Below are positions 1-64,000 of a stretch of 64,000 nucleotides of DNA, piece by piece. Under the pieces are notes generated by a model. The model had not been told where the DNA came from. It was given only the letters and a program-made list of their open reading frames with translations, and did not search any database. Position 1 is the stretch's first letter. Every line of letters starts with the position of its first letter. The stretch is from Rubrivirga sp. SAORIC476 (GTDB lineage: Bacteria; Bacteroidota; Rhodothermia; Rhodothermales; Rubricoccaceae): the NCBI RefSeq assembly GCF_002283555.1, contig NZ_MVOI01000011.1, forward strand, positions 62,001-126,000. Reading direction: 5' to 3'. The position numbers and the translations under genes were made by a program.

Positions 1-748
1 CGGGGAGCGACGACGCCCGCGCCCAGTAGTCCTCGGCGCTCCCGAACCCGTGGACGGGCGCCGTGAACAGCCCGTCGAACTGGCGGAAGGTGCGCGCGGC
101 ACGAATCGCCTCCAGGTCGAGGTCAGCATCGAACTGGTCTGCCTTGGCCGCCACCTTCCCCGAGAGCGAGCGCATGAAGCGGAGCATGTAGATGCGTCGG
201 CTCCACACCTCCATCGTTTCCGAGGACGACGCGAGGTCGACCGGCACCGAGACGCCCGCGCCCGCCACGAGCCGAGGGTCGATGCCCGCGCCCTGCTCGC
301 CGAGCCACTTCAGCGTCAGGTTCCCGCCGAGGCTGAACCCGACGACCGCCACCGCCTCGGCGCCGAGGTGGAGCACGTGGCGTACGACCGCGTCGAGGTC
401 CTCGGTCGCCCCGCTGTGATAGGAGCGGAGCAGCCGGTTCGGCTCGCCGGAGCACCCCCGGAGGTTCCACGCGCAGACCGTCCATCCCCGCCGCGCCAGT
501 TCGCGGGCCATCCCGCGGACGTACGCCCGGTCACTGCTGCCTTCCAGCCCGTGCGCGACCACGGCCACGCGCGAGCCCCCGGCCGTGCCCACCCAGTCGA
601 GGTCCAGGAAGTCCCCGTCGTCCAGGTCCAGCCGCTCGCGGCGGTAGGCGACGCCGTCGACCTGCCGGAAGAGCGTCGGGAGGATGGTCTGGAGGTGGCC
701 GCTGCGCAGCCAGAGCGGAGGCCGGTAGGCGGGGACGTGCAGATCCAC
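1..748 (-). CDS. YheT-family alpha/beta hydrolase (partial)
   Basis: The minus strand reads without a stop from a GTG at 748 to the window edge, about 249 residues, so the C-terminal end lies outside. The N-terminus ([13 protein letters not shown]) and the region [11 protein letters not shown] are typical of YheT-type hydrolases, a poorly characterised esterase-like family. The nucleophile elbow GFSLGG is present. The catalytic histidine is probably beyond the edge, because the last visible part ([10 protein letters not shown]) is the stretch that precedes it in the family. The substrate is unknown. The GTG lies 23 bp after the tRNA-Arg terminator, and no better in-frame ATG is seen upstream; a TTG at about 769 is a weaker alternative. 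The family call is firm; the start is less certain. Confidence 0.8.
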
Positions 749-770
749 GGGGCGAGCGGGACGGGGCCAC

Positions 771-807
771 AAAAAAACGCCCTCCGCCAAGCGTGAGGCG
801 GAGGGCG
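771..807 (-). terminator. Rho-independent terminator of tRNA-Arg
   Basis: A perfect 11-bp stem (778-788 with 797-807, arm CGCCCTCCGCC) has an 8-nt loop and is followed on the minus strand by seven T (771-777). It begins 3 nt after the tRNA 3' end, so it should end the tRNA transcript and separate it from the hydrolase gene. Confidence 0.85.
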
Positions 808-810
808 TTG

Positions 811-884
811 TACGCCCGAGAGGATTCGAACCTCTGACCTTTGGTACCGGAAACCAACGCTCTATCCAACTGAGCTACGGGCGC
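811..884 (-). tRNA. tRNA-Arg (anticodon CCG)
   Basis: The minus strand folds as a complete 74-nt cloverleaf. The acceptor stem is GCGCCCG with CGGGCGT (one G-U pair), with discriminator A. The D arm is GCTC/GAGC. The anticodon stem is TTGGT/ACCAA with the 7-nt loop TTCCGGT, giving anticodon CCG. The T arm carries GGTTCGAATCC. CCA is not encoded. It reads CGG codons, which are frequent in this GC-rich genome. It has its own promoter (894-923) and terminator. Confidence 0.95.
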
Positions 885-893
885 GGCGTGAGG

Positions 894-923
894 GCAAGAT
901 ACGGTCGGTCCGAGGGCAGGCAA
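894..923 (-). promoter_or_regulatory. Promoter of tRNA-Arg, Bacteroidota type
   Basis: On the minus strand a TTG (921-923) is followed after exactly 19 nt by TATCTTGC (894-901), and the tRNA begins 9-10 nt further on. This fits the Bacteroidota promoter (-33 TTTG, -7 TAnnTTTG) with a one-base change in the -7 box. It is the best-supported promoter in the window because the RNA 5' end is fixed by the tRNA. Confidence 0.6.
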
Positions 924-976
924 GCGGCTCCGCGCTGCAAGACCTCGTGAACCGCCGCGCAGGCGCCCCCTCTCCG

Positions 977-3043
977 CTACCGAACCACCGTCAGCGTGCG
1001 CGACACGACCTGGGTGCCCGCCTGGACGCGGACGACGTACAGACCGGTCGGGGCCTGCGTGAGGTCGAGGGCCACCGACTGGAAGCCCGCCCCGAGACGT
1101 CCCGCCTCGACGGTCGCCACGTGGCGGCCCAGCGCGTCGAACACGTCCGCTCGTACGTCGGCCGCCTGACCGAGGTCGAGCGCCAGCGTGGTCCGGCCGC
1201 GCGTCGGGTTGGGGAACACCTGGGCGTCGAGCCGGAGCCCGCCATTCGGAAGGCCCTCTCCGGAGGTCGCCACCGTAGCCGACGACTGGCCGCCGTTCAG
1301 CGAGCCGCGCGAGTGGCCCGTCGGGCCCGTCCAGGTGAAGTCGGCGTAGGTCTCCCCGGAGCCGATCAGCTGGAGCGACTGGGTGGCGCCCGTCGAGCCG
1401 GTCTCGGACACGCCGATGTCCTCCGACAGCACACCGGACGCCGTCCCGCCCGAGGCCGTCAGCGTTCCCTCGTAGGAGAGGAACTGGACGAGCGCGCCGT
1501 CGCCGTCGACCAGCGCGAGCCCGTCGGGGGCGCCGTTCTGGATGCCTGCCTGGGCGAACCAGAGCGCGCCGAGGCCGAGGCCCTCGTCGTCGATGGTGCC
1601 CGAGAGCGGGAGCGTGGCATAGACCGCTCCGTTGGAGCCGTTGACGAACTCGACGCTCCAGCCGGAGAGGTCCAGCCCGGCCGTGCCCGCGATCTCGACG
1701 CCCTCGTCCACGTCGGTGCTGCTGTTGTCGTAGTGAAGCTCGTTGATCCAGGCCACTGCGGGCGCCGCGCCGACGAACGTCTGCCCGACGTTGGGCTGAC
1801 CGGGCGTGGAGACGGTCGGGTCCTGCCAGGCGAAGTCCTCCGCGGCCGACCCGGTGCCGGTCACCTGGAGACTGTGGCCGAGGGGCGTCGTCGTGGTCTC
1901 GGCGACGCCGAGGTCGACGGAGGTAAGCCCGATCGCGGCATCGTCGGTAGCCGTGAACGTGCCCTCGTAGCTGAGGAACTGCTCCACCGTGCCGTCGGGC
2001 GCGACCAGCGCCACGCCGTCGGGGCTGCCGTTCTGGATTCCGGCGACCGGGACCCACACGGTCCCGAAGCCGGCCTGCTGCGAAGGCACCGTGCCGGAGA
2101 GCGCGACCGTCGCGTACGCGCCGCCGCCGTTGCCGTTGTAGAACACGAGCGACCAGCCGCTCATGCTGGTCCCGGCAGGTCCGGCCACCTCGACGCCCTC
2201 GTCGGCATCGGTGCTGGCGTTGTCGTAGTGGATCTCGTTGACCCAGAGCGGACCGGTGGCGCCTCCCTCCTCCCCGCTCCCGGTGAGCGTGTAGGCACGC
2301 CGGGCGAGGGTCGAGTCGAGGATGAACGGGTTGTGGGTGCCCTGCCGAGTCGCGATCCAGGCCGAGCGCGCGTACTCCTCCAAGTCCACCGGGTCGAGGT
2401 AGTGCCAGTCGATCAGGTCATCCGCCTGGGTGTCGAAGAACGACTGCGAGTTGTAGGCCGTGACCTGCCCGGGGTAGACGGCGCGGTAGTAGAAGACGGC
2501 GCGGGCGGCGTTGCCCTTGTGGTCTTCCCGCGGCTCGAAGCGGCCCGGCCCGCGCTCGCTCCACTCGTCGATGAACACGGTCGGGATGGTCGTCTGGTCG
2601 GAGGCGCCCCGGAACCAGCGGTCCGTGTCGGCATCGGCGATCTCGCCGTAGGGCTCGTTGCCGCGGGAGGAGTTGACGTTGGCCTTGGCCGGGAACAGGT
2701 GGTGCAGGTCCGAGCGCGACGGCTCGTCGGCCGCGCCCATCGACTGGGGCCAGGTGTGCTCTGCGTTGATGCCCTTGTTGAACGCGTCCGTGGACGGGTC
2801 GGCGCCGGGCGTCAGCTGGATGCAAAAGCGGGTGTAGACGCCACACAGCTCGCCGTCGGTGCGCTGCTCGTAGGCGTAGAGCGAGTCACGGGCCGGGTTG
2901 TAGCCGAGCGTGAGCGCAGGCGAGTAGTCCGCGTCGATGGCGCTCAGGAGCGGGGCGCCGGTCTGTCCGGGGTAGAGAACCGTCTGAGGCTGGGCGAAGA
3001 CGGGGGCCGCGAGGAGGATCGCGACGAGTGGCACAAGGCGCAT
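977..3043 (-). CDS. Secreted endonuclease I with two lamin-tail domains and T9SS tail
   Basis: A 688-residue exported nuclease. The start is the ATG at 3043, because it begins a signal peptide (MRLVPLVAILLAAPVFAQ); a start 17 codons upstream would bury it. Residues about 20-250 form an endonuclease I domain with the active-site motif EHTWPQS (His96) and HHLFPAKANVNSSRGN, a family that cuts DNA non-specifically with a divalent metal. Two lamin-tail (LTD) repeats follow near residues 264 and 429, with near-identical openings (WVNEIHYDN, WINELHYDN). From about residue 603 there is a type A sorting domain (VFPNPTRGRTTL, ending TLTVVR), so it should leave through the type IX system and be processed by PorU, encoded nearby. 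Likely role: use of extracellular DNA as phosphate and nucleoside source. Confidence 0.9.
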   Translation of the reverse strand: MRLVPLVAILLAAPVFAQPQTVLYPGQTGAPLLSAIDADYSPALTLGYNPARDSLYAYEQRTDGELCGVYTRFCIQLTPGADPSTDAFNKGINAEHTWPQSMGAADEPSRSDLHHLFPAKANVNSSRGNEPYGEIADADTDRWFRGASDQTTIPTVFIDEWSERGPGRFEPREDHKGNAARAVFYYRAVYPGQVTAYNSQSFFDTQADDLIDWHYLDPVDLEEYARSAWIATRQGTHNPFILDSTLARRAYTLTGSGEEGGATGPLWVNEIHYDNASTDADEGVEVAGPAGTSMSGWSLVFYNGNGGGAYATVALSGTVPSQQAGFGTVWVPVAGIQNGSPDGVALVAPDGTVEQFLSYEGTFTATDDAAIGLTSVDLGVAETTTTPLGHSLQVTGTGSAAEDFAWQDPTVSTPGQPNVGQTFVGAAPAVAWINELHYDNSSTDVDEGVEIAGTAGLDLSGWSVEFVNGSNGAVYATLPLSGTIDDEGLGLGALWFAQAGIQNGAPDGLALVDGDGALVQFLSYEGTLTASGGTASGVLSEDIGVSETGSTGATQSLQLIGSGETYADFTWTGPTGHSRGSLNGGQSSATVATSGEGLPNGGLRLDAQVFPNPTRGRTTLALDLGQAADVRADVFDALGRHVATVEAGRLGAGFQSVALDLTQAPTGLYVVRVQAGTQVVSRTLTVVR

Positions 3044-3200
3044 CGGTGTGGCGGGGGGACATGTGCATATACCCACTCCAGAGGGCGATCTCAACCGGCG
3101 TCCGCATATTTCCTACACGCGTAATAGGGAGCCACACATATCCCCCCTCGGGTCCCCATCGCAGTCCCGTTCGCGATTGCCACCTGGATCTCCGCGTGCC

Positions 3201-4469
3201 TCAGCGCACGACCGTGACGGGCACCGCCAGCGCCTCGGGCCCGCCGCGGACGGAGAGCACGTACACCCCCGACGCGAGGCCGGACGCCCCGATCTGGATG
3301 TCGCGCGCCGTGCCGCCCACCAGCACCATCGTGCCGTAGTCGCGCACCCGCCGGCCCAGCATGTCGATCAGGGTCACGCGGACGGAGACGGGCTCCAGAC
3401 TTTCGAGTTCGATCGTCGCCGTGCCGGTGAACGGATTGGGGCCTCGGCGCGTCGCGGTCACCCGTGAGACCGTCTGGGGCAGCGCCCCGACCAGCTCGGC
3501 ACAGCGCCCGGCGAGCGTCCACCCTACGTCTGCAATCATGCCGCAGACGACGGGGCCGGGCTCGGCGATGGTCTCGCTGCGCGCGATGAAGGGCGTCATC
3601 AGCCCGTCCGGCGTCCCGGCGGCGAACGCGTCCTCGTCCAGGTGCGAGTACGAGCCGCCCTGCACCCACGGGCGCGGCATGTACAGCGGCACCGACCCGC
3701 CGACCGCCTGCTCGACGCCGCGGCCGACGAAGCGGACCTCCTCTTGGAGCGCGTTGGCCAGCGCGACCGAGCCGTCGGGGAAGCGACCCGAGTCGAGCAG
3801 CGAGACGCCCTTCGGAGTCTGCGTGTGGAGGTCGTAGCTGAAGGCGCCCTCAGGGTCCTGCCCGACGTACCCGAGGCCGTCGTCCACCTCCAGCGACCCG
3901 ATCAGGCCGAGGCCGTGGCCGAGTTCGTGGAGGACGACCGTGTAGAGGTCGTAGAGCCCGGTCGGTGCCGGCCCGGGGCCGAAGTGCCAGTCGTCGAAGT
4001 CGCTGTTGAACGAAGCCTCGATGTCGGCCGCGTCCCCGTTGAGGTCGTCGCCCGAGAGCGCGTCGGCCAGGGCTGCGGGGTACCACACGTCACGCGTCGG
4101 CGCGGCGGGAAAGTTGCGGTATAGGAAGGGCCCCGCGGAGCCGAGCGTGGTCGCCGACAGCGAGGTCCAGCTGGCCGACACACGCACGGTCTGCGAGGAG
4201 CGGATCCGGCACGACCACGTGTCGACGGCGGCCTGGAACGCCTCCTCGGCCTCGGCGGGGAAGCCGTCGTAGGTGACCTCGAAGCGAGCGCCTTCCGTGG
4301 CGGGGTTGCAGTCCGGTGCAGCGGGTCGCGCGACGCGAGCGCCGACGCCCGAAGCCGACAGCGCGGACACGGGCAGGTGGCACACGGTGGGCGCCACGCG
4401 GCCCTCCGTTTGCGCCTGGACGGACGTCGAGACGAGAAGCCCCAGCAGGAGCAGCGGCAGACTCCTCAT
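3201..4469 (-). CDS. Secreted HELGH metalloprotease with T9SS sorting tail (paralogue 1)
   Basis: 422 residues, starting at an ATG that opens a signal peptide (MRSLPLLLLGLLVSTSVQAQ). The zinc motif HELGHGLG lies at residue 181. The usual third ligand of HExxHxxGxxH is not there (HELGHGLGLIG); a later YSHLDE plus GLMTP may supply a histidine and a Met-turn-like element. The type A sorting domain starts near residue 338 (RRGPNPFTGTATI). The start codon overlaps the stop of the upstream paralogue in ATGA, so the two are translationally coupled. Target protein unknown. The peptidase assignment is by motif only. Confidence 0.8.
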   Translation of the reverse strand: MRSLPLLLLGLLVSTSVQAQTEGRVAPTVCHLPVSALSASGVGARVARPAAPDCNPATEGARFEVTYDGFPAEAEEAFQAAVDTWSCRIRSSQTVRVSASWTSLSATTLGSAGPFLYRNFPAAPTRDVWYPAALADALSGDDLNGDAADIEASFNSDFDDWHFGPGPAPTGLYDLYTVVLHELGHGLGLIGSLEVDDGLGYVGQDPEGAFSYDLHTQTPKGVSLLDSGRFPDGSVALANALQEEVRFVGRGVEQAVGGSVPLYMPRPWVQGGSYSHLDEDAFAAGTPDGLMTPFIARSETIAEPGPVVCGMIADVGWTLAGRCAELVGALPQTVSRVTATRRGPNPFTGTATIELESLEPVSVRVTLIDMLGRRVRDYGTMVLVGGTARDIQIGASGLASGVYVLSVRGGPEALAVPVTVVR

Positions 4470-5815
4470 CGGACGACGGTCAACGGCAGCGCCCGTACGG
4501 CGCCCTCGGACTCGACCACGACCCGGTACACGCCCGAGGCGGTGGCTCCCGGCACGACGCGGACCTCCACCTCGGCGGAGGCGGGGCCGTCCAGCAGCGT
4601 GGCGACCTCGCGGCCGAGCGCGTCCACGAGCGTCACGCGGAGGTCTCCGGCGGCAGGGCGGGCGACGCGAACCGTCGTGGCGCCGCGGAACGGGTTCGGC
4701 CCGGCCAGCGAGACGACGAAGGCGGAGGCGTCCGGCCCGACCTCCTCGGCCACGGTCAGGTCGAGGCACCCTTCCCCGAGCGTCCAGCCGATGTCGGCCA
4801 TGTAGGCGCAGGTGAGGTCGCCGACATCCTGATATGCCTCGCCGGGCGCGACCCTGGGCGTCATCAGCGCCGTCGAGGTGCCGCGGGGATAGGCGAACTC
4901 GTCCCAGTGCGAGTAGGACGATCCGGTCACGAACGGCGATGGCGCCGAAAGTCGGCCCCGGTCTCCGAGAAGGCGCACGACCTCCGGGCTGTCCAGGTAC
5001 AGTCCCCCGTTCTGAAACAGTGAGCCGAGGGCGTTGGATGGGTTGCCATACAAACCCGTGTTCAGGATCGACCGCCCTTGTGTGTCCTCCACCAGCCGGT
5101 CGTAAATGAACGGGAGGTTGTAGAAGGTGCCGTCGATGTAGCCCCAGCACCCCTGTCCCGACGTGCCGGTGCACTCATCCGATCCGGACCCATTGTCGTA
5201 GCTGCCCGACCCGATGAGCCCGAGCCCGTGCCCGAGTTCGTGGAGCACCACTGTCGCGAAATCGAACTGGCCCGTGGGCGGGTTGCCGTCCAGCCCGAAG
5301 TACCAGTCGGTCCGTGTACTGCTGAACTGGGCGACGATGTCGTAGAAGAAGTCGCCAGGTTCGGGATTGAGGTCGCGCCCGGCACGCGCATCCGCGAGAG
5401 CGAACGGGTAAAACGTGTTGGTTCGGGGCAGTCCCGGCGTGTTGCCGGTCAGGTTGGGACCGGCGCTGCCCAACGTCGTGGCCCCCAGTGCGGCGAACTC
5501 GGCGTCGATGCGGATCGGGACCGAGGACACGATGCTGGTCGACCAGATGTCGACCGCGCGCTGAAACGCGGCCTGCGCCTGTGCGGTGAAGCCCGAGTAG
5601 TCGACCTGGAACGTCGCCGTCCCGCGGGTGACGACGGTCGTGACCTCCGCGTCGGCCGAGAGCACCGACGTGTGCACGTCCTGGATGGGGCCGCTCACCG
5701 CCATCCCGTCCTGGGCGTAGAGCGTGCAGGCCGTGCTGTGGAGGTGGAGCACCGGCTGCGCAGCGAGGGCGGGCGCCGTCAGGGCAGCACCGAGGAGGAG
5801 GAGAAATCGCATCAT
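4466..5815 (-). CDS. Secreted HELGH metalloprotease with T9SS sorting tail (paralogue 2)
   Basis: 449 residues with signal peptide (MMRFLLLLGAALTAPALAAQ). It shares with its downstream neighbour the order QxxVDIWS-like helix, LGATTLGSAGPN, HELGHGLGLIGS (first His192), SYSHWDE, ALMTP, ADIGWTL and a C-terminal sorting domain from about residue 372 (LAGPNPFRGATTV). It also has a cysteine-containing insert (DECTGTSGQGCWG) just after the zinc motif and a segment IYDRLVEDTQG that paralogue 1 lacks in this form. The pair most likely arose by tandem duplication. It is probably exported and anchored by the PorU/PorV system. Confidence 0.8.
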   Translation of the reverse strand: MMRFLLLLGAALTAPALAAQPVLHLHSTACTLYAQDGMAVSGPIQDVHTSVLSADAEVTTVVTRGTATFQVDYSGFTAQAQAAFQRAVDIWSTSIVSSVPIRIDAEFAALGATTLGSAGPNLTGNTPGLPRTNTFYPFALADARAGRDLNPEPGDFFYDIVAQFSSTRTDWYFGLDGNPPTGQFDFATVVLHELGHGLGLIGSGSYDNGSGSDECTGTSGQGCWGYIDGTFYNLPFIYDRLVEDTQGRSILNTGLYGNPSNALGSLFQNGGLYLDSPEVVRLLGDRGRLSAPSPFVTGSSYSHWDEFAYPRGTSTALMTPRVAPGEAYQDVGDLTCAYMADIGWTLGEGCLDLTVAEEVGPDASAFVVSLAGPNPFRGATTVRVARPAAGDLRVTLVDALGREVATLLDGPASAEVEVRVVPGATASGVYRVVVESEGAVRALPLTVVR

Positions 5816-5836
5816 CGTGGTGGGCGTGCGGGGGCG

Positions 5837-7372
5837 TCAGCGGCCAATGCGTTCGAGGGCGGCGCGGGTGCGCTGCTCCAGCGACTTGTGGTAGTCGAAC
5901 TCGGCCTCGTTCTGAAGCACCTCGCGGTAGCGCGCCTCGGCGGCGTCGAGGGCGCCCGTGGCCTCGTGCACCTCGCCGATGTGGTAGACCGACCACGGCC
6001 CCCACTTGGCGAGCGGGTCGCCGGGGCTGTCGGCGGCGAGTCGGAAGTGGCGGATGGCGTCGTCCCAGTTTTCCTGGGCCTGGCGTGCGCGGCCGGTGCG
6101 GTACGCGGCCTCGGCGCGGGCTACGGCTGGCAACCCGGCGCCCGTCACGATGGTCTGCAGCACGCGGACCGCCTCGTCGTAGTCGCCCGCGTCGTAGGCC
6201 GCCCCGCCGATGAGCAGCGCGCGGTCAGCGGCCGTCATCGGCGCCTCCAGCCGCCGCTGGGCCTCGCGTTCGGCCGAGAGGTCGGAGTCGTAGTCGCGGT
6301 TGGCGCGGACGCGGCGGTAGAGCGACTCCGCGCGTCGGCGGTCGCCGGTCAGCTCGTAGGCCAGCCCGGCGTGGAGCGTGGTCTGGGCGACGAGGGCTCG
6401 GCCCCGGAAGGAGCGCGCGTAGTCCTCCAGCATCGGCGCGGCTTCCTCGAAGCGCCGCTCGCGAAAGAGGGCCAGCCCGAGGTGGGCTTCGAGGAACGGC
6501 ACCTCGGCGACGCCGTCCGCCGCCTGGGCGACGAGGGCGCGACGCAGCGCGTCCTCCGCCTCGGCGGCGCGGCGGTCGAGGAGCAAGTGGTAGCCGGCGA
6601 GGTAGCCGAGGACCGGCGAGGCGGGCCGGTCCTCCGCCAGCGCGACGAGGCGGTCGACCGACCCCGCCCGGCGCTCGTTGAGCGTCGCGTCGGCGATGGC
6701 GAACGCTACGATGGCGTCCACCGCCAGCATCCCGTCAGCGTCGGCGGCGGCCTCCAGCTTGGCGAGGCCGCCGGGCACGTCGCCGCGGAACCCGAACAGG
6801 CGGGCGAGCCACCGGTACGAGCGCGGCACCGAGCCCGCGGCCACTTCGCAGACGCCCTGCCCGAAGAGCGCGTCGGGCGAGCCGAGGTCGCGGAAGCGTC
6901 CGCACGCCTCCCGGAGCGCGTTGCCCGCCCGCGCGTACCTCTCCTGGCGGCCGAACATCAACGCCCGGTGCAGCTTGGCCGTGGCGACGGCCAGCCGCGC
7001 GCCCGGCACGTCGCCCATCGCCTCCGCGACCGCCGTCAGCGAGTCGTTGAGGACGTAGAAGCGGTCGAACGCGGCGTCCTCCTCCGTCACGAAGGCCGAC
7101 CACAGGGCGACGCTCTCCAGCCCGTAGGCCGCCGCGGGCGAGGTCGGCTCCAGGGCGCCTAGGGCGCGGAAGCCCGCCTCGGCGTCGGCGAGGCGAAAGT
7201 CGAGGCCGTCCGCGTAGGCCGCCGCGTACTGCGCCGCGCCCGCGTCGGTGGTCAGTCCGAGGGCCGCCCGCGCCGGCGCGCTCAGCACTGGGTCCGCCCC
7301 GCCGCCCGGCGACGGCTGGGCCGAAGCGGCGAGGGCGACGAGGGTCAGGAGCAGCGACAGGGCTCGGATCAT
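5837..7372 (-). CDS. Exported TPR-repeat protein
   Basis: 511 residues. The ATG at 7372 is chosen because it begins a signal peptide (MIRALSLLLTLVALAASAQ) and overlaps the stop of the symporter gene in ATGA. The rest is helical repeats of tetratricopeptide type; the clearest are near the C-terminus (for example LHAGLAYELTGDRRRAESLY, AAYDAGDYDEAVRVL and HIGEVHEATGALDAAEARY). No enzymatic domain is seen. TPR proteins in the envelope usually hold other proteins together. The coupling to the transporter gene suggests joint expression, not a proven partnership. Confidence 0.7.
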   Translation of the reverse strand: MIRALSLLLTLVALAASAQPSPGGGADPVLSAPARAALGLTTDAGAAQYAAAYADGLDFRLADAEAGFRALGALEPTSPAAAYGLESVALWSAFVTEEDAAFDRFYVLNDSLTAVAEAMGDVPGARLAVATAKLHRALMFGRQERYARAGNALREACGRFRDLGSPDALFGQGVCEVAAGSVPRSYRWLARLFGFRGDVPGGLAKLEAAADADGMLAVDAIVAFAIADATLNERRAGSVDRLVALAEDRPASPVLGYLAGYHLLLDRRAAEAEDALRRALVAQAADGVAEVPFLEAHLGLALFRERRFEEAAPMLEDYARSFRGRALVAQTTLHAGLAYELTGDRRRAESLYRRVRANRDYDSDLSAEREAQRRLEAPMTAADRALLIGGAAYDAGDYDEAVRVLQTIVTGAGLPAVARAEAAYRTGRARQAQENWDDAIRHFRLAADSPGDPLAKWGPWSVYHIGEVHEATGALDAAEARYREVLQNEAEFDYHKSLEQRTRAALERIGR

Positions 7373-8697
7373 GCGGCCACGACCAGGCGGTCGCTCTCTT
7401 CGGACAGGTTCACCGGGCCGAGTTGGCCCTCTGAGGACGCCACGATGCTCGCGACCGTCGCATCGCCGGTGACGTTGGTCACGGTCCGGCACATGTCCAG
7501 GATGCGGTCGACGCCCAGGATGAGCGCGATGCCCGCCGTCGGCACTTGTACCGATTCGAGGATGATGACCAGCATGATGATGCCTGCGCCCGGCACGGCG
7601 GCCGTCCCGATGGACGCCAGCACGGCCGTCAGCACGATGGTGACCTGCGCGCCGAGGCCGAGGTCGAGGCCGAAGGCCTGCGCGATGAAGAGCGTCGCGA
7701 CGGCCTGGTAGAGCGCCGTCCCGTCCATGTTGATCGTCGCGCCGAGCGGCAGCACGAAGCTGGACACCTCCTCGCTCACGCCGAGCTTCTCCTCACACCG
7801 CTCCATCGTCACGGGCAGGGTCGCGCCGGACGAGGAGGTCGAGAACGCCACCAGCTGCGCCGGCGCGATGCCCTGAAAGAAGTCCTTGACGCCCATCGGC
7901 GTGAACATCTTCAGGAGGGTCGGATACACGAGCACGGTCTGGATCAGCAGCGCCACGAGCACCACCCCCATGTACCAGCTCAGCCCGGCGAGCAGCTCCA
8001 GGATGCGGCTCGGGTCGTCGCCTGCGGTCGCCACGATGGTGTCGGCGAGGAGCGCGAACACGCCGATGGGGGCCAGCAGCATCACGATGTCGACCAGCTT
8101 GATGACGACGTCGTTGAGCCCCTCGAAGAACGCCAGCACGGGCGCCCCCTTCTCCTTCGGGATCTGGACGAGACCGATGCCGAACAGGATCGCGATCACG
8201 ACCACCTGAAGCATGCTCCCGTTGTTGGAGAACGATGCGAAGGCGTTGTCGGAGACAGCATCGACGAGGAACTGGAGCGGCCCGCGGTCGGCGACGGTCG
8301 CGGCCGTCTCGGTCCTCGCCGTCGCGTCATTGCCGAACGCCTCCACGAGCCCGTCCCGCAGTTCGGGCGAGAAGGCGTCCCCGGGCCGGACCAGGTCGGC
8401 CAGCAGCACGCCGATGGTCACGGCGATGGCCGTCGTGACGAGGTAGATGCCGATCGTCTTGCCGCCGATGCGGGACAGCTTGCGCAGATCGGCGAGGCTC
8501 GCGACGCCGGTGATGAGGCTCGCCAGCACCAGCGGCACCGCGATCAGCTTCAGTGCCGTGATGAAGATGGTGCCGAACGGCTTGACCCAGTTCGTCACGA
8601 ACGGCCCCCACCCCTGGATGGCCGCGAGGATGCCGAAGGCGAGCCCGAGCAACAGCCCGAGGATGATCTGCCAGTGGAGCTTCCGGTACCAGGCCAT
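7369..8697 (-). CDS. Dicarboxylate/amino acid:cation symporter (DAACS family)
   Basis: 442 residues of inner-membrane transporter with about eight hydrophobic segments. It carries the family's hairpin motif SSSGATLPVTM, the substrate- and sodium-binding NMDGTA, and PGAGIIM. Members of this family import glutamate, aspartate or C4-dicarboxylates with sodium or protons; the exact substrate cannot be read from the sequence. Length is normal. A promoter-like TAGCTTGG lies 22 nt before the ATG. It is the first gene of a pair with the TPR protein. Confidence 0.92.
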   Translation of the reverse strand: MAWYRKLHWQIILGLLLGLAFGILAAIQGWGPFVTNWVKPFGTIFITALKLIAVPLVLASLITGVASLADLRKLSRIGGKTIGIYLVTTAIAVTIGVLLADLVRPGDAFSPELRDGLVEAFGNDATARTETAATVADRGPLQFLVDAVSDNAFASFSNNGSMLQVVVIAILFGIGLVQIPKEKGAPVLAFFEGLNDVVIKLVDIVMLLAPIGVFALLADTIVATAGDDPSRILELLAGLSWYMGVVLVALLIQTVLVYPTLLKMFTPMGVKDFFQGIAPAQLVAFSTSSSGATLPVTMERCEEKLGVSEEVSSFVLPLGATINMDGTALYQAVATLFIAQAFGLDLGLGAQVTIVLTAVLASIGTAAVPGAGIIMLVIILESVQVPTAGIALILGVDRILDMCRTVTNVTGDATVASIVASSEGQLGPVNLSEESDRLVVAA

Positions 8698-8719
8698 GCG
8701 TGCGTGTGGGAGGAGTCGG

Positions 8720-8752
8720 CCAAGCTACGGCCGGAGTCCGGTGCGCCTCCAA
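8720..8752 (-). promoter_or_regulatory. Putative promoter of the symporter gene
   Basis: TTG (8750-8752) and TAGCTTGG (8720-8727) on the minus strand are separated by 22 nt, slightly longer than the usual 19-21. The -7-like box ends 22 nt before the start codon, the same distance seen at the parA, adk and surE boxes. Confidence 0.35.
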
Positions 8753-8885
8753 CGAGGGCGCCCCGTCGTCCGTGCCCGCTCGCGCCCCGGTACGGGGTTG
8801 TGCCCCGAGGAACGGGTGGAGAGACCGAGGGGCGGAGGAGGCGAGCGCGGTCATTCCTTTGGCTAGCCTATCGTCTGGCCTTCCC

Positions 8886-10349
8886 CTACCCCAGCCACCC
8901 CCACGCCACCCACCCGCCCAGGGCCGCGGACACGGTGCAGACCGCGTTCACTCCGTCGTTGTCCAGCCAGCGGACGCCCACGGCGAGCGGCAGCGCGGCC
9001 CCGTCCACCTCGGACCGCTCGGTGAGCGAGCCGTCCGGCAGCCGGTAGCGCGCCTGCAGCGTCGCACCCAGGAGCGAGTCCAGCACGGCGGCCCCCACCC
9101 CGACGCCGACCAGCACCGCTCCGCTCCCGATCCCGACCGCCGGCGAGAGCCAGACGGCCGGGAGCACCACCGAGGCGGCCCCGGCCACGACGCCCAGCGT
9201 CCCCGCCAGCGACATCCCGCCCGACGTGCCCGGCGCGACCCGCGACCCGATGCCCAGCCGACGCGTCTGCCCTCCGGCCCACGTGCCGATCTCGGTGCCC
9301 CACGTGTCCGCCGCCGCCGCCGCGAAGCTGGCTACGAAGACCCAGTACCAGACCTCGGACGGGACGAACACCGTCATCGCGAGCGCGGCCAGACCGGCCC
9401 CGCCGTTGGCCATCACCTGCGCCACGTCGCGTCGGCTCCCCTTCTGCGTCGCCGCCGCTGCCCGCGCCTTGCGCGACCGGCCCACACGGGACCATGCGCT
9501 CGACAGGACGAAGAACGAGAGCGCGGGAGCCGCCCACGCCATCCCGCCGAGCGCGACCAGCGCCCAGGCCAGCAGTGCGCCCGCCAGCGCGCCGGAGAGA
9601 TCCAGCGCTCCCACTCGCCACGTCGCCCAGGCGAACCCCGAGGCGGCGGCGAGCGCGCCCCAGCCGACCGTCGCATCGGGCCCGCCCTCCCACCACACGA
9701 GCGCGACGAGCGCGGCCAGCACGATCCACAGGTTGTCCCACCCCGACCTGCCCAGCGCCTCGGCGAGGGTCGCGAGCACGGCTACGCTGGCGGCGGCCAG
9801 GACCACGGAGGCGGGCGCTCCCAGGCCGACCGTGAGCAGCCAGCTCGACACGACCCCGAATGCAATAACGGCAAACGCGAGCGAGCCGGCGACCGACTTC
9901 TCGGCCTCGCCGACCCGGTAGCGTCCTGGCTGCCGCATCCGCGTGCCCACCCACGACGCGGCGGGGTCGGCCAGCGCGAGCACCGCGAAGGCTACCTGCA
10001 TCGCCCAGACGTGCGTCCCGAGCGGGCCCCAGCACAGCACCAGCGCCGCGAGCAGGGCCAGCGGAAACACGACCGTTCCCCACGACCGCCGCGAGATCCC
10101 GTGCACGCCCGGCAGCCACCCGCGCCCGTTCGCGACCGCGTTGCCTGCCACGAACACGACGGCCAGCAGCGCGACGCCCCGCGGCCGGTCGAACCAGAAC
10201 GGCGCCGCCGCCGTCGACAGCCCGACCAGCATGTGGACCACCCGTCGGGTCGACTCGCTCCGCCACCCGATGCGGCGGAGCCCCTCCCCCACGCCCACCG
10301 AGGCGAGCAGCAACGCCCCGAACGCGCCGACTGCCTCGACCTCGGTCAT
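8886..10349 (-). CDS. Phytol kinase-like / DUF92 fusion membrane protein
   Basis: 487 residues, almost entirely transmembrane. The first part (about 1-220) resembles the CDP-diglyceride synthase/dolichol-kinase fold family that includes plant phytol kinase VTE5, with TRRVVHMLVGL near the start and ADPAASWVG. The second part (about 235-487) is a DUF92 domain, the family of phytyl-phosphate kinase VTE6, with VMANGGAG, ADTWGTEIG, GTSGGMSLAG and a terminal NDGVNAVCT. Together they could convert phytol or another polyprenol to the monophosphate and then the diphosphate for quinone or lipid synthesis. Substrate and activity are inferred. It stands alone, downstream of the porV terminator. Confidence 0.78.
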   Translation of the reverse strand: MTEVEAVGAFGALLLASVGVGEGLRRIGWRSESTRRVVHMLVGLSTAAAPFWFDRPRGVALLAVVFVAGNAVANGRGWLPGVHGISRRSWGTVVFPLALLAALVLCWGPLGTHVWAMQVAFAVLALADPAASWVGTRMRQPGRYRVGEAEKSVAGSLAFAVIAFGVVSSWLLTVGLGAPASVVLAAASVAVLATLAEALGRSGWDNLWIVLAALVALVWWEGGPDATVGWGALAAASGFAWATWRVGALDLSGALAGALLAWALVALGGMAWAAPALSFFVLSSAWSRVGRSRKARAAAATQKGSRRDVAQVMANGGAGLAALAMTVFVPSEVWYWVFVASFAAAAADTWGTEIGTWAGGQTRRLGIGSRVAPGTSGGMSLAGTLGVVAGAASVVLPAVWLSPAVGIGSGAVLVGVGVGAAVLDSLLGATLQARYRLPDGSLTERSEVDGAALPLAVGVRWLDNDGVNAVCTVSAALGGWVAWGWLG

Positions 10350-10360
10350 GGCGCGGACGC

Positions 10361-10402
10361 AGAAAACGGGCAGAGCGCCTCGGTGCGAGACCCTCTGCCC
10401 GT
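10361..10402 (-). terminator. Rho-independent terminator after porV
   Basis: A perfect 10-bp stem (10366-10375 with 10393-10402, arm ACGGGCAGAG) with a 17-nt loop is followed on the minus strand by TTTTCT. It lies 25 nt beyond the porV stop and just before the DUF92 gene, so it separates the two transcripts. Confidence 0.75.
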
Positions 10403-10427
10403 CGCCTGGTCTTTGTGCCCCACGCCC

Positions 10428-11618
10428 CTAGCGGGGGATGTTGAGCAGCAGCGAGAAGCGGAGCTGGTCGGCCAGCGGCGAGTTCTCCTGGAGGGCGTAG
10501 ATGTATGAGATGTCGACGCCGACGAGGCTGTAGCGGAGACCCGTCCCGAAGGTCAGGAACTGGCGGTTGCCGTTGGCCGGGTCCTCGTAGAAGTAGCCCG
10601 TCCGCAGCGCGAAGAGGTCGTTGTACCAGTACTCCAGGCCCGTGCCGAGCGTGAGCGACCGAAGCCCACTCACCTCACGGCATTCGGCATCCACGTTCTC
10701 GGACCCGTCGGCCTCGAAGCAGCTCTCGCCGGAGTTGGTGCTCGTCTTGACGAGGCGCGACTGCCAGGAGGTAAACAGCGCCTCGTAGAAGGGGTCGTAA
10801 TCGCCCGTCGCGGGGTCCTTGTTGACGATGATCTTGTTCAGGTCGAGCGCGACGAGGACGCGGTTGAAGTCGTCCAGTTGCGTGTCGAGCGCGAGCCCGA
10901 ACCGCAGCGTCGTCGGGATGGCATCCGGCTGGCCGACCAGGATCGAGTCCTCCGGGGTCGACTGGACGTAGGAGATGCCGGGGCCCATGTTGGCGAGGTT
11001 GACCGCGAACGTCGGCCGCGAGGACTGGCCGAGGCCGAGCTCCGGGCCCTGGTACTTGACGCCCAGGTCGACGCCTACCGAGGTGCCCGCCGAGGTCGGG
11101 TTGTTGCCGATGTCCCGGCCGCCGGTGAGGTTGGAGTAGATCAGCCGCGCGCCGGTCCCGACGGACAGGTTCTCGGTGACCGGGTAGCCATAGCTCAGCC
11201 CAAGCGCGAACTCGTAGGACGAGAACGTGCCCAGTTCGATGCCCTGCTCATCGGTAGCCGTCTGGGTGCCGAGGTCGAAGTAGGTCAGGTGCCCGCCGAG
11301 CGTGCCCGCCGACCCGAGGCCGTGCTTGGCCGAGAGGTGCTCGTAGCTCAGGTTGGCGCCGAGGGCCGGAAGCCAGGGGGCGTGGGTGAAGGACACCTCG
11401 GTGCCCTCCTGCCCGGCGAGGCCCGCCGGGTTCCAGAATGGGGCGTAGGCATTGTCTGCTACGGCGACGCCCGCCATTCCCATGCCCGAGGCCCGGCTGT
11501 CGGGCTCGATCTGGAGAAACGGGACGGCCGTCGTCAGGACGATCTCTTCGGGCGCCTGCTGGGCGATGGCCGGGACCGCGACGAGCGCGAGCGAGGCGAG
11601 GAGAAGGAAACGGGTCAT
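10428..11618 (-). CDS. porV: Type IX secretion outer-membrane protein PorV
   Basis: 396 residues with a signal peptide (MTRFLLLASLALVAVPAIAQ). The mature start (FLQIEPDSRASGMGMAGVA, then FWNPAGLAG) is the hallmark of the PorV/FadL-like barrel family, and the barrel ends in a strand closing with R (LLLNIP-R). PorV forms a 14-stranded outer-membrane barrel that receives T9SS cargo from the translocon and hands it to PorU. The gene directly follows porU (48 bp), the arrangement found in many Bacteroidota. PorQ is a related alternative, but the neighbour and length favour PorV. Confidence 0.88.
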   Translation of the reverse strand: MTRFLLLASLALVAVPAIAQQAPEEIVLTTAVPFLQIEPDSRASGMGMAGVAVADNAYAPFWNPAGLAGQEGTEVSFTHAPWLPALGANLSYEHLSAKHGLGSAGTLGGHLTYFDLGTQTATDEQGIELGTFSSYEFALGLSYGYPVTENLSVGTGARLIYSNLTGGRDIGNNPTSAGTSVGVDLGVKYQGPELGLGQSSRPTFAVNLANMGPGISYVQSTPEDSILVGQPDAIPTTLRFGLALDTQLDDFNRVLVALDLNKIIVNKDPATGDYDPFYEALFTSWQSRLVKTSTNSGESCFEADGSENVDAECREVSGLRSLTLGTGLEYWYNDLFALRTGYFYEDPANGNRQFLTFGTGLRYSLVGVDISYIYALQENSPLADQLRFSLLLNIPR

Positions 11619-11661
11619 CGGAGTCGGTGGGAGAAGTCGGGGGGAAGGGGTGGCCCGAGGG

Positions 11662-11669
11662 CCAAGCTA
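11662..11669 (-). promoter_or_regulatory. Promoter-like TAGCTTGG upstream of porV
   Basis: The box begins with the TAG stop codon of porU and is identical to the one before the symporter gene. It lies 43 nt before the porV start. No clear -33 TTG was found at the right distance, so porV may simply be read from the porU promoter. Confidence 0.25.
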
Positions 11670-14600
11670 GCGGATCACGGCCAGCCGCTCGACGCGTTCG
11701 GCGACGCGCGTGCCGCCGGCCGGGTCGGGCACCTCCATGCGGAGGCGGACGAGGTAGACGCCAGAGCCGAGGCGGTCGAGGTCCTCGTCGAGGCCGTCCC
11801 AGGGAATCTGGATCGTCCGGTCGGAGAGGAAGCCGCCGGGCAACGCCTCGGCGCCGTCGATGGTGCGGATGGGCCGGCCAGCCAGCGAATAGATGCGGAG
11901 CTGCACGCTCGCAGGCGTGCCGACGGGCTGGTTGTGCTCGACGAAGAAGCGTGACGGCCCGGCCGTCGGGTTGGGGTACGGGAGCACGCTGCGCACCACG
12001 AGCCCCTCATCCACGACCACGAACGAGACGGTCGCGGTGGAGGCGTTGTTGAGCGCATCCCACGCGGTCAGCGTGGCCGTGTGCTCGCCGGGCGCCAGCG
12101 CCTCGCCCCCGTTGAGGGCGGCCAGCGGCACGCGGACGGTGCCCGAGCGGTACGTGTCGAGGTCCCCCTCGTAGAAACGGCCCACGTCCACCGCCTTCGC
12201 GGCGTCACCGTCGACGGTGACCAGGAGTTCGTGGCCCACACCCGCGCCGACCGTGTTGAGGCCGCTCGCGTCCGTCAGCCGCGCCACGAGGACGCCCTGG
12301 GGCGAGGTCGGGCCGCCGTCGACGAAGGTGGAGTCGTTGAGGAAGAGCGCGATCTCGGGCCCGGAGCTGTCCGACGGCCGCGCCGAGGCCGTCGTGGCCA
12401 CAGTCGCCTCGGTGGACTGGCCGACGCCGTCGGTGCCGTTCTCGCCGAGCGCGTACGCCACGACGCGAGCCGAGAGGCCCGAGTAGGAAACGTCCTGCGG
12501 CACGAGGAACGTGGTCGAGAACCGGCCGCCGGCCACGGAGGCCCGGCCGGAGAAGAGCCGGTCCACGCGCGACGTGTAGTCGCCCAGGAAGTCGTCGTCT
12601 GGTCCATCGGTGTAGCAGCAGGCGTCCTCGGGCAGTTCGACCAGCCGCTCGGCGTCGAACACCGAGATGCCGACTTCGCCCCGGTAGGTGGGGTCGGGCT
12701 GACCGTCGAGACCGAGCACCTGACCCGAGATGGTCGCCTCGGCGAAGGCCTCGAAGCGGTCGGGCACGTCCAGCGTGATGCCGCGCTCGGGCAGGCCGAG
12801 GCGCATGGCCGGGTCGCCGAGGAGGTTGAACTTGCGGTTGTTGCGCCCGGCGCCGATGGCCGTGTTCTTGGTCCGGTAGAGCGCGTCGCCGAGGCGGGCG
12901 GGGCGGCCGTCAGGCTCGCGGCGCAGCATCTGGTCGGTCAGTTCCAGGTTGAGGCCGAAGTTGAGCGCGCTGCCGGGGTTGCTGGACGTGTAGACCAGCC
13001 GCACGGTCGTCAGCATGGCGACGCCGCCGCCGCCGGAGCGCAGCAGGATTTGCTCGGCGAGGCTCTGCTCGTGGGCGATGTCGAACTTGCCGAACGAGCA
13101 CGTCGCGGTCACGAAGACGGGCAGGCGGTCGGCGTTGTCGAGCGACGCCACGATGTCGGGCGTCATGTAGTCCTCGTCGCCGAGCCCTTCGGGACCGCCG
13201 TGGCCGCTGTAGTTCCAGACCAGCGTGCCCTCGTTGATCGACGCCCGGATGTCCTCCGAGACCTGCGGGCGGACGCGCCCGCGCGCCGTGATGACGCTCG
13301 GGTAGGCTGGCCCGTAGATCTTGCGTAGCGTCACCGTCGGGTCGACCGCCTCGGCGAGGTTCGCCGTCTCGTCGGCGTTGAGGACGTGGAGGTCGCGGTC
13401 CCAGCTCCGCGGGTACTGGTCGTCGGCGACGAACGTGAACTGAGTGCGCCAGTCGCCGCGCGTGGCGGGGCTCTCGTAGCGGATGATCTTGTCCACGACC
13501 GTGGCGGCATCGCTGGCCGTCCGCGACGGGATGCGCCCGATGGCGATGTCGACGCGGTCCAGTTCGCTGGACGTGTACTCCCACTCCCCCTCGTCGTCGC
13601 CCAGCAGGCCGAAGTAGTCGTCGGAGGTGTACGAGTTGGTCCGCGAGATCATGTTCTCGGTCTCGAACGGCGGGATGAAGCTGACGCCCGGGCGCTCGGG
13701 ATTGGAGGCCGCCAGGTTCGGGATCCTCCGGAAGTTGTAGTGCCCATCGCCGAACAGGAGCAGGTATCGCGGAAGCTCATCGGCCGGGGCGCGGTCGTAG
13801 AGGAACTTCATGAAGTCGCGCACAGCGCGCATGTCTCCCGTCCCGCCTGCGAACTCGTTGTTGACCTGCTCGATGGTCACCACGAGCGGCGTCAGGCCAT
13901 CGGCCTGCCGATGCGCCGCCAGGCGGTCGGCGGAGGCGCGGAAGTCGGGGTGCGTGACCACGACGTAGTCGGGGCGGCTCGCCAGGCCGTGGAGGTTCTG
14001 GTTGGGGACCGCGCGCGCGCCGGACGCCGTCCCCCCCGGCATGCGGATGTGCGCCCCGGTGGGGTCGAAGGCCACGATCTCTCGCGGACGGTCGGCCTCG
14101 GCAGCGACCTGGACGCGGTAGCTCGCCCCCTCCGCACGCACCCCGAGGCGGCGGATGGTGCCGGGCTCGGTCACGTCCCAGACCTGCGGCTCGGACGCGA
14201 ACCCGCGCACGGCGACCTCGAAGCGGCCCGCCTCGCCGCCCGGCGTCGGGAAGGACAGGAAGCCATCGGCATTCCCCACGGCCGGACGGCGCACCACGGC
14301 CTCAACCCAGTCGAGCCACGCGCGGGCACCCTGGTACCCGCCCACGACGCGGAACGCCACGCCGAGGCCGCTGCCCAGCGTCGTCTCGGCACGGAGCACG
14401 TCCGGGCTGGCCAGGTTGCCTGTGCTGGCGCCCGAGGTGGAGACGGCCGAGGGCCGGACGGTAGCGAGGGTCTGGCCGTTCTTGAGCATCGCGATCGACA
14501 CGGACGGACTGGCCTGCGCCGCCACACGCGCCCGGTAGCTCACAGGCGCCGCGCTCGCGGCGCCCACGGGGGACACGGCGAGCACCGAGAGGGTGCTGCC

Positions 14601-15662
14601 GCTCATGTCGAGCGACTGTCCGAACCAGTCGAGGCCCGACCCGCTGCCGTCGCGCTCGATGTTGGCCTGGTCCACCTCGGCGAACCGCCGGTCCTCGATC
14701 TGGGCGACGACCGTCGCGTCGGGCCAGTCGGGGAATGCCCCGCCTCCGATCCGCTGCGGCGTCGGGGCGTCGAGGCGGAGGAAGTAAAACGATGCCTCGG
14801 AGAACGGGCTGATGTCGTGGCTCCACTCTCCGCCCGAAGAACTCGGCACCCAGTCCCACCACTGCGGGCCCTCCGCGTAGAACAGCAACGCATCGCCCTG
14901 GACGAGCGACGGCACCTCCAGGAGGTCCGCGGGGCGCGGGGTAGCGTTGACGGCCGGGAGAACGCGCCCCCCGGTGCCGTAGACGGCGACCGAGCCCATC
15001 GAGACGCCCTCGACCCCGAGCGAGTCGCGCAGGAACGCGGCGTCGATGCGATAGACGCCGCTCTCGCGGATCGGGACCTTGACCCACCGCCCGTCGGCCA
15101 GGACGCTGCGGTCGACGGCGAGGTGGGGGTTCACGTCGCCCCGCGCGGCCAGCCGAGCCGCCACCGGCGGCCTGGGGACGCGCACGACCACGCGCCGCGC
15201 GCGGATCAGCCGCCCCTCCTCGACCCGCAGCAGGCGGATCGCCAGACTCCCGACCAGCTCGCGCCGACGCTCACCGACACCGATCACCTCGGCGGAGGCC
15301 CCGGCGAACGCGTCCGCGCCCTCGATCGGCGGCAGCGCCACCTCGTCGCCCTCGAAGGCCAGCACCGTCACCGATGGCGGCACGGCCGAGGCGAGCGAGA
15401 GTTCGTGCGAGACCACCGGCCGTCCGCCCACCGCCAGGCCCACGAGCGTGGCGAGGTCGCCCCCGCTTCGCTCGACCGCCTCAGCCAGTGGCGTCCGCCA
15501 CGCGGCCGTCATCTCGACCGTGACCGTGGTCGGCGTCTCCTCGATGACCCGCAGGACGGGCCGTTGAGGGACCGTCTCAGCGTAGCGGACAGGCACTTGC
15601 GCCTCCGCGGTACCGAGGGTCCACCCCATGAAGAGGGTGCAGACGAATGCGAGACGCGACAT
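11667..15662 (-). CDS. porU: Type IX secretion sortase PorU (C25 cysteine peptidase)
   Basis: 1331 residues with a signal peptide. The gingipain-like C25 peptidase domain occupies about residues 580-980 and shows LLLFGDGHYNFR, then the catalytic His821 in NYSGHGG and Cys855 in TATCSFG. PorU cuts the C-terminal sorting domain from T9SS cargo at the cell surface and attaches the protein to lipopolysaccharide or releases it. From about residue 1227 it carries its own sorting-domain-like end (YPNPTAGPSRFF, LGSGVYLVRLRM). It is longer than the Porphyromonas protein (about 1160 residues), mostly in the N-terminal half. porV follows on the same strand. Three likely substrates are encoded at 977-5815. 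Confidence 0.92.
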   Translation of the reverse strand: MSRLAFVCTLFMGWTLGTAEAQVPVRYAETVPQRPVLRVIEETPTTVTVEMTAAWRTPLAEAVERSGGDLATLVGLAVGGRPVVSHELSLASAVPPSVTVLAFEGDEVALPPIEGADAFAGASAEVIGVGERRRELVGSLAIRLLRVEEGRLIRARRVVVRVPRPPVAARLAARGDVNPHLAVDRSVLADGRWVKVPIRESGVYRIDAAFLRDSLGVEGVSMGSVAVYGTGGRVLPAVNATPRPADLLEVPSLVQGDALLFYAEGPQWWDWVPSSSGGEWSHDISPFSEASFYFLRLDAPTPQRIGGGAFPDWPDATVVAQIEDRRFAEVDQANIERDGSGSGLDWFGQSLDMSGSTLSVLAVSPVGAASAAPVSYRARVAAQASPSVSIAMLKNGQTLATVRPSAVSTSGASTGNLASPDVLRAETTLGSGLGVAFRVVGGYQGARAWLDWVEAVVRRPAVGNADGFLSFPTPGGEAGRFEVAVRGFASEPQVWDVTEPGTIRRLGVRAEGASYRVQVAAEADRPREIVAFDPTGAHIRMPGGTASGARAVPNQNLHGLASRPDYVVVTHPDFRASADRLAAHRQADGLTPLVVTIEQVNNEFAGGTGDMRAVRDFMKFLYDRAPADELPRYLLLFGDGHYNFRRIPNLAASNPERPGVSFIPPFETENMISRTNSYTSDDYFGLLGDDEGEWEYTSSELDRVDIAIGRIPSRTASDAATVVDKIIRYESPATRGDWRTQFTFVADDQYPRSWDRDLHVLNADETANLAEAVDPTVTLRKIYGPAYPSVITARGRVRPQVSEDIRASINEGTLVWNYSGHGGPEGLGDEDYMTPDIVASLDNADRLPVFVTATCSFGKFDIAHEQSLAEQILLRSGGGGVAMLTTVRLVYTSSNPGSALNFGLNLELTDQMLRREPDGRPARLGDALYRTKNTAIGAGRNNRKFNLLGDPAMRLGLPERGITLDVPDRFEAFAEATISGQVLGLDGQPDPTYRGEVGISVFDAERLVELPEDACCYTDGPDDDFLGDYTSRVDRLFSGRASVAGGRFSTTFLVPQDVSYSGLSARVVAYALGENGTDGVGQSTEATVATTASARPSDSSGPEIALFLNDSTFVDGGPTSPQGVLVARLTDASGLNTVGAGVGHELLVTVDGDAAKAVDVGRFYEGDLDTYRSGTVRVPLAALNGGEALAPGEHTATLTAWDALNNASTATVSFVVVDEGLVVRSVLPYPNPTAGPSRFFVEHNQPVGTPASVQLRIYSLAGRPIRTIDGAEALPGGFLSDRTIQIPWDGLDEDLDRLGSGVYLVRLRMEVPDPAGGTRVAERVERLAVIR

Positions 15663-15763
15663 GGAGAGCGTGCGGTCGGCGATGCCGAAGGAGCCTGGGG
15701 AGCGCAGTCACTCTGCGCGGGCGTAGCACGAACTCTCGATACGCGTCGGGGGGATGGACGGCA

Positions 15764-15795
15764 AGAAGATACCGGCGCCTCGGAAGCCAGAGCAA
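15764..15795 (-). promoter_or_regulatory. Putative promoter of porU
   Basis: On the minus strand TTG (15793-15795) is followed after 21 nt by TATCTTCT (15764-15771). Spacing fits the Bacteroidota pattern, and the box differs from TATCTTGC in its last bases. It predicts a 5' leader of about 95 nt before the porU ATG. Confidence 0.4.
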
Positions 15796-15924
15796 GGTGC
15801 GCCGGGGTGCCCTCTGCCTCCACCTACGCGCAGGTGCGGGATCGTCCGACGAGACCGTCAAACCGCTCTTCCAGACCCCACCCCCAGCGAACGAAGTTCT
15901 CGTGCAGCCCCGTCCCACACAGAG

Positions 15925-15958
15925 GTGCCCGCCTCGGCACAGCGGCCGAGGCGGGCAC
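15925..15958 (-). terminator. Strong GC hairpin, probable terminator of the TPR-HTH gene
   Basis: A perfect 14-bp inverted repeat (15925-15938 with 15945-15958, arm GTGCCCGCCTCGGC) with a 6-nt loop lies 34 bp beyond the stop of the gene at 15993. It has no T tract on either side, so termination is inferred from strength and position only. Confidence 0.5.
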
Positions 15959-15992
15959 GGGCGGTGTCCAGCCGCCGGAAAGCCGAGGGGCG

Positions 15993-16997
15993 CTAGCTGT
16001 TGATGTTGCGGTGGATCGCCTGCCGCGTCAGCCCGATGCGCTCGCCGAGCTGGCTCCGGTTGTCGATGCCGGGGATGCCGACGAAGCCGTTCACGAGGCT
16101 CGTCAGGTATTCCTGCCGGAGGCGGTTGATCGGGATGGGCCCGAGGATCTTGGCGATGTCGAGTTCGGCCAGCTCGCGCTGTGCCGCGGCGGCATCCTCG
16201 TCGACGCGTTCGAGGAGCGAGGGCCAGACGGGGACCTGATCGAGCGTGGCGCGCGCCTGCTGGTAGTACTCCAGCGCGAGGCCGTAGAACTTGAAGTCGT
16301 AGTGGTAAATCTGCGCGAGCTGATGGAGCGCAAGCCCCTGCTCGGCAACGAGTTCGTTGCGAGTGGCGAGTTCGTGCGCCTTCTGAAGTGCCTCTTCACC
16401 CTGGTGGTGCTTGCCCACCTTGACGAGCGCGAATCCTTTCAGGGTGAGGGCCTTCGGGATGTACTCCACGAGACCATTGCGGCGGCTCAGATTGTAGACC
16501 CGCATGCAGACCTCGATGCCCTGCTCGTACGACCCCTGCGCCATGAGCGCGGTCGCCTTTTCGAGCAACGCGGCGATCTCCCAGGTCCGGCTCCCGAGGC
16601 GGCGCGCTTCCTCGCGGACGCGGTCGAAGTACTGCAGGGCGGCAGCGACGCTCATCAGCCGGTGGCGCATGAGCCACCCGAGGCGATAGTCCAGCACGAT
16701 CGTCTGGTAGGCGTCTTGCGGGTCGATCAGGGCTAGTTCGGTCTTCGACCGCTCGACCGGCGCGTCCCGGAGGCAGCGCACGGCCTGGAGTTGGACGTGG
16801 GTCTGCAGCGTAGGCCCGAGCCGCATCTTCAGGAGCTCGTTGAACTCCAGGTAGGCGTCGTACACGCGGGCATTCTCGAGGTGGTCGAGGGCGCGCGTCC
16901 ATCGCTCCTGGACAGCCGAGGGCTGGCTGCTGAGCGCATCGGTCACGCGGTCGGCGTGCTCGCGCTCGTGGGCCGGGATCATCGGGGCAGACGGCAT
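15993..16997 (-). CDS. TPR-like protein with C-terminal helix-turn-helix
   Basis: 334 residues, soluble, no signal peptide. Most of it is paired helices of TPR type (for example LEKATALMAQGSYEQGIEV, LKGFALVKVGKHHQGEEAL, LHQLAQIYHYDFKFYGLALE). The final stretch (about 313-334, SQLGERIGLTRQAIHRNI) reads as a helix-turn-helix with recognition helix TRQAIHR, and the protein ends three residues later. A DNA-binding regulator controlled by its repeat domain is plausible. Known peptide-sensing regulators with TPRs carry the HTH at the N-terminus, so the order here is reversed. Neither family nor target is known. It is a separate unit between porU and the sensor genes. Confidence 0.65.
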   Translation of the reverse strand: MPSAPMIPAHEREHADRVTDALSSQPSAVQERWTRALDHLENARVYDAYLEFNELLKMRLGPTLQTHVQLQAVRCLRDAPVERSKTELALIDPQDAYQTIVLDYRLGWLMRHRLMSVAAALQYFDRVREEARRLGSRTWEIAALLEKATALMAQGSYEQGIEVCMRVYNLSRRNGLVEYIPKALTLKGFALVKVGKHHQGEEALQKAHELATRNELVAEQGLALHQLAQIYHYDFKFYGLALEYYQQARATLDQVPVWPSLLERVDEDAAAAQRELAELDIAKILGPIPINRLRQEYLTSLVNGFVGIPGIDNRSQLGERIGLTRQAIHRNINS

Positions 16998-17212
16998 GGT
17001 GGAAAGGCTTGAGGAAGGCGATGGCGCCGTGACCCAACAGATATCGTCCCGACGGCAGTCGCCTTAAGCCTGTCTTCGGGCACATCTGCTTTCCTTCGAC
17101 GCCCCCTCGTGGTCAGTTTGGCGCCGCGCGAGCCGCTTATCTCGCAACAGGATCGCCCCACGGCGGTCATGCTCCCTCCGACCTTCGCGTTCTTCTCGAA
17201 GGAGACCGTCCC

Positions 17213-17743
17213 TTAGGCGCTGTCGCGCGCTCGGTCTATGCGGGCCCGGAGGGCGGCCACGTCGGAGAACAGGCCCTCAAGCCGGGTGGCCGCCTCGGCG
17301 ATGGACTGGAGCGCCTCGACCACCATCTCGTCCGCCGCCGTCGCGCGGGCCATCTCGAGTCCCAGTTGGGCGTTCCCCGAGATTACCGCCAGCGGGTTGT
17401 TCAGCGCATGCGCGACCCGGCTCAGTTCCCCAGCCACCTCGTCCAGCGCTGCTTGCGAATCCCCAGGAGGCGTCGCCCCGGTGGCCCCACTCAACCGGTC
17501 CGGCAGGTCGTCGAGCGCGGGGAGAGCGTGGATCGGGGTGGACAGTCCGAGCACATCGCGCAGGGCCATGATCGCCTCCCCCCCTTCCACGTCCGGCCCG
17601 AGGTAGACCGCGTCGAAGGCGGTCCCGGCGAGGTAGGCGCGGGCGTCCCGCGCCGTCGCTGCAGGGGTCACGGTGGCCGCGATGTCGGGGCGGGACGAAA
17701 GCCAGGCCTCGGCGTTCGGGTGGACGAGCAGAACGATGGACAC
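17213..17743 (-). CDS. Degenerate receiver plus histidine-kinase dimerisation domain, no ATPase
   Basis: 176 residues. The first about 85 (MSIVLLVHPNAEAW, AFDAVYLGPDVEGGE) resemble a response-regulator receiver fold, but the run of acidic residues and the lysine expected for phosphorylation are not clear. Residues about 98-170 form a HisKA-type dimerisation helix pair with the H-box RVAHALNNPLAVISG (His112). The protein stops where the ATP-binding domain would begin, and no reading frame downstream encodes one. It may act as a phosphotransfer protein or dimerisation partner. The membrane PAS protein lies 128 bp upstream on the same strand. Confidence 0.6.
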   Translation of the reverse strand: MSIVLLVHPNAEAWLSSRPDIAATVTPAATARDARAYLAGTAFDAVYLGPDVEGGEAIMALRDVLGLSTPIHALPALDDLPDRLSGATGATPPGDSQAALDEVAGELSRVAHALNNPLAVISGNAQLGLEMARATAADEMVVEALQSIAEAATRLEGLFSDVAALRARIDRARDSA

Positions 17744-17871
17744 GGTCGAGGGTGCGATTCTCAGGCCCTACGCCGGATGCATCGGCCGGGTCCCCCGTCC
17801 GCCCCACAGACGCCACAAACACGTGACAAGGCGCGGTTTCGACACCCTCCGGTGTGCTCCGCTCTCCCCGA

Positions 17872-19446
17872 CTATACGCCGAGGCGGGCCCCCCGTGGCA
17901 GGCTGTCCCCGCTGGCCCCTGGCAGGTCCACGTAGGCCGGGATCTCGACCCCGATGAGCGTTCGCAAGTCCGACCGCCCCCCCATGTCGGCGTCGACGCG
18001 CTGCCAGATGAACTGCCGCGTGCGGGTCTGTCCGTCACGGCCGACGACGCCGTGCCGACCGAAGAAGGGAGACTGAGAGGGGCTCCAGAACCACTGCGTG
18101 AACGCGGTCCGCTCAGTCGGGCTGAGGCCGAGCACGTCCGTGGCTGCGGCGAAGTGGGAGACGCTGGCGATGGCGCGTCCGGTGAGCCCTTCCGCGGCGC
18201 CGCTCCAGCGACTGGTCGCGCCGCCTGCATCGAACGACGCGATCACGACGCCCGAGGCGTCCAGGATTCGCTTCAGGGTCTGTTGGCCCGCCGAGAGTTG
18301 GTGGACGCGCTGGTCGACCATCAGGTCGAGCGTGTCGGTGAAGGCCGAGACGCGGCGTTCGAGCTGCTTCTCGTGCGCCTGGTCGGTGGCCTGAAACAGG
18401 ACCATCGAACGGCCATTGAGCTCGAACCCCCGGAGCGAGACCTCGACGGGACGCGTTTCGTCGTCGCGGCTGATGAGGGCGTACTCGATGCCCGTGATCG
18501 CGCTCCCCTCCTTGAGCGAGCGCTGCGCGAGTTCCATCAGGGGGAGGACCGGGAACGTCTCGTTCAGGGCCTCGGCGCGCCCGCCGCGGACGGCGGCGAT
18601 GGGGAGCCCGGTGGCAGCGTAGAAGGCAGGGTTGGCGTCGACGATCTCGCCATCGAGCGTGCACAGGAGGACGTAGTGCGGGTTGATCTGGTAGAGCGCG
18701 GCGATGTGCTCCTTGGTGTCGCGCGCCTCACGGCCGAGTTGCTGGAACCGTGTCGTGACCGGACGGAAGGCTTCCGCCAGCGGGCCCAACCAGACCCCCG
18801 CGTGCCGCAACAGCGCGTCGCCATCGGCATCGCCCTGGGCCACGCGCTCGCCGAGGAGCGCCAGCTGATGGGCGGTGCGCGGCCCCGTGTACCAGGTCAT
18901 CACGACGAACACGCCCACGAGGAAGCCCCACAGCGACGCCGTGGCGAGGACGGACTGGAGCACCGTCCCGTCGGGCAGGGCGTCGGGAACGGGCGCGACG
19001 GCCACCAGACGCCCGCCACCGGCGAGGTCGGCGGCCGCGAGGCCGTAGGCGACCCCGGCCACGTCGGCGACCGGATCGAGGCCTTCGAGGGACGCCACGG
19101 TCGCGCCCCAGTCGGCCGCCTCGGCGAGCGCGGCGTCGGTGGTGGCGACGAGCCGGCCCGAGGGGCCGTACACCATGAGCGCGTCCGCGTCCGGGTCGGC
19201 AAAGCGGTTCAGGGATGCCTGGACGCCGTCCCCGCCGAGGCCGCGGCTGACCGTGTGCGCCCGCGCGCCGAGCTGATCGACGAGCGCGCGGGTCGTGAGC
19301 GAGGCGACGCTGCTCAGATGCAGCATGGCCCCGGCGACGGCGATCACCGTCACGACGAGAAGCCCGAAGATGGCGGCGCGGACGGCCGGCGTCGGGGAAA
19401 GCATGGAGGCGGGGTGCGCCGAGAGCGCGCCGGGGACGTCGCGCAT
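17872..19446 (-). CDS. Membrane-bound PAS sensor without output domain
   Basis: 524 residues. A transmembrane segment near residues 24-44 and a second near 165-187 bracket a periplasmic sensor region. A linker (residues about 190-245) leads to a first PAS domain (HYVLLCTLDGEIVDANPAFY), a coiled-coil linker and a second PAS domain (ILDASGVVIASFDAGG). There is no kinase, cyclase, phosphodiesterase or methyl-accepting domain. The signal must pass to another protein, possibly the downstream HisKA protein. An ATG at 19404 is an alternative start that would place the first membrane segment nearer the N-terminus. Confidence 0.6.
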   Translation of the reverse strand: MRDVPGALSAHPASMLSPTPAVRAAIFGLLVVTVIAVAGAMLHLSSVASLTTRALVDQLGARAHTVSRGLGGDGVQASLNRFADPDADALMVYGPSGRLVATTDAALAEAADWGATVASLEGLDPVADVAGVAYGLAAADLAGGGRLVAVAPVPDALPDGTVLQSVLATASLWGFLVGVFVVMTWYTGPRTAHQLALLGERVAQGDADGDALLRHAGVWLGPLAEAFRPVTTRFQQLGREARDTKEHIAALYQINPHYVLLCTLDGEIVDANPAFYAATGLPIAAVRGGRAEALNETFPVLPLMELAQRSLKEGSAITGIEYALISRDDETRPVEVSLRGFELNGRSMVLFQATDQAHEKQLERRVSAFTDTLDLMVDQRVHQLSAGQQTLKRILDASGVVIASFDAGGATSRWSGAAEGLTGRAIASVSHFAAATDVLGLSPTERTAFTQWFWSPSQSPFFGRHGVVGRDGQTRTRQFIWQRVDADMGGRSDLRTLIGVEIPAYVDLPGASGDSLPRGARLGV

Positions 19447-19488
19447 GGCGACAGGTCGGGACAGGGGTATCGGTCCCCCGTGCGCCGA

Positions 19489-20352
19489 CTAAACCCCGGG
19501 GGCGTCCGGCAGGCCCTCGCGCTCGTCGTCGGTGCGGAACCCCTTCTCCGTCTCGACCACGCGTGCGGACGCGATCGTCGGGTCGTGCTCGAACACGAGC
19601 CGCCACGTCTCGCTCGCAGCCCGCGTCAACAGCCGGTCCTTCTCCTTGATCGTCTCCAGCGGCTCCACGTCATAGGCCATGCCCCACAGCAGCGGGACGT
19701 GCGCCGCCGTGGGCACGAGGTCGGCCGCGTAGAACAGCGACCGGTCGCCGTCGTGGATGCGAGGGAGTTGCTGCGCGCGCGTGTGGCCGTCGACGATGTG
19801 CAGCTCGACGTTCTCAAAGGGTGAGGCGGTCGAGTCGAGCAGGACGAGCCTCCCGGAGGCCTCCAGCGGATCAAGGTTGTCGGGCAGGAACGACGCGGCC
19901 TCGCGCTGGCTCTCGTGGGCCCAGGCCCAGTGGTCGGCCTGCACGTAGTAGGCCGCCTCGGGGAAGGTGAGGACCAGGCCGCCGCCGGGCGTGCGGCGCG
20001 TGGCCCCGCCCGCGTGGTCGAAGTGGAGGTGCGTCAGGAGCACATCGGTGACCTCCTCCGGAGTGACGCCGAGGCGCTCGAGGGAGCCCACCAGCGTCGA
20101 GTGCGCATGGTCGACGCCGTAGATGTCCTCGAACTTGGCATCGGCCTTGTGCCCCAGGCCGGTGTCGACCAGGATGGTGCGCCCGTGGCCGCGGAGCAGC
20201 AGGCACCGCATGGCGAGCGGGATCCGGTTTCGGTCGTCCGGCGGGATGCGACGCGCCCACAGCGGACGCGGGACGATGCCGAACATGGCGCCGCCGTCGA
20301 GGCGAAGCCGCCCGGCTTCGATGAGGTCGATCTGGTAGCCGCCGAGGGTCAT
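19489..20352 (-). CDS. MBL-fold metallo-hydrolase
   Basis: 287 residues of metallo-beta-lactamase fold with the metal motif THLHFDHAGG, the earlier DTGLGHK and the later VDGHT histidine. It resembles the lactonase-like branch (N-acyl homoserine lactonases and paraoxonase-like hydrolases), in which two metals open a lactone or thioester; the real substrate cannot be told. It is cytoplasmic, without signal peptide. It follows the cvpA gene after 68 bp on the same strand and precedes the PAS sensor by 42 bp. Confidence 0.85.
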   Translation of the reverse strand: MTLGGYQIDLIEAGRLRLDGGAMFGIVPRPLWARRIPPDDRNRIPLAMRCLLLRGHGRTILVDTGLGHKADAKFEDIYGVDHAHSTLVGSLERLGVTPEEVTDVLLTHLHFDHAGGATRRTPGGGLVLTFPEAAYYVQADHWAWAHESQREAASFLPDNLDPLEASGRLVLLDSTASPFENVELHIVDGHTRAQQLPRIHDGDRSLFYAADLVPTAAHVPLLWGMAYDVEPLETIKEKDRLLTRAASETWRLVFEHDPTIASARVVETEKGFRTDDEREGLPDAPGV

Positions 20353-20420
20353 GGGGTCAGAGGTGTGGGTCTCACGTCCAGACGAAGGAGCGATGCGTAC
20401 TGTTCACGGCCTCGGCCTCC

Positions 20421-21002
20421 TCACTCCAGCGGCTCCTCACCGGTCACCGACTCCGGCTCGCCCTCGCGCCAGGTGTTGAACTTGTCGACCAGCGCGGCCT
20501 GCATGCCGGGCGTCGCGGTCCGGACGAGAGACCAGACTTCAGGGGCGAGCGCCTCGACCGGACCGTAGAGGAGCGACGCGTCGCGGTCGGCGGGGTCGAC
20601 CAGGACCGGCCCGCCGCCAGGGATCGGGGCGTAGGACGACGCCAGGAGGGTCACGCTCAGCCCGAACGCAGCGCGGAGCGCGCCGAGGCCGCCGCCCGCT
20701 GCCGTGTCGAGCGCGCCGAGCTTGATCGCCTCCAACGTCTTCCGCAGGACGTGGGCTGCGACCGTGAGCGCGGCCAGCACCGCCCCGAACACGACGATGA
20801 ACCCGAGCACCGGCGCCGTCCGGGCGCTGACGCCCAGGCTGGCAGCCACGACGTCGCCCACCGGCGCCATCAACGCGGTCGCGGCCACGAACCCGAGCAC
20901 CCAGCCGACGGTCCCGACCGCCTGCATCAGCGCGCCCGTCCGCAGCCCCCGCCAGAGGCCGAAGGCGAGGACGAGCCCCAGCACGACATCGAGACCGCTC
21001 AT
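20421..21002 (-). CDS. CvpA family inner-membrane protein
   Basis: 193 residues. The start ATG overlaps the stop of the YqeY gene in ATGA. Four hydrophobic segments begin directly at the N-terminus (LDVVLGLVLAFGLWRGLRTG), the CvpA pattern, followed by a soluble acidic tail. CvpA was first linked to colicin V production in Escherichia coli and more recently to envelope stress tolerance; its biochemical role is not settled. Confidence 0.8.
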   Translation of the reverse strand: MSGLDVVLGLVLAFGLWRGLRTGALMQAVGTVGWVLGFVAATALMAPVGDVVAASLGVSARTAPVLGFIVVFGAVLAALTVAAHVLRKTLEAIKLGALDTAAGGGLGALRAAFGLSVTLLASSYAPIPGGGPVLVDPADRDASLLYGPVEALAPEVWSLVRTATPGMQAALVDKFNTWREGEPESVTGEEPLE

Positions 21003-21445
21003 CCCGCGCCCAGGGCCGCCTTCACGGCCGCCTGCACGCGCCCGCCCTCGGCGACGCCCTTGAGCTGGCCCATGGCCGGTCCCATCACTTTGCCCATGTC
21101 CTTCATCGAAGTCGCCCCGGTGCGCGCCACGACGGCGTCTACGACGGCGCGGATCTCCTCGTCGGTCGCCTGCGCAGGGAGATAGGCCTCGATGACAGCC
21201 AGCTCGGCGGCCTCGTGCGCCGCGAGATCGTCCCGGCCCGCCACCTCGAACTGGGCGATCGAGTCGCGCCGCTGCTTGGCCTGCTTGGCGATGATGGCGA
21301 GGACGTCGTCTTCCGTGGCGACGCCGGTTCCCGCCTTCTCCTTCTCCGTGATGGCGGTCCGGATCATCCGGATGGCGGAGAGGCGGACCTTGTCCTTCTC
21401 CCGCATGGCGTCCTTGAGATCGGCGGTGAGGGTGTCTTTCAGCAT
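20999..21445 (-). CDS. GatB/YqeY domain protein
   Basis: 148 residues, the normal length of YqeY. It begins MLKDTLTADLKDAMREKDKVRLSAIRMI and contains DVLAIIAKQAKQRRDSI and the C-terminal DMGKVMGPAMGQLKG, matching the helical domain also found at the end of GatB. In GatB that domain contacts tRNA for transamidation; the stand-alone version has no established reaction. Overlap with cvpA shows translational coupling. Confidence 0.9.
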   Translation of the reverse strand: MLKDTLTADLKDAMREKDKVRLSAIRMIRTAITEKEKAGTGVATEDDVLAIIAKQAKQRRDSIAQFEVAGRDDLAAHEAAELAVIEAYLPAQATDEEIRAVVDAVVARTGATSMKDMGKVMGPAMGQLKGVAEGGRVQAAVKAALGAG

Positions 21446-21458
21446 GGGGGTAGAGGCG

Positions 21459-21590
21459 GGTTCCGGGTTCCGGAGTCCGTTCCCGGGTTCCAGGTTCCGG
21501 TTCCCGGCCGTTTACGGGGAGGAGAGAAGGATCCAGGGTACGCACGGCCGACACGCTCCGGGCCGTGTTCCCGGTTCCCGGGTTCCTGCG
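21459..21590. repeat. Imperfect GGTTCC-type short repeats
   Basis: In the 179-bp gap between yqeY and the PEGA gene, GGTTCC/GTTCCCGG units recur about seven times, six at 21459-21508 and two or three more at 21567-21586, with 56 bp of unrelated sequence between. Units vary by one base (GGTTCCGG, GTTCCCGG, GGTTCCAGG). The arrangement is direct, not inverted. Function unknown. Confidence 0.6.
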
Positions 21591-21624
21591 TATCGCGCCC
21601 GCCCGGCGCGGAGGACGCTCGGTG

Positions 21625-22389
21625 CTACCGGAGCACGAACCGCAGCGCCAGCGCACCGATGCCCACCTGCATCGCCCCCAGCGCGATCGTCGAGGTCCGG
21701 TCGAGACTCAGCACCTCCTGACGAACCGACTCGTCGCCGAACTCGGCGAAGCCCTCCGTGCGGTACCGGTCGTCCAACTCGTCCGCACGGAACTTGTAGC
21801 GCACCGCGACGGCCCCTGCGGTCAGCGTGGCCGCGGCGATGCCCATGTCGATCAACGTCCGGCCGAGCGTGGAGCGCTCGGTGGGCAGCAGCGCCACCTC
21901 CGGCACGGCGTCCTCCAGCAGCGGCAGCACGAGCGTCACCCGCGCCTGTCCCGCCTCGACCGACTGGCGGACCGACTCGTACCCATCGAGGGATGCGACG
22001 AGCACCACGGACTCGCCGGCGTCCGCGTCGAGGGTGAGCGGCGCGAGGCCGAGCGTGTCGAGGCCCTCTGGCCCCTGACGAACGATCGTCGCGCGGATCG
22101 GGAGCGTCTCGACCCGAAGGCGGACCGGCAGGGCGATTCGCACCACCAGGGAGTCGCCGGTCGCCAGCGTCACCTGCGTCTGGGCGCGGCGCGGGTCCCA
22201 CGTCTGGCTGTCCTCCACCAGCGTCAGGTCCCGGACGCCCGGCGCGGCCTCGACCCACTCCCCCGCCCTGCCCACGCGGTCGCCGTCCACCCACACCTCG
22301 CCCGCCTCGGCCTCGACGCGGACGTGGGCCGTCTGCGCCGCAGCGGGCACGGCGAGGAGGAGAGCGAGCAGGAGCGCGAGTCTGCTCAT
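21625..22389 (-). CDS. Exported PEGA-like domain protein with membrane anchor
   Basis: 254 residues with signal peptide (MSRLALLLALLLAVPAAAQ). Residues about 22-75 (VRVEAEAGEVWVDGDRVG) resemble a PEGA domain, a small beta-sandwich found on surface proteins; a second similar unit follows at about 92-155 (ATIVRQGPEGLDTLG, LVASLDGYES). A hydrophobic segment near residues 182-197 and another near the end (ALGAMQVGIGALALRF) suggest membrane association. Its start overlaps the stop of the BamB-like gene in ATGA, so it is the last of a three-gene chained set. No enzymatic motif seen. Confidence 0.65.
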   Translation of the reverse strand: MSRLALLLALLLAVPAAAQTAHVRVEAEAGEVWVDGDRVGRAGEWVEAAPGVRDLTLVEDSQTWDPRRAQTQVTLATGDSLVVRIALPVRLRVETLPIRATIVRQGPEGLDTLGLAPLTLDADAGESVVLVASLDGYESVRQSVEAGQARVTLVLPLLEDAVPEVALLPTERSTLGRTLIDMGIAAATLTAGAVAVRYKFRADELDDRYRTEGFAEFGDESVRQEVLSLDRTSTIALGAMQVGIGALALRFVLR

Positions 22390-23474
22390 CGGGCGGTGTG
22401 GAAGGCGATCACGTGGCGGGGCTCGACGAGGACGACGAGCAGCCCGCTACCGACGGTGAGCGCGCTCTTGACGCGGCCGCGCAGCTCGGTCGACCACTCC
22501 TCGCGGCCGGTCCGGCCGTCCACGATGAGGAGCTGTCGGTCGAGCGTCCCCACGGCCACGCGGTCGCCGATCCAGACGGGCTGCGCCGTCACGTTGCCGT
22601 CGCCCTGCATCCGCCAGCGCTCGACGCCCGTCGTGGGGTCGATGCCGCGAACCGTGCCGTCGCTGTAGCCCACCGCGAGCCCGGTCGCCCCGATCGCCGC
22701 GCTGCTCACCCGGAGGGGTTCTTCGTCCTGCACCTGCCACGCCACGTCCCCGGTACCCGCGTCGAGGCGAGCGAGGTCGCCGCGCGTCGTGGAGATGTAG
22801 ACGGCGCCCACGTCGGCCGTCGGGGGGGCGTAGACCGGAGCCCCCACCTCGGCACGCCACTGCTCGGCCCCGTCGAGCGCACGCAGGCGAACGACCGTCC
22901 CCGCGTCATCGGCCACGATCACGTCGGTGCCGACGGCGAGCGGGGCGGCATGGAACTGGACGCCTGTCGGCGACGCGCGCTCCCAGCGGACGTCGCCCGT
23001 CGCGACGTCGAGCCCGGCGAGGCGCCCGTCCAGCAGGGGCACCACGAGGGTGGCGCCGACCCGGACGACGCCCGCCTGCACCTGCCCTTCCCGCCACCGC
23101 CAGATGCGCCGCCCGCGGCGCACGTCGTAGGCCTCCACCCCGCCGCCTCCGCCAACGGTCGGCACGTAGAGCACCTCGCCGTTGGGCGAGACCGCCAACT
23201 GGCCCTCGACGCTGTCGCCGAACTCGCCCGCGCCCTCAATCCGTCCCGTGTCCCGGTCGATGACCACCACGTCGCCCTTCCGGGTGCCGACCACCACGAA
23301 GCGGTCCGTGACGTGCGCGGCGGACGGGCCGAACGCGCCGTCGGCGTCGCGCTCCCAGAGCAGATCGAGCGGCAGACCGGGCGGCTCGGCGGACGCGTCC
23401 CCCAGCGCCGCGCCGAGGTTGATCGTGGAGCAGCCCGTGAACCACACGCCGAGCAGGAGGAAGAGCGCTCGCAT
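22386..23474 (-). CDS. PQQ-like beta-propeller lipoprotein (BamB-like)
   Basis: 362 residues. The ATG at 23474 gives a lipoprotein signal ending GVWFTGC with Cys15; it shares a base with the upstream stop (TGATG). The mature part is a series of PQQ-type propeller blades with the pattern GxVxxIDxxTG (VVIDRDTGRIEG, GLDVATGDVRWE, RLDAGTGDVAWQ, IDPTTGVERWR, IVDGRTGREEW). BamB, which helps BamA, is the best-known member of this shape. The neighbour here is not BamA but a large peptidase/barrel protein, so a role as its partner is a reasonable guess. It is periplasmic or surface-attached. Confidence 0.75.
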   Translation of the reverse strand: MRALFLLLGVWFTGCSTINLGAALGDASAEPPGLPLDLLWERDADGAFGPSAAHVTDRFVVVGTRKGDVVVIDRDTGRIEGAGEFGDSVEGQLAVSPNGEVLYVPTVGGGGGVEAYDVRRGRRIWRWREGQVQAGVVRVGATLVVPLLDGRLAGLDVATGDVRWERASPTGVQFHAAPLAVGTDVIVADDAGTVVRLRALDGAEQWRAEVGAPVYAPPTADVGAVYISTTRGDLARLDAGTGDVAWQVQDEEPLRVSSAAIGATGLAVGYSDGTVRGIDPTTGVERWRMQGDGNVTAQPVWIGDRVAVGTLDRQLLIVDGRTGREEWSTELRGRVKSALTVGSGLLVVLVEPRHVIAFHTAR

Positions 23475-26455
23475 CAGAAGTCGTACCCGAAGAAGAACTG
23501 GCTGAAGGGGCTCCGCTCGGACCACTGGAGGCCGTCCGTGAAGCGGTAGCCGATGTCGTAGCGCAACACGATGGCGCCGAGGAGGCTCGTCCGCAGGCCG
23601 ACGCCCAGCGAGCCCTTCGTGGTGCCGACGAGGAGTTGCTCGTCCGGGCCGATGAGCGAGTAGTCGGGGTCGAGGAAGACGTCGTTGTAGCCGTCCGTCC
23701 AGTTGTGGGCGGCGTCGGCGAAGAGGGTCCCGCGGAGGCCCGCGATGATGGGGTAGAGCGGCGGGCGACGCAGCAGCGGGAAGCGCAGCTCGTTGGAGGC
23801 GAACCACATCTTCGAGCCGCGCACGCGGAGGAACGGGAAGCCGCGCAGCGACCAGGAGCCGCCGAGGAGGTTCAGTCGCGCCCGCCGGCCGACGTTGGCC
23901 TGCACCAGCCCCCACGACGCGAACGTGACCTCGTCGGACAGCCGGAGGTAGTTCCGCACGTCCGCCCGGACCGAGTAGTAGTTCTCGTTCGACTGCCACA
24001 CGTCGGTCGTGTAGCCGATGCTCAGGTTGCCGCGGAAGCCCTCCACCGGGCCCCAGGGGCCGTAGAGCGCGTGGTCCTCGACGAGCGTGACGACGTTCGT
24101 GAGCGACGCCGTCCGCAGGGTGTCGAAGGCCGTCGTCCGGTCGGCCGAGCGCAGCAGGCCCGTCTTCTGCCCGACCGCGAATGAGGTCTCGACGTCGATC
24201 CGGCGGAAGTAGGAGAGCGGGTAGCTGACCAGCCCCAGCACGCCGACGCGCTGCTCGTAGGACGGAATGCGCGACGCCTGCGCCGGGTCGCGGCGGTCGA
24301 AGCGCGGGCCAGCCAGCCGAAAGGCCCCGTAGCCCACGTTGGCGCGGCGCCCGAGGTGGAGCCGGGTGACGGACACGTTGAGACCGTCGAGGAAGCTCCG
24401 CCCGCCGTCGATCGAGTTGGCCGAGTAGGCGGTGACGAAGATCTTGTCGTTGCCCAGCATGTCGGAGAACGCCACGGTGGCGCCGCCCGCCTGCGCGCTG
24501 GCCGTCGTCGTGGAGACGACCGCACCCTGCGCGAGGTCGAGCTGGTAGCGGGCGCGGTACGGCTCGCCGGGGCTTCCCTCGACGTCATAGCGCGCGAAGG
24601 CCCACGGCTCTGTCGTCGGCACCTCGCCCGCCTCGGTGATCTGCTCGGGGTTGGCGGAGAGCGAGTCCACGTCGAGGGCGCGGACGGTGAACCGGAAGTC
24701 CTCGAAGGCCGCGAACACGAGGTCGTCCTCGCCTGCCCAGACCGGGTCGAAGGCCGCGCTGGCGAACCGCGTGAGCTGACGCAGGGTCACGGGACTCTCC
24801 TCGCGCACGGCATCGCCAGGGGGGATGGAGGCGTCTGCGAGGAGCGAGGGCGTGCCGAACTCGGCCAGCCAGAGGTCCTGCGCGCTGAACTTCCCGTCGG
24901 CCTCGCGGCGCGAGCTGGCAAAGGCGAGGCGCGTGCCGTCGGGCGACCAGCGCGGCGAGAGGTCGACCTGCGGCCCGGCGGTGACGTGGCGGATGGCGCC
25001 GGTCTCCAGGTCGAGCGTGAACAGGTTCGACGCGCCCTCATGTCCCCAGGGCGTCCGGTCGGAGGCGAACACGAGCGTCCGGCCGTCCGGGCTGAGGTCG
25101 GGGGCGCTGTCGTTGTAGGCGTCGTTGGTGAGCTGGCGCAGAGCGCCCGCGTCGCGGTCGTAGAGGTAGAGATCCGCCTGCCCGCCGCGGTCGATGCCGG
25201 AGAAGACGACCTGCCTCCCCCCCGCCGACACCGTCGGCGAGTAGAGGGCGACCAGTTCGTCGAAGCCGAGCATCGCCAGGCGGTCGCCGGTGGTCAGGTC
25301 CACAAGGTGGATCACGTCGGTCGCGCCCCGCTTGCTGACGACCGCCAGCACGCCGTCGTCGCTGACGTCCATCCGGCTCTCGAAGAGGTGGAACGCCTCG
25401 AAGTCGAGCGAGCGGCCTGCCCGGAGCACCGTCCGCGGCTCGCCGACGGGCTTGAGGTCGTCGTCGACGTCTTGCGCCAGGACCGAGGAGTAACTGCCGC
25501 GGTTCGAGTAGAACAGCACCTCGCGCCCGCCGTCCGGCCGGGTCCAGACGACCGGCTTGGCGTTGAAGCCGCGCGCCGCGATGGGACTCGTAGTCAGCGC
25601 GGCGATGTCGGCGCCGACGAGCTTGGGCGTGTACTGCGCGCGGATCCACGCCTCCCAGCGGTCTGAGATGACCTCCCCTTCCTCCCCGAGGACGACCTCC
25701 ATCACGTCCCCGAAGTTGGCGTCCTGCCACGCCTCCTCGATCAGGTCCAGCAGGCGCTCCTCGCCGTACGTCTCGGCGACGAACCGGCAGAAGGCCTCGC
25801 CCTCCTTGTACATCACGTAGGAGCCCGCGATGCGGTCCATGTCGTGGAGCGGCACGAAGAAGTTCGAGGCGACGGCGTCGCGCAGGATCATCTCGTGCTG
25901 GAAGTCCGGGTCGCCGCTCCAGTACTCGGCGAGGCCCTCCGTGAACCAGAGCGGCAGCACGAAGTCGGTCGGGCGCCGGTGGTCGCGGAGCACGCGCGAC
26001 AGCTTGTTAAACGTGAACACGTGGACCAGTTCGTGCCGGATAACGCGCTGGAACCGGTGCAGGTCGCCGTCGGCCGGGATCACGACGCGGCCCTTGAGGA
26101 ACTCGAAGAAGCCGCCGACGCCGTCCGGGATGAAGCCCGGCGTCACGTTGGTCTGCTTGAAGTGCAGGTTGGACGCGTAGAAGATGATCGGGACGCGGTG
26201 CGTCAGCGACAGGTCGAAGCGCGTCTCCAGCGTGTCGTACCAGTCCTCGGCCGTCTCGGCGCCGATGGCCGCGAGGTCCTCGGCCTCGGGGTAGTAGTAG
26301 ACGTCGAAGTGCTCCGTTTCGAGGATATGCCACTCGAAGCCGTCGTACTGAATCTTGTTGCGCCCGAACCCCTGCGCGCTCGCCGAGGCGGCCAGCCCCA
26401 GCAGGGCCAGCACGGTGAGGAGGAGTTGGAGGCCGTCCGTGTCGGGTCGCGTCAT
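23474..26455 (-). CDS. MA-type peptidase / WD40-like propeller / outer-membrane barrel fusion
   Basis: 993 residues. ATG 26455 is chosen because it opens a signal peptide (LQLLLTVLALLGLAASASAQ). Residues about 40-290 are a gluzincin-like MA peptidase domain with RHELVHVF (HELVH at 141-145) and WFTEGLAEYW. From about 290 to 640 come PD40/TolB-like propeller repeats (SPDGRTLVFASD, RWSPDGTRLAFAS). The remainder (about 690-993) is a BamA-type barrel with GGSWSLRGFPFLRVRG and a terminal aromatic strand ending in F. It should sit in the outer membrane with the peptidase part outside the barrel. Substrate unknown. First gene of the chain with the BamB-like and PEGA proteins. Confidence 0.75.
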   Translation of the reverse strand: MTRPDTDGLQLLLTVLALLGLAASASAQGFGRNKIQYDGFEWHILETEHFDVYYYPEAEDLAAIGAETAEDWYDTLETRFDLSLTHRVPIIFYASNLHFKQTNVTPGFIPDGVGGFFEFLKGRVVIPADGDLHRFQRVIRHELVHVFTFNKLSRVLRDHRRPTDFVLPLWFTEGLAEYWSGDPDFQHEMILRDAVASNFFVPLHDMDRIAGSYVMYKEGEAFCRFVAETYGEERLLDLIEEAWQDANFGDVMEVVLGEEGEVISDRWEAWIRAQYTPKLVGADIAALTTSPIAARGFNAKPVVWTRPDGGREVLFYSNRGSYSSVLAQDVDDDLKPVGEPRTVLRAGRSLDFEAFHLFESRMDVSDDGVLAVVSKRGATDVIHLVDLTTGDRLAMLGFDELVALYSPTVSAGGRQVVFSGIDRGGQADLYLYDRDAGALRQLTNDAYNDSAPDLSPDGRTLVFASDRTPWGHEGASNLFTLDLETGAIRHVTAGPQVDLSPRWSPDGTRLAFASSRREADGKFSAQDLWLAEFGTPSLLADASIPPGDAVREESPVTLRQLTRFASAAFDPVWAGEDDLVFAAFEDFRFTVRALDVDSLSANPEQITEAGEVPTTEPWAFARYDVEGSPGEPYRARYQLDLAQGAVVSTTTASAQAGGATVAFSDMLGNDKIFVTAYSANSIDGGRSFLDGLNVSVTRLHLGRRANVGYGAFRLAGPRFDRRDPAQASRIPSYEQRVGVLGLVSYPLSYFRRIDVETSFAVGQKTGLLRSADRTTAFDTLRTASLTNVVTLVEDHALYGPWGPVEGFRGNLSIGYTTDVWQSNENYYSVRADVRNYLRLSDEVTFASWGLVQANVGRRARLNLLGGSWSLRGFPFLRVRGSKMWFASNELRFPLLRRPPLYPIIAGLRGTLFADAAHNWTDGYNDVFLDPDYSLIGPDEQLLVGTTKGSLGVGLRTSLLGAIVLRYDIGYRFTDGLQWSERSPFSQFFFGYDF

Positions 26456-26735
26456 GGTGTCGGGGCCGCAGCGCGGCTTGGGGACGCTAGGCACGATCCA
26501 CGACGCGCGCAAGGGCAGAAACCGGCGGGCTCCCTCAGCTCGCCTCAGCGTCAGCGCGACAACGTGCGGGTGTACGCCCACACCGCACGGGATCGCGACC
26601 GCTGCCCCGTGGTGAGGCTGGAGGTCCCGTGTGGTGTGAGTCTCAGGCCACCGATCCCTGCCCCGAGGCGGGCCCCGTCAGACAGCGGCCTCTCGCCGAC
26701 GCGTCGCTTTCGGACGGCACAATCAGCGTGCCCCG

Positions 26736-27785
26736 TCACGCGAGCGTCTTCTTGAGCGACTGAATCGTCTCCACCGGCGTCGGATCCACGCCCTTCACCA
26801 TCGCCAGCCAGAAGCTCGCCGCATCACCCAGTTGGACGAGCGACAGCGCCCGGTCGAGGCGCGAGGTGCCCTCCGACCGCAGCTCCGTCCACCCGCCGAT
26901 GCCCGGCGCCACGAGGTCGCGCGTGGCGTCGAAGCGCTTGGCAACCTGCCCGTGGTCGTCGGCGTCGCGGAGCGCCACGACATGCATCACGGACGCGAGC
27001 GCCGCGGGCGCCGCCTCGAAGCCCATGATCTCGTTGTGGTCCATCTCCGGCAGCACGTTGCCCACGGCCGGGTGCTTCGCGTTCTCGTGGATCTGCGTCC
27101 GCCACCGCATCCCGACCGACTCCAGCAGGCCGACGCCCGTGTAGATCACCGGCAGCATCCCGTCGAACTGGGCGGCGAGGGCGCGCGCCGGCGTGTCGGC
27201 ATCGTCCACGTCGTTCGCCTCAGCGCGGTCGCGGGCCGACGCGAGGGCCGTGGCGAACTCGGCGTCCGACAGCTCCGCCAGTCCCAGCTTCCGGGCCAGC
27301 CGCAGCACGACGCCGAGGGAGTAGCCCAGCGCCGCGCGAGGCTGGAGGCCGCCAGGGATGGTCACCACGTCGAGGCCGTCCGCCTCGGCGATGCCCGCGA
27401 GGGTGCCGCCCGACGTGATGGCGAGGCGCCGCGCCCCGCGCGCCTTGGCGTCGGCGAAGGCCGCGAGCGTCTCTTCGGTGCCGCCCGAGTAGCTGGACGC
27501 GACCACCAGGGTCTTCTCCCCCACCCAGCCCGGCAGCGCGTAGCCGCGGTTGACGAGGAACGGCAGCGGCGACGTCGGCTCCACGATGCCGCGCACGAGG
27601 TCACCCCCGATCGCCGAGCCGCCCATGCCGCACAGCACGATGCCGTCGAACGCCGAGGCGTCCAGGTCGAAGCCGTCTACGGCCGCCCCGCGCTCCCAGC
27701 CGACGGCGAGATGGTCGGGGAAGGCGCGGACGGCGGCGCGCATGTCGCCGGGGTCGAGGGAGGGGTCGTAGATCGTGTCGGACAT
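26736..27785 (-). CDS. Bifunctional phosphoglucose/phosphomannose isomerase
   Basis: 349 residues. The ATG at 27785 begins a run typical of the family (MSDTIYDPSLDPGDM). Two SIS sugar-phosphate domains are present, with GMGGSAIGGDL, SYSGGTEET and the catalytic region LPEMDHNEIMGFE. The enzyme interconverts fructose 6-phosphate with glucose 6-phosphate and with mannose 6-phosphate, feeding glycolysis and sugar-nucleotide synthesis. It lies 49 bp after the PTS enzyme I gene on the same strand, so it probably shares that transcript. Confidence 0.9.
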   Translation of the reverse strand: MSDTIYDPSLDPGDMRAAVRAFPDHLAVGWERGAAVDGFDLDASAFDGIVLCGMGGSAIGGDLVRGIVEPTSPLPFLVNRGYALPGWVGEKTLVVASSYSGGTEETLAAFADAKARGARRLAITSGGTLAGIAEADGLDVVTIPGGLQPRAALGYSLGVVLRLARKLGLAELSDAEFATALASARDRAEANDVDDADTPARALAAQFDGMLPVIYTGVGLLESVGMRWRTQIHENAKHPAVGNVLPEMDHNEIMGFEAAPAALASVMHVVALRDADDHGQVAKRFDATRDLVAPGIGGWTELRSEGTSRLDRALSLVQLGDAASFWLAMVKGVDPTPVETIQSLKKTLA

Positions 27786-27834
27786 CGAAAAGGGAACGTG
27801 GAGCGAGCGGGATGAGCGGCGTGCCGATGGCACA

Positions 27835-29694
27835 TCAGCCGCCGGAGGCCGGTTCGAGGCGGGCGGAGATGCGGTCGGAGAGTCCGCCATCGGCCTGGTC
27901 GAGGCCGAGAAGATCGGCGAGGTCGCGGTTGTGGCAGGCGAGGAAGTAGTCCAGGAGGCGACCCACCGAGGTCGCGTCGGGCTGGCGGAGGGCACGACGG
28001 GCGAGGTCCTCGGCCTCCTCCAGCGTAAACGCCCGGATGACGCGCTTGACGAGCGTCAGGTACGCCGGCGACGCGCTGAGCGTGCGGACGCCCAGCCCCA
28101 CCAGCAGCGGCGTCACGCGCGGATCGGCGGCCACCTCGCCGCAGACCGACACCGGAATGCCCGCCTCGTTGGCGGTCTTGGCCGTGTGCGCGATCAGCCC
28201 GAGGACGGCCGGGTGCAGCTCGTGGTAGAGGTCCGCCACGAGGTCGTTGCCGCGGTCGACGGCCAGCGTGAACTGGGTCAGGTCGTTGGTGCCGATCGAG
28301 AAGAAGTCGACGGTCTTGGTGTACAGCTCGGCCTGGATGGCGACCGACGGGACCTCGACCATGATGCCCAGCGGCACGTCCGGGCGATGCTCGATGCCCT
28401 CGGCGCGCAGGTCGTCGCAGACGGCCCGGTACGCGCGCCGGAACTCGCGGACCTCCTCGATGCCGGAGACCATCGGCAGGAGGATGCGCGGCGGCGCGTC
28501 GTCGGCGGAGGCCGCGGCGGCACGGAGGACGGCGCGGAGTTGGGGGCGGAGCAGGTCGGGCTTGTCGAGCAGGATGCGGATGCCGCGCCAGCCCAGGAAC
28601 GGGTTCGCCTCGCGGTGCGACATCGGCAGGACCTTGTCGCCGCCGAGGTCGAGCAGCCGGAACGTGACCGCGTGCGGCGCCGACGCCACGATGGCGTCGC
28701 GGTAGACTTCGTACTGCTGCTCCTCATCAAGGGCCCGCCCCTGGGTCAGGAACAGCATCTCGGTCCGGAACAGGCCGACGCCCGCGGCACCGTACTCGTG
28801 CAGGAGCGGGAATTCCTCCCGGAACTCGACGTTGGCCTGGAGCGCGACCGGATGCCCGTCCTTGGTCTCGGACGGCATCGCGAGGAGCGCCTCGCGGTCG
28901 GCCGTGATGCGCGCGAACTGGGCCGCCTTCAGTTCCGCCGCCACCAGCGTCTCCGGCTCCGGGTTGACGATCACCGTCCCCGAGAAGCCGTCCACGATCA
29001 CCACGTCGTCCGGGCCGACGTGCTCGGCGAGGCCATGCAGGCTCACGACCGCGGGCACGCCGAGCGCGCGGGCCATAATGGAGACGTGGCTCGTCGGGCC
29101 GCCGAAGTCGAGCACGACGCCCAGGACGCCGCGGCGGCTGAACAGCAGCACGTCGGCCGCGGTCAGGTTCTGCGCGACCACAACGCGGTGCGGGTCGATC
29201 TTCGACACCGCCCGCCCCTGCTGGAGGTTGCGGAGGACGCGGTTCTGCACGTCCTGGAAGTCGGCCGCGCGCTCGCGGAGCGACGCGTTCGGGCTCGACT
29301 CCAGCCGCCGCCGATGCTCGTCCAGCACCGACTGCACCGCCCACCCCGCCCCGGCCGCGTTGTCGCGGACGTGCTCGACGACCGCGTCGTAGAACTGGCG
29401 ATCCCGCAGGATCAGCCCCTGTGCGTCGAAGATGCCCGCCGAGCCCTCGCCCAGCTTCTCGCGCGCGACGACCGTGATCTTGCGCAGTTCGCGCTCGCTC
29501 CGCTGGATGGCGCGCTCGAACCGCTCTAGCTCCGCCTCGACGTCCGCCGGGTCGAGGTGGTCGGGTGTGGCCTGGTAGGCGCCCGCGGCGAACAGGTACG
29601 CGGGCCCGATGGCGACACCGGGGGCCACGCCGATGCCCTCGACCCGGAGTTCGGGACGGGGCTCAGGGGCGGGGGCAGAAGGATCGTGGGACAA
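27835..29694 (-). CDS. ptsI: Phosphoenolpyruvate-protein phosphotransferase (PTS enzyme I)
   Basis: 619 residues, somewhat longer than the Escherichia coli enzyme (575), with a short Pro-rich N-terminal addition. It shows the HPr-binding helical region, the phosphohistidine motif GGPTSHVSIMARALG (His203), the PEP-binding barrel with GVGLFRTEMLF, FSIGTNDLTQF and the catalytic cysteine region PVSVCGE. It transfers phosphate from PEP to HPr, encoded 74 bp upstream. No sugar-specific EII genes are in the window, so the pair may serve regulation or a distant EIIA. Confidence 0.93.
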   Translation of the reverse strand: MSHDPSAPAPEPRPELRVEGIGVAPGVAIGPAYLFAAGAYQATPDHLDPADVEAELERFERAIQRSERELRKITVVAREKLGEGSAGIFDAQGLILRDRQFYDAVVEHVRDNAAGAGWAVQSVLDEHRRRLESSPNASLRERAADFQDVQNRVLRNLQQGRAVSKIDPHRVVVAQNLTAADVLLFSRRGVLGVVLDFGGPTSHVSIMARALGVPAVVSLHGLAEHVGPDDVVIVDGFSGTVIVNPEPETLVAAELKAAQFARITADREALLAMPSETKDGHPVALQANVEFREEFPLLHEYGAAGVGLFRTEMLFLTQGRALDEEQQYEVYRDAIVASAPHAVTFRLLDLGGDKVLPMSHREANPFLGWRGIRILLDKPDLLRPQLRAVLRAAAASADDAPPRILLPMVSGIEEVREFRRAYRAVCDDLRAEGIEHRPDVPLGIMVEVPSVAIQAELYTKTVDFFSIGTNDLTQFTLAVDRGNDLVADLYHELHPAVLGLIAHTAKTANEAGIPVSVCGEVAADPRVTPLLVGLGVRTLSASPAYLTLVKRVIRAFTLEEAEDLARRALRQPDATSVGRLLDYFLACHNRDLADLLGLDQADGGLSDRISARLEPASGG

Positions 29695-29768
29695 ACGACT
29701 GGGGAGGTGGCCTGGGACGGGACGGGTGTCGGGAGTGTCGTGCGGGCGGACAGGCCCGGCACGCCCCG

Positions 29769-30038
29769 CTACATCGCTTCGCCGAAGCCCCGCTCGAAGA
29801 GCGCCTCGAGCGCGTCGGCAGCCTCGGCCTCGTCGGCGCCCTCGAACAGCAGATCGAGCGTGGCGCCCTGCTCGGCGGCCAGCGTCATCACGCCGATGAT
29901 GCTCTTGCCGTTGATCTCGTAGCCGTCCTTGCGGATGAAGAACTCTGCCTCGAAGCGGGACGCCTCGCGGACGATCATCGACGCCGGGCGCGTGTGGACG
30001 CCGGCTTTGTTGCGGACCGTGACCTCGCGAGTAAGCAT
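29769..30038 (-). CDS. ptsH: HPr phosphocarrier protein
   Basis: 89 residues, the family's usual size. The ATG at 30038 gives residue numbers matching the family: His15 in AGVHTRPAS receives phosphate from enzyme I, and Ser46 in NGKSIIGVM is the HPr kinase site. The kinase site being intact suggests regulatory phosphorylation, though no HPr kinase gene is in the window. It lies 10 bp after the polyprenyl synthase gene and before ptsI. Confidence 0.92.
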   Translation of the reverse strand: MLTREVTVRNKAGVHTRPASMIVREASRFEAEFFIRKDGYEINGKSIIGVMTLAAEQGATLDLLFEGADEAEAADALEALFERGFGEAM

Positions 30039-30048
30039 GGGAGGAGGG

Positions 30049-31029
30049 CTAGAGGGTTCGGGAGGCGAGGCCGAGGGCCAGCGTGCGGAGGGCGTCGGAG
30101 GCGGGACCGGCGGGCAGCACGTCCAGCCCGGCCCGCCCCACCTCGGTGTAGTGGTCGACGGCCTCGGCAGCGGCGTCGAGCACGCCGAGGGCGTCGAGGC
30201 GGTCGCGAACGGCGGGGACGCGGACGGGGTCGAGACCGCCCTCGAACACCTCGGCGAGCCAGTCTGCGTCGGCCGACTCCGCGCAGGCGCGGGCCGTGAG
30301 GAGGAGGAACGTACGCTTGCCCTCGACGAGGTCGCCGCCGATGGGCTTGCCCCAGGTGTCGGGATCGGCGGTGAGATCCAGGAGGTCATCCTGAATCTGG
30401 AAGGCGCGGCCGAGAGCGAGTCCGGCGCGGCGCAGCGCGTCCACCTCGGCGTCGGAGGCGCCGCCGATGACGGCGCCCAGTTCGAGGGCGTGCTCCAGCA
30501 GCGCGCCCGTCTTGCGGTCGATCATGCCCAGGTACTCGTCCACCGTCACGTCGTCGCGCGTCTCGAAGCCCATGTCGAGCGTCTGCCCCTCGCACAGGAG
30601 CCCGACCATCCGGTAGTGCGCCTCAGCCAGTCGGCGGGCGTCGGCTCCGTCGGTGCCGACCACGAGGCGGGCGGCGAGGCCCATCATCAGGTCCCCGGCG
30701 AGGATCGCCGTCGGCTCGTCCCAGCGAACATGAACGGTGTCTCTCCCCCGACGCGTGTCGGAGTGGTCCATGATGTCGTCGTGGACGAGGGTGAAGTTGT
30801 GGAACACCTCCACGCCCAGCGCGGCAGGCATCGCGCGTCTGCGGGCCGCGTCGCCGCCGAAGGCCTCGGCGGCGAGCAACACGAGCACGGGCCGAATGCG
30901 CTTGCCGCCGCCCGCCAGCACGTAGCGGACCGGCGCGTAGAGCCCCTCGGGCTCGCTCGGCAGATCGAGTCCCGCGAGGGCATCGTTGACCTCCTCGATG
31001 AGGTCCGTGGGCGAGAGCGTCGTCGTCAC
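30049..31029 (-). CDS. Polyprenyl (farnesyl/geranylgeranyl) diphosphate synthase
   Basis: 326 residues with both aspartate-rich motifs: DDIMD at 84-88 followed by HSDTRRG, and IQDDLLDLT near residue 213. GGKRIRP near residue 42 binds isopentenyl diphosphate. It condenses isopentenyl diphosphate with allylic primers to C15-C20 or longer products, used here by UppS (58791) and for quinones. Chain length cannot be fixed from sequence; Phe79 five residues before the first motif hints at a shorter product. Its start overlaps the adk stop by 4 bp. Confidence 0.9.
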   Translation of the reverse strand: MTTTLSPTDLIEEVNDALAGLDLPSEPEGLYAPVRYVLAGGGKRIRPVLVLLAAEAFGGDAARRRAMPAALGVEVFHNFTLVHDDIMDHSDTRRGRDTVHVRWDEPTAILAGDLMMGLAARLVVGTDGADARRLAEAHYRMVGLLCEGQTLDMGFETRDDVTVDEYLGMIDRKTGALLEHALELGAVIGGASDAEVDALRRAGLALGRAFQIQDDLLDLTADPDTWGKPIGGDLVEGKRTFLLLTARACAESADADWLAEVFEGGLDPVRVPAVRDRLDALGVLDAAAEAVDHYTEVGRAGLDVLPAGPASDALRTLALGLASRTL

Positions 31030-31667
31030 GCTTCCCCGACTGCGGCGAGCGCGGCGTCCACGCGAGCCTGCACCTCGTCGAGCGTCCCCGTGCCGTCAAT
31101 CTCGACGGTCGGGACGTGCGCGCGGAGGGCCGCCTCGACGGGCGCCGTCTCCTCGTGGTAGACCTCCAGCCGGTGCTGGATCGCCTCCGGCTGGTCGTCC
31201 GAGCGGTGGACGAGCGTCGCCAAGTCCGTGTCGGCGGGCGGCGGGTTGAAGTCGAGGTGGTAGATCTCCCCCGTGGCGGGGTCGGTGCGGCGGCGCGAGA
31301 GGCGGTGCACGATCTGGTCGTCCGGGACCTCCAGACTGATCATGGCGTCGAGCGGCGCCTCGGCCTCGGCGAGGTGCTTCACCAGCCACTCGGCCTGAGG
31401 GACGGTGCGCGGAAACCCATCCAGGACGAAGTCGCGCGTGCCGATCTCCGCGAGCGTGTCTGCGACGATACCGCAGGTCACGTCGTCGGGCACGAGTTCA
31501 CCGGCGGCCAGCAACTCCGTCACGCGGACGCCCAGGGGCGTCTTCTGGCGGATGGCGGCGCGGAACAGGTCCCCGGTCGAAAGATGGGTGAGGCCGTGGG
31601 CATGGGCGAGGCGCTTGGCCTGCGTCCCCTTGCCAGCCCCCGGCGGGCCGAAGAGTGCGAGTCGCAT
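31026..31667 (-). CDS. adk: Adenylate kinase
   Basis: 213 residues, normal length. It has the P-loop GPPGAGKGTQ (7-16), the AMP-binding region LSTGDLFRAAI, FVLDGFPRT and a long LID (RRRTDPATGEIYHL) without zinc cysteines. It interconverts ATP and AMP with two ADP. It is the first gene of an apparent operon continuing with the polyprenyl synthase, ptsH, ptsI and the sugar-phosphate isomerase. A TATCTTGC box lies 21 nt upstream of the ATG. Confidence 0.96.
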   Translation of the reverse strand: MRLALFGPPGAGKGTQAKRLAHAHGLTHLSTGDLFRAAIRQKTPLGVRVTELLAAGELVPDDVTCGIVADTLAEIGTRDFVLDGFPRTVPQAEWLVKHLAEAEAPLDAMISLEVPDDQIVHRLSRRRTDPATGEIYHLDFNPPPADTDLATLVHRSDDQPEAIQHRLEVYHEETAPVEAALRAHVPTVEIDGTGTLDEVQARVDAALAAVGEA

Positions 31668-31688
31668 CGAAAGACGTTGGGAGAACGC

Positions 31689-31696
31689 GCAAGATA
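31689..31696 (-). promoter_or_regulatory. Promoter-like TATCTTGC upstream of adk
   Basis: The box is identical to the -7 element of the tRNA-Arg promoter and ends 21 nt before the adk start. No TTG stands at the -33 distance, so the upstream half is weak. Confidence 0.4.
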
Positions 31697-31746
31697 CGGG
31701 GGCGGACCGATGCCCTGCCCGGCGTCTCGCGACGAGATCGGGCGGC

Positions 31747-32355
31747 CTAGTCGTCGTCCAGCGCCTCCCCGATCGTCGGCTCGCCCGTGATCCGCTGGGC
31801 GGCCTGATCGAGCAGCATCTTGACGCCGAAGCCGACCGCCGTGGTGAGCGCGACGCTGAAGGCCTCCTGCTTCGCGGTCTTGGGCTTCTCCGCCGGCCCC
31901 TCGCCGTAGGCGACGGGCATCTTCCCCATCGCGCGCCGGATGGCCGTTTCCACGTCGCTGCCCTCGGCGACCCGCTCGGCGGCGTCGTCCAGCGCGAGAG
32001 CGAGGCGGGCCCGGATGAAGTCGACCGTGTCCTCGGGATCGACGCGGCGCTTCGAGCGGGCGCGGAGGCCGAGCAGCGCGCCGACGACGGCGCCCACGCC
32101 AGCCGCCGCGATCACGGCGTCGCGCTTGCGGTGGCGGATGCGGTCCATGAGCGGCCGTCCGCCCACATTGACGTCGTCGAGCAGGGTCGCCGCCTCGTGC
32201 TTGAGCGCGTCGATGTGGTACTGGATGTCGCGCTCGCGGGCGTCGATCTGCTGGCGCACCTGCTCGATGGTGACGACCTCGCCGAGGTCGCGCTCGGGAC
32301 GGAGCGCGCTCGGGAGCGACGACGGGAGCGTGGGCTTGCGGGGAGGGGTAGTCAT
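31747..32355 (-). CDS. DUF3618-like membrane-associated protein
   Basis: 202 residues from the ATG at 32355, which lies 4 bp after the stop of the holin-like gene. Residues about 28-60 (VRQQIDARERDIQYHIDALKHE) resemble the helix of DUF3618 proteins, followed by a membrane segment at about 93-110 (AVIAAAGVGAVVGALLGL) flanked by arginines and lysines. A second weak hydrophobic stretch lies near residue 175. Such proteins often sit beside holin-like membrane proteins; their role is not known. The pair appears to be co-transcribed. Confidence 0.6.
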   Translation of the reverse strand: MTTPPRKPTLPSSLPSALRPERDLGEVVTIEQVRQQIDARERDIQYHIDALKHEAATLLDDVNVGGRPLMDRIRHRKRDAVIAAAGVGAVVGALLGLRARSKRRVDPEDTVDFIRARLALALDDAAERVAEGSDVETAIRRAMGKMPVAYGEGPAEKPKTAKQEAFSVALTTAVGFGVKMLLDQAAQRITGEPTIGEALDDD

Positions 32356-32359
32356 GCGG

Positions 32360-32956
32360 TCAAACGGCGGCGTTGCGGACGGCGGCCGCCTGCTCGCGCT
32401 GGAGGGAGTCGACACTGCGGTCCTTCTCCTCCCGTGCGAGCCGTCGGGCCTCGAGGGCCTCAGCCTGCCGCGCGCGGACCCGACGGAGCCCGAGCACGGA
32501 CGAGAGCCCCGCCCCGAGGAGGAGGAGAAGGGTCGTGACGAGGAAGCCCCATCCCGGGCTCCCGAGAAGCGCCCCGATGCCCAGCGCGATCGTGACGAAC
32601 ACGAACAGCAGGGCGATGATGGCGAGCACCAGCGCGGCGACGAAGAAGCCCGCCGCGTCGACGAAGTGCTGAACCCGGTCGATCTGTGCCTGGACGCCCT
32701 CGATCTGGCGCTTCACGAGATCGACGCGGAGTTCGGTCCAGTCGCGAAGGTCTGCCGAGAGCGCGGCGAGGTGACCAGTCACGCGGTCCAGCTTGGTCTG
32801 GTGCGGCGGCAGCATCCGCGACTCCGGCGCGACCTGGGCCGGCGGATCCAGGACCGGTGACGGCTGCTGAATCACAGCCGGCAGGGTCTCACCAACGCGG
32901 GGACCGGTCGGGCGTGTGGAGGACGGGGGGACGGCCGATGAAGGCGGACGGGCCAT
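32360..32956 (-). CDS. Holin-superfamily-like (DUF1469) membrane protein
   Basis: 198 residues from the ATG at 32956. A Pro-rich N-terminus is followed by an amphipathic helix (ADLRDWTELRVDLVKRQIEG) and two long membrane helices (residues about 100-130 and 138-158), the pattern of the Phage_holin_3_6/DUF1469 family. Despite the name these are chromosomal inner-membrane proteins of unknown role. The C-terminus is charged and helical (EALEARRLAREEKDRSV). No phage genes are near. Confidence 0.65.
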   Translation of the reverse strand: MARPPSSAVPPSSTRPTGPRVGETLPAVIQQPSPVLDPPAQVAPESRMLPPHQTKLDRVTGHLAALSADLRDWTELRVDLVKRQIEGVQAQIDRVQHFVDAAGFFVAALVLAIIALLFVFVTIALGIGALLGSPGWGFLVTTLLLLLGAGLSSVLGLRRVRARQAEALEARRLAREEKDRSVDSLQREQAAAVRNAAV

Positions 32957-33024
32957 CAGGAGAGGCGGAGCACGGGAGAGGACGGGGCGTACACCCCAGC
33001 CCTCCCCCAGGTTGCCACCCGTCC

Positions 33025-33297
33025 ATGACGATCTCCCCACGCCCGACGCCCAATCCCAACAGCCTCAAATTCGACGTCGACGGTGCGACGGTGATCGACC
33101 GCGGCCTGCTGGCCTACCACTCGGCCCGCGAGGCCGCCGGGGACGACCTCGCCCGCGACCTGTTCGCCATCCGCGGCGTCGAGTCGCTCCTGATCGTGCC
33201 CGCCTTCGTGACGGTCACCAAGCACCCCGCCGCCGACTGGGACGATCTGGCGGAGGGCGTCGAGCACGTCCTTCGCCGGCATCTGACGGCCGGGTAG
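33025..33297 (+). CDS. NifU N-terminal (Nfu scaffold)-like domain protein
   Basis: 90 residues. The ATG at 33025 starts exactly where the domain begins (MTISPRPTPNPNSLKF). It matches the short Nfu/NifU N-terminal domain found in front of iron-sulfur scaffold proteins, ending with FVTVTKHPAADWDDL. The cysteine-bearing NifU-C domain is absent, so it cannot hold a cluster by itself; it may assist a separate scaffold. It is the only plus-strand gene for about 8 kb on either side and converges on the GMC oxidoreductase gene. Confidence 0.8.
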   Translation: MTISPRPTPNPNSLKFDVDGATVIDRGLLAYHSAREAAGDDLARDLFAIRGVESLLIVPAFVTVTKHPAADWDDLAEGVEHVLRRHLTAG

Positions 33298-33320
33298 CCC
33301 TGCCTCGGCGCCGGGGCGGG

Positions 33321-34916
33321 TCAGGCTACCTCGTGACGGTCGGCCACCGAGACGTCCTGGCGGATCAGGTCCGCCGCCCGTTCGGCGATCATGAGCGTTG
33401 GGGCGTTGGTGTTGCCGTTCGTGATGGTCGGCATCACGGAGGCGTCCACCACGCGGAGCCCCTCGACGCCGCGCACGCGCAGGTCGGGGTCCACCACCGC
33501 GTCGGCGTCCGCCCCCATCCGGCAGGTCCCGACGGGGTGATAGAGGGTCTCGGAGGTCTCGCGGACGTGGCGCTCCAGGTCGGCGGTGTCGAACGAGGCC
33601 GGGCCGGGGAGCAGCATCTCCCCGCGGAAGCGGTCGAGCGGCCCCGCCTCGGCGATCTCGCGGGCCAGCCGAAGGCCCGCGACCAGCACGTCTACATCGG
33701 CCTGCTCGGCGAGCGCCGCCGGGTCGATGGCCGGGTGCACCGTCGGGTCGGCCGAGCGGAGGGTCAGGCGACCCCGGCTCTTCGGACGCACGAGCGTCGG
33801 CCCGATGGAGAAGCCGTGGTCGGTGGGCGGGGTCAGGCCGTGGTCCTGGAAGAGGATCGGCGCGACGTGGAACTGGAGATCGGGCACGCCGCCCGCCCCG
33901 TGGGAATCGACGAACAGGCCCGCCTCGGCGATGTTGGACGACAGCATCCCCCGCCGGGTAACGAGGTAGCGCAAGACGCTGCTGATGCTCTCGGCGTTGA
34001 CGAGCGAGACGGGCTCGCGGAGCGCGAAGTGCAGCCCGGTGATCAGGTGGTCGTGCAGGTTGTCGCCCACCGCGGGCCGGTCCACCACGACGTCGAGGCC
34101 GAGGGCCCGAAGGTCGTCGGCGGGGCCGATGCCGGAGAGCATCAGGATCTGGGGCGAGTTGACGGCGCCGCCGCAGACGATCACCTCGCGGTCGGCGTAG
34201 ACCGTCTCGATGCGCCCATCCTGCACGATCTCGACGCCGACGGCGCGGCCGTGCTCGATCACCACCCGGCGCACCAGCGCGCCCGTCCGCACGGTCAGGT
34301 TCTGCCGCCGACGCGCGGGCTTGAGGAACGCGGTCGCCGCCGACGCTCGGCGCCCGGCCTTCTGGGTGAGCTGGTAGAGTCCGGCGCCAGCCTGCTGCTC
34401 GCCATTGAAGTCGGCTGTGCGCGGCATTCCGGCCGCGACCGCCGCCTCGATGAACGCGAGGCTGACCGGGCTCGGGTCCTTCGGGTCCTCGATCCGGAGC
34501 GGACCTCCCGCGCCGTGATAGGCCGAGGCGCCGCGGACGTTGTCCTCGCTCCGCTTGAAGTATGGCAGCGCGTCTGCGAACCCCCAGCCGTCGCAGCCAT
34601 CAGCGGCCCAGCCGTCGAAGTCAGCATGGTGACCGCGGATGTAGATCATCGCGTTGATCGACGACGACCCGCCGAGCACCTTGCCGCGCGGCCAGTAGAG
34701 GGCGCGGTTCGCGGCGCCCGCCTGGGGCTCGGTGTGGTAGTTCCAGTCGGCGTCCGTCTGGAACAGCCGCGAGAACGTCGCCGGGATGTGGATCTCCGGG
34801 TGGTGGTCGCGGTCGCCTGCTTCGAGGAGCAGGACGGAGTGATCGGGGTCCTCGCTCAGCCGGGCGGCGAGGACGCACCCCGCCGTGCCCCCTCCCACGA
34901 TGATGTAGTCGGTCAT
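33321..34916 (-). CDS. GMC family FAD-dependent oxidoreductase (choline dehydrogenase-like)
   Basis: 531 residues from the ATG at 34916, which begins directly with the FAD-binding motif (MTDYIIVGGGTAGCVLAARL). Other GMC features are the signature WPRGKVLGGSSSINAM, the second signature GAVNSPQILMLSGIGP, the active-site YHPVGTCRMG and a terminal VVDASVMPTITNGNTNAPT. It oxidises an alcohol group, as choline dehydrogenase does; the true substrate is unknown, and no betaine-aldehyde dehydrogenase is adjacent. No signal peptide. Confidence 0.9.
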   Translation of the reverse strand: MTDYIIVGGGTAGCVLAARLSEDPDHSVLLLEAGDRDHHPEIHIPATFSRLFQTDADWNYHTEPQAGAANRALYWPRGKVLGGSSSINAMIYIRGHHADFDGWAADGCDGWGFADALPYFKRSEDNVRGASAYHGAGGPLRIEDPKDPSPVSLAFIEAAVAAGMPRTADFNGEQQAGAGLYQLTQKAGRRASAATAFLKPARRRQNLTVRTGALVRRVVIEHGRAVGVEIVQDGRIETVYADREVIVCGGAVNSPQILMLSGIGPADDLRALGLDVVVDRPAVGDNLHDHLITGLHFALREPVSLVNAESISSVLRYLVTRRGMLSSNIAEAGLFVDSHGAGGVPDLQFHVAPILFQDHGLTPPTDHGFSIGPTLVRPKSRGRLTLRSADPTVHPAIDPAALAEQADVDVLVAGLRLAREIAEAGPLDRFRGEMLLPGPASFDTADLERHVRETSETLYHPVGTCRMGADADAVVDPDLRVRGVEGLRVVDASVMPTITNGNTNAPTLMIAERAADLIRQDVSVADRHEVA

Positions 34917-34939
34917 GTCAGATGGATTGACGCAGTGCG

Positions 34940-34970
34940 GCAACGTACCGCCGCCGCACCTCGTTCACAA
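34940..34970 (-). promoter_or_regulatory. Putative promoter of the GMC oxidoreductase gene
   Basis: TTG (34968-34970) and TACGTTGC (34940-34947) on the minus strand are 20 nt apart, the expected spacing. The box ends 23 nt before the start codon. Confidence 0.45.
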
Positions 34971-35044
34971 CGGCCTCCGCCCGCGCGCTCGTGCCGGGGG
35001 ATCTCCCACGCTCTGGGTCCGCGGCGACCGCGCCCCGAGACGGG

Positions 35045-36199
35045 TCAGCCCGCCACCGGCCACCCGTCCCCGGCGTCGAGCCGCACCGCGACGGTGCCCC
35101 GCAACAGCCCCTCCAGGTCACGTCCGACAAAGTCGTACCGCCAGCCCGGGAAGGCGTCCGCGACCGCATCCGGCCCCGCCTCGACGATGGCAGCGAGTTG
35201 GGCCTTGGTGGCGACGAGCGCCGAGTCGATGTCCTCCCGCTCGCACCGCCCGGCCAGGAAGCCCTGGGCGACCAGCAGGCGCGCGGCGCGCTTCTCGTCC
35301 TCCGGCCCCGGCCGACCGCGGCGCTGGACGCGCTCCGGCTCCGCCTCGGCGCCCGCCTGGACGGCGTCGAGGAGACCGTCGGCGTAGCGGGCGACCTGGC
35401 GGTCGGTGAGGCGGAGTCGACGCAAATCGTCCGCAGTCTCCGGCATCCGGTCGGCGATGGCCGCCAGGGCCTCGTCTGGCAGCACCATGCGGCGTGTCCG
35501 GTCCAGGTCCCGCGCCTCCACCTCGCGCCACGCGGCGACGGCCCGAAGCACGGCGCGCTGGCGGCCCGACATGCGCCCGATGCCGCGCACCTTGAGGCGG
35601 TCGACGGCGTCGTTCGGGTCGGACTCCTCGAACAGCGAGGGATCATTGTAGCGCTCCATCTCGGCGTCCACCCACTCGGCGCGCCCCCGCGCCTGGGCCT
35701 CGTCGCGGAGCTTCTGGTACACGTCGAGGAGGTAGCGCACGTCGTCCTCGGCGTAGCGCGCCTGCGAATCCGTGAGCGGGCGCTTGAGCCAGTTGGACCG
35801 TGTCTCCCCCTTGTCGAGGCGGATCCCGACGGCCCACTCGACGAGATCCTGCAGCGACGCCGTCGCGGTCTGCCCAACGAGCCCGGCCGCGCGCTGCGTG
35901 TCGAACGAGTTCACCGGCAGCGTGCCCGTCGCCCGCGCGAGGATCTGGAGATCCTGGGTCGCGTCGTGGAGCACCTTCACCACAGAGGGGTCCGCGAGCA
36001 CCTCACCGAGCGCGCCCATCTGCCCCTCCAACGCGATCGTATCGATCAGATGGACGTCGTCCCCCCCGAGGCCGACCTGGATGAGGCCGAGGCCGGGGTA
36101 GTAGCTCCGCTCCCAGACGAACTCGGTGTCGAGGGCGACAGCGGGGAGCGTCCGGGCTCGGTCGCAGAGGGCTTCCAGTCGGTCGGTCGTGTCGATCAT
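35045..36199 (-). CDS. rnd: Ribonuclease D
   Basis: 384 residues from the ATG at 36199. The DEDD exonuclease residues are seen: Asp24 and Glu26 in ALDTEF, HDATQDLQIL, and YAEDDVRYLLDVY. One HRDC helical domain follows (residues about 205-280, MSGRQRAVLRAVAAWRE) and probably a second, weaker one. RNase D trims the 3' end of tRNA and other stable RNAs. The gene starts 2 bp after the redoxin gene's stop, so it is read with the two thioredoxin-fold genes. Confidence 0.92.
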   Translation of the reverse strand: MIDTTDRLEALCDRARTLPAVALDTEFVWERSYYPGLGLIQVGLGGDDVHLIDTIALEGQMGALGEVLADPSVVKVLHDATQDLQILARATGTLPVNSFDTQRAAGLVGQTATASLQDLVEWAVGIRLDKGETRSNWLKRPLTDSQARYAEDDVRYLLDVYQKLRDEAQARGRAEWVDAEMERYNDPSLFEESDPNDAVDRLKVRGIGRMSGRQRAVLRAVAAWREVEARDLDRTRRMVLPDEALAAIADRMPETADDLRRLRLTDRQVARYADGLLDAVQAGAEAEPERVQRRGRPGPEDEKRAARLLVAQGFLAGRCEREDIDSALVATKAQLAAIVEAGPDAVADAFPGWRYDFVGRDLEGLLRGTVAVRLDAGDGWPVAG

Positions 36200-36201
36200 G
36201 C

Positions 36202-36792
36202 TCAGTCGGTCGTCTGCTTGAGGGCGCACCCGAAGGCCTGGGTGCGCTGGACCTCGATGGGCAACCCGGCGACACTCTGGTCCATCGCCTGCGCGAGGTA
36301 GGGCACCCGGACGCGGTCCGCCGAGGCGGGGCTGTCGTCCAGCGTCCCGTCGTAGCGCAGCACGCGGCCGGCGTCGAAAAAGAACACGTGGGGCGCGCTG
36401 GTCGCCCCGAAGGCGCTCGCCAGCGCGCCGCTGGGGTCGGCGAGGTACGGCATCACCAGCCCCGCACCGGTGGCGTACTCGCGCGACGCCGTCGCCGACT
36501 CACGGTCCGACTGTGCCGGGTCGTTCGCATTCACCAGCACGAACCCGATGCCCGCGGGCGTGTAGCGCTCCGCCAGATCGGCGAGGCGGGGCGCGTAGCG
36601 GTCGGTCCACGGGCAGGCGTTGCTCCAGAACACGACCACGAGGCCCGCCGCGCCCGCCGAGGCGGACAGGGTCGTCTGGGAGCCGTCGGCGGAGGCCAGC
36701 GCGGCGTCGGCCATGGGGAGCGCGTCGCCGTAGGTGATGCCCTGAGCGGACGCGCCCGAAGCCAGGAGGAGGACGAGGAGGAGTCGGAGCAT
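36202..36792 (-). CDS. Exported redoxin-like protein
   Basis: 196 residues with signal peptide (MLRLLLVLLLASGASAQ). A thioredoxin-fold domain carries FWSNACPWTDRYAP, in which only the first cysteine of CxxC remains, and a second cysteine sits near the end in FGCALKQ. This pair (CPxx early, GCxxK late) marks a redoxin subfamily distinct from disulfide reductases. A peroxiredoxin-like or carrier function is possible. Its start shares a base with the upstream TlpA stop (TGATG). Confidence 0.75.
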   Translation of the reverse strand: MLRLLLVLLLASGASAQGITYGDALPMADAALASADGSQTTLSASAGAAGLVVVFWSNACPWTDRYAPRLADLAERYTPAGIGFVLVNANDPAQSDRESATASREYATGAGLVMPYLADPSGALASAFGATSAPHVFFFDAGRVLRYDGTLDDSPASADRVRVPYLAQAMDQSVAGLPIEVQRTQAFGCALKQTTD

Positions 36793-37328
36793 CAGGAGGA
36801 GGAGCGGGCGGCGTCGACGGAGGCGGCCAGTTCGTCGTAGCTCATCTCCCCGACGTGCGTGTCCTGCACGATGCCGTCCCCGTCGAGAATCATGGTGATG
36901 GGGAGCGCGCCGCCCACCATGGGGTTGAGCTGTGACGTGAGGTCGCCGGGGCCGGTGTAGAGGTAGGACGGGTCGGTGACCTCGTGCTCGGCCAGGAACG
37001 CGCGAATGGCCGGGTACGCGCTCGCCTCCTGGATGGCCACGAACCGGACATGCACGTTCTGGTCGGCCATCTCCTCGTCGAAGCGCACGAACTCGGGGAA
37101 CTCGGTCCGGCACGGGCCGCACCACGTCGCCCAGAAGTTGAGCACCACCACGTCGGCCTCCATCGTCACCACGTCGTCGATGAGCGCTTCAGCGCTCACG
37201 ACCTCGACGATGGGCAGGTCGGCCCCGGGACCGTCCGCCGTCGCGGCGTCTGAAGGGGACGATTCGGGAACAGGATCGGACGCGCAGCCGACGGCGGCGA
37301 GAAGCGGGAGGAAGAGCAGGAGACGCAT
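36792..37328 (-). CDS. TlpA-family thiol-disulfide reductase lipoprotein
   Basis: 178 residues from the ATG at 37328, giving a lipoprotein signal ending LLAAVGC (Cys15). A short acidic linker leads to a thioredoxin fold with the redox site FWATWCGPC (Cys70, Cys73), the cis-proline region ALPITMILD and KxGxI-like DGIVQDTHVG. Proteins of this kind keep periplasmic cysteines reduced, for example for cytochrome c maturation. It heads a three-gene set with the redoxin and rnd. Confidence 0.9.
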   Translation of the reverse strand: MRLLLFLPLLAAVGCASDPVPESSPSDAATADGPGADLPIVEVVSAEALIDDVVTMEADVVVLNFWATWCGPCRTEFPEFVRFDEEMADQNVHVRFVAIQEASAYPAIRAFLAEHEVTDPSYLYTGPGDLTSQLNPMVGGALPITMILDGDGIVQDTHVGEMSYDELAASVDAARSSS

Positions 37329-37380
37329 GGAGGACAGGCAGGCGGACGGGCACAACGCGCCGTCGCGACAGGAAGTGCCG

Positions 37381-38973
37381 TTAGCGAGCCGGGATTCGCT
37401 GGATGGGCACACGGTCCTCGGCGAGCGCGCCGGCCAGCACCCCCCACGCGACGAGGCCGTCGTCGGAGCGGGGCTCCAGAAGCATCACCACGAGGCGCCC
37501 CAGTTGCTGGTCCACCGGGACGATCAGGCCCGCCCCGGACACGCCGGCGGGGGCCTCCTCCCAGGTCCCGAACACCTCTTGCATCCGCACGTCCTGGAAC
37601 GCGCGCGCGGCCGTGCGGACACTGTCGACTCGGAAGCGCTGCGCCCCCGCTTCGGGAAAACGACCCGGTCGGTACTGGATGCCGTGCCCGTCGAGCAGCG
37701 GCGCGACCGTGTCGGCGACCTCGCTCGAAACCAGGTAGGCCGTCGGCGCCGTGACGGTTTCCGACGGCGCGAAGCGAACGTAGGCGGGCATTGTCTCGGG
37801 CGTGCGCACGTCGCGGCGCTGGTACATCGGCGATCCGGTGACAGGGTGCGCGAGCGTGTCGACGGCGCCGAGCAGGATCTCGACCGGCTCCGGCAGCGCC
37901 TCCCAGGTCGCGCGGACGGCGACCGTCTGCCCCATCACTCGCTCCGCGTCCGCCTCGGCCACCCGCTGGCGGACGTGGGTCGCCTCCGCCCAGACCCGGT
38001 CCACGATCTCCTCCACGAACCGCCGCGACACGGCCACGCGCTCGCCGTAGGACGCATAGCTGTACGACTCCGACAGGATCCCGTAGCGCCCCCGCACGCC
38101 GACGTAGTTGGAGGAATAGCGGGGCTGGGGGCTGTACGAGTACCAGCCCCGCGGCGCGGTCGTCTCCTCCCCGAACGCGCCCGGCACGTTGCCGTAGTGG
38201 TACGTCGCGAAGTCGTCGGATGCCAGGATCGCGTCCGAGATCGACGGCAGCCAGCGATCCCACAGGTCGGCGTCGAGCCCCGCGGGCGTGTTGGGCGAGA
38301 GGCCGGGCGCATACGTCAGGTGATAGCCCATGAACGTCCCGTTGGTCGTGTGAAGGTCGACCACCACGTGCGGGTCCGCGTCGCGGATCAGACCGACCAG
38401 CGCACGCGCCTCGGGCGAGGCGAGCTTCATAAAGTCGCGATTCAGGTCGAGGCCGTCGGCGTTGGGACGCTGTCCCATCCCCTCCACCGGACCGAGTTGG
38501 TACGGACGGTTGTCGTAGCCGACACGCTCGTTGCCGTCCGCGTTGTAGATGGGCGCGACCATCAGGACCAGCGAGTCGGGCCACGCTGCGTGCGCGCCAG
38601 CGGACACGTCGCGGAGCAGTTCGAGCATGGCGTCCTTGCCGTCAGTCTCGCCCGCGTGGATGGTGGCGAAGACGAGCACGCGCGTCTTGCCCGTCGCGCG
38701 GACGGCCTCGGCCGTGGCCGCCTCGGCGCCCCAGACGACGAGCGGGAGGTCGCGCCCCTCGACCGTCCGCCCGAACGTACCGAGGCGGAGGTCGCTGTCG
38801 GCCGCGACGAGCGCCAGCACCTCGCGCACCTGGTCGTAGGTGGCTGTGCAGCTGTAGTCGCACGCCTCGGCGGGTGTCACCAGGCCGGGCGACGCGGACA
38901 CCGAGGCGGGCGGGGCGACGGAGGCGCAGCCCGCCGCGACGGCTGCCAACAGTGGGAGGACGAGTCGGGTCAC
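37381..38973 (-). CDS. M14 zinc carboxypeptidase lipoprotein
   Basis: 530 residues. The start is a GTG at 38973 that overlaps the upstream transporter's TGA (GTGA); no ATG precedes the lipoprotein signal (VTRLVLPLLAAVAAGC, Cys16). The peptidase domain shows the zinc pair HAGETDG (His106, Glu109), LDLNRDFMK and the third ligand in VDLHTTNG, followed by a beta-rich C-terminal part. It removes C-terminal amino acids from peptides outside the inner membrane. Coupling to an amino-acid-type transporter suggests release and uptake of amino acids. Confidence 0.88.
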   Translation of the reverse strand: MTRLVLPLLAAVAAGCASVAPPASVSASPGLVTPAEACDYSCTATYDQVREVLALVAADSDLRLGTFGRTVEGRDLPLVVWGAEAATAEAVRATGKTRVLVFATIHAGETDGKDAMLELLRDVSAGAHAAWPDSLVLMVAPIYNADGNERVGYDNRPYQLGPVEGMGQRPNADGLDLNRDFMKLASPEARALVGLIRDADPHVVVDLHTTNGTFMGYHLTYAPGLSPNTPAGLDADLWDRWLPSISDAILASDDFATYHYGNVPGAFGEETTAPRGWYSYSPQPRYSSNYVGVRGRYGILSESYSYASYGERVAVSRRFVEEIVDRVWAEATHVRQRVAEADAERVMGQTVAVRATWEALPEPVEILLGAVDTLAHPVTGSPMYQRRDVRTPETMPAYVRFAPSETVTAPTAYLVSSEVADTVAPLLDGHGIQYRPGRFPEAGAQRFRVDSVRTAARAFQDVRMQEVFGTWEEAPAGVSGAGLIVPVDQQLGRLVVMLLEPRSDDGLVAWGVLAGALAEDRVPIQRIPAR

Positions 38974-40478
38974 GAGGGGTCGGAGGGGACGAGACGGCGG
39001 ACCATCCACGAGTTGAGGGCGAAGAACGCGCCGAGCGCGAGGCCCCACTGCACGAGGCACGACATGGCGCTGTACGGCTCCAGCGGGTCCCACCAGCGGC
39101 TCGTGAAGTCGGTCGTCGTGGCGAGATACAGCCACCAGCCCAGCAGCACGACGGCCTGGAACGGGATCGCCACCTTCATCCAGGCGCTCCAGAGGCGCGG
39201 CAGCGCCCAGTCGGTCTCGGTCGCGATCTCCTCCCGGAGCCGATCGGCCCCGTAGCGGATCACGGCGTACGCGATGAACGCGCCCGACAGCATCAGCGCG
39301 ACGCCCCAGACGAAGTCCTGGTTGCCGAAGAAGCGGTCCGACAGCGCGCTCGGCACGCCCACCAGGAACGCCACGACGCCGACGCCGACGACCGCCTTGG
39401 TGCGCGGTGCCCCCAGGTCGACCACCACGCGGGTGGACAGTTCGATCATCGAGATCAGGCTGGAGAGCGCAGCGAAGGTGAGCGCGAGGAAGAACAGTAC
39501 CGCGAGCGGGGCCCCCAGCGGCATCTCCGCGAACAGCGCGGGCATCCAGATGAACGTGAGGCCCGTGCCGCGCTCGCCGCTGGTCCGCATCACGTCCAGC
39601 ACCTCCGGCTGGCTCATCTGTGGCCCCAGCACGGCGAAGGCGATGCCGAAGATCATGATGCCTGCCAGCAGCGATACCACGTTGTTGCCGACGCCCGTCA
39701 GCACCGCGTTGCGGACGACGCCGTCCTCCTTGCGCATATAGGCGGCGTAGGTCAGGATCAGGCCCCAGCCCGCGCCCGTGTCCCAGGCGTTCTGCGTGAG
39801 CGCCTCCAGCCACGTCGAGGGCGCCGCGAGCGTGCCCCAGTCGGGCGTGAACAGGTAGGCGATGCCCGCACCTGCGCCCGGCAGCGTCACCGCTCGGACC
39901 ACGGCCACCACCACGATGGCGAGCAACGTCGGCACCAGGATCTTGTTGGCCTTCTCGATGGTGCCCACGCCGCCGCGGACGGCCAGCACGCCCAGCCCCA
40001 TCATCGCGGCGTGCAGCACGATCGGCCAGGGCGACGCCTGGAACGCCTGCCATGCCGCGAGTGAGGACTCGCTCGTCACGGGCAGCCCCGAGGCCAGCGA
40101 GGTGGCCATGAAGTAGGCGCACCAGCCCGCCACCACGCTGTAGTAGCACATGATGGCCGCCGCCACGAACGCCACGAACGCCCCCAGCCACGCCACCTTC
40201 GGCCCGGCCAGCTTCGCGAACGTGCCCACGACTCCCATCCGCCCGCGCTGCCCGAGCGCGTACTCGGCGATGATGAGCGGGATGCTCCACACCAGCAGGA
40301 AGACCAGCCACGCGACCAGGAACGCCCCGGCCCCGCCGTCCCCCGCGTTCGACGCCGCGATCCGCGGGAAGCGCCAGATGTTGCCTGTGCCGACGGCGAT
40401 GCCGAGCACGCTCAGGATGAGGCCCCAGCGGGACGTGAAGCGGGCGGACGAGGAGGCGTCGGCGGTCGGAGAAGCCAT
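38970..40478 (-). CDS. Sodium-dependent neurotransmitter-type (NSS) transporter
   Basis: 502 residues with about eleven or twelve membrane helices. The first helix carries the family motif VGTGNIWRFP, whose unwound region binds sodium and substrate, and AGAFLVAWLVFL follows. Bacterial members such as LeuT import amino acids with sodium, which fits a marine cell. The exact substrate is unknown. The downstream M14 carboxypeptidase gene overlaps its stop by 4 bp. Confidence 0.92.
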   Translation of the reverse strand: MASPTADASSSARFTSRWGLILSVLGIAVGTGNIWRFPRIAASNAGDGGAGAFLVAWLVFLLVWSIPLIIAEYALGQRGRMGVVGTFAKLAGPKVAWLGAFVAFVAAAIMCYYSVVAGWCAYFMATSLASGLPVTSESSLAAWQAFQASPWPIVLHAAMMGLGVLAVRGGVGTIEKANKILVPTLLAIVVVAVVRAVTLPGAGAGIAYLFTPDWGTLAAPSTWLEALTQNAWDTGAGWGLILTYAAYMRKEDGVVRNAVLTGVGNNVVSLLAGIMIFGIAFAVLGPQMSQPEVLDVMRTSGERGTGLTFIWMPALFAEMPLGAPLAVLFFLALTFAALSSLISMIELSTRVVVDLGAPRTKAVVGVGVVAFLVGVPSALSDRFFGNQDFVWGVALMLSGAFIAYAVIRYGADRLREEIATETDWALPRLWSAWMKVAIPFQAVVLLGWWLYLATTTDFTSRWWDPLEPYSAMSCLVQWGLALGAFFALNSWMVRRLVPSDPS

Positions 40479-40580
40479 GCGGGATCGGAGGTCAGCGGGC
40501 GGAATGGTCGGGGTCTGGGAGCCGTCGCAGCCTGGGCCCCGTCGCGGATCTCCGCCTGCGCTCGGTCCCGTCAGGGAGGG

Positions 40581-41615
40581 CTAGAGTTGGTCCAAACTCG
40601 TCCATCCGCCGGACGACGGCGCCTCACCGGATGACGAAGGCGGGGTGTCGGCCGCCGCCTCATTCGAGGGGAGCATCGGGCGAGCGAAGAGCGCCGCCGG
40701 GATCGCGGTCGGGTCTGCGGCCTCCGTCGCCGCGTGCACAGGCGTCGCACCGGCCACCGGCTCGGCGGGAGCCGCCGCCTGCGAGCGGGACTCGACCGGG
40801 ACCGGCGTCGCCGCCTCGGGTGCCGACAGGGAGGGCGCCGAGGCGACCTGCCCGTCGCCCGACCCGAACACGTACCCGGAGATCTCCTCGGCTGCCGCCG
40901 TGTAGTCGACCGCCCCGCGGGTCGTGTGGCGCGAGTCGAACACCGTCCGCCCGTCGCGGCTGGCGACGGCGAGCGACGAGGAGGTCCGGATGGCGGTCGA
41001 GAGGACGGCGTCGCCGTACTTGGCCCGGAGGTACTCGGCGTAGCGCGCGTGCCGGTTGAGGCGCGCGTCGACCTGCGTGAGGAGGAAGCGCGGCGGCGCG
41101 AGACGCGGGTTGAGCTTGTCCTGCACGAGGCCCGCCGTCTGCCACGTCTGCTCGGCGCCCACCACCGGCTGGTATTCCGGCGTGACCGGGATCACCACGT
41201 GGTCGGACGCGACGAGCGCGTTCATGGTGTAGACCGACAGGGCCGCCGCCGTGTCGAGCAGGAGCAGGTCGTAGTCGTGACCGGCTCGCACCGTCTCACG
41301 GAGCCACAGCACGTCGGTCGGGCGCGTCAGGCGGCGCAGCGAGCGCGTGAGCGCCATCGAGGACCCGATCAGATCGAAGCCGCTCACGGAGTGGACGGGG
41401 AACGACCGGAGGTCCGCCTCGCCGTCCAAGAGGCCCAGCGCGGAGTGCTCCGGCGGGGGCTCCGGCGCTCCCAGCATGCGGGTCAGAAAGCCCTGCGGGT
41501 CGAGGTCGACCACGAGGACGCGCTTCCCCTGCCGCCCCAGCGCGGCGGCCAGGTGGATCGAGGTGGTGGTCTTCCCGGTCCCCCCCTTGTGATTGCAGAC
41601 TGTCAGAACAGGCAC
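40581..41615 (-). CDS. ParA-family ATPase with low-complexity tail
   Basis: 344 residues. The deviant Walker A KGGTGKTT lies near residue 10 of MPVLTVCNHKGG, Walker A' follows in VLVVDLDPQGFL and Walker B in LLLLDTAAAL. These ATPases dimerise on ATP and DNA to move plasmids, chromosomes or protein complexes. The last about 95 residues are Pro/Ala/Ser-rich and disordered-looking, an unusual extension. There is no parB or parS-like neighbour, so cargo other than the chromosome is possible. It is divergent from the Lnt-like gene. Confidence 0.85.
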   Translation of the reverse strand: MPVLTVCNHKGGTGKTTTSIHLAAALGRQGKRVLVVDLDPQGFLTRMLGAPEPPPEHSALGLLDGEADLRSFPVHSVSGFDLIGSSMALTRSLRRLTRPTDVLWLRETVRAGHDYDLLLLDTAAALSVYTMNALVASDHVVIPVTPEYQPVVGAEQTWQTAGLVQDKLNPRLAPPRFLLTQVDARLNRHARYAEYLRAKYGDAVLSTAIRTSSSLAVASRDGRTVFDSRHTTRGAVDYTAAAEEISGYVFGSGDGQVASAPSLSAPEAATPVPVESRSQAAAPAEPVAGATPVHAATEAADPTAIPAALFARPMLPSNEAAADTPPSSSGEAPSSGGWTSLDQL

Positions 41616-41637
41616 ATGAGCCGTGGCGAGCGAGGCG

Positions 41638-41645
41638 CCAAGATA
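41638..41645 (-). promoter_or_regulatory. Promoter-like TATCTTGG upstream of parA
   Basis: The box ends 22 nt before the parA ATG, the same distance as at the symporter, adk and surE genes. No clear TTG lies at the -33 distance. It sits in the 169-bp divergent gap shared with the Lnt-like gene. Confidence 0.35.
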
Positions 41646-41784
41646 GACCGGTGTTCGGGAAGTGGCGACCGACGGCGCCGGGCCGGCTGGGGGATGCCCC
41701 GAGGTGTATGGGAGGGGCTCTCACGAGCACTGGTTAAGGCACCACGCATTCGCCCGATACCCAACCAGCCCCCACCCCGGTTCG

Positions 41785-43416
41785 ATGGTCTCTAACAAGC
41801 CTCAGCACCCCCCCTTCAGCTCGTTTGGCTGGTCGCTCTCGGGGGCGCTGCTGATCGCGCTCAGCCTGCCGCCGCTCGGCGTATACCCTCTCGCCTGGGT
41901 GGGTCTGGTTCCGCTGATCGCGCGCTGGGCCCTCCGCCGCCCCTCGCTGGACTACGTCCGCGAGCTGTACGCGCTCCTGCTGACCACGAGTTGCTGCGTC
42001 GGCTTCTGGCTCCTCTTCAACCCGAGCGCGTCGACGGCCGCCCTGGGCGGGATCACGCTGTTCCTCGTGCCGATCCCCCTCGTGGTGGCCTTCGCCATCT
42101 CCGGCGTCGTGCGCGAGCGCCTGGGCCTGATCGCCGGGCTGTTCGCCCTCGCGCTCAACATCCTCGCGGCCGAGTTTGTGACGCTCGCCCTGGGCGTCTC
42201 CATCCCGTGGCTGGTGCTCGGCTACACGCAGGCCGACGCCGTGGAGTTCATTCAGATGGCCGACATCGGCGGCGTGCTGCTGCTGAGCCTCTGGGTGCTG
42301 CTCCTCAACTTCACCGCCTTCCTCGCGCTACCCCGGTCCGACAAGCCCGGCGATCGCTACGGCGAACGGGGCGTGTCGATGGCCATCTTTACGGCGCTCG
42401 TCGCGATTCCCGTCGCGTACGGCGGCATCCGGACCGCGCAGGCCGACGTGCCGGCGGCCTTCACGCGCGTCGGCATCGTGCAGCCCGGCGTCTCCCCGAT
42501 GGACTGGGACCGCCAGTCGCCCACAGTCAAGATCGACGACCTCGCGTCACAGTCCGACGACCTCCTCCAGGCCTCAGCCCGGGGCTCCTCGGCGCCGGAC
42601 TCGACGACCAACGGACGAGCCGTGGCAGAGAACCCCTCGGAGATCCATCTCCTGATCTGGCCCCAGACGTCGCTCCCGTTCATGGGCACCAACGAGGGTG
42701 AGGCGCAGCTCTACGACCGACTCCAGCGGTGGACCTCCCAGCGGGGCATCATGCTGCTGGCCGGTGCCGAGACCGCACCCAAGGGCCTGGAGCGCAGCTA
42801 CCGCCCGCCGCGTCCCGGCGAGCTGGCCAACTCGGCGGTGCTGTTCCAGCCCGGCGAGGAGATCGTCCGCTACGACCAGATGCGGTCGGTCCCGTTCGCG
42901 GATCGCAAGGCCGCCCAGGGCACCGACCGGGTGCTGTTCCACGCCGACGGTGCGGACATCGCGACGGCGGTGGGCTTCGAGTCCGTCTTCGGCAACCACA
43001 TCCGGCAGTTCACTCGCGACGGGGCGGACCTCATCGTGGTCCTCTCGCGCAACGACCTCTGGGGACGCTCGGCGGGGCTCTACCAGCACCTCCAGTTCAC
43101 GCGACTCCGCGCCATCGAGTCGCGGCGCTCCGTCGTCATCTCGACCGTCGGCGGCATCTCCGCGCTGATCAGCCCGACCGGCGAGATCGACGAGATCGCC
43201 GGGTGGCGAGACAGCGAGACGCGCTCGGTGCAGGTCCCGACCTACCGCGGCCAGACGTTCTACGTCCGCCACGGCGACTGGATCGGCCGCTGGGCGTTCG
43301 GCTTCGCGCTGCTGTTCAACATCGCAGCGATCGGCCTGAGCATCTTCGCCCCGGAGCTCGTCGGGACGAAGCGGATCCAGGCGAAGCGGATGGTGCGCCG
43401 CCCCTCGATGGTGTAG
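41785..43416 (+). CDS. Apolipoprotein N-acyltransferase (Lnt)-like protein lacking the catalytic triad
   Basis: 543 residues from the ATG at 41785, with about six membrane helices in the first 210 residues, a nitrilase-like periplasmic domain (about 228-510) and a last membrane helix, exactly the Lnt layout. Lnt moves an acyl chain to the N-terminus of lipoproteins using Glu, Lys and Cys. Here all three are replaced: WPQTSLP (Gln294 for Glu), YDQMRSVPF (Gln365 for Lys) and AVGFESVF (Gly397 for Cys). Surrounding motifs (NDLWGRS, YQHLQFTRLRAIE) are well kept, so the protein is under selection but probably not an acyltransferase. It heads the plus-strand gene block. Confidence 0.85.
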   Translation: MVSNKPQHPPFSSFGWSLSGALLIALSLPPLGVYPLAWVGLVPLIARWALRRPSLDYVRELYALLLTTSCCVGFWLLFNPSASTAALGGITLFLVPIPLVVAFAISGVVRERLGLIAGLFALALNILAAEFVTLALGVSIPWLVLGYTQADAVEFIQMADIGGVLLLSLWVLLLNFTAFLALPRSDKPGDRYGERGVSMAIFTALVAIPVAYGGIRTAQADVPAAFTRVGIVQPGVSPMDWDRQSPTVKIDDLASQSDDLLQASARGSSAPDSTTNGRAVAENPSEIHLLIWPQTSLPFMGTNEGEAQLYDRLQRWTSQRGIMLLAGAETAPKGLERSYRPPRPGELANSAVLFQPGEEIVRYDQMRSVPFADRKAAQGTDRVLFHADGADIATAVGFESVFGNHIRQFTRDGADLIVVLSRNDLWGRSAGLYQHLQFTRLRAIESRRSVVISTVGGISALISPTGEIDEIAGWRDSETRSVQVPTYRGQTFYVRHGDWIGRWAFGFALLFNIAAIGLSIFAPELVGTKRIQAKRMVRRPSMV

Positions 43417-43448
43417 CGCGAGCGATCTTCGGGCGTCCCCCCGCGCCC

Positions 43449-44036
43449 ATGCTCGCTCTCTCCGTCCCCCTCGTGCTCGCCTCGGCATCGCCGCGCCGCC
43501 GCGACCTCCTGGCCCGCCTCGGGCTGACGTTCGAGGTCCGCCCCAGCGACGCGGACGAGACGTGGCCCGAGGCCCTCGCGCCCGGCCCCGCTGCGGCGTC
43601 GGTGGCCCTCCGCAAGGCGCACGCCACCGACGCCGCCGAGGCCCTCATCCTGGCGGCCGACACGGTCGTGGTGTACGAGGGCGAGATCCTGGGCAAGCCC
43701 GCCGACGCCGACGAGGCGACCGCGACGCTGTCCCGACTGAGCGGCCAGACCCACGAGGTGGCCACCGGACTGGCGCTTCGCCTCGGGGATCGGCAGACGA
43801 CGGCCTTCGAGACGACGCGCGTGACGTTCGCGCCCCTCTCCCCCGCCGAGATCGCCGCCTACGTCGCCACGGGGTCTCCGATGGACAAGGCGGGCTCGTA
43901 CGGGATCCAGGACGATCTGGGGGCCGTCTTCGTAGACCGCATCGAGGGCGACTACTTCAACGTGGTCGGGTTGCCGCTCCGGCGCCTCTACGCCACCCTG
44001 CGTGCCTTCGTCCCCGACCTCGTCTCGCTCTCCTGA
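43449..44036 (+). CDS. Maf family nucleotide pyrophosphatase
   Basis: 195 residues, normal Maf length, starting at the ATG at 43449. The signature LASASPRRRDLL lies near the N-terminus, followed by AADTVVVYEGEILGKP and SYGIQDDLGAVFVDRIEGDYFNVVGLP. Maf proteins hydrolyse nucleoside triphosphates, including modified ones, to monophosphates, and so keep them out of nucleic acids. It lies 32 bp after the Lnt-like gene. Confidence 0.92.
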   Translation: MLALSVPLVLASASPRRRDLLARLGLTFEVRPSDADETWPEALAPGPAAASVALRKAHATDAAEALILAADTVVVYEGEILGKPADADEATATLSRLSGQTHEVATGLALRLGDRQTTAFETTRVTFAPLSPAEIAAYVATGSPMDKAGSYGIQDDLGAVFVDRIEGDYFNVVGLPLRRLYATLRAFVPDLVSLS

Positions 44037-44039
44037 CGC

Positions 44040-44594
44040 ATGCCGCCGATCCTGCTCACGGGCCGCCTCACCGTTCTTCTCCTCGCGCTCGCCGTCGTCG
44101 GCTGCTCCGACCCGGCCCCGTCGGACCCCGCTCGGGCGGACTCCTCGGCCACGGAAGCCCCTCCCGTTACCTCCGGCCGCCAGTCGGTCGCGGACGTCGC
44201 CTCGGCCAACCCGCAGTTGCAGACGCTCCATCGCCTGCTCGTCGCCACCGGCCTGACTGAGACGCTCGCGGACACCTCTACGACGTACACGCTCTTCGCC
44301 CCCTCCGACGCCGCCTTCGCCGCGCTGGGCGAGGAGGCCCTCGCGGCCCTCGACGCCGACCCCGAGGCGGCCCGAGCCGCGCTCCTCGGACACGTCGTGG
44401 CGACGCGCATGCTCTCGTTCGACGTCTTCCCCGACCTCGCCATCGAGACCGTCGGCGGGTCGGAGTTGACGTTCGCCGAGGCGGGCGACGGACTCGCAGT
44501 CCAGTCCGGAGGTACCACGGCCCGCATCACCGACGCCGACCTGGACGCTGACAACGGCGTGGTTCACCTCATCGACACCGTCCTGATCCCATGA
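44040..44594 (+). CDS. Fasciclin-domain lipoprotein
   Basis: 184 residues. A lipoprotein signal ends ALAVVGC (Cys22). After an acidic linker a single FAS1 domain covers about residues 45-184 with the two conserved elements YTLFAPSDAAFAAL and the terminal GVVHLIDTVLIP. FAS1 domains mediate adhesion or bind ligands at the surface. It starts 3 bp after maf and its stop overlaps the SDR start (ATGA). Confidence 0.9.
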   Translation: MPPILLTGRLTVLLLALAVVGCSDPAPSDPARADSSATEAPPVTSGRQSVADVASANPQLQTLHRLLVATGLTETLADTSTTYTLFAPSDAAFAALGEEALAALDADPEAARAALLGHVVATRMLSFDVFPDLAIETVGGSELTFAEAGDGLAVQSGGTTARITDADLDADNGVVHLIDTVLIP

Positions 44595-45355
44595 CCGACG
44601 CTTCGACCGACAGCCCCGTCTACGTGCTGGTGGGCGGCACAGGCGGCATCGGGGCGCCGCTCGCCCGCCGCCTCGCCGCCGACGGCGCCCGCCTGGTGCT
44701 GGGCGCCCGCGACGGCGACCGCCTCGGGGCCCTCGCTGGGGAGACCGGCGCCCGCGCCTTCACCCTGGACGCCACCGATGCCGATGCCGTCTCCGGGCTG
44801 ATGGGTGCCGCGATGGAGGCCCACGGCCGCATCGACGGCGCGATCAACCTGGTCGGCTCCATCCTCCTGAAGCCCGCCCATGCCACCTCCCCTGCCGAGT
44901 TCGACGACACGCTGACGCTCAACCTGAAGACGGCGTTCTACGTCGTTCGCGCGGCCGCCAAGGCCATGCAGGCCAACAAGGTGCAGGAGGGCGGCTCCAT
45001 CGTCCTGATGTCGAGCGTCGCGGGCCGCTACGGGCTCCCGAACCACGAGGCCGTCGCGGCGGCCAAGGCCGGCATCGAGGGGCTCGTGCGCGCGGCGGCA
45101 GCGACCTACGCGCCCCGAGGGATCCGCGTCAACGCCGTCGCCCCTGGCCTCGTGCGGACACCGCTGGCGGGCCGCCTCGTGGCGACCGAGCAAGCCGTTG
45201 AGGCGTCCGCTGCGATGCACCCACTCGGTCGCATCGGCGAGCCCGAGGACCTGACCGACGCGCTCGCCTTCCTCCTGGACTCAGCGCGGAGCGCCTGGGT
45301 GACCGGCCAGACGCTCTCCGTCGACGGCGGCTTCGCGACGGTCCGGCCGCGATAA
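44591..45355 (+). CDS. Short-chain dehydrogenase-like protein lacking the catalytic tyrosine
   Basis: 254 residues with a Rossmann nucleotide site (VGGTGGIGAPLARRL), Ser142 in LMSSVAG, Lys159 in AAAKAG and the C-terminal SVDGGF. At the position of the catalytic Tyr (155, four before the Lys) there is Val, in NHEAVAAAK. Without tyrosine the usual oxidoreductase mechanism is not possible; a binding or unusual reaction is likely. The rest is close to the SDR fold. Coupled to the fasciclin gene by a 4-bp overlap. Confidence 0.85.
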   Translation: MTDASTDSPVYVLVGGTGGIGAPLARRLAADGARLVLGARDGDRLGALAGETGARAFTLDATDADAVSGLMGAAMEAHGRIDGAINLVGSILLKPAHATSPAEFDDTLTLNLKTAFYVVRAAAKAMQANKVQEGGSIVLMSSVAGRYGLPNHEAVAAAKAGIEGLVRAAAATYAPRGIRVNAVAPGLVRTPLAGRLVATEQAVEASAAMHPLGRIGEPEDLTDALAFLLDSARSAWVTGQTLSVDGGFATVRPR

Positions 45356-45469
45356 CCTCACGGCGGGGCACGGTCACGCACCGCGCGTGCGTTGGGAGCA
45401 CGCGGCATCGGCGCCTGTTCAGACGCTACCTTTTGGGCGATGGCGCGTCCCCCCGGCCCTCGCTTCTCT

Positions 45470-48205
45470 ATGTCCCTGATCGTCAAGATCGTGACGGCTG
45501 TCGGACTGGCCGCAGCTGCGATCTGGTCCGCTTCGTCCGTCCCCGTCCCGGCCCCCGCGCCCGCCCTGGCCCCGTGGGGGCCCTCCGAGGCCTCAGCCGA
45601 GGTCCTCGCCGACTCGCTCGCGCTCGACGTGCTGATCGGCCAGGTGGTCGGCGCCCCGGACGACGCGACCGGCCTTGACCGTGCCATCGCGGAAGGCCGC
45701 GTCGGGCGGATCGTCGTCTCCCCGCGCCGCGTCGACGCACACCTGGCGCGCCTCCGGGACTGGCAGGCCCGCGCCCCTCTTCCCCTTTCCCTCGCGACGC
45801 AGGCAGAGCAGGTGGCGCTGGACGGCCCCCTGACGGCCAGCACGGTCGGGCTCGCCGCTGCCGCTCGCCCCGACCTCGCCTTCATGACGGGCCGCGCCCG
45901 CGCCGAGAGCGCCCGCGACCTGGGCATCCAGACGCCCGGCTCCGGCCTCCGCCTCGGGGCCGACGAGACTTCAGAACGGCCCGTCGAGCAGGCGCTGGTG
46001 CGGGGTCTCCGGGAGGGCCAGACCCTCCCCGCGGTGACGCTGGCCGCCGCGGCGGACCTCGACGCGTTCGACACGCTCGCCGAGGCGGGCCTGATGGAGG
46101 TCCACGTGGACGCGTCCACCCCGTCTGGCGCGGCCCTGGTGGGCCAAGTCACCCAGCGTGGGTCGTACCGTGGGCTCGTCGTGGCCGATCTCGGCCGGAG
46201 CGCCGCCGGGGCGGTCGCGGCCCTGCGCGACGGCGCCGACCTCGTCGTCTCTTCGACCCCCTCCGCGGCCTATGATTCGCTGTCCCACGCGCTGCGAACG
46301 GGCCGGCTCGCGGCCGAGCGCGTCCGGGAAGCATCGCGGCGCATCCTCGCTGCCAAGGCGTGGAGCGGTCTTGAACTGGTGACTCCCGAGCCGCGCGGAG
46401 GGGGCGACGGCTCCACCCGGAGTCTGCGGATCGACCCCCTCCGAGCGCCTTCGGCCTCGCTCCTGCACCGCACCCAGCTCCTCACCGCCGAGATCGCTCG
46501 CGCGAGCGTGGCCGTCGTCCAGACCGAAGAGGGCCCGCTGCCGCTGGTCGGCCCGCGCCCGCGGCGGGTGTTCACGGTCGTGCTCGACCCCGGCGCATCC
46601 GTCGAGCGCGCACTGCCGTTCGTGAACACGCTCGCGACGGGGCTGGGGCCGGGCTCGTCGGCCAGCTACGCCCGCCTCGGGCTGGGGAAGGACGAGGCGC
46701 ACTACCGGGAGGCCCTGGACGCCACCCGCGACGCGGACGTGGTGGTGATCGCCGCCTTCCCCGACGCCGACGGACGACTGGCCGCCCGCCACCAGGCCGT
46801 CCTCGGCTCGCTCCCGACCCGCCTCCCGACGGTGATGGTCGCCTTCGACGATGGCGCGCTGGCCGCGGGCATGCGCCGCCCCGACGCGCTGCTCGTCGCG
46901 AACGGCACGTCGGAGATGGCCCAGACCGCCGCCGCGCAGGCCATCGCGGGACAGATCCCGGTGTCCGGTCGCCTGACCCGTCCGGTCGCAGGCCTCGCGG
47001 CAACCGGCGACGGCGTCCGCCTCGCGCAGCAGGTCCTTCGGCCCGGCAGTCCCGAAGAGGCGGGCATCGCCGCCGGAGCCGCCGCGCGCATCGACGACGT
47101 GATGCAGCGGGCCGTCTCGTCTGGCGCCTTCCCAGGCGGCGCCATCGCCGTCGGACGCTCGGGCGTGCTGCTGGCGCTCCAGGGCTACGGCCGCCTCACC
47201 GCAGGCGGCGCACGCGTCACGCCGGATACGCCGTACGACCTCGCTTCCCTCACCAAGGTGGTCGGGACGACGGCCACCGCCATGCGGATGGTCGAGGATG
47301 GCCGCCTCGACCTCGACGCCGAGGTGGTCGAGACCCTGCCTCGCTTCCGGACGATGGGCAAGGAGTACGTCACCACCCGCCAGTTGCTCTCCCACTCGGC
47401 GGGACAGCGCCCGTGGTACCCGTTCCACGCCCACGACATCGCCTCGCGTGAGGAGGCGCTGGACTTCATCTACGCCGACACCCTCCGCTATCCCCCGGGC
47501 ACGCGGTCGCGATACAGCGACTTCGACATGATCGTGCTCGGGGAGATGATGACCACCATCACCCGCGAGCCGCTCGGCGACCTGTTCGACGATGAGATCT
47601 TCGAGCCGCTCGGCATGACCGCGACTGGCTTCCGGGGCGTGGGCGTGCGTGACCCCGAGGCCGCGCCGACCGAGACCGATGCCACGTGGCGAGGACGGAC
47701 GCTGCAGGGCGAGGTCCACGACGAGGCCGCGTCGGTGTTCGGGGGCGAGGCGGGCCACGCGGGGCTGTTCTCGACCGCCGCCGACATGGCCCGCTTCGGC
47801 TTCATGCTCGCCAACGGCGGGCAGGCCAACGGCACGCGCATCTTCCGCCGGACGACCCTGGAGCGGTTCACCGAGCGCGTCCGCCTCCGAAGCACCTACC
47901 CGACCGGCCTCGGGTGGATGGTGAACTACGGCGACACGTCGGCGGGGAGCGCCTTCGGGCCACGCTCCTTTGGCCACACCGGCTTCACGGGCACCTCCAT
48001 CTGGGTCGACCCCGACCAGGAGTTGTTCGTCGTGCTTCTCACCAACCGCGTCCACCCGTCGCGACGCAACACCCGGATCCGCGAGGTGCGCCCGGCGCTC
48101 GCCGACGCGGTAGCGGGTGCCATCCAGACCCCACCTCGCGAGCCCGCCCGCGCCTGGGGCTTCGGCCCCGTCCCCACGGACTTGCCCGGCGTCGCCGTTC
48201 GCTAG
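45470..48205 (+). CDS. GH3-like domain fused to serine beta-lactamase-type hydrolase
   Basis: 911 residues from the ATG at 45470, which opens a signal or anchor segment (MSLIVKIVTAVGLAAAAIW); an ATG at 45440 is an alternative. Residues about 40-300 resemble the catalytic GH3 barrel (NagZ-like) but are short and lack the KHFPGHG loop; the nucleophile region reads VVADLGRSAAG. A GH3 C-terminal domain follows to about 530. From about 545 a class C beta-lactamase-type domain is intact: SLTK (Ser593, Lys596), RYSDFD and GHTGFTG. Such fusions occur in Bacteroidota and are thought to act on cell-wall material. The lactamase half should be active; the sugar half is doubtful. Confidence 0.8.
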   Translation: MSLIVKIVTAVGLAAAAIWSASSVPVPAPAPALAPWGPSEASAEVLADSLALDVLIGQVVGAPDDATGLDRAIAEGRVGRIVVSPRRVDAHLARLRDWQARAPLPLSLATQAEQVALDGPLTASTVGLAAAARPDLAFMTGRARAESARDLGIQTPGSGLRLGADETSERPVEQALVRGLREGQTLPAVTLAAAADLDAFDTLAEAGLMEVHVDASTPSGAALVGQVTQRGSYRGLVVADLGRSAAGAVAALRDGADLVVSSTPSAAYDSLSHALRTGRLAAERVREASRRILAAKAWSGLELVTPEPRGGGDGSTRSLRIDPLRAPSASLLHRTQLLTAEIARASVAVVQTEEGPLPLVGPRPRRVFTVVLDPGASVERALPFVNTLATGLGPGSSASYARLGLGKDEAHYREALDATRDADVVVIAAFPDADGRLAARHQAVLGSLPTRLPTVMVAFDDGALAAGMRRPDALLVANGTSEMAQTAAAQAIAGQIPVSGRLTRPVAGLAATGDGVRLAQQVLRPGSPEEAGIAAGAAARIDDVMQRAVSSGAFPGGAIAVGRSGVLLALQGYGRLTAGGARVTPDTPYDLASLTKVVGTTATAMRMVEDGRLDLDAEVVETLPRFRTMGKEYVTTRQLLSHSAGQRPWYPFHAHDIASREEALDFIYADTLRYPPGTRSRYSDFDMIVLGEMMTTITREPLGDLFDDEIFEPLGMTATGFRGVGVRDPEAAPTETDATWRGRTLQGEVHDEAASVFGGEAGHAGLFSTAADMARFGFMLANGGQANGTRIFRRTTLERFTERVRLRSTYPTGLGWMVNYGDTSAGSAFGPRSFGHTGFTGTSIWVDPDQELFVVLLTNRVHPSRRNTRIREVRPALADAVAGAIQTPPREPARAWGFGPVPTDLPGVAVR

Positions 48206-48253
48206 CGGACCCGACCGCCGTTCGGAGCGCGGCTCCGCCTCCTCCCCTCGTCT

Positions 48254-48562
48254 ATGCCCACCTACGTCTACCGCCGCCCCGACGGCACCACCTTCGAGGC
48301 CTTCCAGAGCATCTCCGCTCCGGCCCTCACCGAGGACCCCGAGACGGGTGTCCCCGTCACCCGCGTCATCTCCGGCGGCGCCGGCCTGCAGTTCAAGGGC
48401 GACGGCTTCTACATCACCGACTACGTCAAGAAGAGCGGCTCGGCGAGCGAGTCGGGCGAGGCGGCGCCGAAGAGCGAGACCTCCTCTGCCAAGCCCGCGC
48501 CGAAGAAGGCGGACAGCGCGCCCAAGGCGTCGACCAGCAGCAGCTCGTCGGCGAGCGAGTAG
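48254..48562 (+). CDS. FmdB-type regulatory protein without zinc cysteines
   Basis: 102 residues. The fold matches the FmdB zinc-ribbon family throughout (MPTYVYR, FEAFQSIS, PALTEDP, VTRVISGGAGLQFKGDGFY, ITDY), including the C-terminal GFYITDY box. In the family four cysteines bind zinc (CxxC twice); here they read RPDG and DPET, with no cysteine in the whole protein. The tail is Ser/Ala/Lys-rich and disordered. FmdB-like proteins have been suggested as regulators, without a defined reaction. It ends 6 bp before the convergent GWxTD gene. Confidence 0.85.
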   Translation: MPTYVYRRPDGTTFEAFQSISAPALTEDPETGVPVTRVISGGAGLQFKGDGFYITDYVKKSGSASESGEAAPKSETSSAKPAPKKADSAPKASTSSSSSASE

Positions 48563-48568
48563 GCCGGG

Positions 48569-49966
48569 CTACGGCACCACGCCGGATCGCCACTGCCGCT
48601 GGACGTGGCGGAGCAGGTCGGCGTAGGCACGGCTGCGCTGGAAGGTGAGGACGGAGAACGAGGCGCTCTCGAACGGCCGCCCGGCGGTCCGCTCGAAGAC
48701 GAACAGCGACGGGCCACCGCCGCCGAGGGCGTAGCTCCAGCGCTCGCCGGTCGGGGTCGCCTCCACGAAGCCGGGCGGGCCGAGGAGGACGTAGAGCATG
48801 CCCTGGTCCGTCTTCCACCCCTCCTTGTAGGTCGCGAAGAGCCGGTTGGCCTCCTCGACCCGCTCGTAGTACGCGCGGACGGTCGCCGCCGCGAGGCGAC
48901 GGTCGTCGAGGCGCTCACCCCAGAACCGGTCGAAGGCACGCCGCTGCGCGGCCGGGCTCTCGGCCTCGGTGATGGCATCGAACTCCCCCGGCCTGGCGAG
49001 GTACGTCAGAGGCCCGATCAGGTCGCCGAGGCGGGTCACCTGGGGATAGTCGCGGCGGCGCACGACGAACAGCCGCTCCGAGGCGTCGAGACTCTCGCCG
49101 CCGGGGGCTTCCACCCGGATCTCCGCCCGGTACACGCCGGGGTCGAGCGGCGGCACCGGGGCCTCCACATCGACGGCGTCCGCCGGGTTGAGGAGGGTCT
49201 GGCGGACCGTCTGGACCGTGTCGACGCGCGACGCGTCTACGCCGCGAGCGGCGAGGCTGCCCTCCAGCGGCACGAAGTCGTCCATGGGTCGGGCCGGCGC
49301 GTCGTCGGCGGTCAGGCGGAGGACCGTGAGGACCGTCACCGCCTCGTCGGGGAGTCCGGTGGCCTGTGCGACGGCGCGGAGCGAATCGAGGCGCGCCGGC
49401 ACCGCGGACACATCCACCGGGGCGACCTCTCCCGAAGGCTGCTCCCCTTCGAGGCGGAGACCGCCCAGAGCCGGTGCTTCCGACGGGACCGCGACGACGA
49501 CCTGAAGCTGGCGCTCCGCCGTTCGTCCGCTTCCGAGGTCCTCCAGAACGGCCCGGACGAGGTAGCGACCCGGCGGCACGTCGAACCGCTCGGCCCGCCA
49601 CGTCGGCGTCACAGACCTCGCCGCCTCGCCAGCCCCGACCCGGAGGGAGTCGCGGACCGAGCGCGTGCGCGGGGCGCCTCCCTCCTGCTCAACGGTCACC
49701 ACCCACTCGGCCGCCGCGACGAGGCCGTCCTCGGCCGGGCGGAACACCAGCGAGGACGGCGGAAGCCCGAGGCGCACGTCCACGCCCGATGCATCGTCCC
49801 GGACGCTGGCGACGGCGTCGAGGACGAACACTGGCTCACCGGCCCGGTAGGCCGCCGCGTTGGCGTCGATCCGCGCCTCAGGGGGCACCGATCCGCTGCA
49901 CCCGACCCCCATCAGCGCCACGCCGACCAGGACGAGCGCGCGCAGGCGGGACCGCGGCGGGGCCAC
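48569..49966 (-). CDS. GWxTD domain lipoprotein
   Basis: 465 residues from a GTG at 49966, the start that gives a lipoprotein signal (ALVLVGVALMGVGC, Cys23); no ATG fits. The N-terminal half is beta-sandwich-like. The C-terminal domain bears the family-defining EGWKTDQGMLYVLLGPP followed by ERWSYALGG. GWxTD proteins are common in Rhodothermota and their relatives; the function is unknown. It follows tpiA after 62 bp on the same strand. Confidence 0.85.
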   Translation of the reverse strand: MAPPRSRLRALVLVGVALMGVGCSGSVPPEARIDANAAAYRAGEPVFVLDAVASVRDDASGVDVRLGLPPSSLVFRPAEDGLVAAAEWVVTVEQEGGAPRTRSVRDSLRVGAGEAARSVTPTWRAERFDVPPGRYLVRAVLEDLGSGRTAERQLQVVVAVPSEAPALGGLRLEGEQPSGEVAPVDVSAVPARLDSLRAVAQATGLPDEAVTVLTVLRLTADDAPARPMDDFVPLEGSLAARGVDASRVDTVQTVRQTLLNPADAVDVEAPVPPLDPGVYRAEIRVEAPGGESLDASERLFVVRRRDYPQVTRLGDLIGPLTYLARPGEFDAITEAESPAAQRRAFDRFWGERLDDRRLAAATVRAYYERVEEANRLFATYKEGWKTDQGMLYVLLGPPGFVEATPTGERWSYALGGGGPSLFVFERTAGRPFESASFSVLTFQRSRAYADLLRHVQRQWRSGVVP

Positions 49967-50028
49967 CTGTCGTCCCGGTCTGCGACAGCGGGGCCAAGCG
50001 CTGTGTCGGGGACGCCCGGCCCGGCGTC

Positions 50029-50790
50029 TCAGCACGCGTCGTCGGCGTCCATGGACGCGCGTGCCGCCGCGACGATGGCGGCGAAAGAGGCCGCGTCCAG
50101 GCTCGCACCACCGACGAGAGCACCGTCGAGGTCGGGCTGCGCGAACAGCTCCGCCGCGTTGTCGGGCTTGACGCTGCCGCCGTAGAGGATCTCGATGTCC
50201 TCCCCCTCCTCGAAGCGCGCAGCCAGCGCCCCGCGGATGGCCGCGTGCATGGCCTGCGCCTGCTCCGGGGAAGCGGTGCGCCCGGTGCCGATGGCCCAGA
50301 CGGGCTCGTAGGCGACCACGAGGTCGGCCGACTCCACCTCGGCGAGCGAGTCGGCGAGTTGGGCGAGCACGATCGCCTCGGCGTCGCCGGATTCGCGCTC
50401 CTCCAGCGTCTCGCCGACGCACAGGATCGGGGCCAGACGGGCGGCCTGCGCGGCGCGCACCTTCTCGGCCACGAACGCGCTCGTCTCTCCGAACAGCTGC
50501 CGCCGCTCGGAGTGGCCCACGATGACGTACTCGACCCCGAGATCGTCCAGCATCGACGCGGCGACCTCGCCCGTGAACGCACCCGACGCGGCCGGGTGGA
50601 CGTTCTGAGCGCCGAGCCGCACCTCGCTGTCGCGGAGCCGCTCGGCGACGGCATCCAGCCAGATGGCAGGTGGGCACACGGCCACGCCCACGTCGTCCGC
50701 GTCGGCGGCGACGGCCGCCACGACGTCGGCGGCGAGGCCCACGGCATCCGCGTGGCTGAGGTTCATTTTCCAGTTTCCAGCGACGAGCAT
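50029..50790 (-). CDS. tpiA: Triosephosphate isomerase
   Basis: 253 residues with all active-site elements: NWKMN (Lys), IVGHSERR (catalytic His), AYEPVWAIGTG (catalytic Glu) and the phosphate loop YGGSVKPDN. It interconverts dihydroxyacetone phosphate and glyceraldehyde 3-phosphate. It lies 10 bp after the PAS/GAF gene, so the glycolytic gene appears to sit in an operon with a sensor and a peroxidase. Confidence 0.97.
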   Translation of the reverse strand: MLVAGNWKMNLSHADAVGLAADVVAAVAADADDVGVAVCPPAIWLDAVAERLRDSEVRLGAQNVHPAASGAFTGEVAASMLDDLGVEYVIVGHSERRQLFGETSAFVAEKVRAAQAARLAPILCVGETLEERESGDAEAIVLAQLADSLAEVESADLVVAYEPVWAIGTGRTASPEQAQAMHAAIRGALAARFEEGEDIEILYGGSVKPDNAAELFAQPDLDGALVGGASLDAASFAAIVAAARASMDADDAC

Positions 50791-50800
50791 CGGTTCGGGG

Positions 50801-52534
50801 TCAAGAGTCAGAAGAAGGGTCTGCCTGGTGAGCCGCCACCTCGGCGGTCACCGCTTCGGCGAGGGACGAGAGGAGCCGGAGCTCGTCCTCGGTCCAGGCA
50901 TGGGGCGAGTGGTCGATGGCGCAGAGGGCGCCGATGACGTGACCGTCGGGTGCGGCCACGGGGACGCCGAGGTACGCGATCACGTCCATGGCCTCGACGG
51001 CCGGATTGTCGGAGACCCGCGGTGACGTCCGCGCGTCGTCCACCACCATCGGCCGCCGTTCGTTGGCGACGTGCTGGCAGAAGGAGTGGCTGAGCGGCGT
51101 CTCCGTCAGGTCTGTCCCCGTCCGGCCGGCGAACACCTGGCGGTCCTCGTCGACGAGCGAGACGAGGGACACCGGTACGCCCAAGGACGCGGAGACGAGC
51201 CGGGTCAGCGCCTCGAACGACTCCGAGGGCTCGGCGCCCAGAAGGCCCGTCCGGCGGAGCGCGTCGAGGCGCGCGGCGAGGGCGGCAGGGTCGGGGGGGG
51301 CGGCCAGCACGCCGACGTCCACCGTCTCAGCCGAAGCGCCCTGCCCGCCCCAGCCCCCGGCGTCCACCAGGTCGGCCCACCGCTCGGCGGCGTCGGCGTC
51401 CTGGATCGGGGTCGTGTCGTAGGCGACGCCCACGAGGCGCGTCCCTTCCTCACCGGGGATGGAGGTGCCCCGAACCCAGAGGCTCGCCGGGTTGTCGGCC
51501 AGCCGCGCCCGCAGGTCGAGGGTTCGTCCTGGCGCGGCCAGCACATCGCGGAAGGCTGCCCTGGCGACCTCGGGGTCGATGAGGGCGTCGGCGAGATCCT
51601 CGACGGACTTGGCCCCTGGCCGCCCGAACAGCGCGCGGAGGACGGCGGTGGAGCGGACGAGGTGACCGTGAGCGTCCAGCACGAAGGTGCCGACCAGCCC
51701 CGCCTCGACGGCCCCTTCGATCTCCTCGGCATGGATGCGCGAGGTGACATCCACGACGGCCACGACGGCACCGCGGACGTCGCCCCCCACGCGGACCGGG
51801 GCGAAGGCGAGGTCGAGCCACTCGGCCGGCCGCAGGTCCGAGGCGGCGCGGCGCACGCGGGTGCGCACGGTCTCACCGGACAGCGCGCGCTGCCAGTGTG
51901 CTCCCCAGGTGCCCCGCTCCAGAACGGGCTCGCCGAGAAAGAGCGCCTCGTCGGCGTCGAGGCCGAGGTCGCGGGCCGACTGGTTGACGACCAGGACCCT
52001 CCCCTCGGCGTCCACCGAGGCGATGGCGTCGGGGGTGGCGTCGAGGACGGCGCGGAGTTGGGCGCGCTCCCGGTCCAGCGCCATGTGCGCGTCCTGAAGG
52101 TGCGCCTCCGACGCCAGCAACGTGGTCACGTCGCGGGCCTCCAGCAAGAACCAGAGCTCTCCGTCGGGGCCGTCGACCGACTGCACATCCACGAGGAGGG
52201 TGCTCTCGACGCCGTCGCGGCGAATGGGCGCCAGGAATCGGTCGAGGAGCCCGCCTCGCGCCAGACGGACGCTCTCTGCCACTCGATCCGGCTCTGCCCA
52301 CCACGGCGCCTCCTGCACCTGCGAGCCGAGGGCGACGCGGCGGGAGGGAAACAGGTCGGCCGCGGCATCGCTCAGAGCCCGGATTCGCCCCTCGCCGTCG
52401 GCGACGAGGCTGAGACCGAACGACGCCTCGAACACGGTCTTGTAGAGGTCCGCCGGCATGGGTGAGGGCACGCCCTCCCGGACCACCTCGTGGCGGTCGG
52501 TCGGCGCAGGGTCGAGCGAGGGGCGCAGGTCCAT
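50801..52534 (-). CDS. Multi-PAS, GAF sensor protein without output domain
   Basis: 577 residues, cytoplasmic. Three PAS-like units are seen (starting near 30 with YKTVFEASFGLSLV, 160 with LDATPDAIASVDAEGRVL, and 278 with VEAGLVGTFVLDAHGHLV), then a GAF domain near 420-565 with SHSFCQHVA and YLGVPVAAPDGHVIGALC. No kinase, GGDEF or phosphatase domain follows; it ends in an acidic tail. It must signal through a partner or bind a ligand directly. Start ATG 52534 lies 12 bp after bcp; an ATG at 52459 is an alternative. Confidence 0.75.
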   Translation of the reverse strand: MDLRPSLDPAPTDRHEVVREGVPSPMPADLYKTVFEASFGLSLVADGEGRIRALSDAAADLFPSRRVALGSQVQEAPWWAEPDRVAESVRLARGGLLDRFLAPIRRDGVESTLLVDVQSVDGPDGELWFLLEARDVTTLLASEAHLQDAHMALDRERAQLRAVLDATPDAIASVDAEGRVLVVNQSARDLGLDADEALFLGEPVLERGTWGAHWQRALSGETVRTRVRRAASDLRPAEWLDLAFAPVRVGGDVRGAVVAVVDVTSRIHAEEIEGAVEAGLVGTFVLDAHGHLVRSTAVLRALFGRPGAKSVEDLADALIDPEVARAAFRDVLAAPGRTLDLRARLADNPASLWVRGTSIPGEEGTRLVGVAYDTTPIQDADAAERWADLVDAGGWGGQGASAETVDVGVLAAPPDPAALAARLDALRRTGLLGAEPSESFEALTRLVSASLGVPVSLVSLVDEDRQVFAGRTGTDLTETPLSHSFCQHVANERRPMVVDDARTSPRVSDNPAVEAMDVIAYLGVPVAAPDGHVIGALCAIDHSPHAWTEDELRLLSSLAEAVTAEVAAHQADPSSDS

Positions 52535-52546
52535 CGGAAGAGAGCG

Positions 52547-53014
52547 TCAGGCGGGCAGTTTGGCGAGAATCTCCTCCGCGTGGCGGTCAGTCTTGGGTCG
52601 CTTGAACACGTGGATCACGCGGCCGTCGGCTCCGATCAAGAAGGTCGTCCGCTTCGTCCCCATGGACTTCCTGCCGTACAGGTTCTTCTCCCCCCACGCG
52701 CCGTAGGCCTCCAGGATCTCGTGCTCGGGGTCCGCGAGGAGCGGGAACAGGAGGTCGTACTTGGCCGCGAACCGCTCGTGGCTCTCGACCGGATCGGCCG
52801 AGACGCCGACGACCGCTACGCCCGCCTCGGTGAGGTCGCCTGTGTGGTCGCGGAGGTTGCACGCCTGCTTGGTGCAGCCCGGCGTGTCGTCCTTCGGGTA
52901 GAAGTAGAGCGCGAGCGGCTTCCCCGCGAAGTCGGCCAGCCGGACGGTCGCGCCGGTCTGGTCGATGCCTTCGAAGGCAGGGGCGAGGTCTCCGGGGGCG
53001 GGCATGTCAGCCAT
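52547..53014 (-). CDS. bcp: Thioredoxin-dependent thiol peroxidase (Bcp/PrxQ)
   Basis: 155 residues, normal length. Peroxidatic Cys47 and resolving Cys52 stand in PGCTKQAC, preceded by YPKDDT. The enzyme reduces peroxides using thioredoxin. Its start overlaps the end of surE by 8 bp. An ATG at 53005 (MPAPGD) is an alternative. Confidence 0.95.
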
Positions 53015-53828
53015 GGACGGTCGAGATCGAGTCGGTGAGGGAGCGAATGGCCGCGAGATGGTCGTGGGCCGTGAGGTCGAGTTGGAGCGGCGTCACCGAG
53101 ACGTAGCCGTCGCGGATGGCGGCCAGGTCGGTGTCGTCGCCCTCGTCGAGGTCGATGAACCGGCCGCCGAGCCAGTAGTAGGGCCGCTGCGTCGGGTCGA
53201 GACGCTCCTCGAACTCCTCCTCCCAGCGCGACCGTGCCTGCCGCGTGGTGCGCACCCCCGCGAGGTCGGCCAGCGGACGGTCGGGCACGTTGACGTTGAG
53301 CAACACGCCCGGCGGGAGGCCGTCGGCGAGGACGCGCTCGGCGAGCGACCGCGCGACGGCGCCGGCGGCCTCGAAGTCGGTCGGCACCCAGGCGTCGTGC
53401 GAGATGGCCAGCGACGGGATGCCGAGGATGGTCCCCTCGGTGGCCGCGCTCACCGTCCCGGAGTACATCACGTTGACGGCGGTGTTGGGGCCGTGGTTGA
53501 CGCCCGACACCACGAGGTCGGGCACGCGAGGCAGCAGCTTCTGGACGCCGATCTTGATGCAGTCGGCCGGGGTGCCCGTCACGGCGCGCGCCCAGACCGG
53601 GCCGCTCGGCCCGTCGAACACGACCGGGTGCACCCGCATCGGGTCCCGGATGGTGATCGAGTGGCCGACGGCGCTCTGCTCGGCGAACGGCGCCACCACG
53701 GCGACCGTCCCGAGGCCGTCCATGGCCGCCGCCAGCGCCGCGATGCCCGCCGCGTCGATGCCGTCGTCGTTGCAGACGAGGATCAGCGGGAGGTCGGCCG
53801 GGGCGTCGAGAGGGTCGGGACGGGTCAC
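53007..53828 (-). CDS. surE: 5'/3'-nucleotidase SurE
   Basis: 273 residues from a GTG at 53828, chosen because a CATCTTGC promoter-like box lies 23 nt upstream; an ATG at 53873 would place the box inside the gene and add 15 Pro/Ser-rich residues. The family motifs are clear: [13 protein letters not shown] near the start with the metal-binding Asp pair, VSGVNHGPN and GTVSAATEG. SurE is a metal-dependent nucleoside monophosphate phosphatase linked to stress and stationary phase. Confidence 0.9.
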
Positions 53829-53851
53829 AGGCGAGGGTGGGGGTGAGGAGG

Positions 53852-53859
53852 GCAAGATG
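53852..53859 (-). promoter_or_regulatory. Promoter-like CATCTTGC upstream of surE
   Basis: It differs from the tRNA and adk box only in the first base and ends 23 nt before the GTG at 53828. If functional it excludes the upstream ATG as start. No -33 TTG at the right distance. Confidence 0.3.
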
Positions 53860-53930
53860 CGACCGCGCGGCACCGGGAGGAGCCGGAGTCACCGAGTTGC
53901 CCGGAACTTTCCGATCCGTTGAACCCGCAC

Positions 53931-54767
53931 TTAGTAGCTCTCCTCCTCGCCCGGGAACGCCCGCGCCCGCACGTCCGCGACGTAGCGCCCGACGGACTCG
54001 GTCACCGTCGTCCCGAGGTCGGCGTAGTGCCGGACGAAGCGCGGGTTGAAGTCTTTGGTCAGGCCCAGCAGGTCGTGCGTCACGAGCACCTGCCCGCTGC
54101 ACCCGACGCCTGCCCCGATCCCGATGGTCGGGATGTCGACGCTCGCCGTCAGGTCGGCGGCCAGCCCGGCGGGGATCTTCTCGAGGACGACGCCGAACAC
54201 GCCCGCCTCGGCCAGCTTGCGCAGGTCGGTGCGCGTCTGGTCCGCCTCGTCGGCGTCGCGGGCGCGCACCTTGTACGTCCCGAACTTGTAGATGCTCTGA
54301 GGGGTCAGGCCGAGGTGCCCCATGACCGGGATGCCGGCGCCCAGGATGCGGCGCACCGAACTGAGCACGCCCGCGCCGCCCTCCAGCTTGACGGCGTGTG
54401 CGCCGGTCTCCTTCATCACCCGGATCGCCGAGCGCAACGCCTCCCGACTCGACCCCTGGTAGGCCCCGAACGGCAGGTCCACGACCACGAGCGCACGCTG
54501 AACGCCGCGCACCACGCACTGGGCGTGGTAGATCATCTGGTCCAGCGTGATCGGCAGCGTCGTCTCGTGGCCTGCCATCACGTTCGACGCCGAGTCGCCG
54601 ACGAGGAGCACGTCGACCCCCGCCTCGTCGAGCAGGCGCGCCGAGGTGTAGTCGTACGCCGTCAGCATCGCGATGGGCGTCCCCTCGTCGCGCATCGCCT
54701 GGAGCGTCTGGGTGGTGACGCGCTTGACGTGGGCGGCGGTGGTCGGGCGGACGGTCTCGGTGCTCAT
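53931..54767 (-). CDS. panB: 3-methyl-2-oxobutanoate hydroxymethyltransferase
   Basis: 278 residues with the ketopantoate hydroxymethyltransferase signatures: [53 protein letters not shown] and GHLGLTPQS. It is the first step of pantothenate (coenzyme A) synthesis, moving a hydroxymethyl group from methylene-tetrahydrofolate. panC is not in the window. It lies between the SurE group and the Bam group, and seems to be a single unit. Confidence 0.96.
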
Positions 54768-54835
54768 GGGGATCGGGGACGGCCTCGAAGAATACGCTTG
54801 CCTCCGGGCGCTGCCGGTCGGCGCGCTCCGGCACG

Positions 54836-54868
54836 AAAAAGGGCGCCGCCCCTCACGAGGCGACGCCC
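54836..54868 (-). terminator. Rho-independent terminator of the uppS-bamA-ompH group
   Basis: On the minus strand an inverted repeat (54841-54850 with 54859-54868, one C-A mismatch) is followed by TTTTT (54836-54840). It lies about 20 bp beyond the stop of the last ompH gene and before panB. Confidence 0.7.
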
Positions 54869-54888
54869 ACTGGCGAACCGAGGCGGGA

Positions 54889-55494
54889 CTACTGGCCCGC
54901 GCCGGGCGCGACTGGGGCTCCCTGCTGCTGCTGCTGACCCAGCGGCGGCGTGTTCGGGTCGATGCCCAGACGCGTCATGATGGCCACCGTCAGGTCCTCG
55001 ATGCGGTCGCTGCGGTACAGGAAGACCGGCGCGTTGTTGGCGACGGTCGGCAGCACGAGGTCGTAGCTGCCCGCCTCGGCCTCAGCCTGGATGGCCTCGT
55101 CGATCTGGTTGAGGACCGGCTGCAGGAGGCGTGCCTCGGCGTAGCTGAGGTACTGGAGGCCCTGTACCTCCGCCTGCTCGATGTCATTCTGCAGCGCGAG
55201 CAGCTCCTGCTGGCGCTCCTGGCGCGCGGCGTCCGTCGCGAGCGGGCTCTGGTCGAACGTCTGGTACTCCTCCAGCTGCGTGTTGAACACGCCGCGGAGC
55301 GAGTCCTGCACGACGCGGACACGCTGGCTGACGGCCACCTGCTGCTGCTGGAGCTGCTGCTGGACGGTCGCGAACGCGGGCATGCGGATCACGATCTGGT
55401 CCGTGTCCACGAAGCCAACCTTCATCGGCTGGGCGAAGGCCGCCGGCACGAGCACGGCGACGAGGGCGACGAGGAGGAAGGGTCGAAGGGTCAT
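54889..55494 (-). CDS. OmpH/Skp-family periplasmic chaperone (second copy)
   Basis: 201 residues with signal peptide ([22 protein letters not shown]). The mature protein starts [15 protein letters not shown], the Skp opening, continues as long coiled-coil helices (Gln-rich [11 protein letters not shown]), and ends in a Gln/Pro/Gly-rich tail. Skp holds unfolded outer-membrane proteins for BamA. It lies 14 bp after the other ompH copy. Confidence 0.88.
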
Positions 55495-55508
55495 GGTGAG
55501 TCTGCGAG

Positions 55509-56057
55509 TTAGCGGCTGGTGCCGGAAAGGCCGGCCGCCCCGAGGCCGATCCCGAGCTCCTCGAGGACGAGCTCGGTCAGGTTGTGGCGGGGCCGGGTGA
55601 AGAGGAAGAGGTAGTCGCCCGCGCGGTCGAACACAAAGTCGTACTCGCCGTCCGTGGCGACGACCTCGATGGCGGCGAGGAGCCGCTCCTGCGCAGGCCG
55701 GAGGCGCGTCTGCTGCTCGCGGAACAGCTCGCCCTGCGGGCCGAAGTAGCGATTGCGGAGCGCGTCGCGCTCGGTCCGCTTGGCCGCGATCAGCTCCTGC
55801 TGGGCCACGCGCTCCTCGTCGGTGTAGAGGATCTCGCGGGCGGCGTACTGGTCGGCCATCTCGTCCGCCTCGGTCGAGAGCGCGGTCACCTCGCTCTGCC
55901 ACTGCTGCGTCAGGCGCTCCAGCTCCTGCTGGGCAGTCTGAAACTCAGGCATCTGGGCGAGAATCACCGACGAGTCGACGAAGCCGAGCTTCTGCTGGGC
56001 GGCGGCGGCCGGGACGAGGACGGCGGCGACGAGGACGAGGGAGAGCAGGCGCATCAT
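55509..56057 (-). CDS. OmpH/Skp-family periplasmic chaperone (first copy)
   Basis: 182 residues with signal peptide (RLLSLVLVAAVLVPAAAAQ); starts at one of two adjacent ATGs (56057 or 56054). QKLGFVDSSVILAQMPEF is the family opening, then coiled-coil helices and the family's closing strand YDFVFDRAGDYLFLF. It follows bamA by 85 bp, the usual order in Bacteroidota. Confidence 0.9.
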   Translation of the reverse strand: MMRLLSLVLVAAVLVPAAAAQQKLGFVDSSVILAQMPEFQTAQQELERLTQQWQSEVTALSTEADEMADQYAAREILYTDEERVAQQELIAAKRTERDALRNRYFGPQGELFREQQTRLRPAQERLLAAIEVVATDGEYDFVFDRAGDYLFLFTRPRHNLTELVLEELGIGLGAAGLSGTSR

Positions 56058-56142
56058 GGAGATGGAGTCGGTGGAACCGGCGAAGGGTAGCCAGCGGACC
56101 GGACGCCACAAAGGCACTCCGGCCGCTACTGCCCCGAGGCGG

Positions 56143-58614
56143 TTACTGTCGCCCACCGAGCGAGAACTGGAAGCGCCAGTGCGGCTGGGCATCCTGGATG
56201 TCGCTGGCGGACGTGCTCAACGGCGTGAACTCGTCGATCTGATAGCCCATGTTGATGTCCACCAGACCCAGGATCGGGAGGAAGATCCGAGAGCCGACGC
56301 CCGCGGCCCGGTATAGCCGCGCCGGGTCGTAGTCCTCGAACCCGTTGTACGTGTTCGCCGCGTCGACGAAGAGGTAGGGCGCGAGCGACAGCTGTGGCGT
56401 CTGGAACAGCAGGATGCCCAGCTCGGCCTCGTACTTGTTCAGGATCCGTCCGCCGACCGACTGGCCGTTCAGGCGGGGGCCGATGGCCTCCAGCGGGTAG
56501 CCGCGCAGGAACACGAGGTCCCGCCCGAAGCCGCGCGAGATGCTGGACGTGCCGCTCGCCTCCAGCGGCGTGCCGCCGATCAGGTAGCGCTGGAATCGGA
56601 CGTCCTCACCGGTGAGCGAGCCGATGTAGCCGAAGCGGGTCCGCACGCTGGCCGTCAGGCGGCCGACCACCGGCGTGTAGAACGCCGAGTTCAGGTCCCA
56701 CTTGTGGTACTGGATGAAGTCGCCGATGGGCGGGGCGACCGTCAGCGACAGGCCGACCTGGGAGCCGCTCTGCGGGAAGGTCGGGTTGTCGAGCGCGTTG
56801 CGCGAGATCGACTGGGTGACGGTCAGCTCCTGGCTGAGGCCCTCGGGCAGCACCGGGCTGTTGAGCCCCTCCACGTCGTAGAGGCGGTAGCCGAGGTTGG
56901 TGCCCGTCGTAAAGAAGTCGTCGGGCCACTTGAGGCGCTGACGGTAGAAGATCTGCGCGGCGGCCGTCGAGTAGAGCCCCGTCGACAGGCTCGACGTGCT
57001 GAACTGCTGGCGGCGGTAGGACAGCGAGAAGCCGACCGGCGTCGCCCGACCGCGGAACCACGGCTCGGTGAACGAGAGCGAGTAGATCTGCGCCCGCGTG
57101 CCGTACGTCTGGACCTGGAGCGACAGCTGCTGCCCGTCGCCGGTCGGCATGCCGCCCTCGAAGCCGCGGACGAGGTTCTGGACCGAGAAGTTGGAGAACG
57201 TCACGCCCGCCGACAGGATCAGGCCGATGCTGCTGCCGCCGTAGCCGCCCGACAGCTCCAGCTGGTCCGACGAGGTCTCGGCGAGGTTGTAGACGAGGTC
57301 GACCGTCTTGGTCTCCTGGTTCACGTTCACCGCCGGCCCGGAGCCGAAGCTGGCCGGGTCGAAGTAGTTGAGCGTCGCCAGCTCGCGCACGCTCCGCTCG
57401 ATCGCCTGGCGGCTGAACGGCTGGCCCGGCACCGTCCGCAGCTCGCGGCGGATGACGTGCTCCTTGGTGCGCGTGTTGCCCGCGATGCGGATGTCGCCGA
57501 ACTCGTAGACCTCGCCCTCGGTGATCTCGAACGACAGGTCGAGCGAGTCGCCCGGCGCCTCGGTGATCTCCGGGGCGATGTAGAACTCGTAGTACCCGCG
57601 GTCCTGGTACAGGCTCGTGATGTCCGTGTGGTCGGCCGAGTAATACAGGTTCGTCTCGATGCGCGACCGATCGTAGGCGTCGCCAGGCGACAGCCCCAGG
57701 GCGAACTCCAGCTGGGCGTCGGTATAGATCGTGTTGCCCTCGAAGACGACGTTCCGGATGTGGTACTTGGGGCCCTCGTCCACCGTCACCTCGACCACGA
57801 GGTCCTCCTCGCCATCCTCGTTGACTTCCGTGAACACGGAGTCGCGGACAACACGGGCGCCGTAGTAGCCGCGATCGTTGTAGAACCGGACGAGGCTCGC
57901 GAGGTCCTCGTCGAAGCCCTCCTGGTCGAACGTCTCGCGCTTCCAGAAGCGCCACCAGCGGCGCTCGGGCGTGTTCTTGAGGCGCCTCCGGAGCGTGCTC
58001 TCCGAGAACACCTCGTTGCCCACGAACCGCACGTCGGTGACCGACTGGCGCTCGCCGCGCTCGACGACGTACGACACGACCACGCGGCCGTCGGGGTCCG
58101 TCGTCTGGCTGGAGGCCACCGTCGGCGTGCGGTAGCCCTGCTCGCGGAGGTAGCCCTCGATGGTCAGCGCGCCGCGCTCGATGTCCGACTGCCGCACCGC
58201 CCGGCCACGCAGCAGCGGGATCTGGGGCGTCAGGTCGTCCACACTCGACGAGCGGAGGCCCTCGATGGAGAACGACGCCAGGCGCGGCTGCTCGACCACG
58301 CGGATCGTCAGGAAGACGCCGTCACCGGCCACCTCGGTCGCCTCGATCTGGGCGTCGGAGTATCCGCCCCGCGAATACAGCAGGCGGACGGCCTCGCCGA
58401 ACGACGGGTCCCACGGGAGCACGACCCGCGTGCCCGGCCGGATGCCGCTGATGGACCGGACGAGCGCCTCGCTTTCCGTGTTGAGGGCGCCCTCCACGGT
58501 GACCGACAGGACCTCGTAGGTCGTGGCCTGCGGCGCGGGCGTCTGCGCGAGCGCAGGGGCGGCAGCGAGGAGGAGGACGGCGAGGGCGCGCAGGGGTGCG
58601 AGCGATCGGAGCAT
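56143..58614 (-). CDS. bamA: Outer-membrane protein assembly factor BamA
   Basis: 823 residues from the ATG at 58614, which begins a signal peptide (MLRSLAPLRALAVLLLAAAP). About five POTRA domains span residues 30-440 (for example DVRFVGNEVFSESTLRR, NVVFEGNTIYTDAQLE), then a 16-stranded barrel with LVFLRGYPLEAIG, close to the family's (V/L)RG(F/Y) motif, and a terminal aromatic-rich strand. BamA folds proteins such as PorV into the outer membrane. Upstream on the same strand is uppS. Confidence 0.96.
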   Translation of the reverse strand: MLRSLAPLRALAVLLLAAAPALAQTPAPQATTYEVLSVTVEGALNTESEALVRSISGIRPGTRVVLPWDPSFGEAVRLLYSRGGYSDAQIEATEVAGDGVFLTIRVVEQPRLASFSIEGLRSSSVDDLTPQIPLLRGRAVRQSDIERGALTIEGYLREQGYRTPTVASSQTTDPDGRVVVSYVVERGERQSVTDVRFVGNEVFSESTLRRRLKNTPERRWWRFWKRETFDQEGFDEDLASLVRFYNDRGYYGARVVRDSVFTEVNEDGEEDLVVEVTVDEGPKYHIRNVVFEGNTIYTDAQLEFALGLSPGDAYDRSRIETNLYYSADHTDITSLYQDRGYYEFYIAPEITEAPGDSLDLSFEITEGEVYEFGDIRIAGNTRTKEHVIRRELRTVPGQPFSRQAIERSVRELATLNYFDPASFGSGPAVNVNQETKTVDLVYNLAETSSDQLELSGGYGGSSIGLILSAGVTFSNFSVQNLVRGFEGGMPTGDGQQLSLQVQTYGTRAQIYSLSFTEPWFRGRATPVGFSLSYRRQQFSTSSLSTGLYSTAAAQIFYRQRLKWPDDFFTTGTNLGYRLYDVEGLNSPVLPEGLSQELTVTQSISRNALDNPTFPQSGSQVGLSLTVAPPIGDFIQYHKWDLNSAFYTPVVGRLTASVRTRFGYIGSLTGEDVRFQRYLIGGTPLEASGTSSISRGFGRDLVFLRGYPLEAIGPRLNGQSVGGRILNKYEAELGILLFQTPQLSLAPYLFVDAANTYNGFEDYDPARLYRAAGVGSRIFLPILGLVDINMGYQIDEFTPLSTSASDIQDAQPHWRFQFSLGGRQ

Positions 58615-58790
58615 GCGGAGCACAGCGGCGAGGCGGACCGGCAGAGCCGGATGGAGCGTCAGAGGGTACGGAGCCGACCCCGAGGGGCGGGCGCAGAGAC
58701 GGCGAAAACGAGAGGACTCACCGTGTGTCAGCCCGAACGGCACCCCGGATTGCTTATTGCAAGTCGGCGATGAGGGCGCGGGGTCTTCCC

Positions 58791-59591
58791 CTACGCGTCG
58801 GCGACACGTCCGAAGCGCCGGTCGCGGCCCTGGTAGCTCCGGATGGCGTCGTACAGCGCCTCACGGCGGAAGGCGGGCCAGTACTTCTCGGTGACGTACA
58901 GCTCGGTGTAGGCCACCTGCCAGAGCAGGAAATTGCTCAGCCGCATCTCCCCCGCCGTGCGGACCAGCAGGTCGGGGTCGGGCAGGCCGCGCGTCAGGAG
59001 GGCCTCCGAAACGCTCTCCTCGGTGATGTCGGCCGGGTCCAGCGTGCCCGCCCTGGCCGCCTCGGCGATGGCGCGGACCGCCTCGGTGATCTCCCACCGG
59101 GAGCCGTAGCTGAGCGCGAGGGTCAGCGTCATCCGCGTGTTGCCCGCCGTCAGGTCGAGCGCCTCCTTGAGTTCGCGCTGGCCCCGCGCCGGGAGCCGCC
59201 CGAGGTCGCCGATGGCGTGCAGGCGGATGCCGTTGCGGTGCAGCTTGTCCGCCTCCTTGCGGATCGTCCGCACCAGCAGTTCCATCAGCGCCGTCACCTC
59301 GGCCGCGGGTCGGTGCCAGTTCTCGGTCGAGAACGTGTAGAGCGTCAGGTGCTCGACGCCGATCTGCGCGCACGCCTCGGTGATGTCGCGCACCGACACG
59401 ACGCCCTCGCGGTGCCCGATCACGCGCGGCTTGCCCTTTTCGTTGGCCCAGCGCCCGTTGCCGTCCATGATGCACGCGATGTGCGCCGGGATCGGCCCGC
59501 GCGCCTTCAGGTCGGCCTGCGCCTGCAGGTCGGCCGCGCTCTGGTCGACGCCGGAGAGGCGCACGGGCGTATCGAGGGTCTTGGACGGCAT
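58791..59591 (-). CDS. uppS: Isoprenyl transferase (undecaprenyl diphosphate synthase)
   Basis: 266 residues with the cis-prenyltransferase signatures: CIMDGNGRWA (catalytic Asp), GHREGVVSVRDI, TLYTFSTENWHRP and the C-terminal DLLVRTAGEMRLSNFLLWQ and YTELY. It extends farnesyl diphosphate to the C55 carrier for peptidoglycan and O-antigen. It precedes bamA by 176 bp, a common neighbourhood. Confidence 0.96.
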   Translation of the reverse strand: MPSKTLDTPVRLSGVDQSAADLQAQADLKARGPIPAHIACIMDGNGRWANEKGKPRVIGHREGVVSVRDITEACAQIGVEHLTLYTFSTENWHRPAAEVTALMELLVRTIRKEADKLHRNGIRLHAIGDLGRLPARGQRELKEALDLTAGNTRMTLTLALSYGSRWEITEAVRAIAEAARAGTLDPADITEESVSEALLTRGLPDPDLLVRTAGEMRLSNFLLWQVAYTELYVTEKYWPAFRREALYDAIRSYQGRDRRFGRVADA

Positions 59592-59663
59592 GGCCCGAAG
59601 GTAGTCAGGTGACGGCGGGGCCTCGCGTGAGACCCTGCGAATCCTCGGCTCATCGCTCGCGGC

Positions 59664-60650
59664 TCACGGCGTCGCCCGCACCCACTCCAGCGAGCGCCGG
59701 ATGCCCTGCTCAAACGTCACCCGCGTTCGGAACCCCAGATCGGCCTTCGCGGGGGCGATGGGAAAGTCCTGGGGGCGACTCAGGAGCAGCACCGCGTGGC
59801 GCGTCAGCAAGGGCCGCTCCGGCCGACGCAGCAGCCGGTGCGCCTGCTCCATCGCCCACCCGGCGCCGAGCGCGACCGGCTCCGGCAACGACAAGCGCGG
59901 GGCGGGCACCCCGACCCCCTCAGCCAGCGCCTCCATGTAGGTCCGCCACGTCGTCGGCGCCTCGTCGCGGAGGGTGTAGGCCCTCCCCACCGCCGCCGGA
60001 CGCGTCGCCGCCTCGACGATGGCCTCCACGGCGTGGTCGATGTAGAGCAGCCCGGCAGGTGCCCGTCCTTGCCGGATGTGGACCATGTCCCCCGCCCGAA
60101 GCGCCTGGACGACGTCGCGTACCAGCGTCACCGACCCGGGGCCGTAGATCGAAGCAGGACGCACGATGGTCGTCGGCATGCCGCTCCGCCCCACGAACGC
60201 CTGCACCACGCGTTCGCCGAGCGCCTTCGAGCGCGGGTACGGAATGCGAGTCGCCTCGTCGGGCTCAGGCGCCTCGGGCACGACGCGGGGGTACCCGAAC
60301 ACGTCGGTGGAGCTGACGTGCAGGACGCGCTGCAGCGATGGGGTGCGCTCCGCCGCCCGCAGCAGGCGCTCCACGCCGGCCACGTTCGCCTCGAAGAACT
60401 CTTTCCAGGGCGCCCAGTCGGTCACCCGACCGGCGCAGTGGTACAGCACCTCGACGCCGTCCAGTGCCCGCGCCAGGCTCGCCTCGTCGCCCAGGTCCCC
60501 GGTCACGACCTCGACCTCTGCGTCACTGAGGCGGCGGAGGTCGCTCGTGGGCCGCGCCAGAACGCGTACGGTTGCGCCTCGCTCGACCAACCCGCGGGCC
60601 AGCGCCCCGCCGAGAAAGCCGCTGGCTCCGGTGACGAGGGCGTCGGGCAT
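59664..60650 (-). CDS. NAD-dependent epimerase/dehydratase (extended SDR)
   Basis: 328 residues from the ATG at 60650, which begins directly at the Rossmann motif (MPDALVTGASGFLGGALA). Ser/Thr in HVSSTDVFGYP and the YPRSK active-site Tyr/Lys are both present, and GLLYIDHAVEAI follows. The likely substrate class is a sugar nucleotide or hydroxysteroid-like compound; the sequence does not decide. Single gene with gaps on both sides. Confidence 0.88.
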   Translation of the reverse strand: MPDALVTGASGFLGGALARGLVERGATVRVLARPTSDLRRLSDAEVEVVTGDLGDEASLARALDGVEVLYHCAGRVTDWAPWKEFFEANVAGVERLLRAAERTPSLQRVLHVSSTDVFGYPRVVPEAPEPDEATRIPYPRSKALGERVVQAFVGRSGMPTTIVRPASIYGPGSVTLVRDVVQALRAGDMVHIRQGRAPAGLLYIDHAVEAIVEAATRPAAVGRAYTLRDEAPTTWRTYMEALAEGVGVPAPRLSLPEPVALGAGWAMEQAHRLLRRPERPLLTRHAVLLLSRPQDFPIAPAKADLGFRTRVTFEQGIRRSLEWVRATP

Positions 60651-60758
60651 GAGACTCCAGAGCGTTGCAAGCTGTTCATCTCGAACGACTTCGAGACGCG
60701 CGGACCCACAAGATGGAGCAAAACCACTGCCCCACACGCGCCGCGAAGGAACGGGCGC

Positions 60759-61310
60759 CTAGCGCACGACCACCGCCTCCCGTACGCGCCGCTCCCGGTC
60801 CTCCGGCCCGCCCGGCCCCACCGGCACCGGGAGCTGGCCGTCCGTGATGCGCCCCTGCACCGTCAGCGCGATCAGCACGCCGCCGTCCAGCGTCACCACG
60901 ACCTGCTTGCCCACGTTCGCCCCCGTCATCTCCGCGAACCGCTCCGCCGCCGCGTCCGTCAGCACCACCGCCAGCGTCGGCCCCATATAGGCGTCCTCGA
61001 TCCGCTCCACGGCCCGCACCGCATCGGCCCCGAGGCGGAGGGACTCGGTGCCGACCGTGACCACCAGCCCCTCCCCCGCCAGCACCACGTCCGTCGGCGG
61101 GGCGACGTCGGGCGACGGGGGCGGCGCAGGGTCCGGCCCGGGGGAGGCCGCCGGAGCTGCTGACCGTGGAGAGGACGCTGCGCGAGACATGGAGTCCTCC
61201 ACGGCCGCATCAGCTGCCGCAGGCGTCTGCGGAGGCGCCGACTCGGAGAACCGACACCCGGCGACCGCGCCGAGCACCACACAGAGCAGGAAAAGGCGAG
61301 TGGCTACCAT
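60759..61310 (-). CDS. Lipoprotein with a lone SecD P1-head domain
   Basis: 183 residues. A lipoprotein signal ends LGAVAGC (Cys19); a Pro/Ala-rich linker covers about 20-75. The rest resembles the SecD/SecDF P1 head: LAVVLTDAAAERFAEMTG, then GKQVVVTLDGGVLIA and GRITDGQLPV. In SecDF the head helps pull proteins across the membrane; here no transmembrane part is present. Its start overlaps the preceding gene by 7 bp. Function unknown. Confidence 0.75.
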   Translation of the reverse strand: MVATRLFLLCVVLGAVAGCRFSESAPPQTPAAADAAVEDSMSRAASSPRSAAPAASPGPDPAPPPSPDVAPPTDVVLAGEGLVVTVGTESLRLGADAVRAVERIEDAYMGPTLAVVLTDAAAERFAEMTGANVGKQVVVTLDGGVLIALTVQGRITDGQLPVPVGPGGPEDRERRVREAVVVR

Positions 61311-62299
61311 CCGTTTACCGGCACCAGGACCACCCACTCCCCATCGACCTGCTGGGTGCTCATCATCCACACATTCACGTACCCGTCCTCCTGCATCTCG
61401 TCGTCGAAGGGCTCCCGAAGACGCGTCACCACGTGGACGATCCCGCCCTCGGCCTGCACGGAGCCGATAGGGACGAGCGGCTCCTGCGCGAGGCGCGAAG
61501 CCCCGGCCGAGACGAACGACAGCGCGAGCACCTCGGCGTCCGTCAGGGCATCCACGCCGCCCTCGGGCAACTCCCGTTCGAGGACGTCGGCCACCGCAAT
61601 CCACTCCGACCTCGGGCCCACCCCCGGGGACACGCGCACCGAGTCGCCCCGAACGTCGAGCTCCGGACGAGTCTCCTCCAGGATGTCCCCGAGGACGGCC
61701 GGGTGCATCAAGCGGAGCATCGTCAGCCAGTCCGCCGCCGCGTTCGCCTCGGAGAACGAGACCACGGTGGCCTCGGGCGTGGACCGGTCCAGCCCCCGAC
61801 GCACCGCCGCGAACCGGGCGCTGCGACTGTCGGCCGCCCCCGTGGCCGCGCGGACCGTCGCCACCACCGACCGGGCCTCGTCCAGAGAAAACTGGCCGCT
61901 GATCTGGATCCGTCCATTCGGAATGCGCTCGTTGATCGTCGGCGCGAGCAGCACCCGACCATCCAGCACGATCGCCAGCGCGAGCCCGACCCGCTCTCCC
62001 GTCAGATCCGAGAACCGAGCGGCGGACGCCGGCGCCAGTTCCAGAGAGACCACCGGCATCTCGGAGTAGGGGTCGAAGTCGAGCCCGGCGCTCGCGACCG
62101 CGCCCTCCCCGAGCGGCATCAGCACGTCCCCGAGGTAGATCGTCTTCCCCTCGTAGTCCCGGCTCTCCATCCCGGTCGTGTCCTGCCTCACAAAGCCTGG
62201 AAACTCCGGGACGACCGCGTCCCGCAGGACGAGACGCGCCTCCTGCGCCCCGACGGGAACCGTCAGGAGGACGGACAGCAGTACCAGGACCGTGCGCAT
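61304..62299 (-). CDS. Exported SecD P1-head protein with C-terminal NTF2-like part
   Basis: 331 residues with signal peptide (MRTVLVLLSVLLTVPVGAQ). Residues about 25-165 match the SecD head closely: VVSLELAPASAARFSDLTG, LAIVLDGRVLLAPTI, QISGQFSLDEARSVV. The remaining about 160 residues form an alpha/beta part ending DGEWVVLVPVNG, as in NTF2/SnoaL-like domains; this is a weak resemblance. It starts 5 bp after carB and is coupled to the P1-head lipoprotein gene. Confidence 0.75.
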   Translation of the reverse strand: MRTVLVLLSVLLTVPVGAQEARLVLRDAVVPEFPGFVRQDTTGMESRDYEGKTIYLGDVLMPLGEGAVASAGLDFDPYSEMPVVSLELAPASAARFSDLTGERVGLALAIVLDGRVLLAPTINERIPNGRIQISGQFSLDEARSVVATVRAATGAADSRSARFAAVRRGLDRSTPEATVVSFSEANAAADWLTMLRLMHPAVLGDILEETRPELDVRGDSVRVSPGVGPRSEWIAVADVLERELPEGGVDALTDAEVLALSFVSAGASRLAQEPLVPIGSVQAEGGIVHVVTRLREPFDDEMQEDGYVNVWMMSTQQVDGEWVVLVPVNGW

Positions 62300-62304
62300 C
62301 GGGG

Positions 62305-64000
62305 CTACCGGCTGAGGTACAGGTTGCGCATCTCGAACGGCTTCGCGATGTGCTCGTCCGTGATGTCGTCCACGAACGCGATCGCCTCCCCGGTCGACTT
62401 CATCTCCGGCCCCAGTTCCTTGGTCACCTCGGGGAACTTGTCCCACGAGAACACCGGCTCCTTGACCGCGAAGCCCGTCAGCGTGGACTCCAGCTCGCCC
62501 GCCTCGCGGAAGGTCTGGATCTTGGCGCCCATCATCAGCTTCGCGCCGATCCGCGCGATGGGCACGCCCGTGGCCTTGGCCACGAACGGTACCGTGCGCG
62601 ACGCCCGCGGGTTGGCCTCGATCACGTAGACGAAGTCCTCCCCGTCGCGCGTTTGCACCGCCAGCTGGGTGTTCATCATACCGACTACCCCGAGCCGGGT
62701 CGCGATCTTGACCACCGTCTCCTTGAGCCGCTCGATGGTGGCGTCCGAGAGCGAGTACGGGGGGATCACCGCCGTCGAGTCGCCCGAGTGGACCCCCGCG
62801 GGCTCGATGTGCTGCATCACGCCCCCGATCCACACCTCGTCGCCGTCCGCGAGGCAGTCGATGTCCACTTCGATCGCGTTCTCCAGGAAGAGGTCCAGCA
62901 GGATCTGGTTGTCCGGGAAGAGGGTCAGGATGTTGGCGACGTACTCCGCCACCTCGTCCTTGTTGATCGCGATCCGCATGCCCTGGCCGCCGAGCACGTA
63001 CGAGGGCCGGATCAGGATCGGGTAGCCGATGGCCTCCGCCACCTCGACGGCCTCGTCCACCGTCGTCGCCATGCCGTAGGGCGGGAACGGGATGTCGAGC
63101 TCGGTCAGGATCTCGGAGAACTTGCCCCGGTCCTCAGCGAGGTCCATCTGCTCGTAGGGCGTCCCGAAGATGGGGAGCCCGACCTCCACGATCTCGCGCG
63201 CCAGCTTGAGCGCCGTCTGCCCGCCCAGTTGCAGGATGATGCCGTCCGGCTGCTCCAGGTCCACGATGTCGGCGACCCGTTCCCAGAAGACCGGCTCGAA
63301 GTAAAGCTTGTCTGCGATGTCGAAGTCGGTCGAGACCGTCTCCGGGTTGCAGTTGATCATGATGGCCTCGTAGCCCATCTCCTTCGCCGCGAGCACGCCG
63401 TGGACGCACGAGTAGTCGAACTCGATGCCCTGCCCGATCCGGTTCGGGCCGGAGCCCAGGATGAGCGCCTTTGGCCGGTCGCTGCGCGTCGTCTCGGTGG
63501 CCTCCGGGTCGCCCGCGCCGTCGTACGTCGAGTAGAAGTAGGGTGTCACCGCCTCGAACTCGCCCGCGCAGGTGTCCACCACCCGGAACGTCGGCGTGAG
63601 CCCCATGCCCTTGCGGGCCTCCCGCACCTCCGCCTCGGTCGACTCGGTGAACCGCGCGATCTGGACGTCCGAGAATCCGTGCTGCTTCAGCGTGAGCATC
63701 GCATCCCGGCCGAGATCGGCCAGCGGCGTGCCTTCCGTCGCCAGTTCCAGGTCGATCAGGTCCTTGACCTGGTTGAGGAACCACGGGTCGACCTTGGTCA
63801 CATCGTGCACCTCGGCCACCGACGCGCCGAGGCGGAAGGCGTGGCGGATGTGGATCAGCCGGTCCCAGTACGGCCGGGCCAGACGCTGGCGGACCACCGC
63901 GCGGTCGGGCTGCACGCCGTCGAGCCCCGAGAAGCCCTGCTCCAGGCTCTGAAACGCCTTCTGGAGCGACTCCGTGAACGTCCGCCCGATGGCCATCACC
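62305..64000 (-). CDS. carB: Carbamoyl-phosphate synthase large subunit (C-terminal part, partial)
   Basis: 564 residues are visible, entering from the window's right edge; the first (VMAIGRTFTESLQKA) corresponds to about residue 385 of the Escherichia coli enzyme. The second ATP-grasp half is present with LILGSGPNRIGQGIEFDYS and IEANPRASRT. The protein ends EMRNLYLSR right after the second half, so the MGS-like allosteric domain (about 120 residues) is absent, as in many Bacteroidota enzymes. The enzyme makes carbamoyl phosphate for arginine and pyrimidines. Confidence 0.95.
   Translation of the reverse strand, partial: VMAIGRTFTESLQKAFQSLEQGFSGLDGVQPDRAVVRQRLARPYWDRLIHIRHAFRLGASVAEVHDVTKVDPWFLNQVKDLIDLELATEGTPLADLGRDAMLTLKQHGFSDVQIARFTESTEAEVREARKGMGLTPTFRVVDTCAGEFEAVTPYFYSTYDGAGDPEATETTRSDRPKALILGSGPNRIGQGIEFDYSCVHGVLAAKEMGYEAIMINCNPETVSTDFDIADKLYFEPVFWERVADIVDLEQPDGIILQLGGQTALKLAREIVEVGLPIFGTPYEQMDLAEDRGKFSEILTELDIPFPPYGMATTVDEAVEVAEAIGYPILIRPSYVLGGQGMRIAINKDEVAEYVANILTLFPDNQILLDLFLENAIEVDIDCLADGDEVWIGGVMQHIEPAGVHSGDSTAVIPPYSLSDATIERLKETVVKIATRLGVVGMMNTQLAVQTRDGEDFVYVIEANPRASRTVPFVAKATGVPIARIGAKLMMGAKIQTFREAGELESTLTGFAVKEPVFSWDKFPEVTKELGPEMKSTGEAIAFVDDITDEHIAKPFEMRNLYLSR

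Follow-up and report, generated by a model that had tools for sequence, protein, structure and literature searches.

Why does a bacterium keep an apolipoprotein N-acyltransferase (Lnt) homologue in which every catalytic residue has been replaced? Lnt attaches the third fatty chain of bacterial lipoproteins; E. coli cannot live without it, and it is a drug target. The 64,000-nucleotide stretch of Rubrivirga sp. SAORIC476 DNA that we analyzed (the window) carries such a gene, whose frame is open over 543 codons, as had been claimed from the sequence beforehand, with no internal stops. Its product, here called pseudo-Lnt, scored 187.5 bits against the Lnt profile TIGR00546 (cut-off, 132.9) in a profile search, and PF20154 (LNT_N) followed by PF00795 (CN_hydrolase) both matched above cut-off. 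An AlphaFold (AF2) model based on an input alignment of 34 sequences had a mean pLDDT of 90.8, and the best 24 PDB folds matching it were all E. coli or P. aeruginosa Lnt (TM-score, 0.66 to 0.73 by query length). Pseudo-Lnt is thus like Lnt (TIGR00546; E. coli structures 5N6H and 6Q3A) in whole-length homology, in having membrane and nitrilase domains, and in fold, but unlike it in its triad, in two further active-site positions, and in Arm 3, as detailed below. Coordinates are collected in Table 1.

Alignment to E. coli Lnt showed that the Glu267-Lys335-Cys387 triad is absent: Gln294, Gln365, and Gly397 stand in its place. The preliminary description had named the same three replacements, and both the codons and the alignment bear this out. 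Misalignment was ruled out, since pairwise, profile, and multiple alignments revealed no shifted intact Glu, Lys, or Cys near the triad columns. The possibility of a sequencing error at these codons was also checked: the same Q/Q/G is found in two other assemblies of the genus (G002 and G003), and Q/G in a third (G001, a fragment without the first column), and sequencing error is therefore ruled out. W237, E343, Y388, and E389 are further residues essential in E. coli Lnt (PMC3850990). Pseudo-Lnt retains W241 and E399 at the W237 and E389 columns; F398 occupies the Y388 column, where many intact relatives also have Phe. The E343 column holds Asp373, and the W415 column holds Leu425. His435 is retained as well as Glu399. 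The motif NDLWGRS, described earlier as intact, is indeed invariant in the genus, but it is a derived form: intact relatives read D-G-W-W-G here, and Leu425 falls at the W415 column. In E. coli Lnt, E267Q is inactivating, as is K335A (PMC5500888); C387A is inactive, and C387S has low activity or none (PMC5500888, PMC10313180). Pseudo-Lnt should be inactive because it carries the E267Q change itself along with two more triad changes.

A defect absent from the preliminary description lies in Arm 3, which in this stretch of the E. coli enzyme helps form the portal for substrate access to the active site (PMC5500888). The segment between the Lys and Cys columns has 31 residues in pseudo-Lnt, versus 51 to 52 in nearly all intact Lnts, and full-length Arm 3 is therefore not present. 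Within the family, the spacing is 51 to 52 in three genomes (G005, G006, and G008), 45 in two (G004 and G007), and 31 throughout the genus of SAORIC476 (four genomes). Elsewhere in the order, three highly divergent Lnt-like proteins (L040, L041, and L042, from G020, G052, and G058) retain Glu, Lys, and Cys with a spacing of only 29 to 30 residues; thus, the triad can be intact even where Arm 3 is short.

Table 1. Features of the pseudo-Lnt locus and predicted lipoprotein genes of the window
Feature	Position	Strand	Basis
Predicted lipoprotein	22386-23474	-	Strict lipobox scan of window
ParA/Soj-type ATPase, divergent neighbor in ParA-lnt-maf locus	40581..41615	-	PF13614; synteny
Pseudo-Lnt, degenerate apolipoprotein N-acyltransferase orthologue, 543 aa	41785..43416	+	TIGR00546, PF20154 + PF00795, AF2
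N-terminal membrane domain, residues 14-218, more constrained part	41824..42438	+	DSSP helices of model; dN/dS
Residues 59-80, RELYALLLTTSCCVGFWLLFNP, shared without change by three congeneric species	41959..42024	+	Species comparison
Residues 162-184, almost unchanged among three congeneric species (blocks 162-175 and 177-184)	42268..42336	+	Species comparison
Periplasmic nitrilase-fold domain, residues 224-487, relaxed yet still constrained	42454..43245	+	PF00795 at 240-485; dN/dS
Gln294 (CAG) at catalytic Glu267 column	42664..42666	+	Alignment to E. coli Lnt
Gln365 (CAG) at catalytic Lys335 column	42877..42879	+	Alignment to E. coli Lnt
Truncated Arm 3, residues 373-379, Asp373 then 21-residue shortening vs intact relatives	42901..42921	+	Lys-to-Cys spacing
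Gly397 (GGC) at nucleophile Cys387 column	42973..42975	+	Alignment to E. coli Lnt
Residues 420-448, LSRNDLWGRSAGLYQHLQFTRLRAIESRR, loop and helix beside old active site, shared without change by three congeneric species	43042..43128	+	Species comparison
C-terminal membrane helix, residues 499-521	43279..43347	+	DSSP of model
Maf-like protein, downstream neighbor in ParA-lnt-maf locus	43449..44036	+	PF02545; synteny
Fasciclin-domain protein predicted to be a lipoprotein (lipobox VVGC), second gene after pseudo-Lnt	44040-44594	+	Strict lipobox scan of window
Predicted lipoprotein	60759-61310	-	Strict lipobox scan of window

How far does the loss extend? We surveyed 114 genomes of the order, requiring E 1e-25 for an Lnt match; 58 had a match and 56 did not, whereas all nine family genomes retain lnt. 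Every one of these nine has Gly at the catalytic Cys column, and the states of the triad (in the order Glu/Lys/Cys) are Q/Q/G in G000 (the SAORIC476 genome), G002, and G003, with G001 partial; R/Q/G in G004 and G007; E/Q/G in G006; and E/K/G in G005 and G008. As read from these present-day states, catalytic decay in the family is stepwise, from EKG to EQG to RQG or QQG. In the rest of the order, only one Lnt in G027 (G/Q/G) and those of three genomes of genus g44 are degenerate; the other Lnts read are E/K/C. The g44 proteins (L150, L152, and L153, from G091, G092, and G090) have Glu replaced by Gly, Asp, or Ser, Lys by Gln, and Cys by Gly, and are more divergent around the active site; their genomes also encode the unrelated N-acyltransferase Lnb. 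For a wider sample, a search of named genomes with the single pseudo-Lnt sequence gave no matches, and one with an alignment (A2) gave 80 loci. The triad was read in 93 loci, of which the 5 degenerate ones were the same family found again; the other 88, all outside the order's degenerate lineages and mostly from other orders and phyla, had E/K/C intact without exception. One of the re-found family records is labeled Rubricoccaceae bacterium, in support of the family placement suggested initially.

Searches with PF20154, PF00795, and TIGR00546 found no second Lnt in the Rubrivirga genome, where pseudo-Lnt is the single LNT_N match, and none of the nine family genomes encodes an intact Lnt. These searches rule out a second, intact Lnt beside pseudo-Lnt. 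The suggestion that pseudo-Lnt may regulate a true Lnt therefore found no support; the N-acyltransferase that is present is Lnb. Lipoprotein binding or a new activity, also suggested beforehand, may apply. Elsewhere, G013 encodes a second, very divergent Lnt-like protein (L043, contig C392) in addition to a normal Lnt.

In an Lnt tree computed without the triad columns, the family nests beside the intact Lnts of its sister family, f10 (support, 100/99), and G027 groups with g44 away from the family (89/97). A single loss common to the family, G027, and g44 was tried and rejected (AU test against one clade, p 0.011); thus, catalysis was lost at least twice. The losses in G027 and g44, given their grouping, may be one event. 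The minimum numbers of changes on the tree are two for Cys, three for Lys, and two for Glu. In each of the independent losses, Gly replaced Cys and Gln replaced Lys. The gene order ParA-lnt-maf is common to the family, its intact sister family, and G027, placing pseudo-Lnt at the ancestral lnt locus. By this synteny and the tree, pseudo-Lnt is a vertically inherited lnt orthologue. The G/Q/G Lnt of G027 (L097, contig C540), outside the family, occupies the same locus.

The pseudo-Lnt frame is open in 9/9 family genomes, which span four genera and 37 to 74% identity. dN/dS was estimated with a simple counting approach, and the genes are GC rich, so that all ratios given here are rough (saturation and codon bias). 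Within the genus, full-length pairs gave about 0.32 to 0.42 for pseudo-Lnt, similar to or slightly higher than its neighbor Maf (0.29 to 0.33); for the pair G000-G003, pseudo-Lnt was lower than Lnb (0.32 versus 0.48). The two domains differ: the membrane domain gave 0.18 to 0.31 and the nitrilase domain 0.39 to 0.58, compared with 0.07 to 0.35 for the nitrilase domain of intact Lnts. Constraint on the catalytic domain has thus become looser, whereas the membrane domain has retained it. Judging from these ratios, pseudo-Lnt is still under purifying selection, mostly in its membrane domain. The original characterization of the protein as a conserved but catalytically dead Lnt is, as a prediction from sequence, well supported: mutants at each triad position are inactive in E. 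coli, all three positions differ in pseudo-Lnt, the portal arm is shortened, and selection is purifying.

What, then, supplies N-acylation? Lnb (PF13387 plus PF25221) is the N-acyltransferase found in Bacteroides, as described in PMC12994826; it belongs to an unrelated fold family (permuted NlpC/P60). An Lnb-type gene is present at G000:C3:394530, with PF13387 and PF25221 over cut-off (86.2 and 91.1 bits) and the motifs FGHSAIRI and DNCSTRL, whose His and Cys are predicted to be catalytic by analogy with the superfamily. It is unlinked to the pseudo-Lnt gene, which lies on contig C11. Of the 114 genomes of the order, 105 have the Lnb membrane domain, as do 76 of the 77 good ones. Neither Lnb domain gave a match in G006, whose Lnt is E/Q/G; this absence is uncertain because the assembly is 88% complete. 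The Rubrivirga genome also has LspA and, over Pfam cut-off, two Lgt homologues (G000:C3:84184-85047 and G000:C7:59442-60305), one per genome being usual. The Gram-positive Lit pathway as an alternative route to N-acylation is ruled out, since Lit was not found in this genome. Lnb is the likely supplier of N-acylation in Rubrivirga, as predicted from its gene content. Lnt is reported to have taken the place of Lnb-type genes repeatedly, in several genomic contexts (PMC12994826), so that exchangeability of Lnt and Lnb has already been proposed; what is new here is that the two coexist, and what becomes of Lnt when Lnb is retained. As for substrates, the window had been said to encode at least six lipoproteins; a strict lipobox scan reproduced only three, and a looser pattern would add some. 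The gene for the fasciclin-domain lipoprotein stays near pseudo-Lnt in several relatives.

Inactive or subsidiary Lnt homologues have precedents. BCG_2279c of M. bovis has a catalytic substitution (C387S) and supplies no N-acylation, as is predicted for pseudo-Lnt; however, BCG has an active second Lnt, BCG_2070c, and only the Cys of the triad is changed (PMC3850990), whereas pseudo-Lnt is the sole Lnt, has three triad residues changed, and shares its Cys loss with the whole family. Lnt2 of S. scabies, as described in PMC3850990, is an Lnt homologue that plays a subsidiary part and cannot stand in for the true Lnt; it differs in being a paralogue of an active Lnt1 and, according to that paper, lacks no triad residue. 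With a single LNT_N match in its genome, pseudo-Lnt has no complete second Lnt to which it could be a subsidiary paralogue. It is a family-wide pseudoenzyme, unusual among known inactive Lnt homologues, and not a new family.

We think that pseudo-Lnt is probably an lnt orthologue turned retained pseudoenzyme, in which redundancy with Lnb freed catalysis and a non-catalytic property was kept. Lnb would make the triacylated lipoproteins, and this redundancy would have removed selection on Lnt catalysis. Pseudo-Lnt would then have been kept for a non-catalytic property, most likely because it binds phospholipid, a lipoprotein, or a protein partner through its membrane domain and the conserved loop-helix at 420-448; from where constraint lies, a role as a lipid-, lipoprotein-, or partner-binding membrane protein seems most likely. 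Its task might be to hand over substrate to Lnb or the Lol exporter, or to modulate them. The change from Cys to Gly would free space in the pocket and take away a reactive thiol, and the recurrence of Gly at the nucleophile in both losses perhaps means that Gly relieves strain in the backbone at the nucleophile elbow.

Alternatively, pseudo-Lnt could be a decaying relic, functionless and eroding after takeover by Lnb, with too little time for loss. The stepwise disappearance of catalytic residues and Arm 3 and the many order genomes without any lnt fit such erosion, as does a nitrilase domain that evolves faster than in most intact Lnts; this fast evolution would also be expected of a slow relic, which is a caveat to the retained-function reading. 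A relic, however, does not readily account for a frame open across four genera, the low membrane-domain dN/dS, a 29-residue block (420-448) identical in three species, or a complete fold predicted with confidence, and we consider it unlikely. A neofunctionalized enzyme, carrying out another reaction in the nitrilase pocket with different residues, is improbable: although SRNDLWGRS, invariant and specific to the genus, and block 420-448 lie beside the old active site, and Glu399 and His435 are retained, no residue at or next to position 397 (V-G-F-E) could replace the nucleophile, the two independent losses (Lys to Gln, Cys to Gly) brought no common new polar residue, and constraint is weaker on the nitrilase domain than on the membrane half. 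We give similarly little weight to a modulator of the acylation machinery, now Lnb or perhaps Lgt, analogous to S. scabies Lnt2 acting for Lnt1. Here the genome lacks a true Lnt to regulate, and lnb and the pseudo-Lnt gene are unlinked, but Lnb is present, and there is precedent both in Lnt2, which is needed for efficient N-acylation but cannot replace Lnt1 (PMC3850990), and in BCG_2279c, whose Cys-to-Ser form does not compensate (PMC3850990). An active Lnt working by an unusual mechanism with shifted residues is very hard to credit, despite a score over the Lnt equivalog cut-off and retention of W241, F398, and E399, because the three triad columns and the E343 column are changed, Arm 3 is truncated, and E267Q by itself is enough to inactivate E. 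coli Lnt.

On the retained-pseudoenzyme reading, the family could lose the catalytic residues of Lnt yet keep it as an intact membrane protein, apparently because the unrelated Lnb can take over N-acylation. In an order with nearly universal Lnb, an entire family maintains as its only Lnt a protein that, judged by its residues, is dead; this amounts to a natural experiment. In this Gram-negative group, Lnb is probably enough on its own to N-acylate lipoproteins, and Lnt may be worth keeping for a second function that is non-catalytic. The annotation "Lnt" may name proteins unable to acylate; pseudo-Lnt itself passes the equivalog cut-off. More tentatively, and with considerable doubt, we suggest that Lnt has repeatedly been converted in Lnb-carrying lineages to a non-catalytic lipoprotein- or phospholipid-binding membrane factor serving lipoprotein maturation or export together with Lnb. 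If true, such a factor would be a new component of the lipoprotein pathway, derived from a dead acyltransferase.
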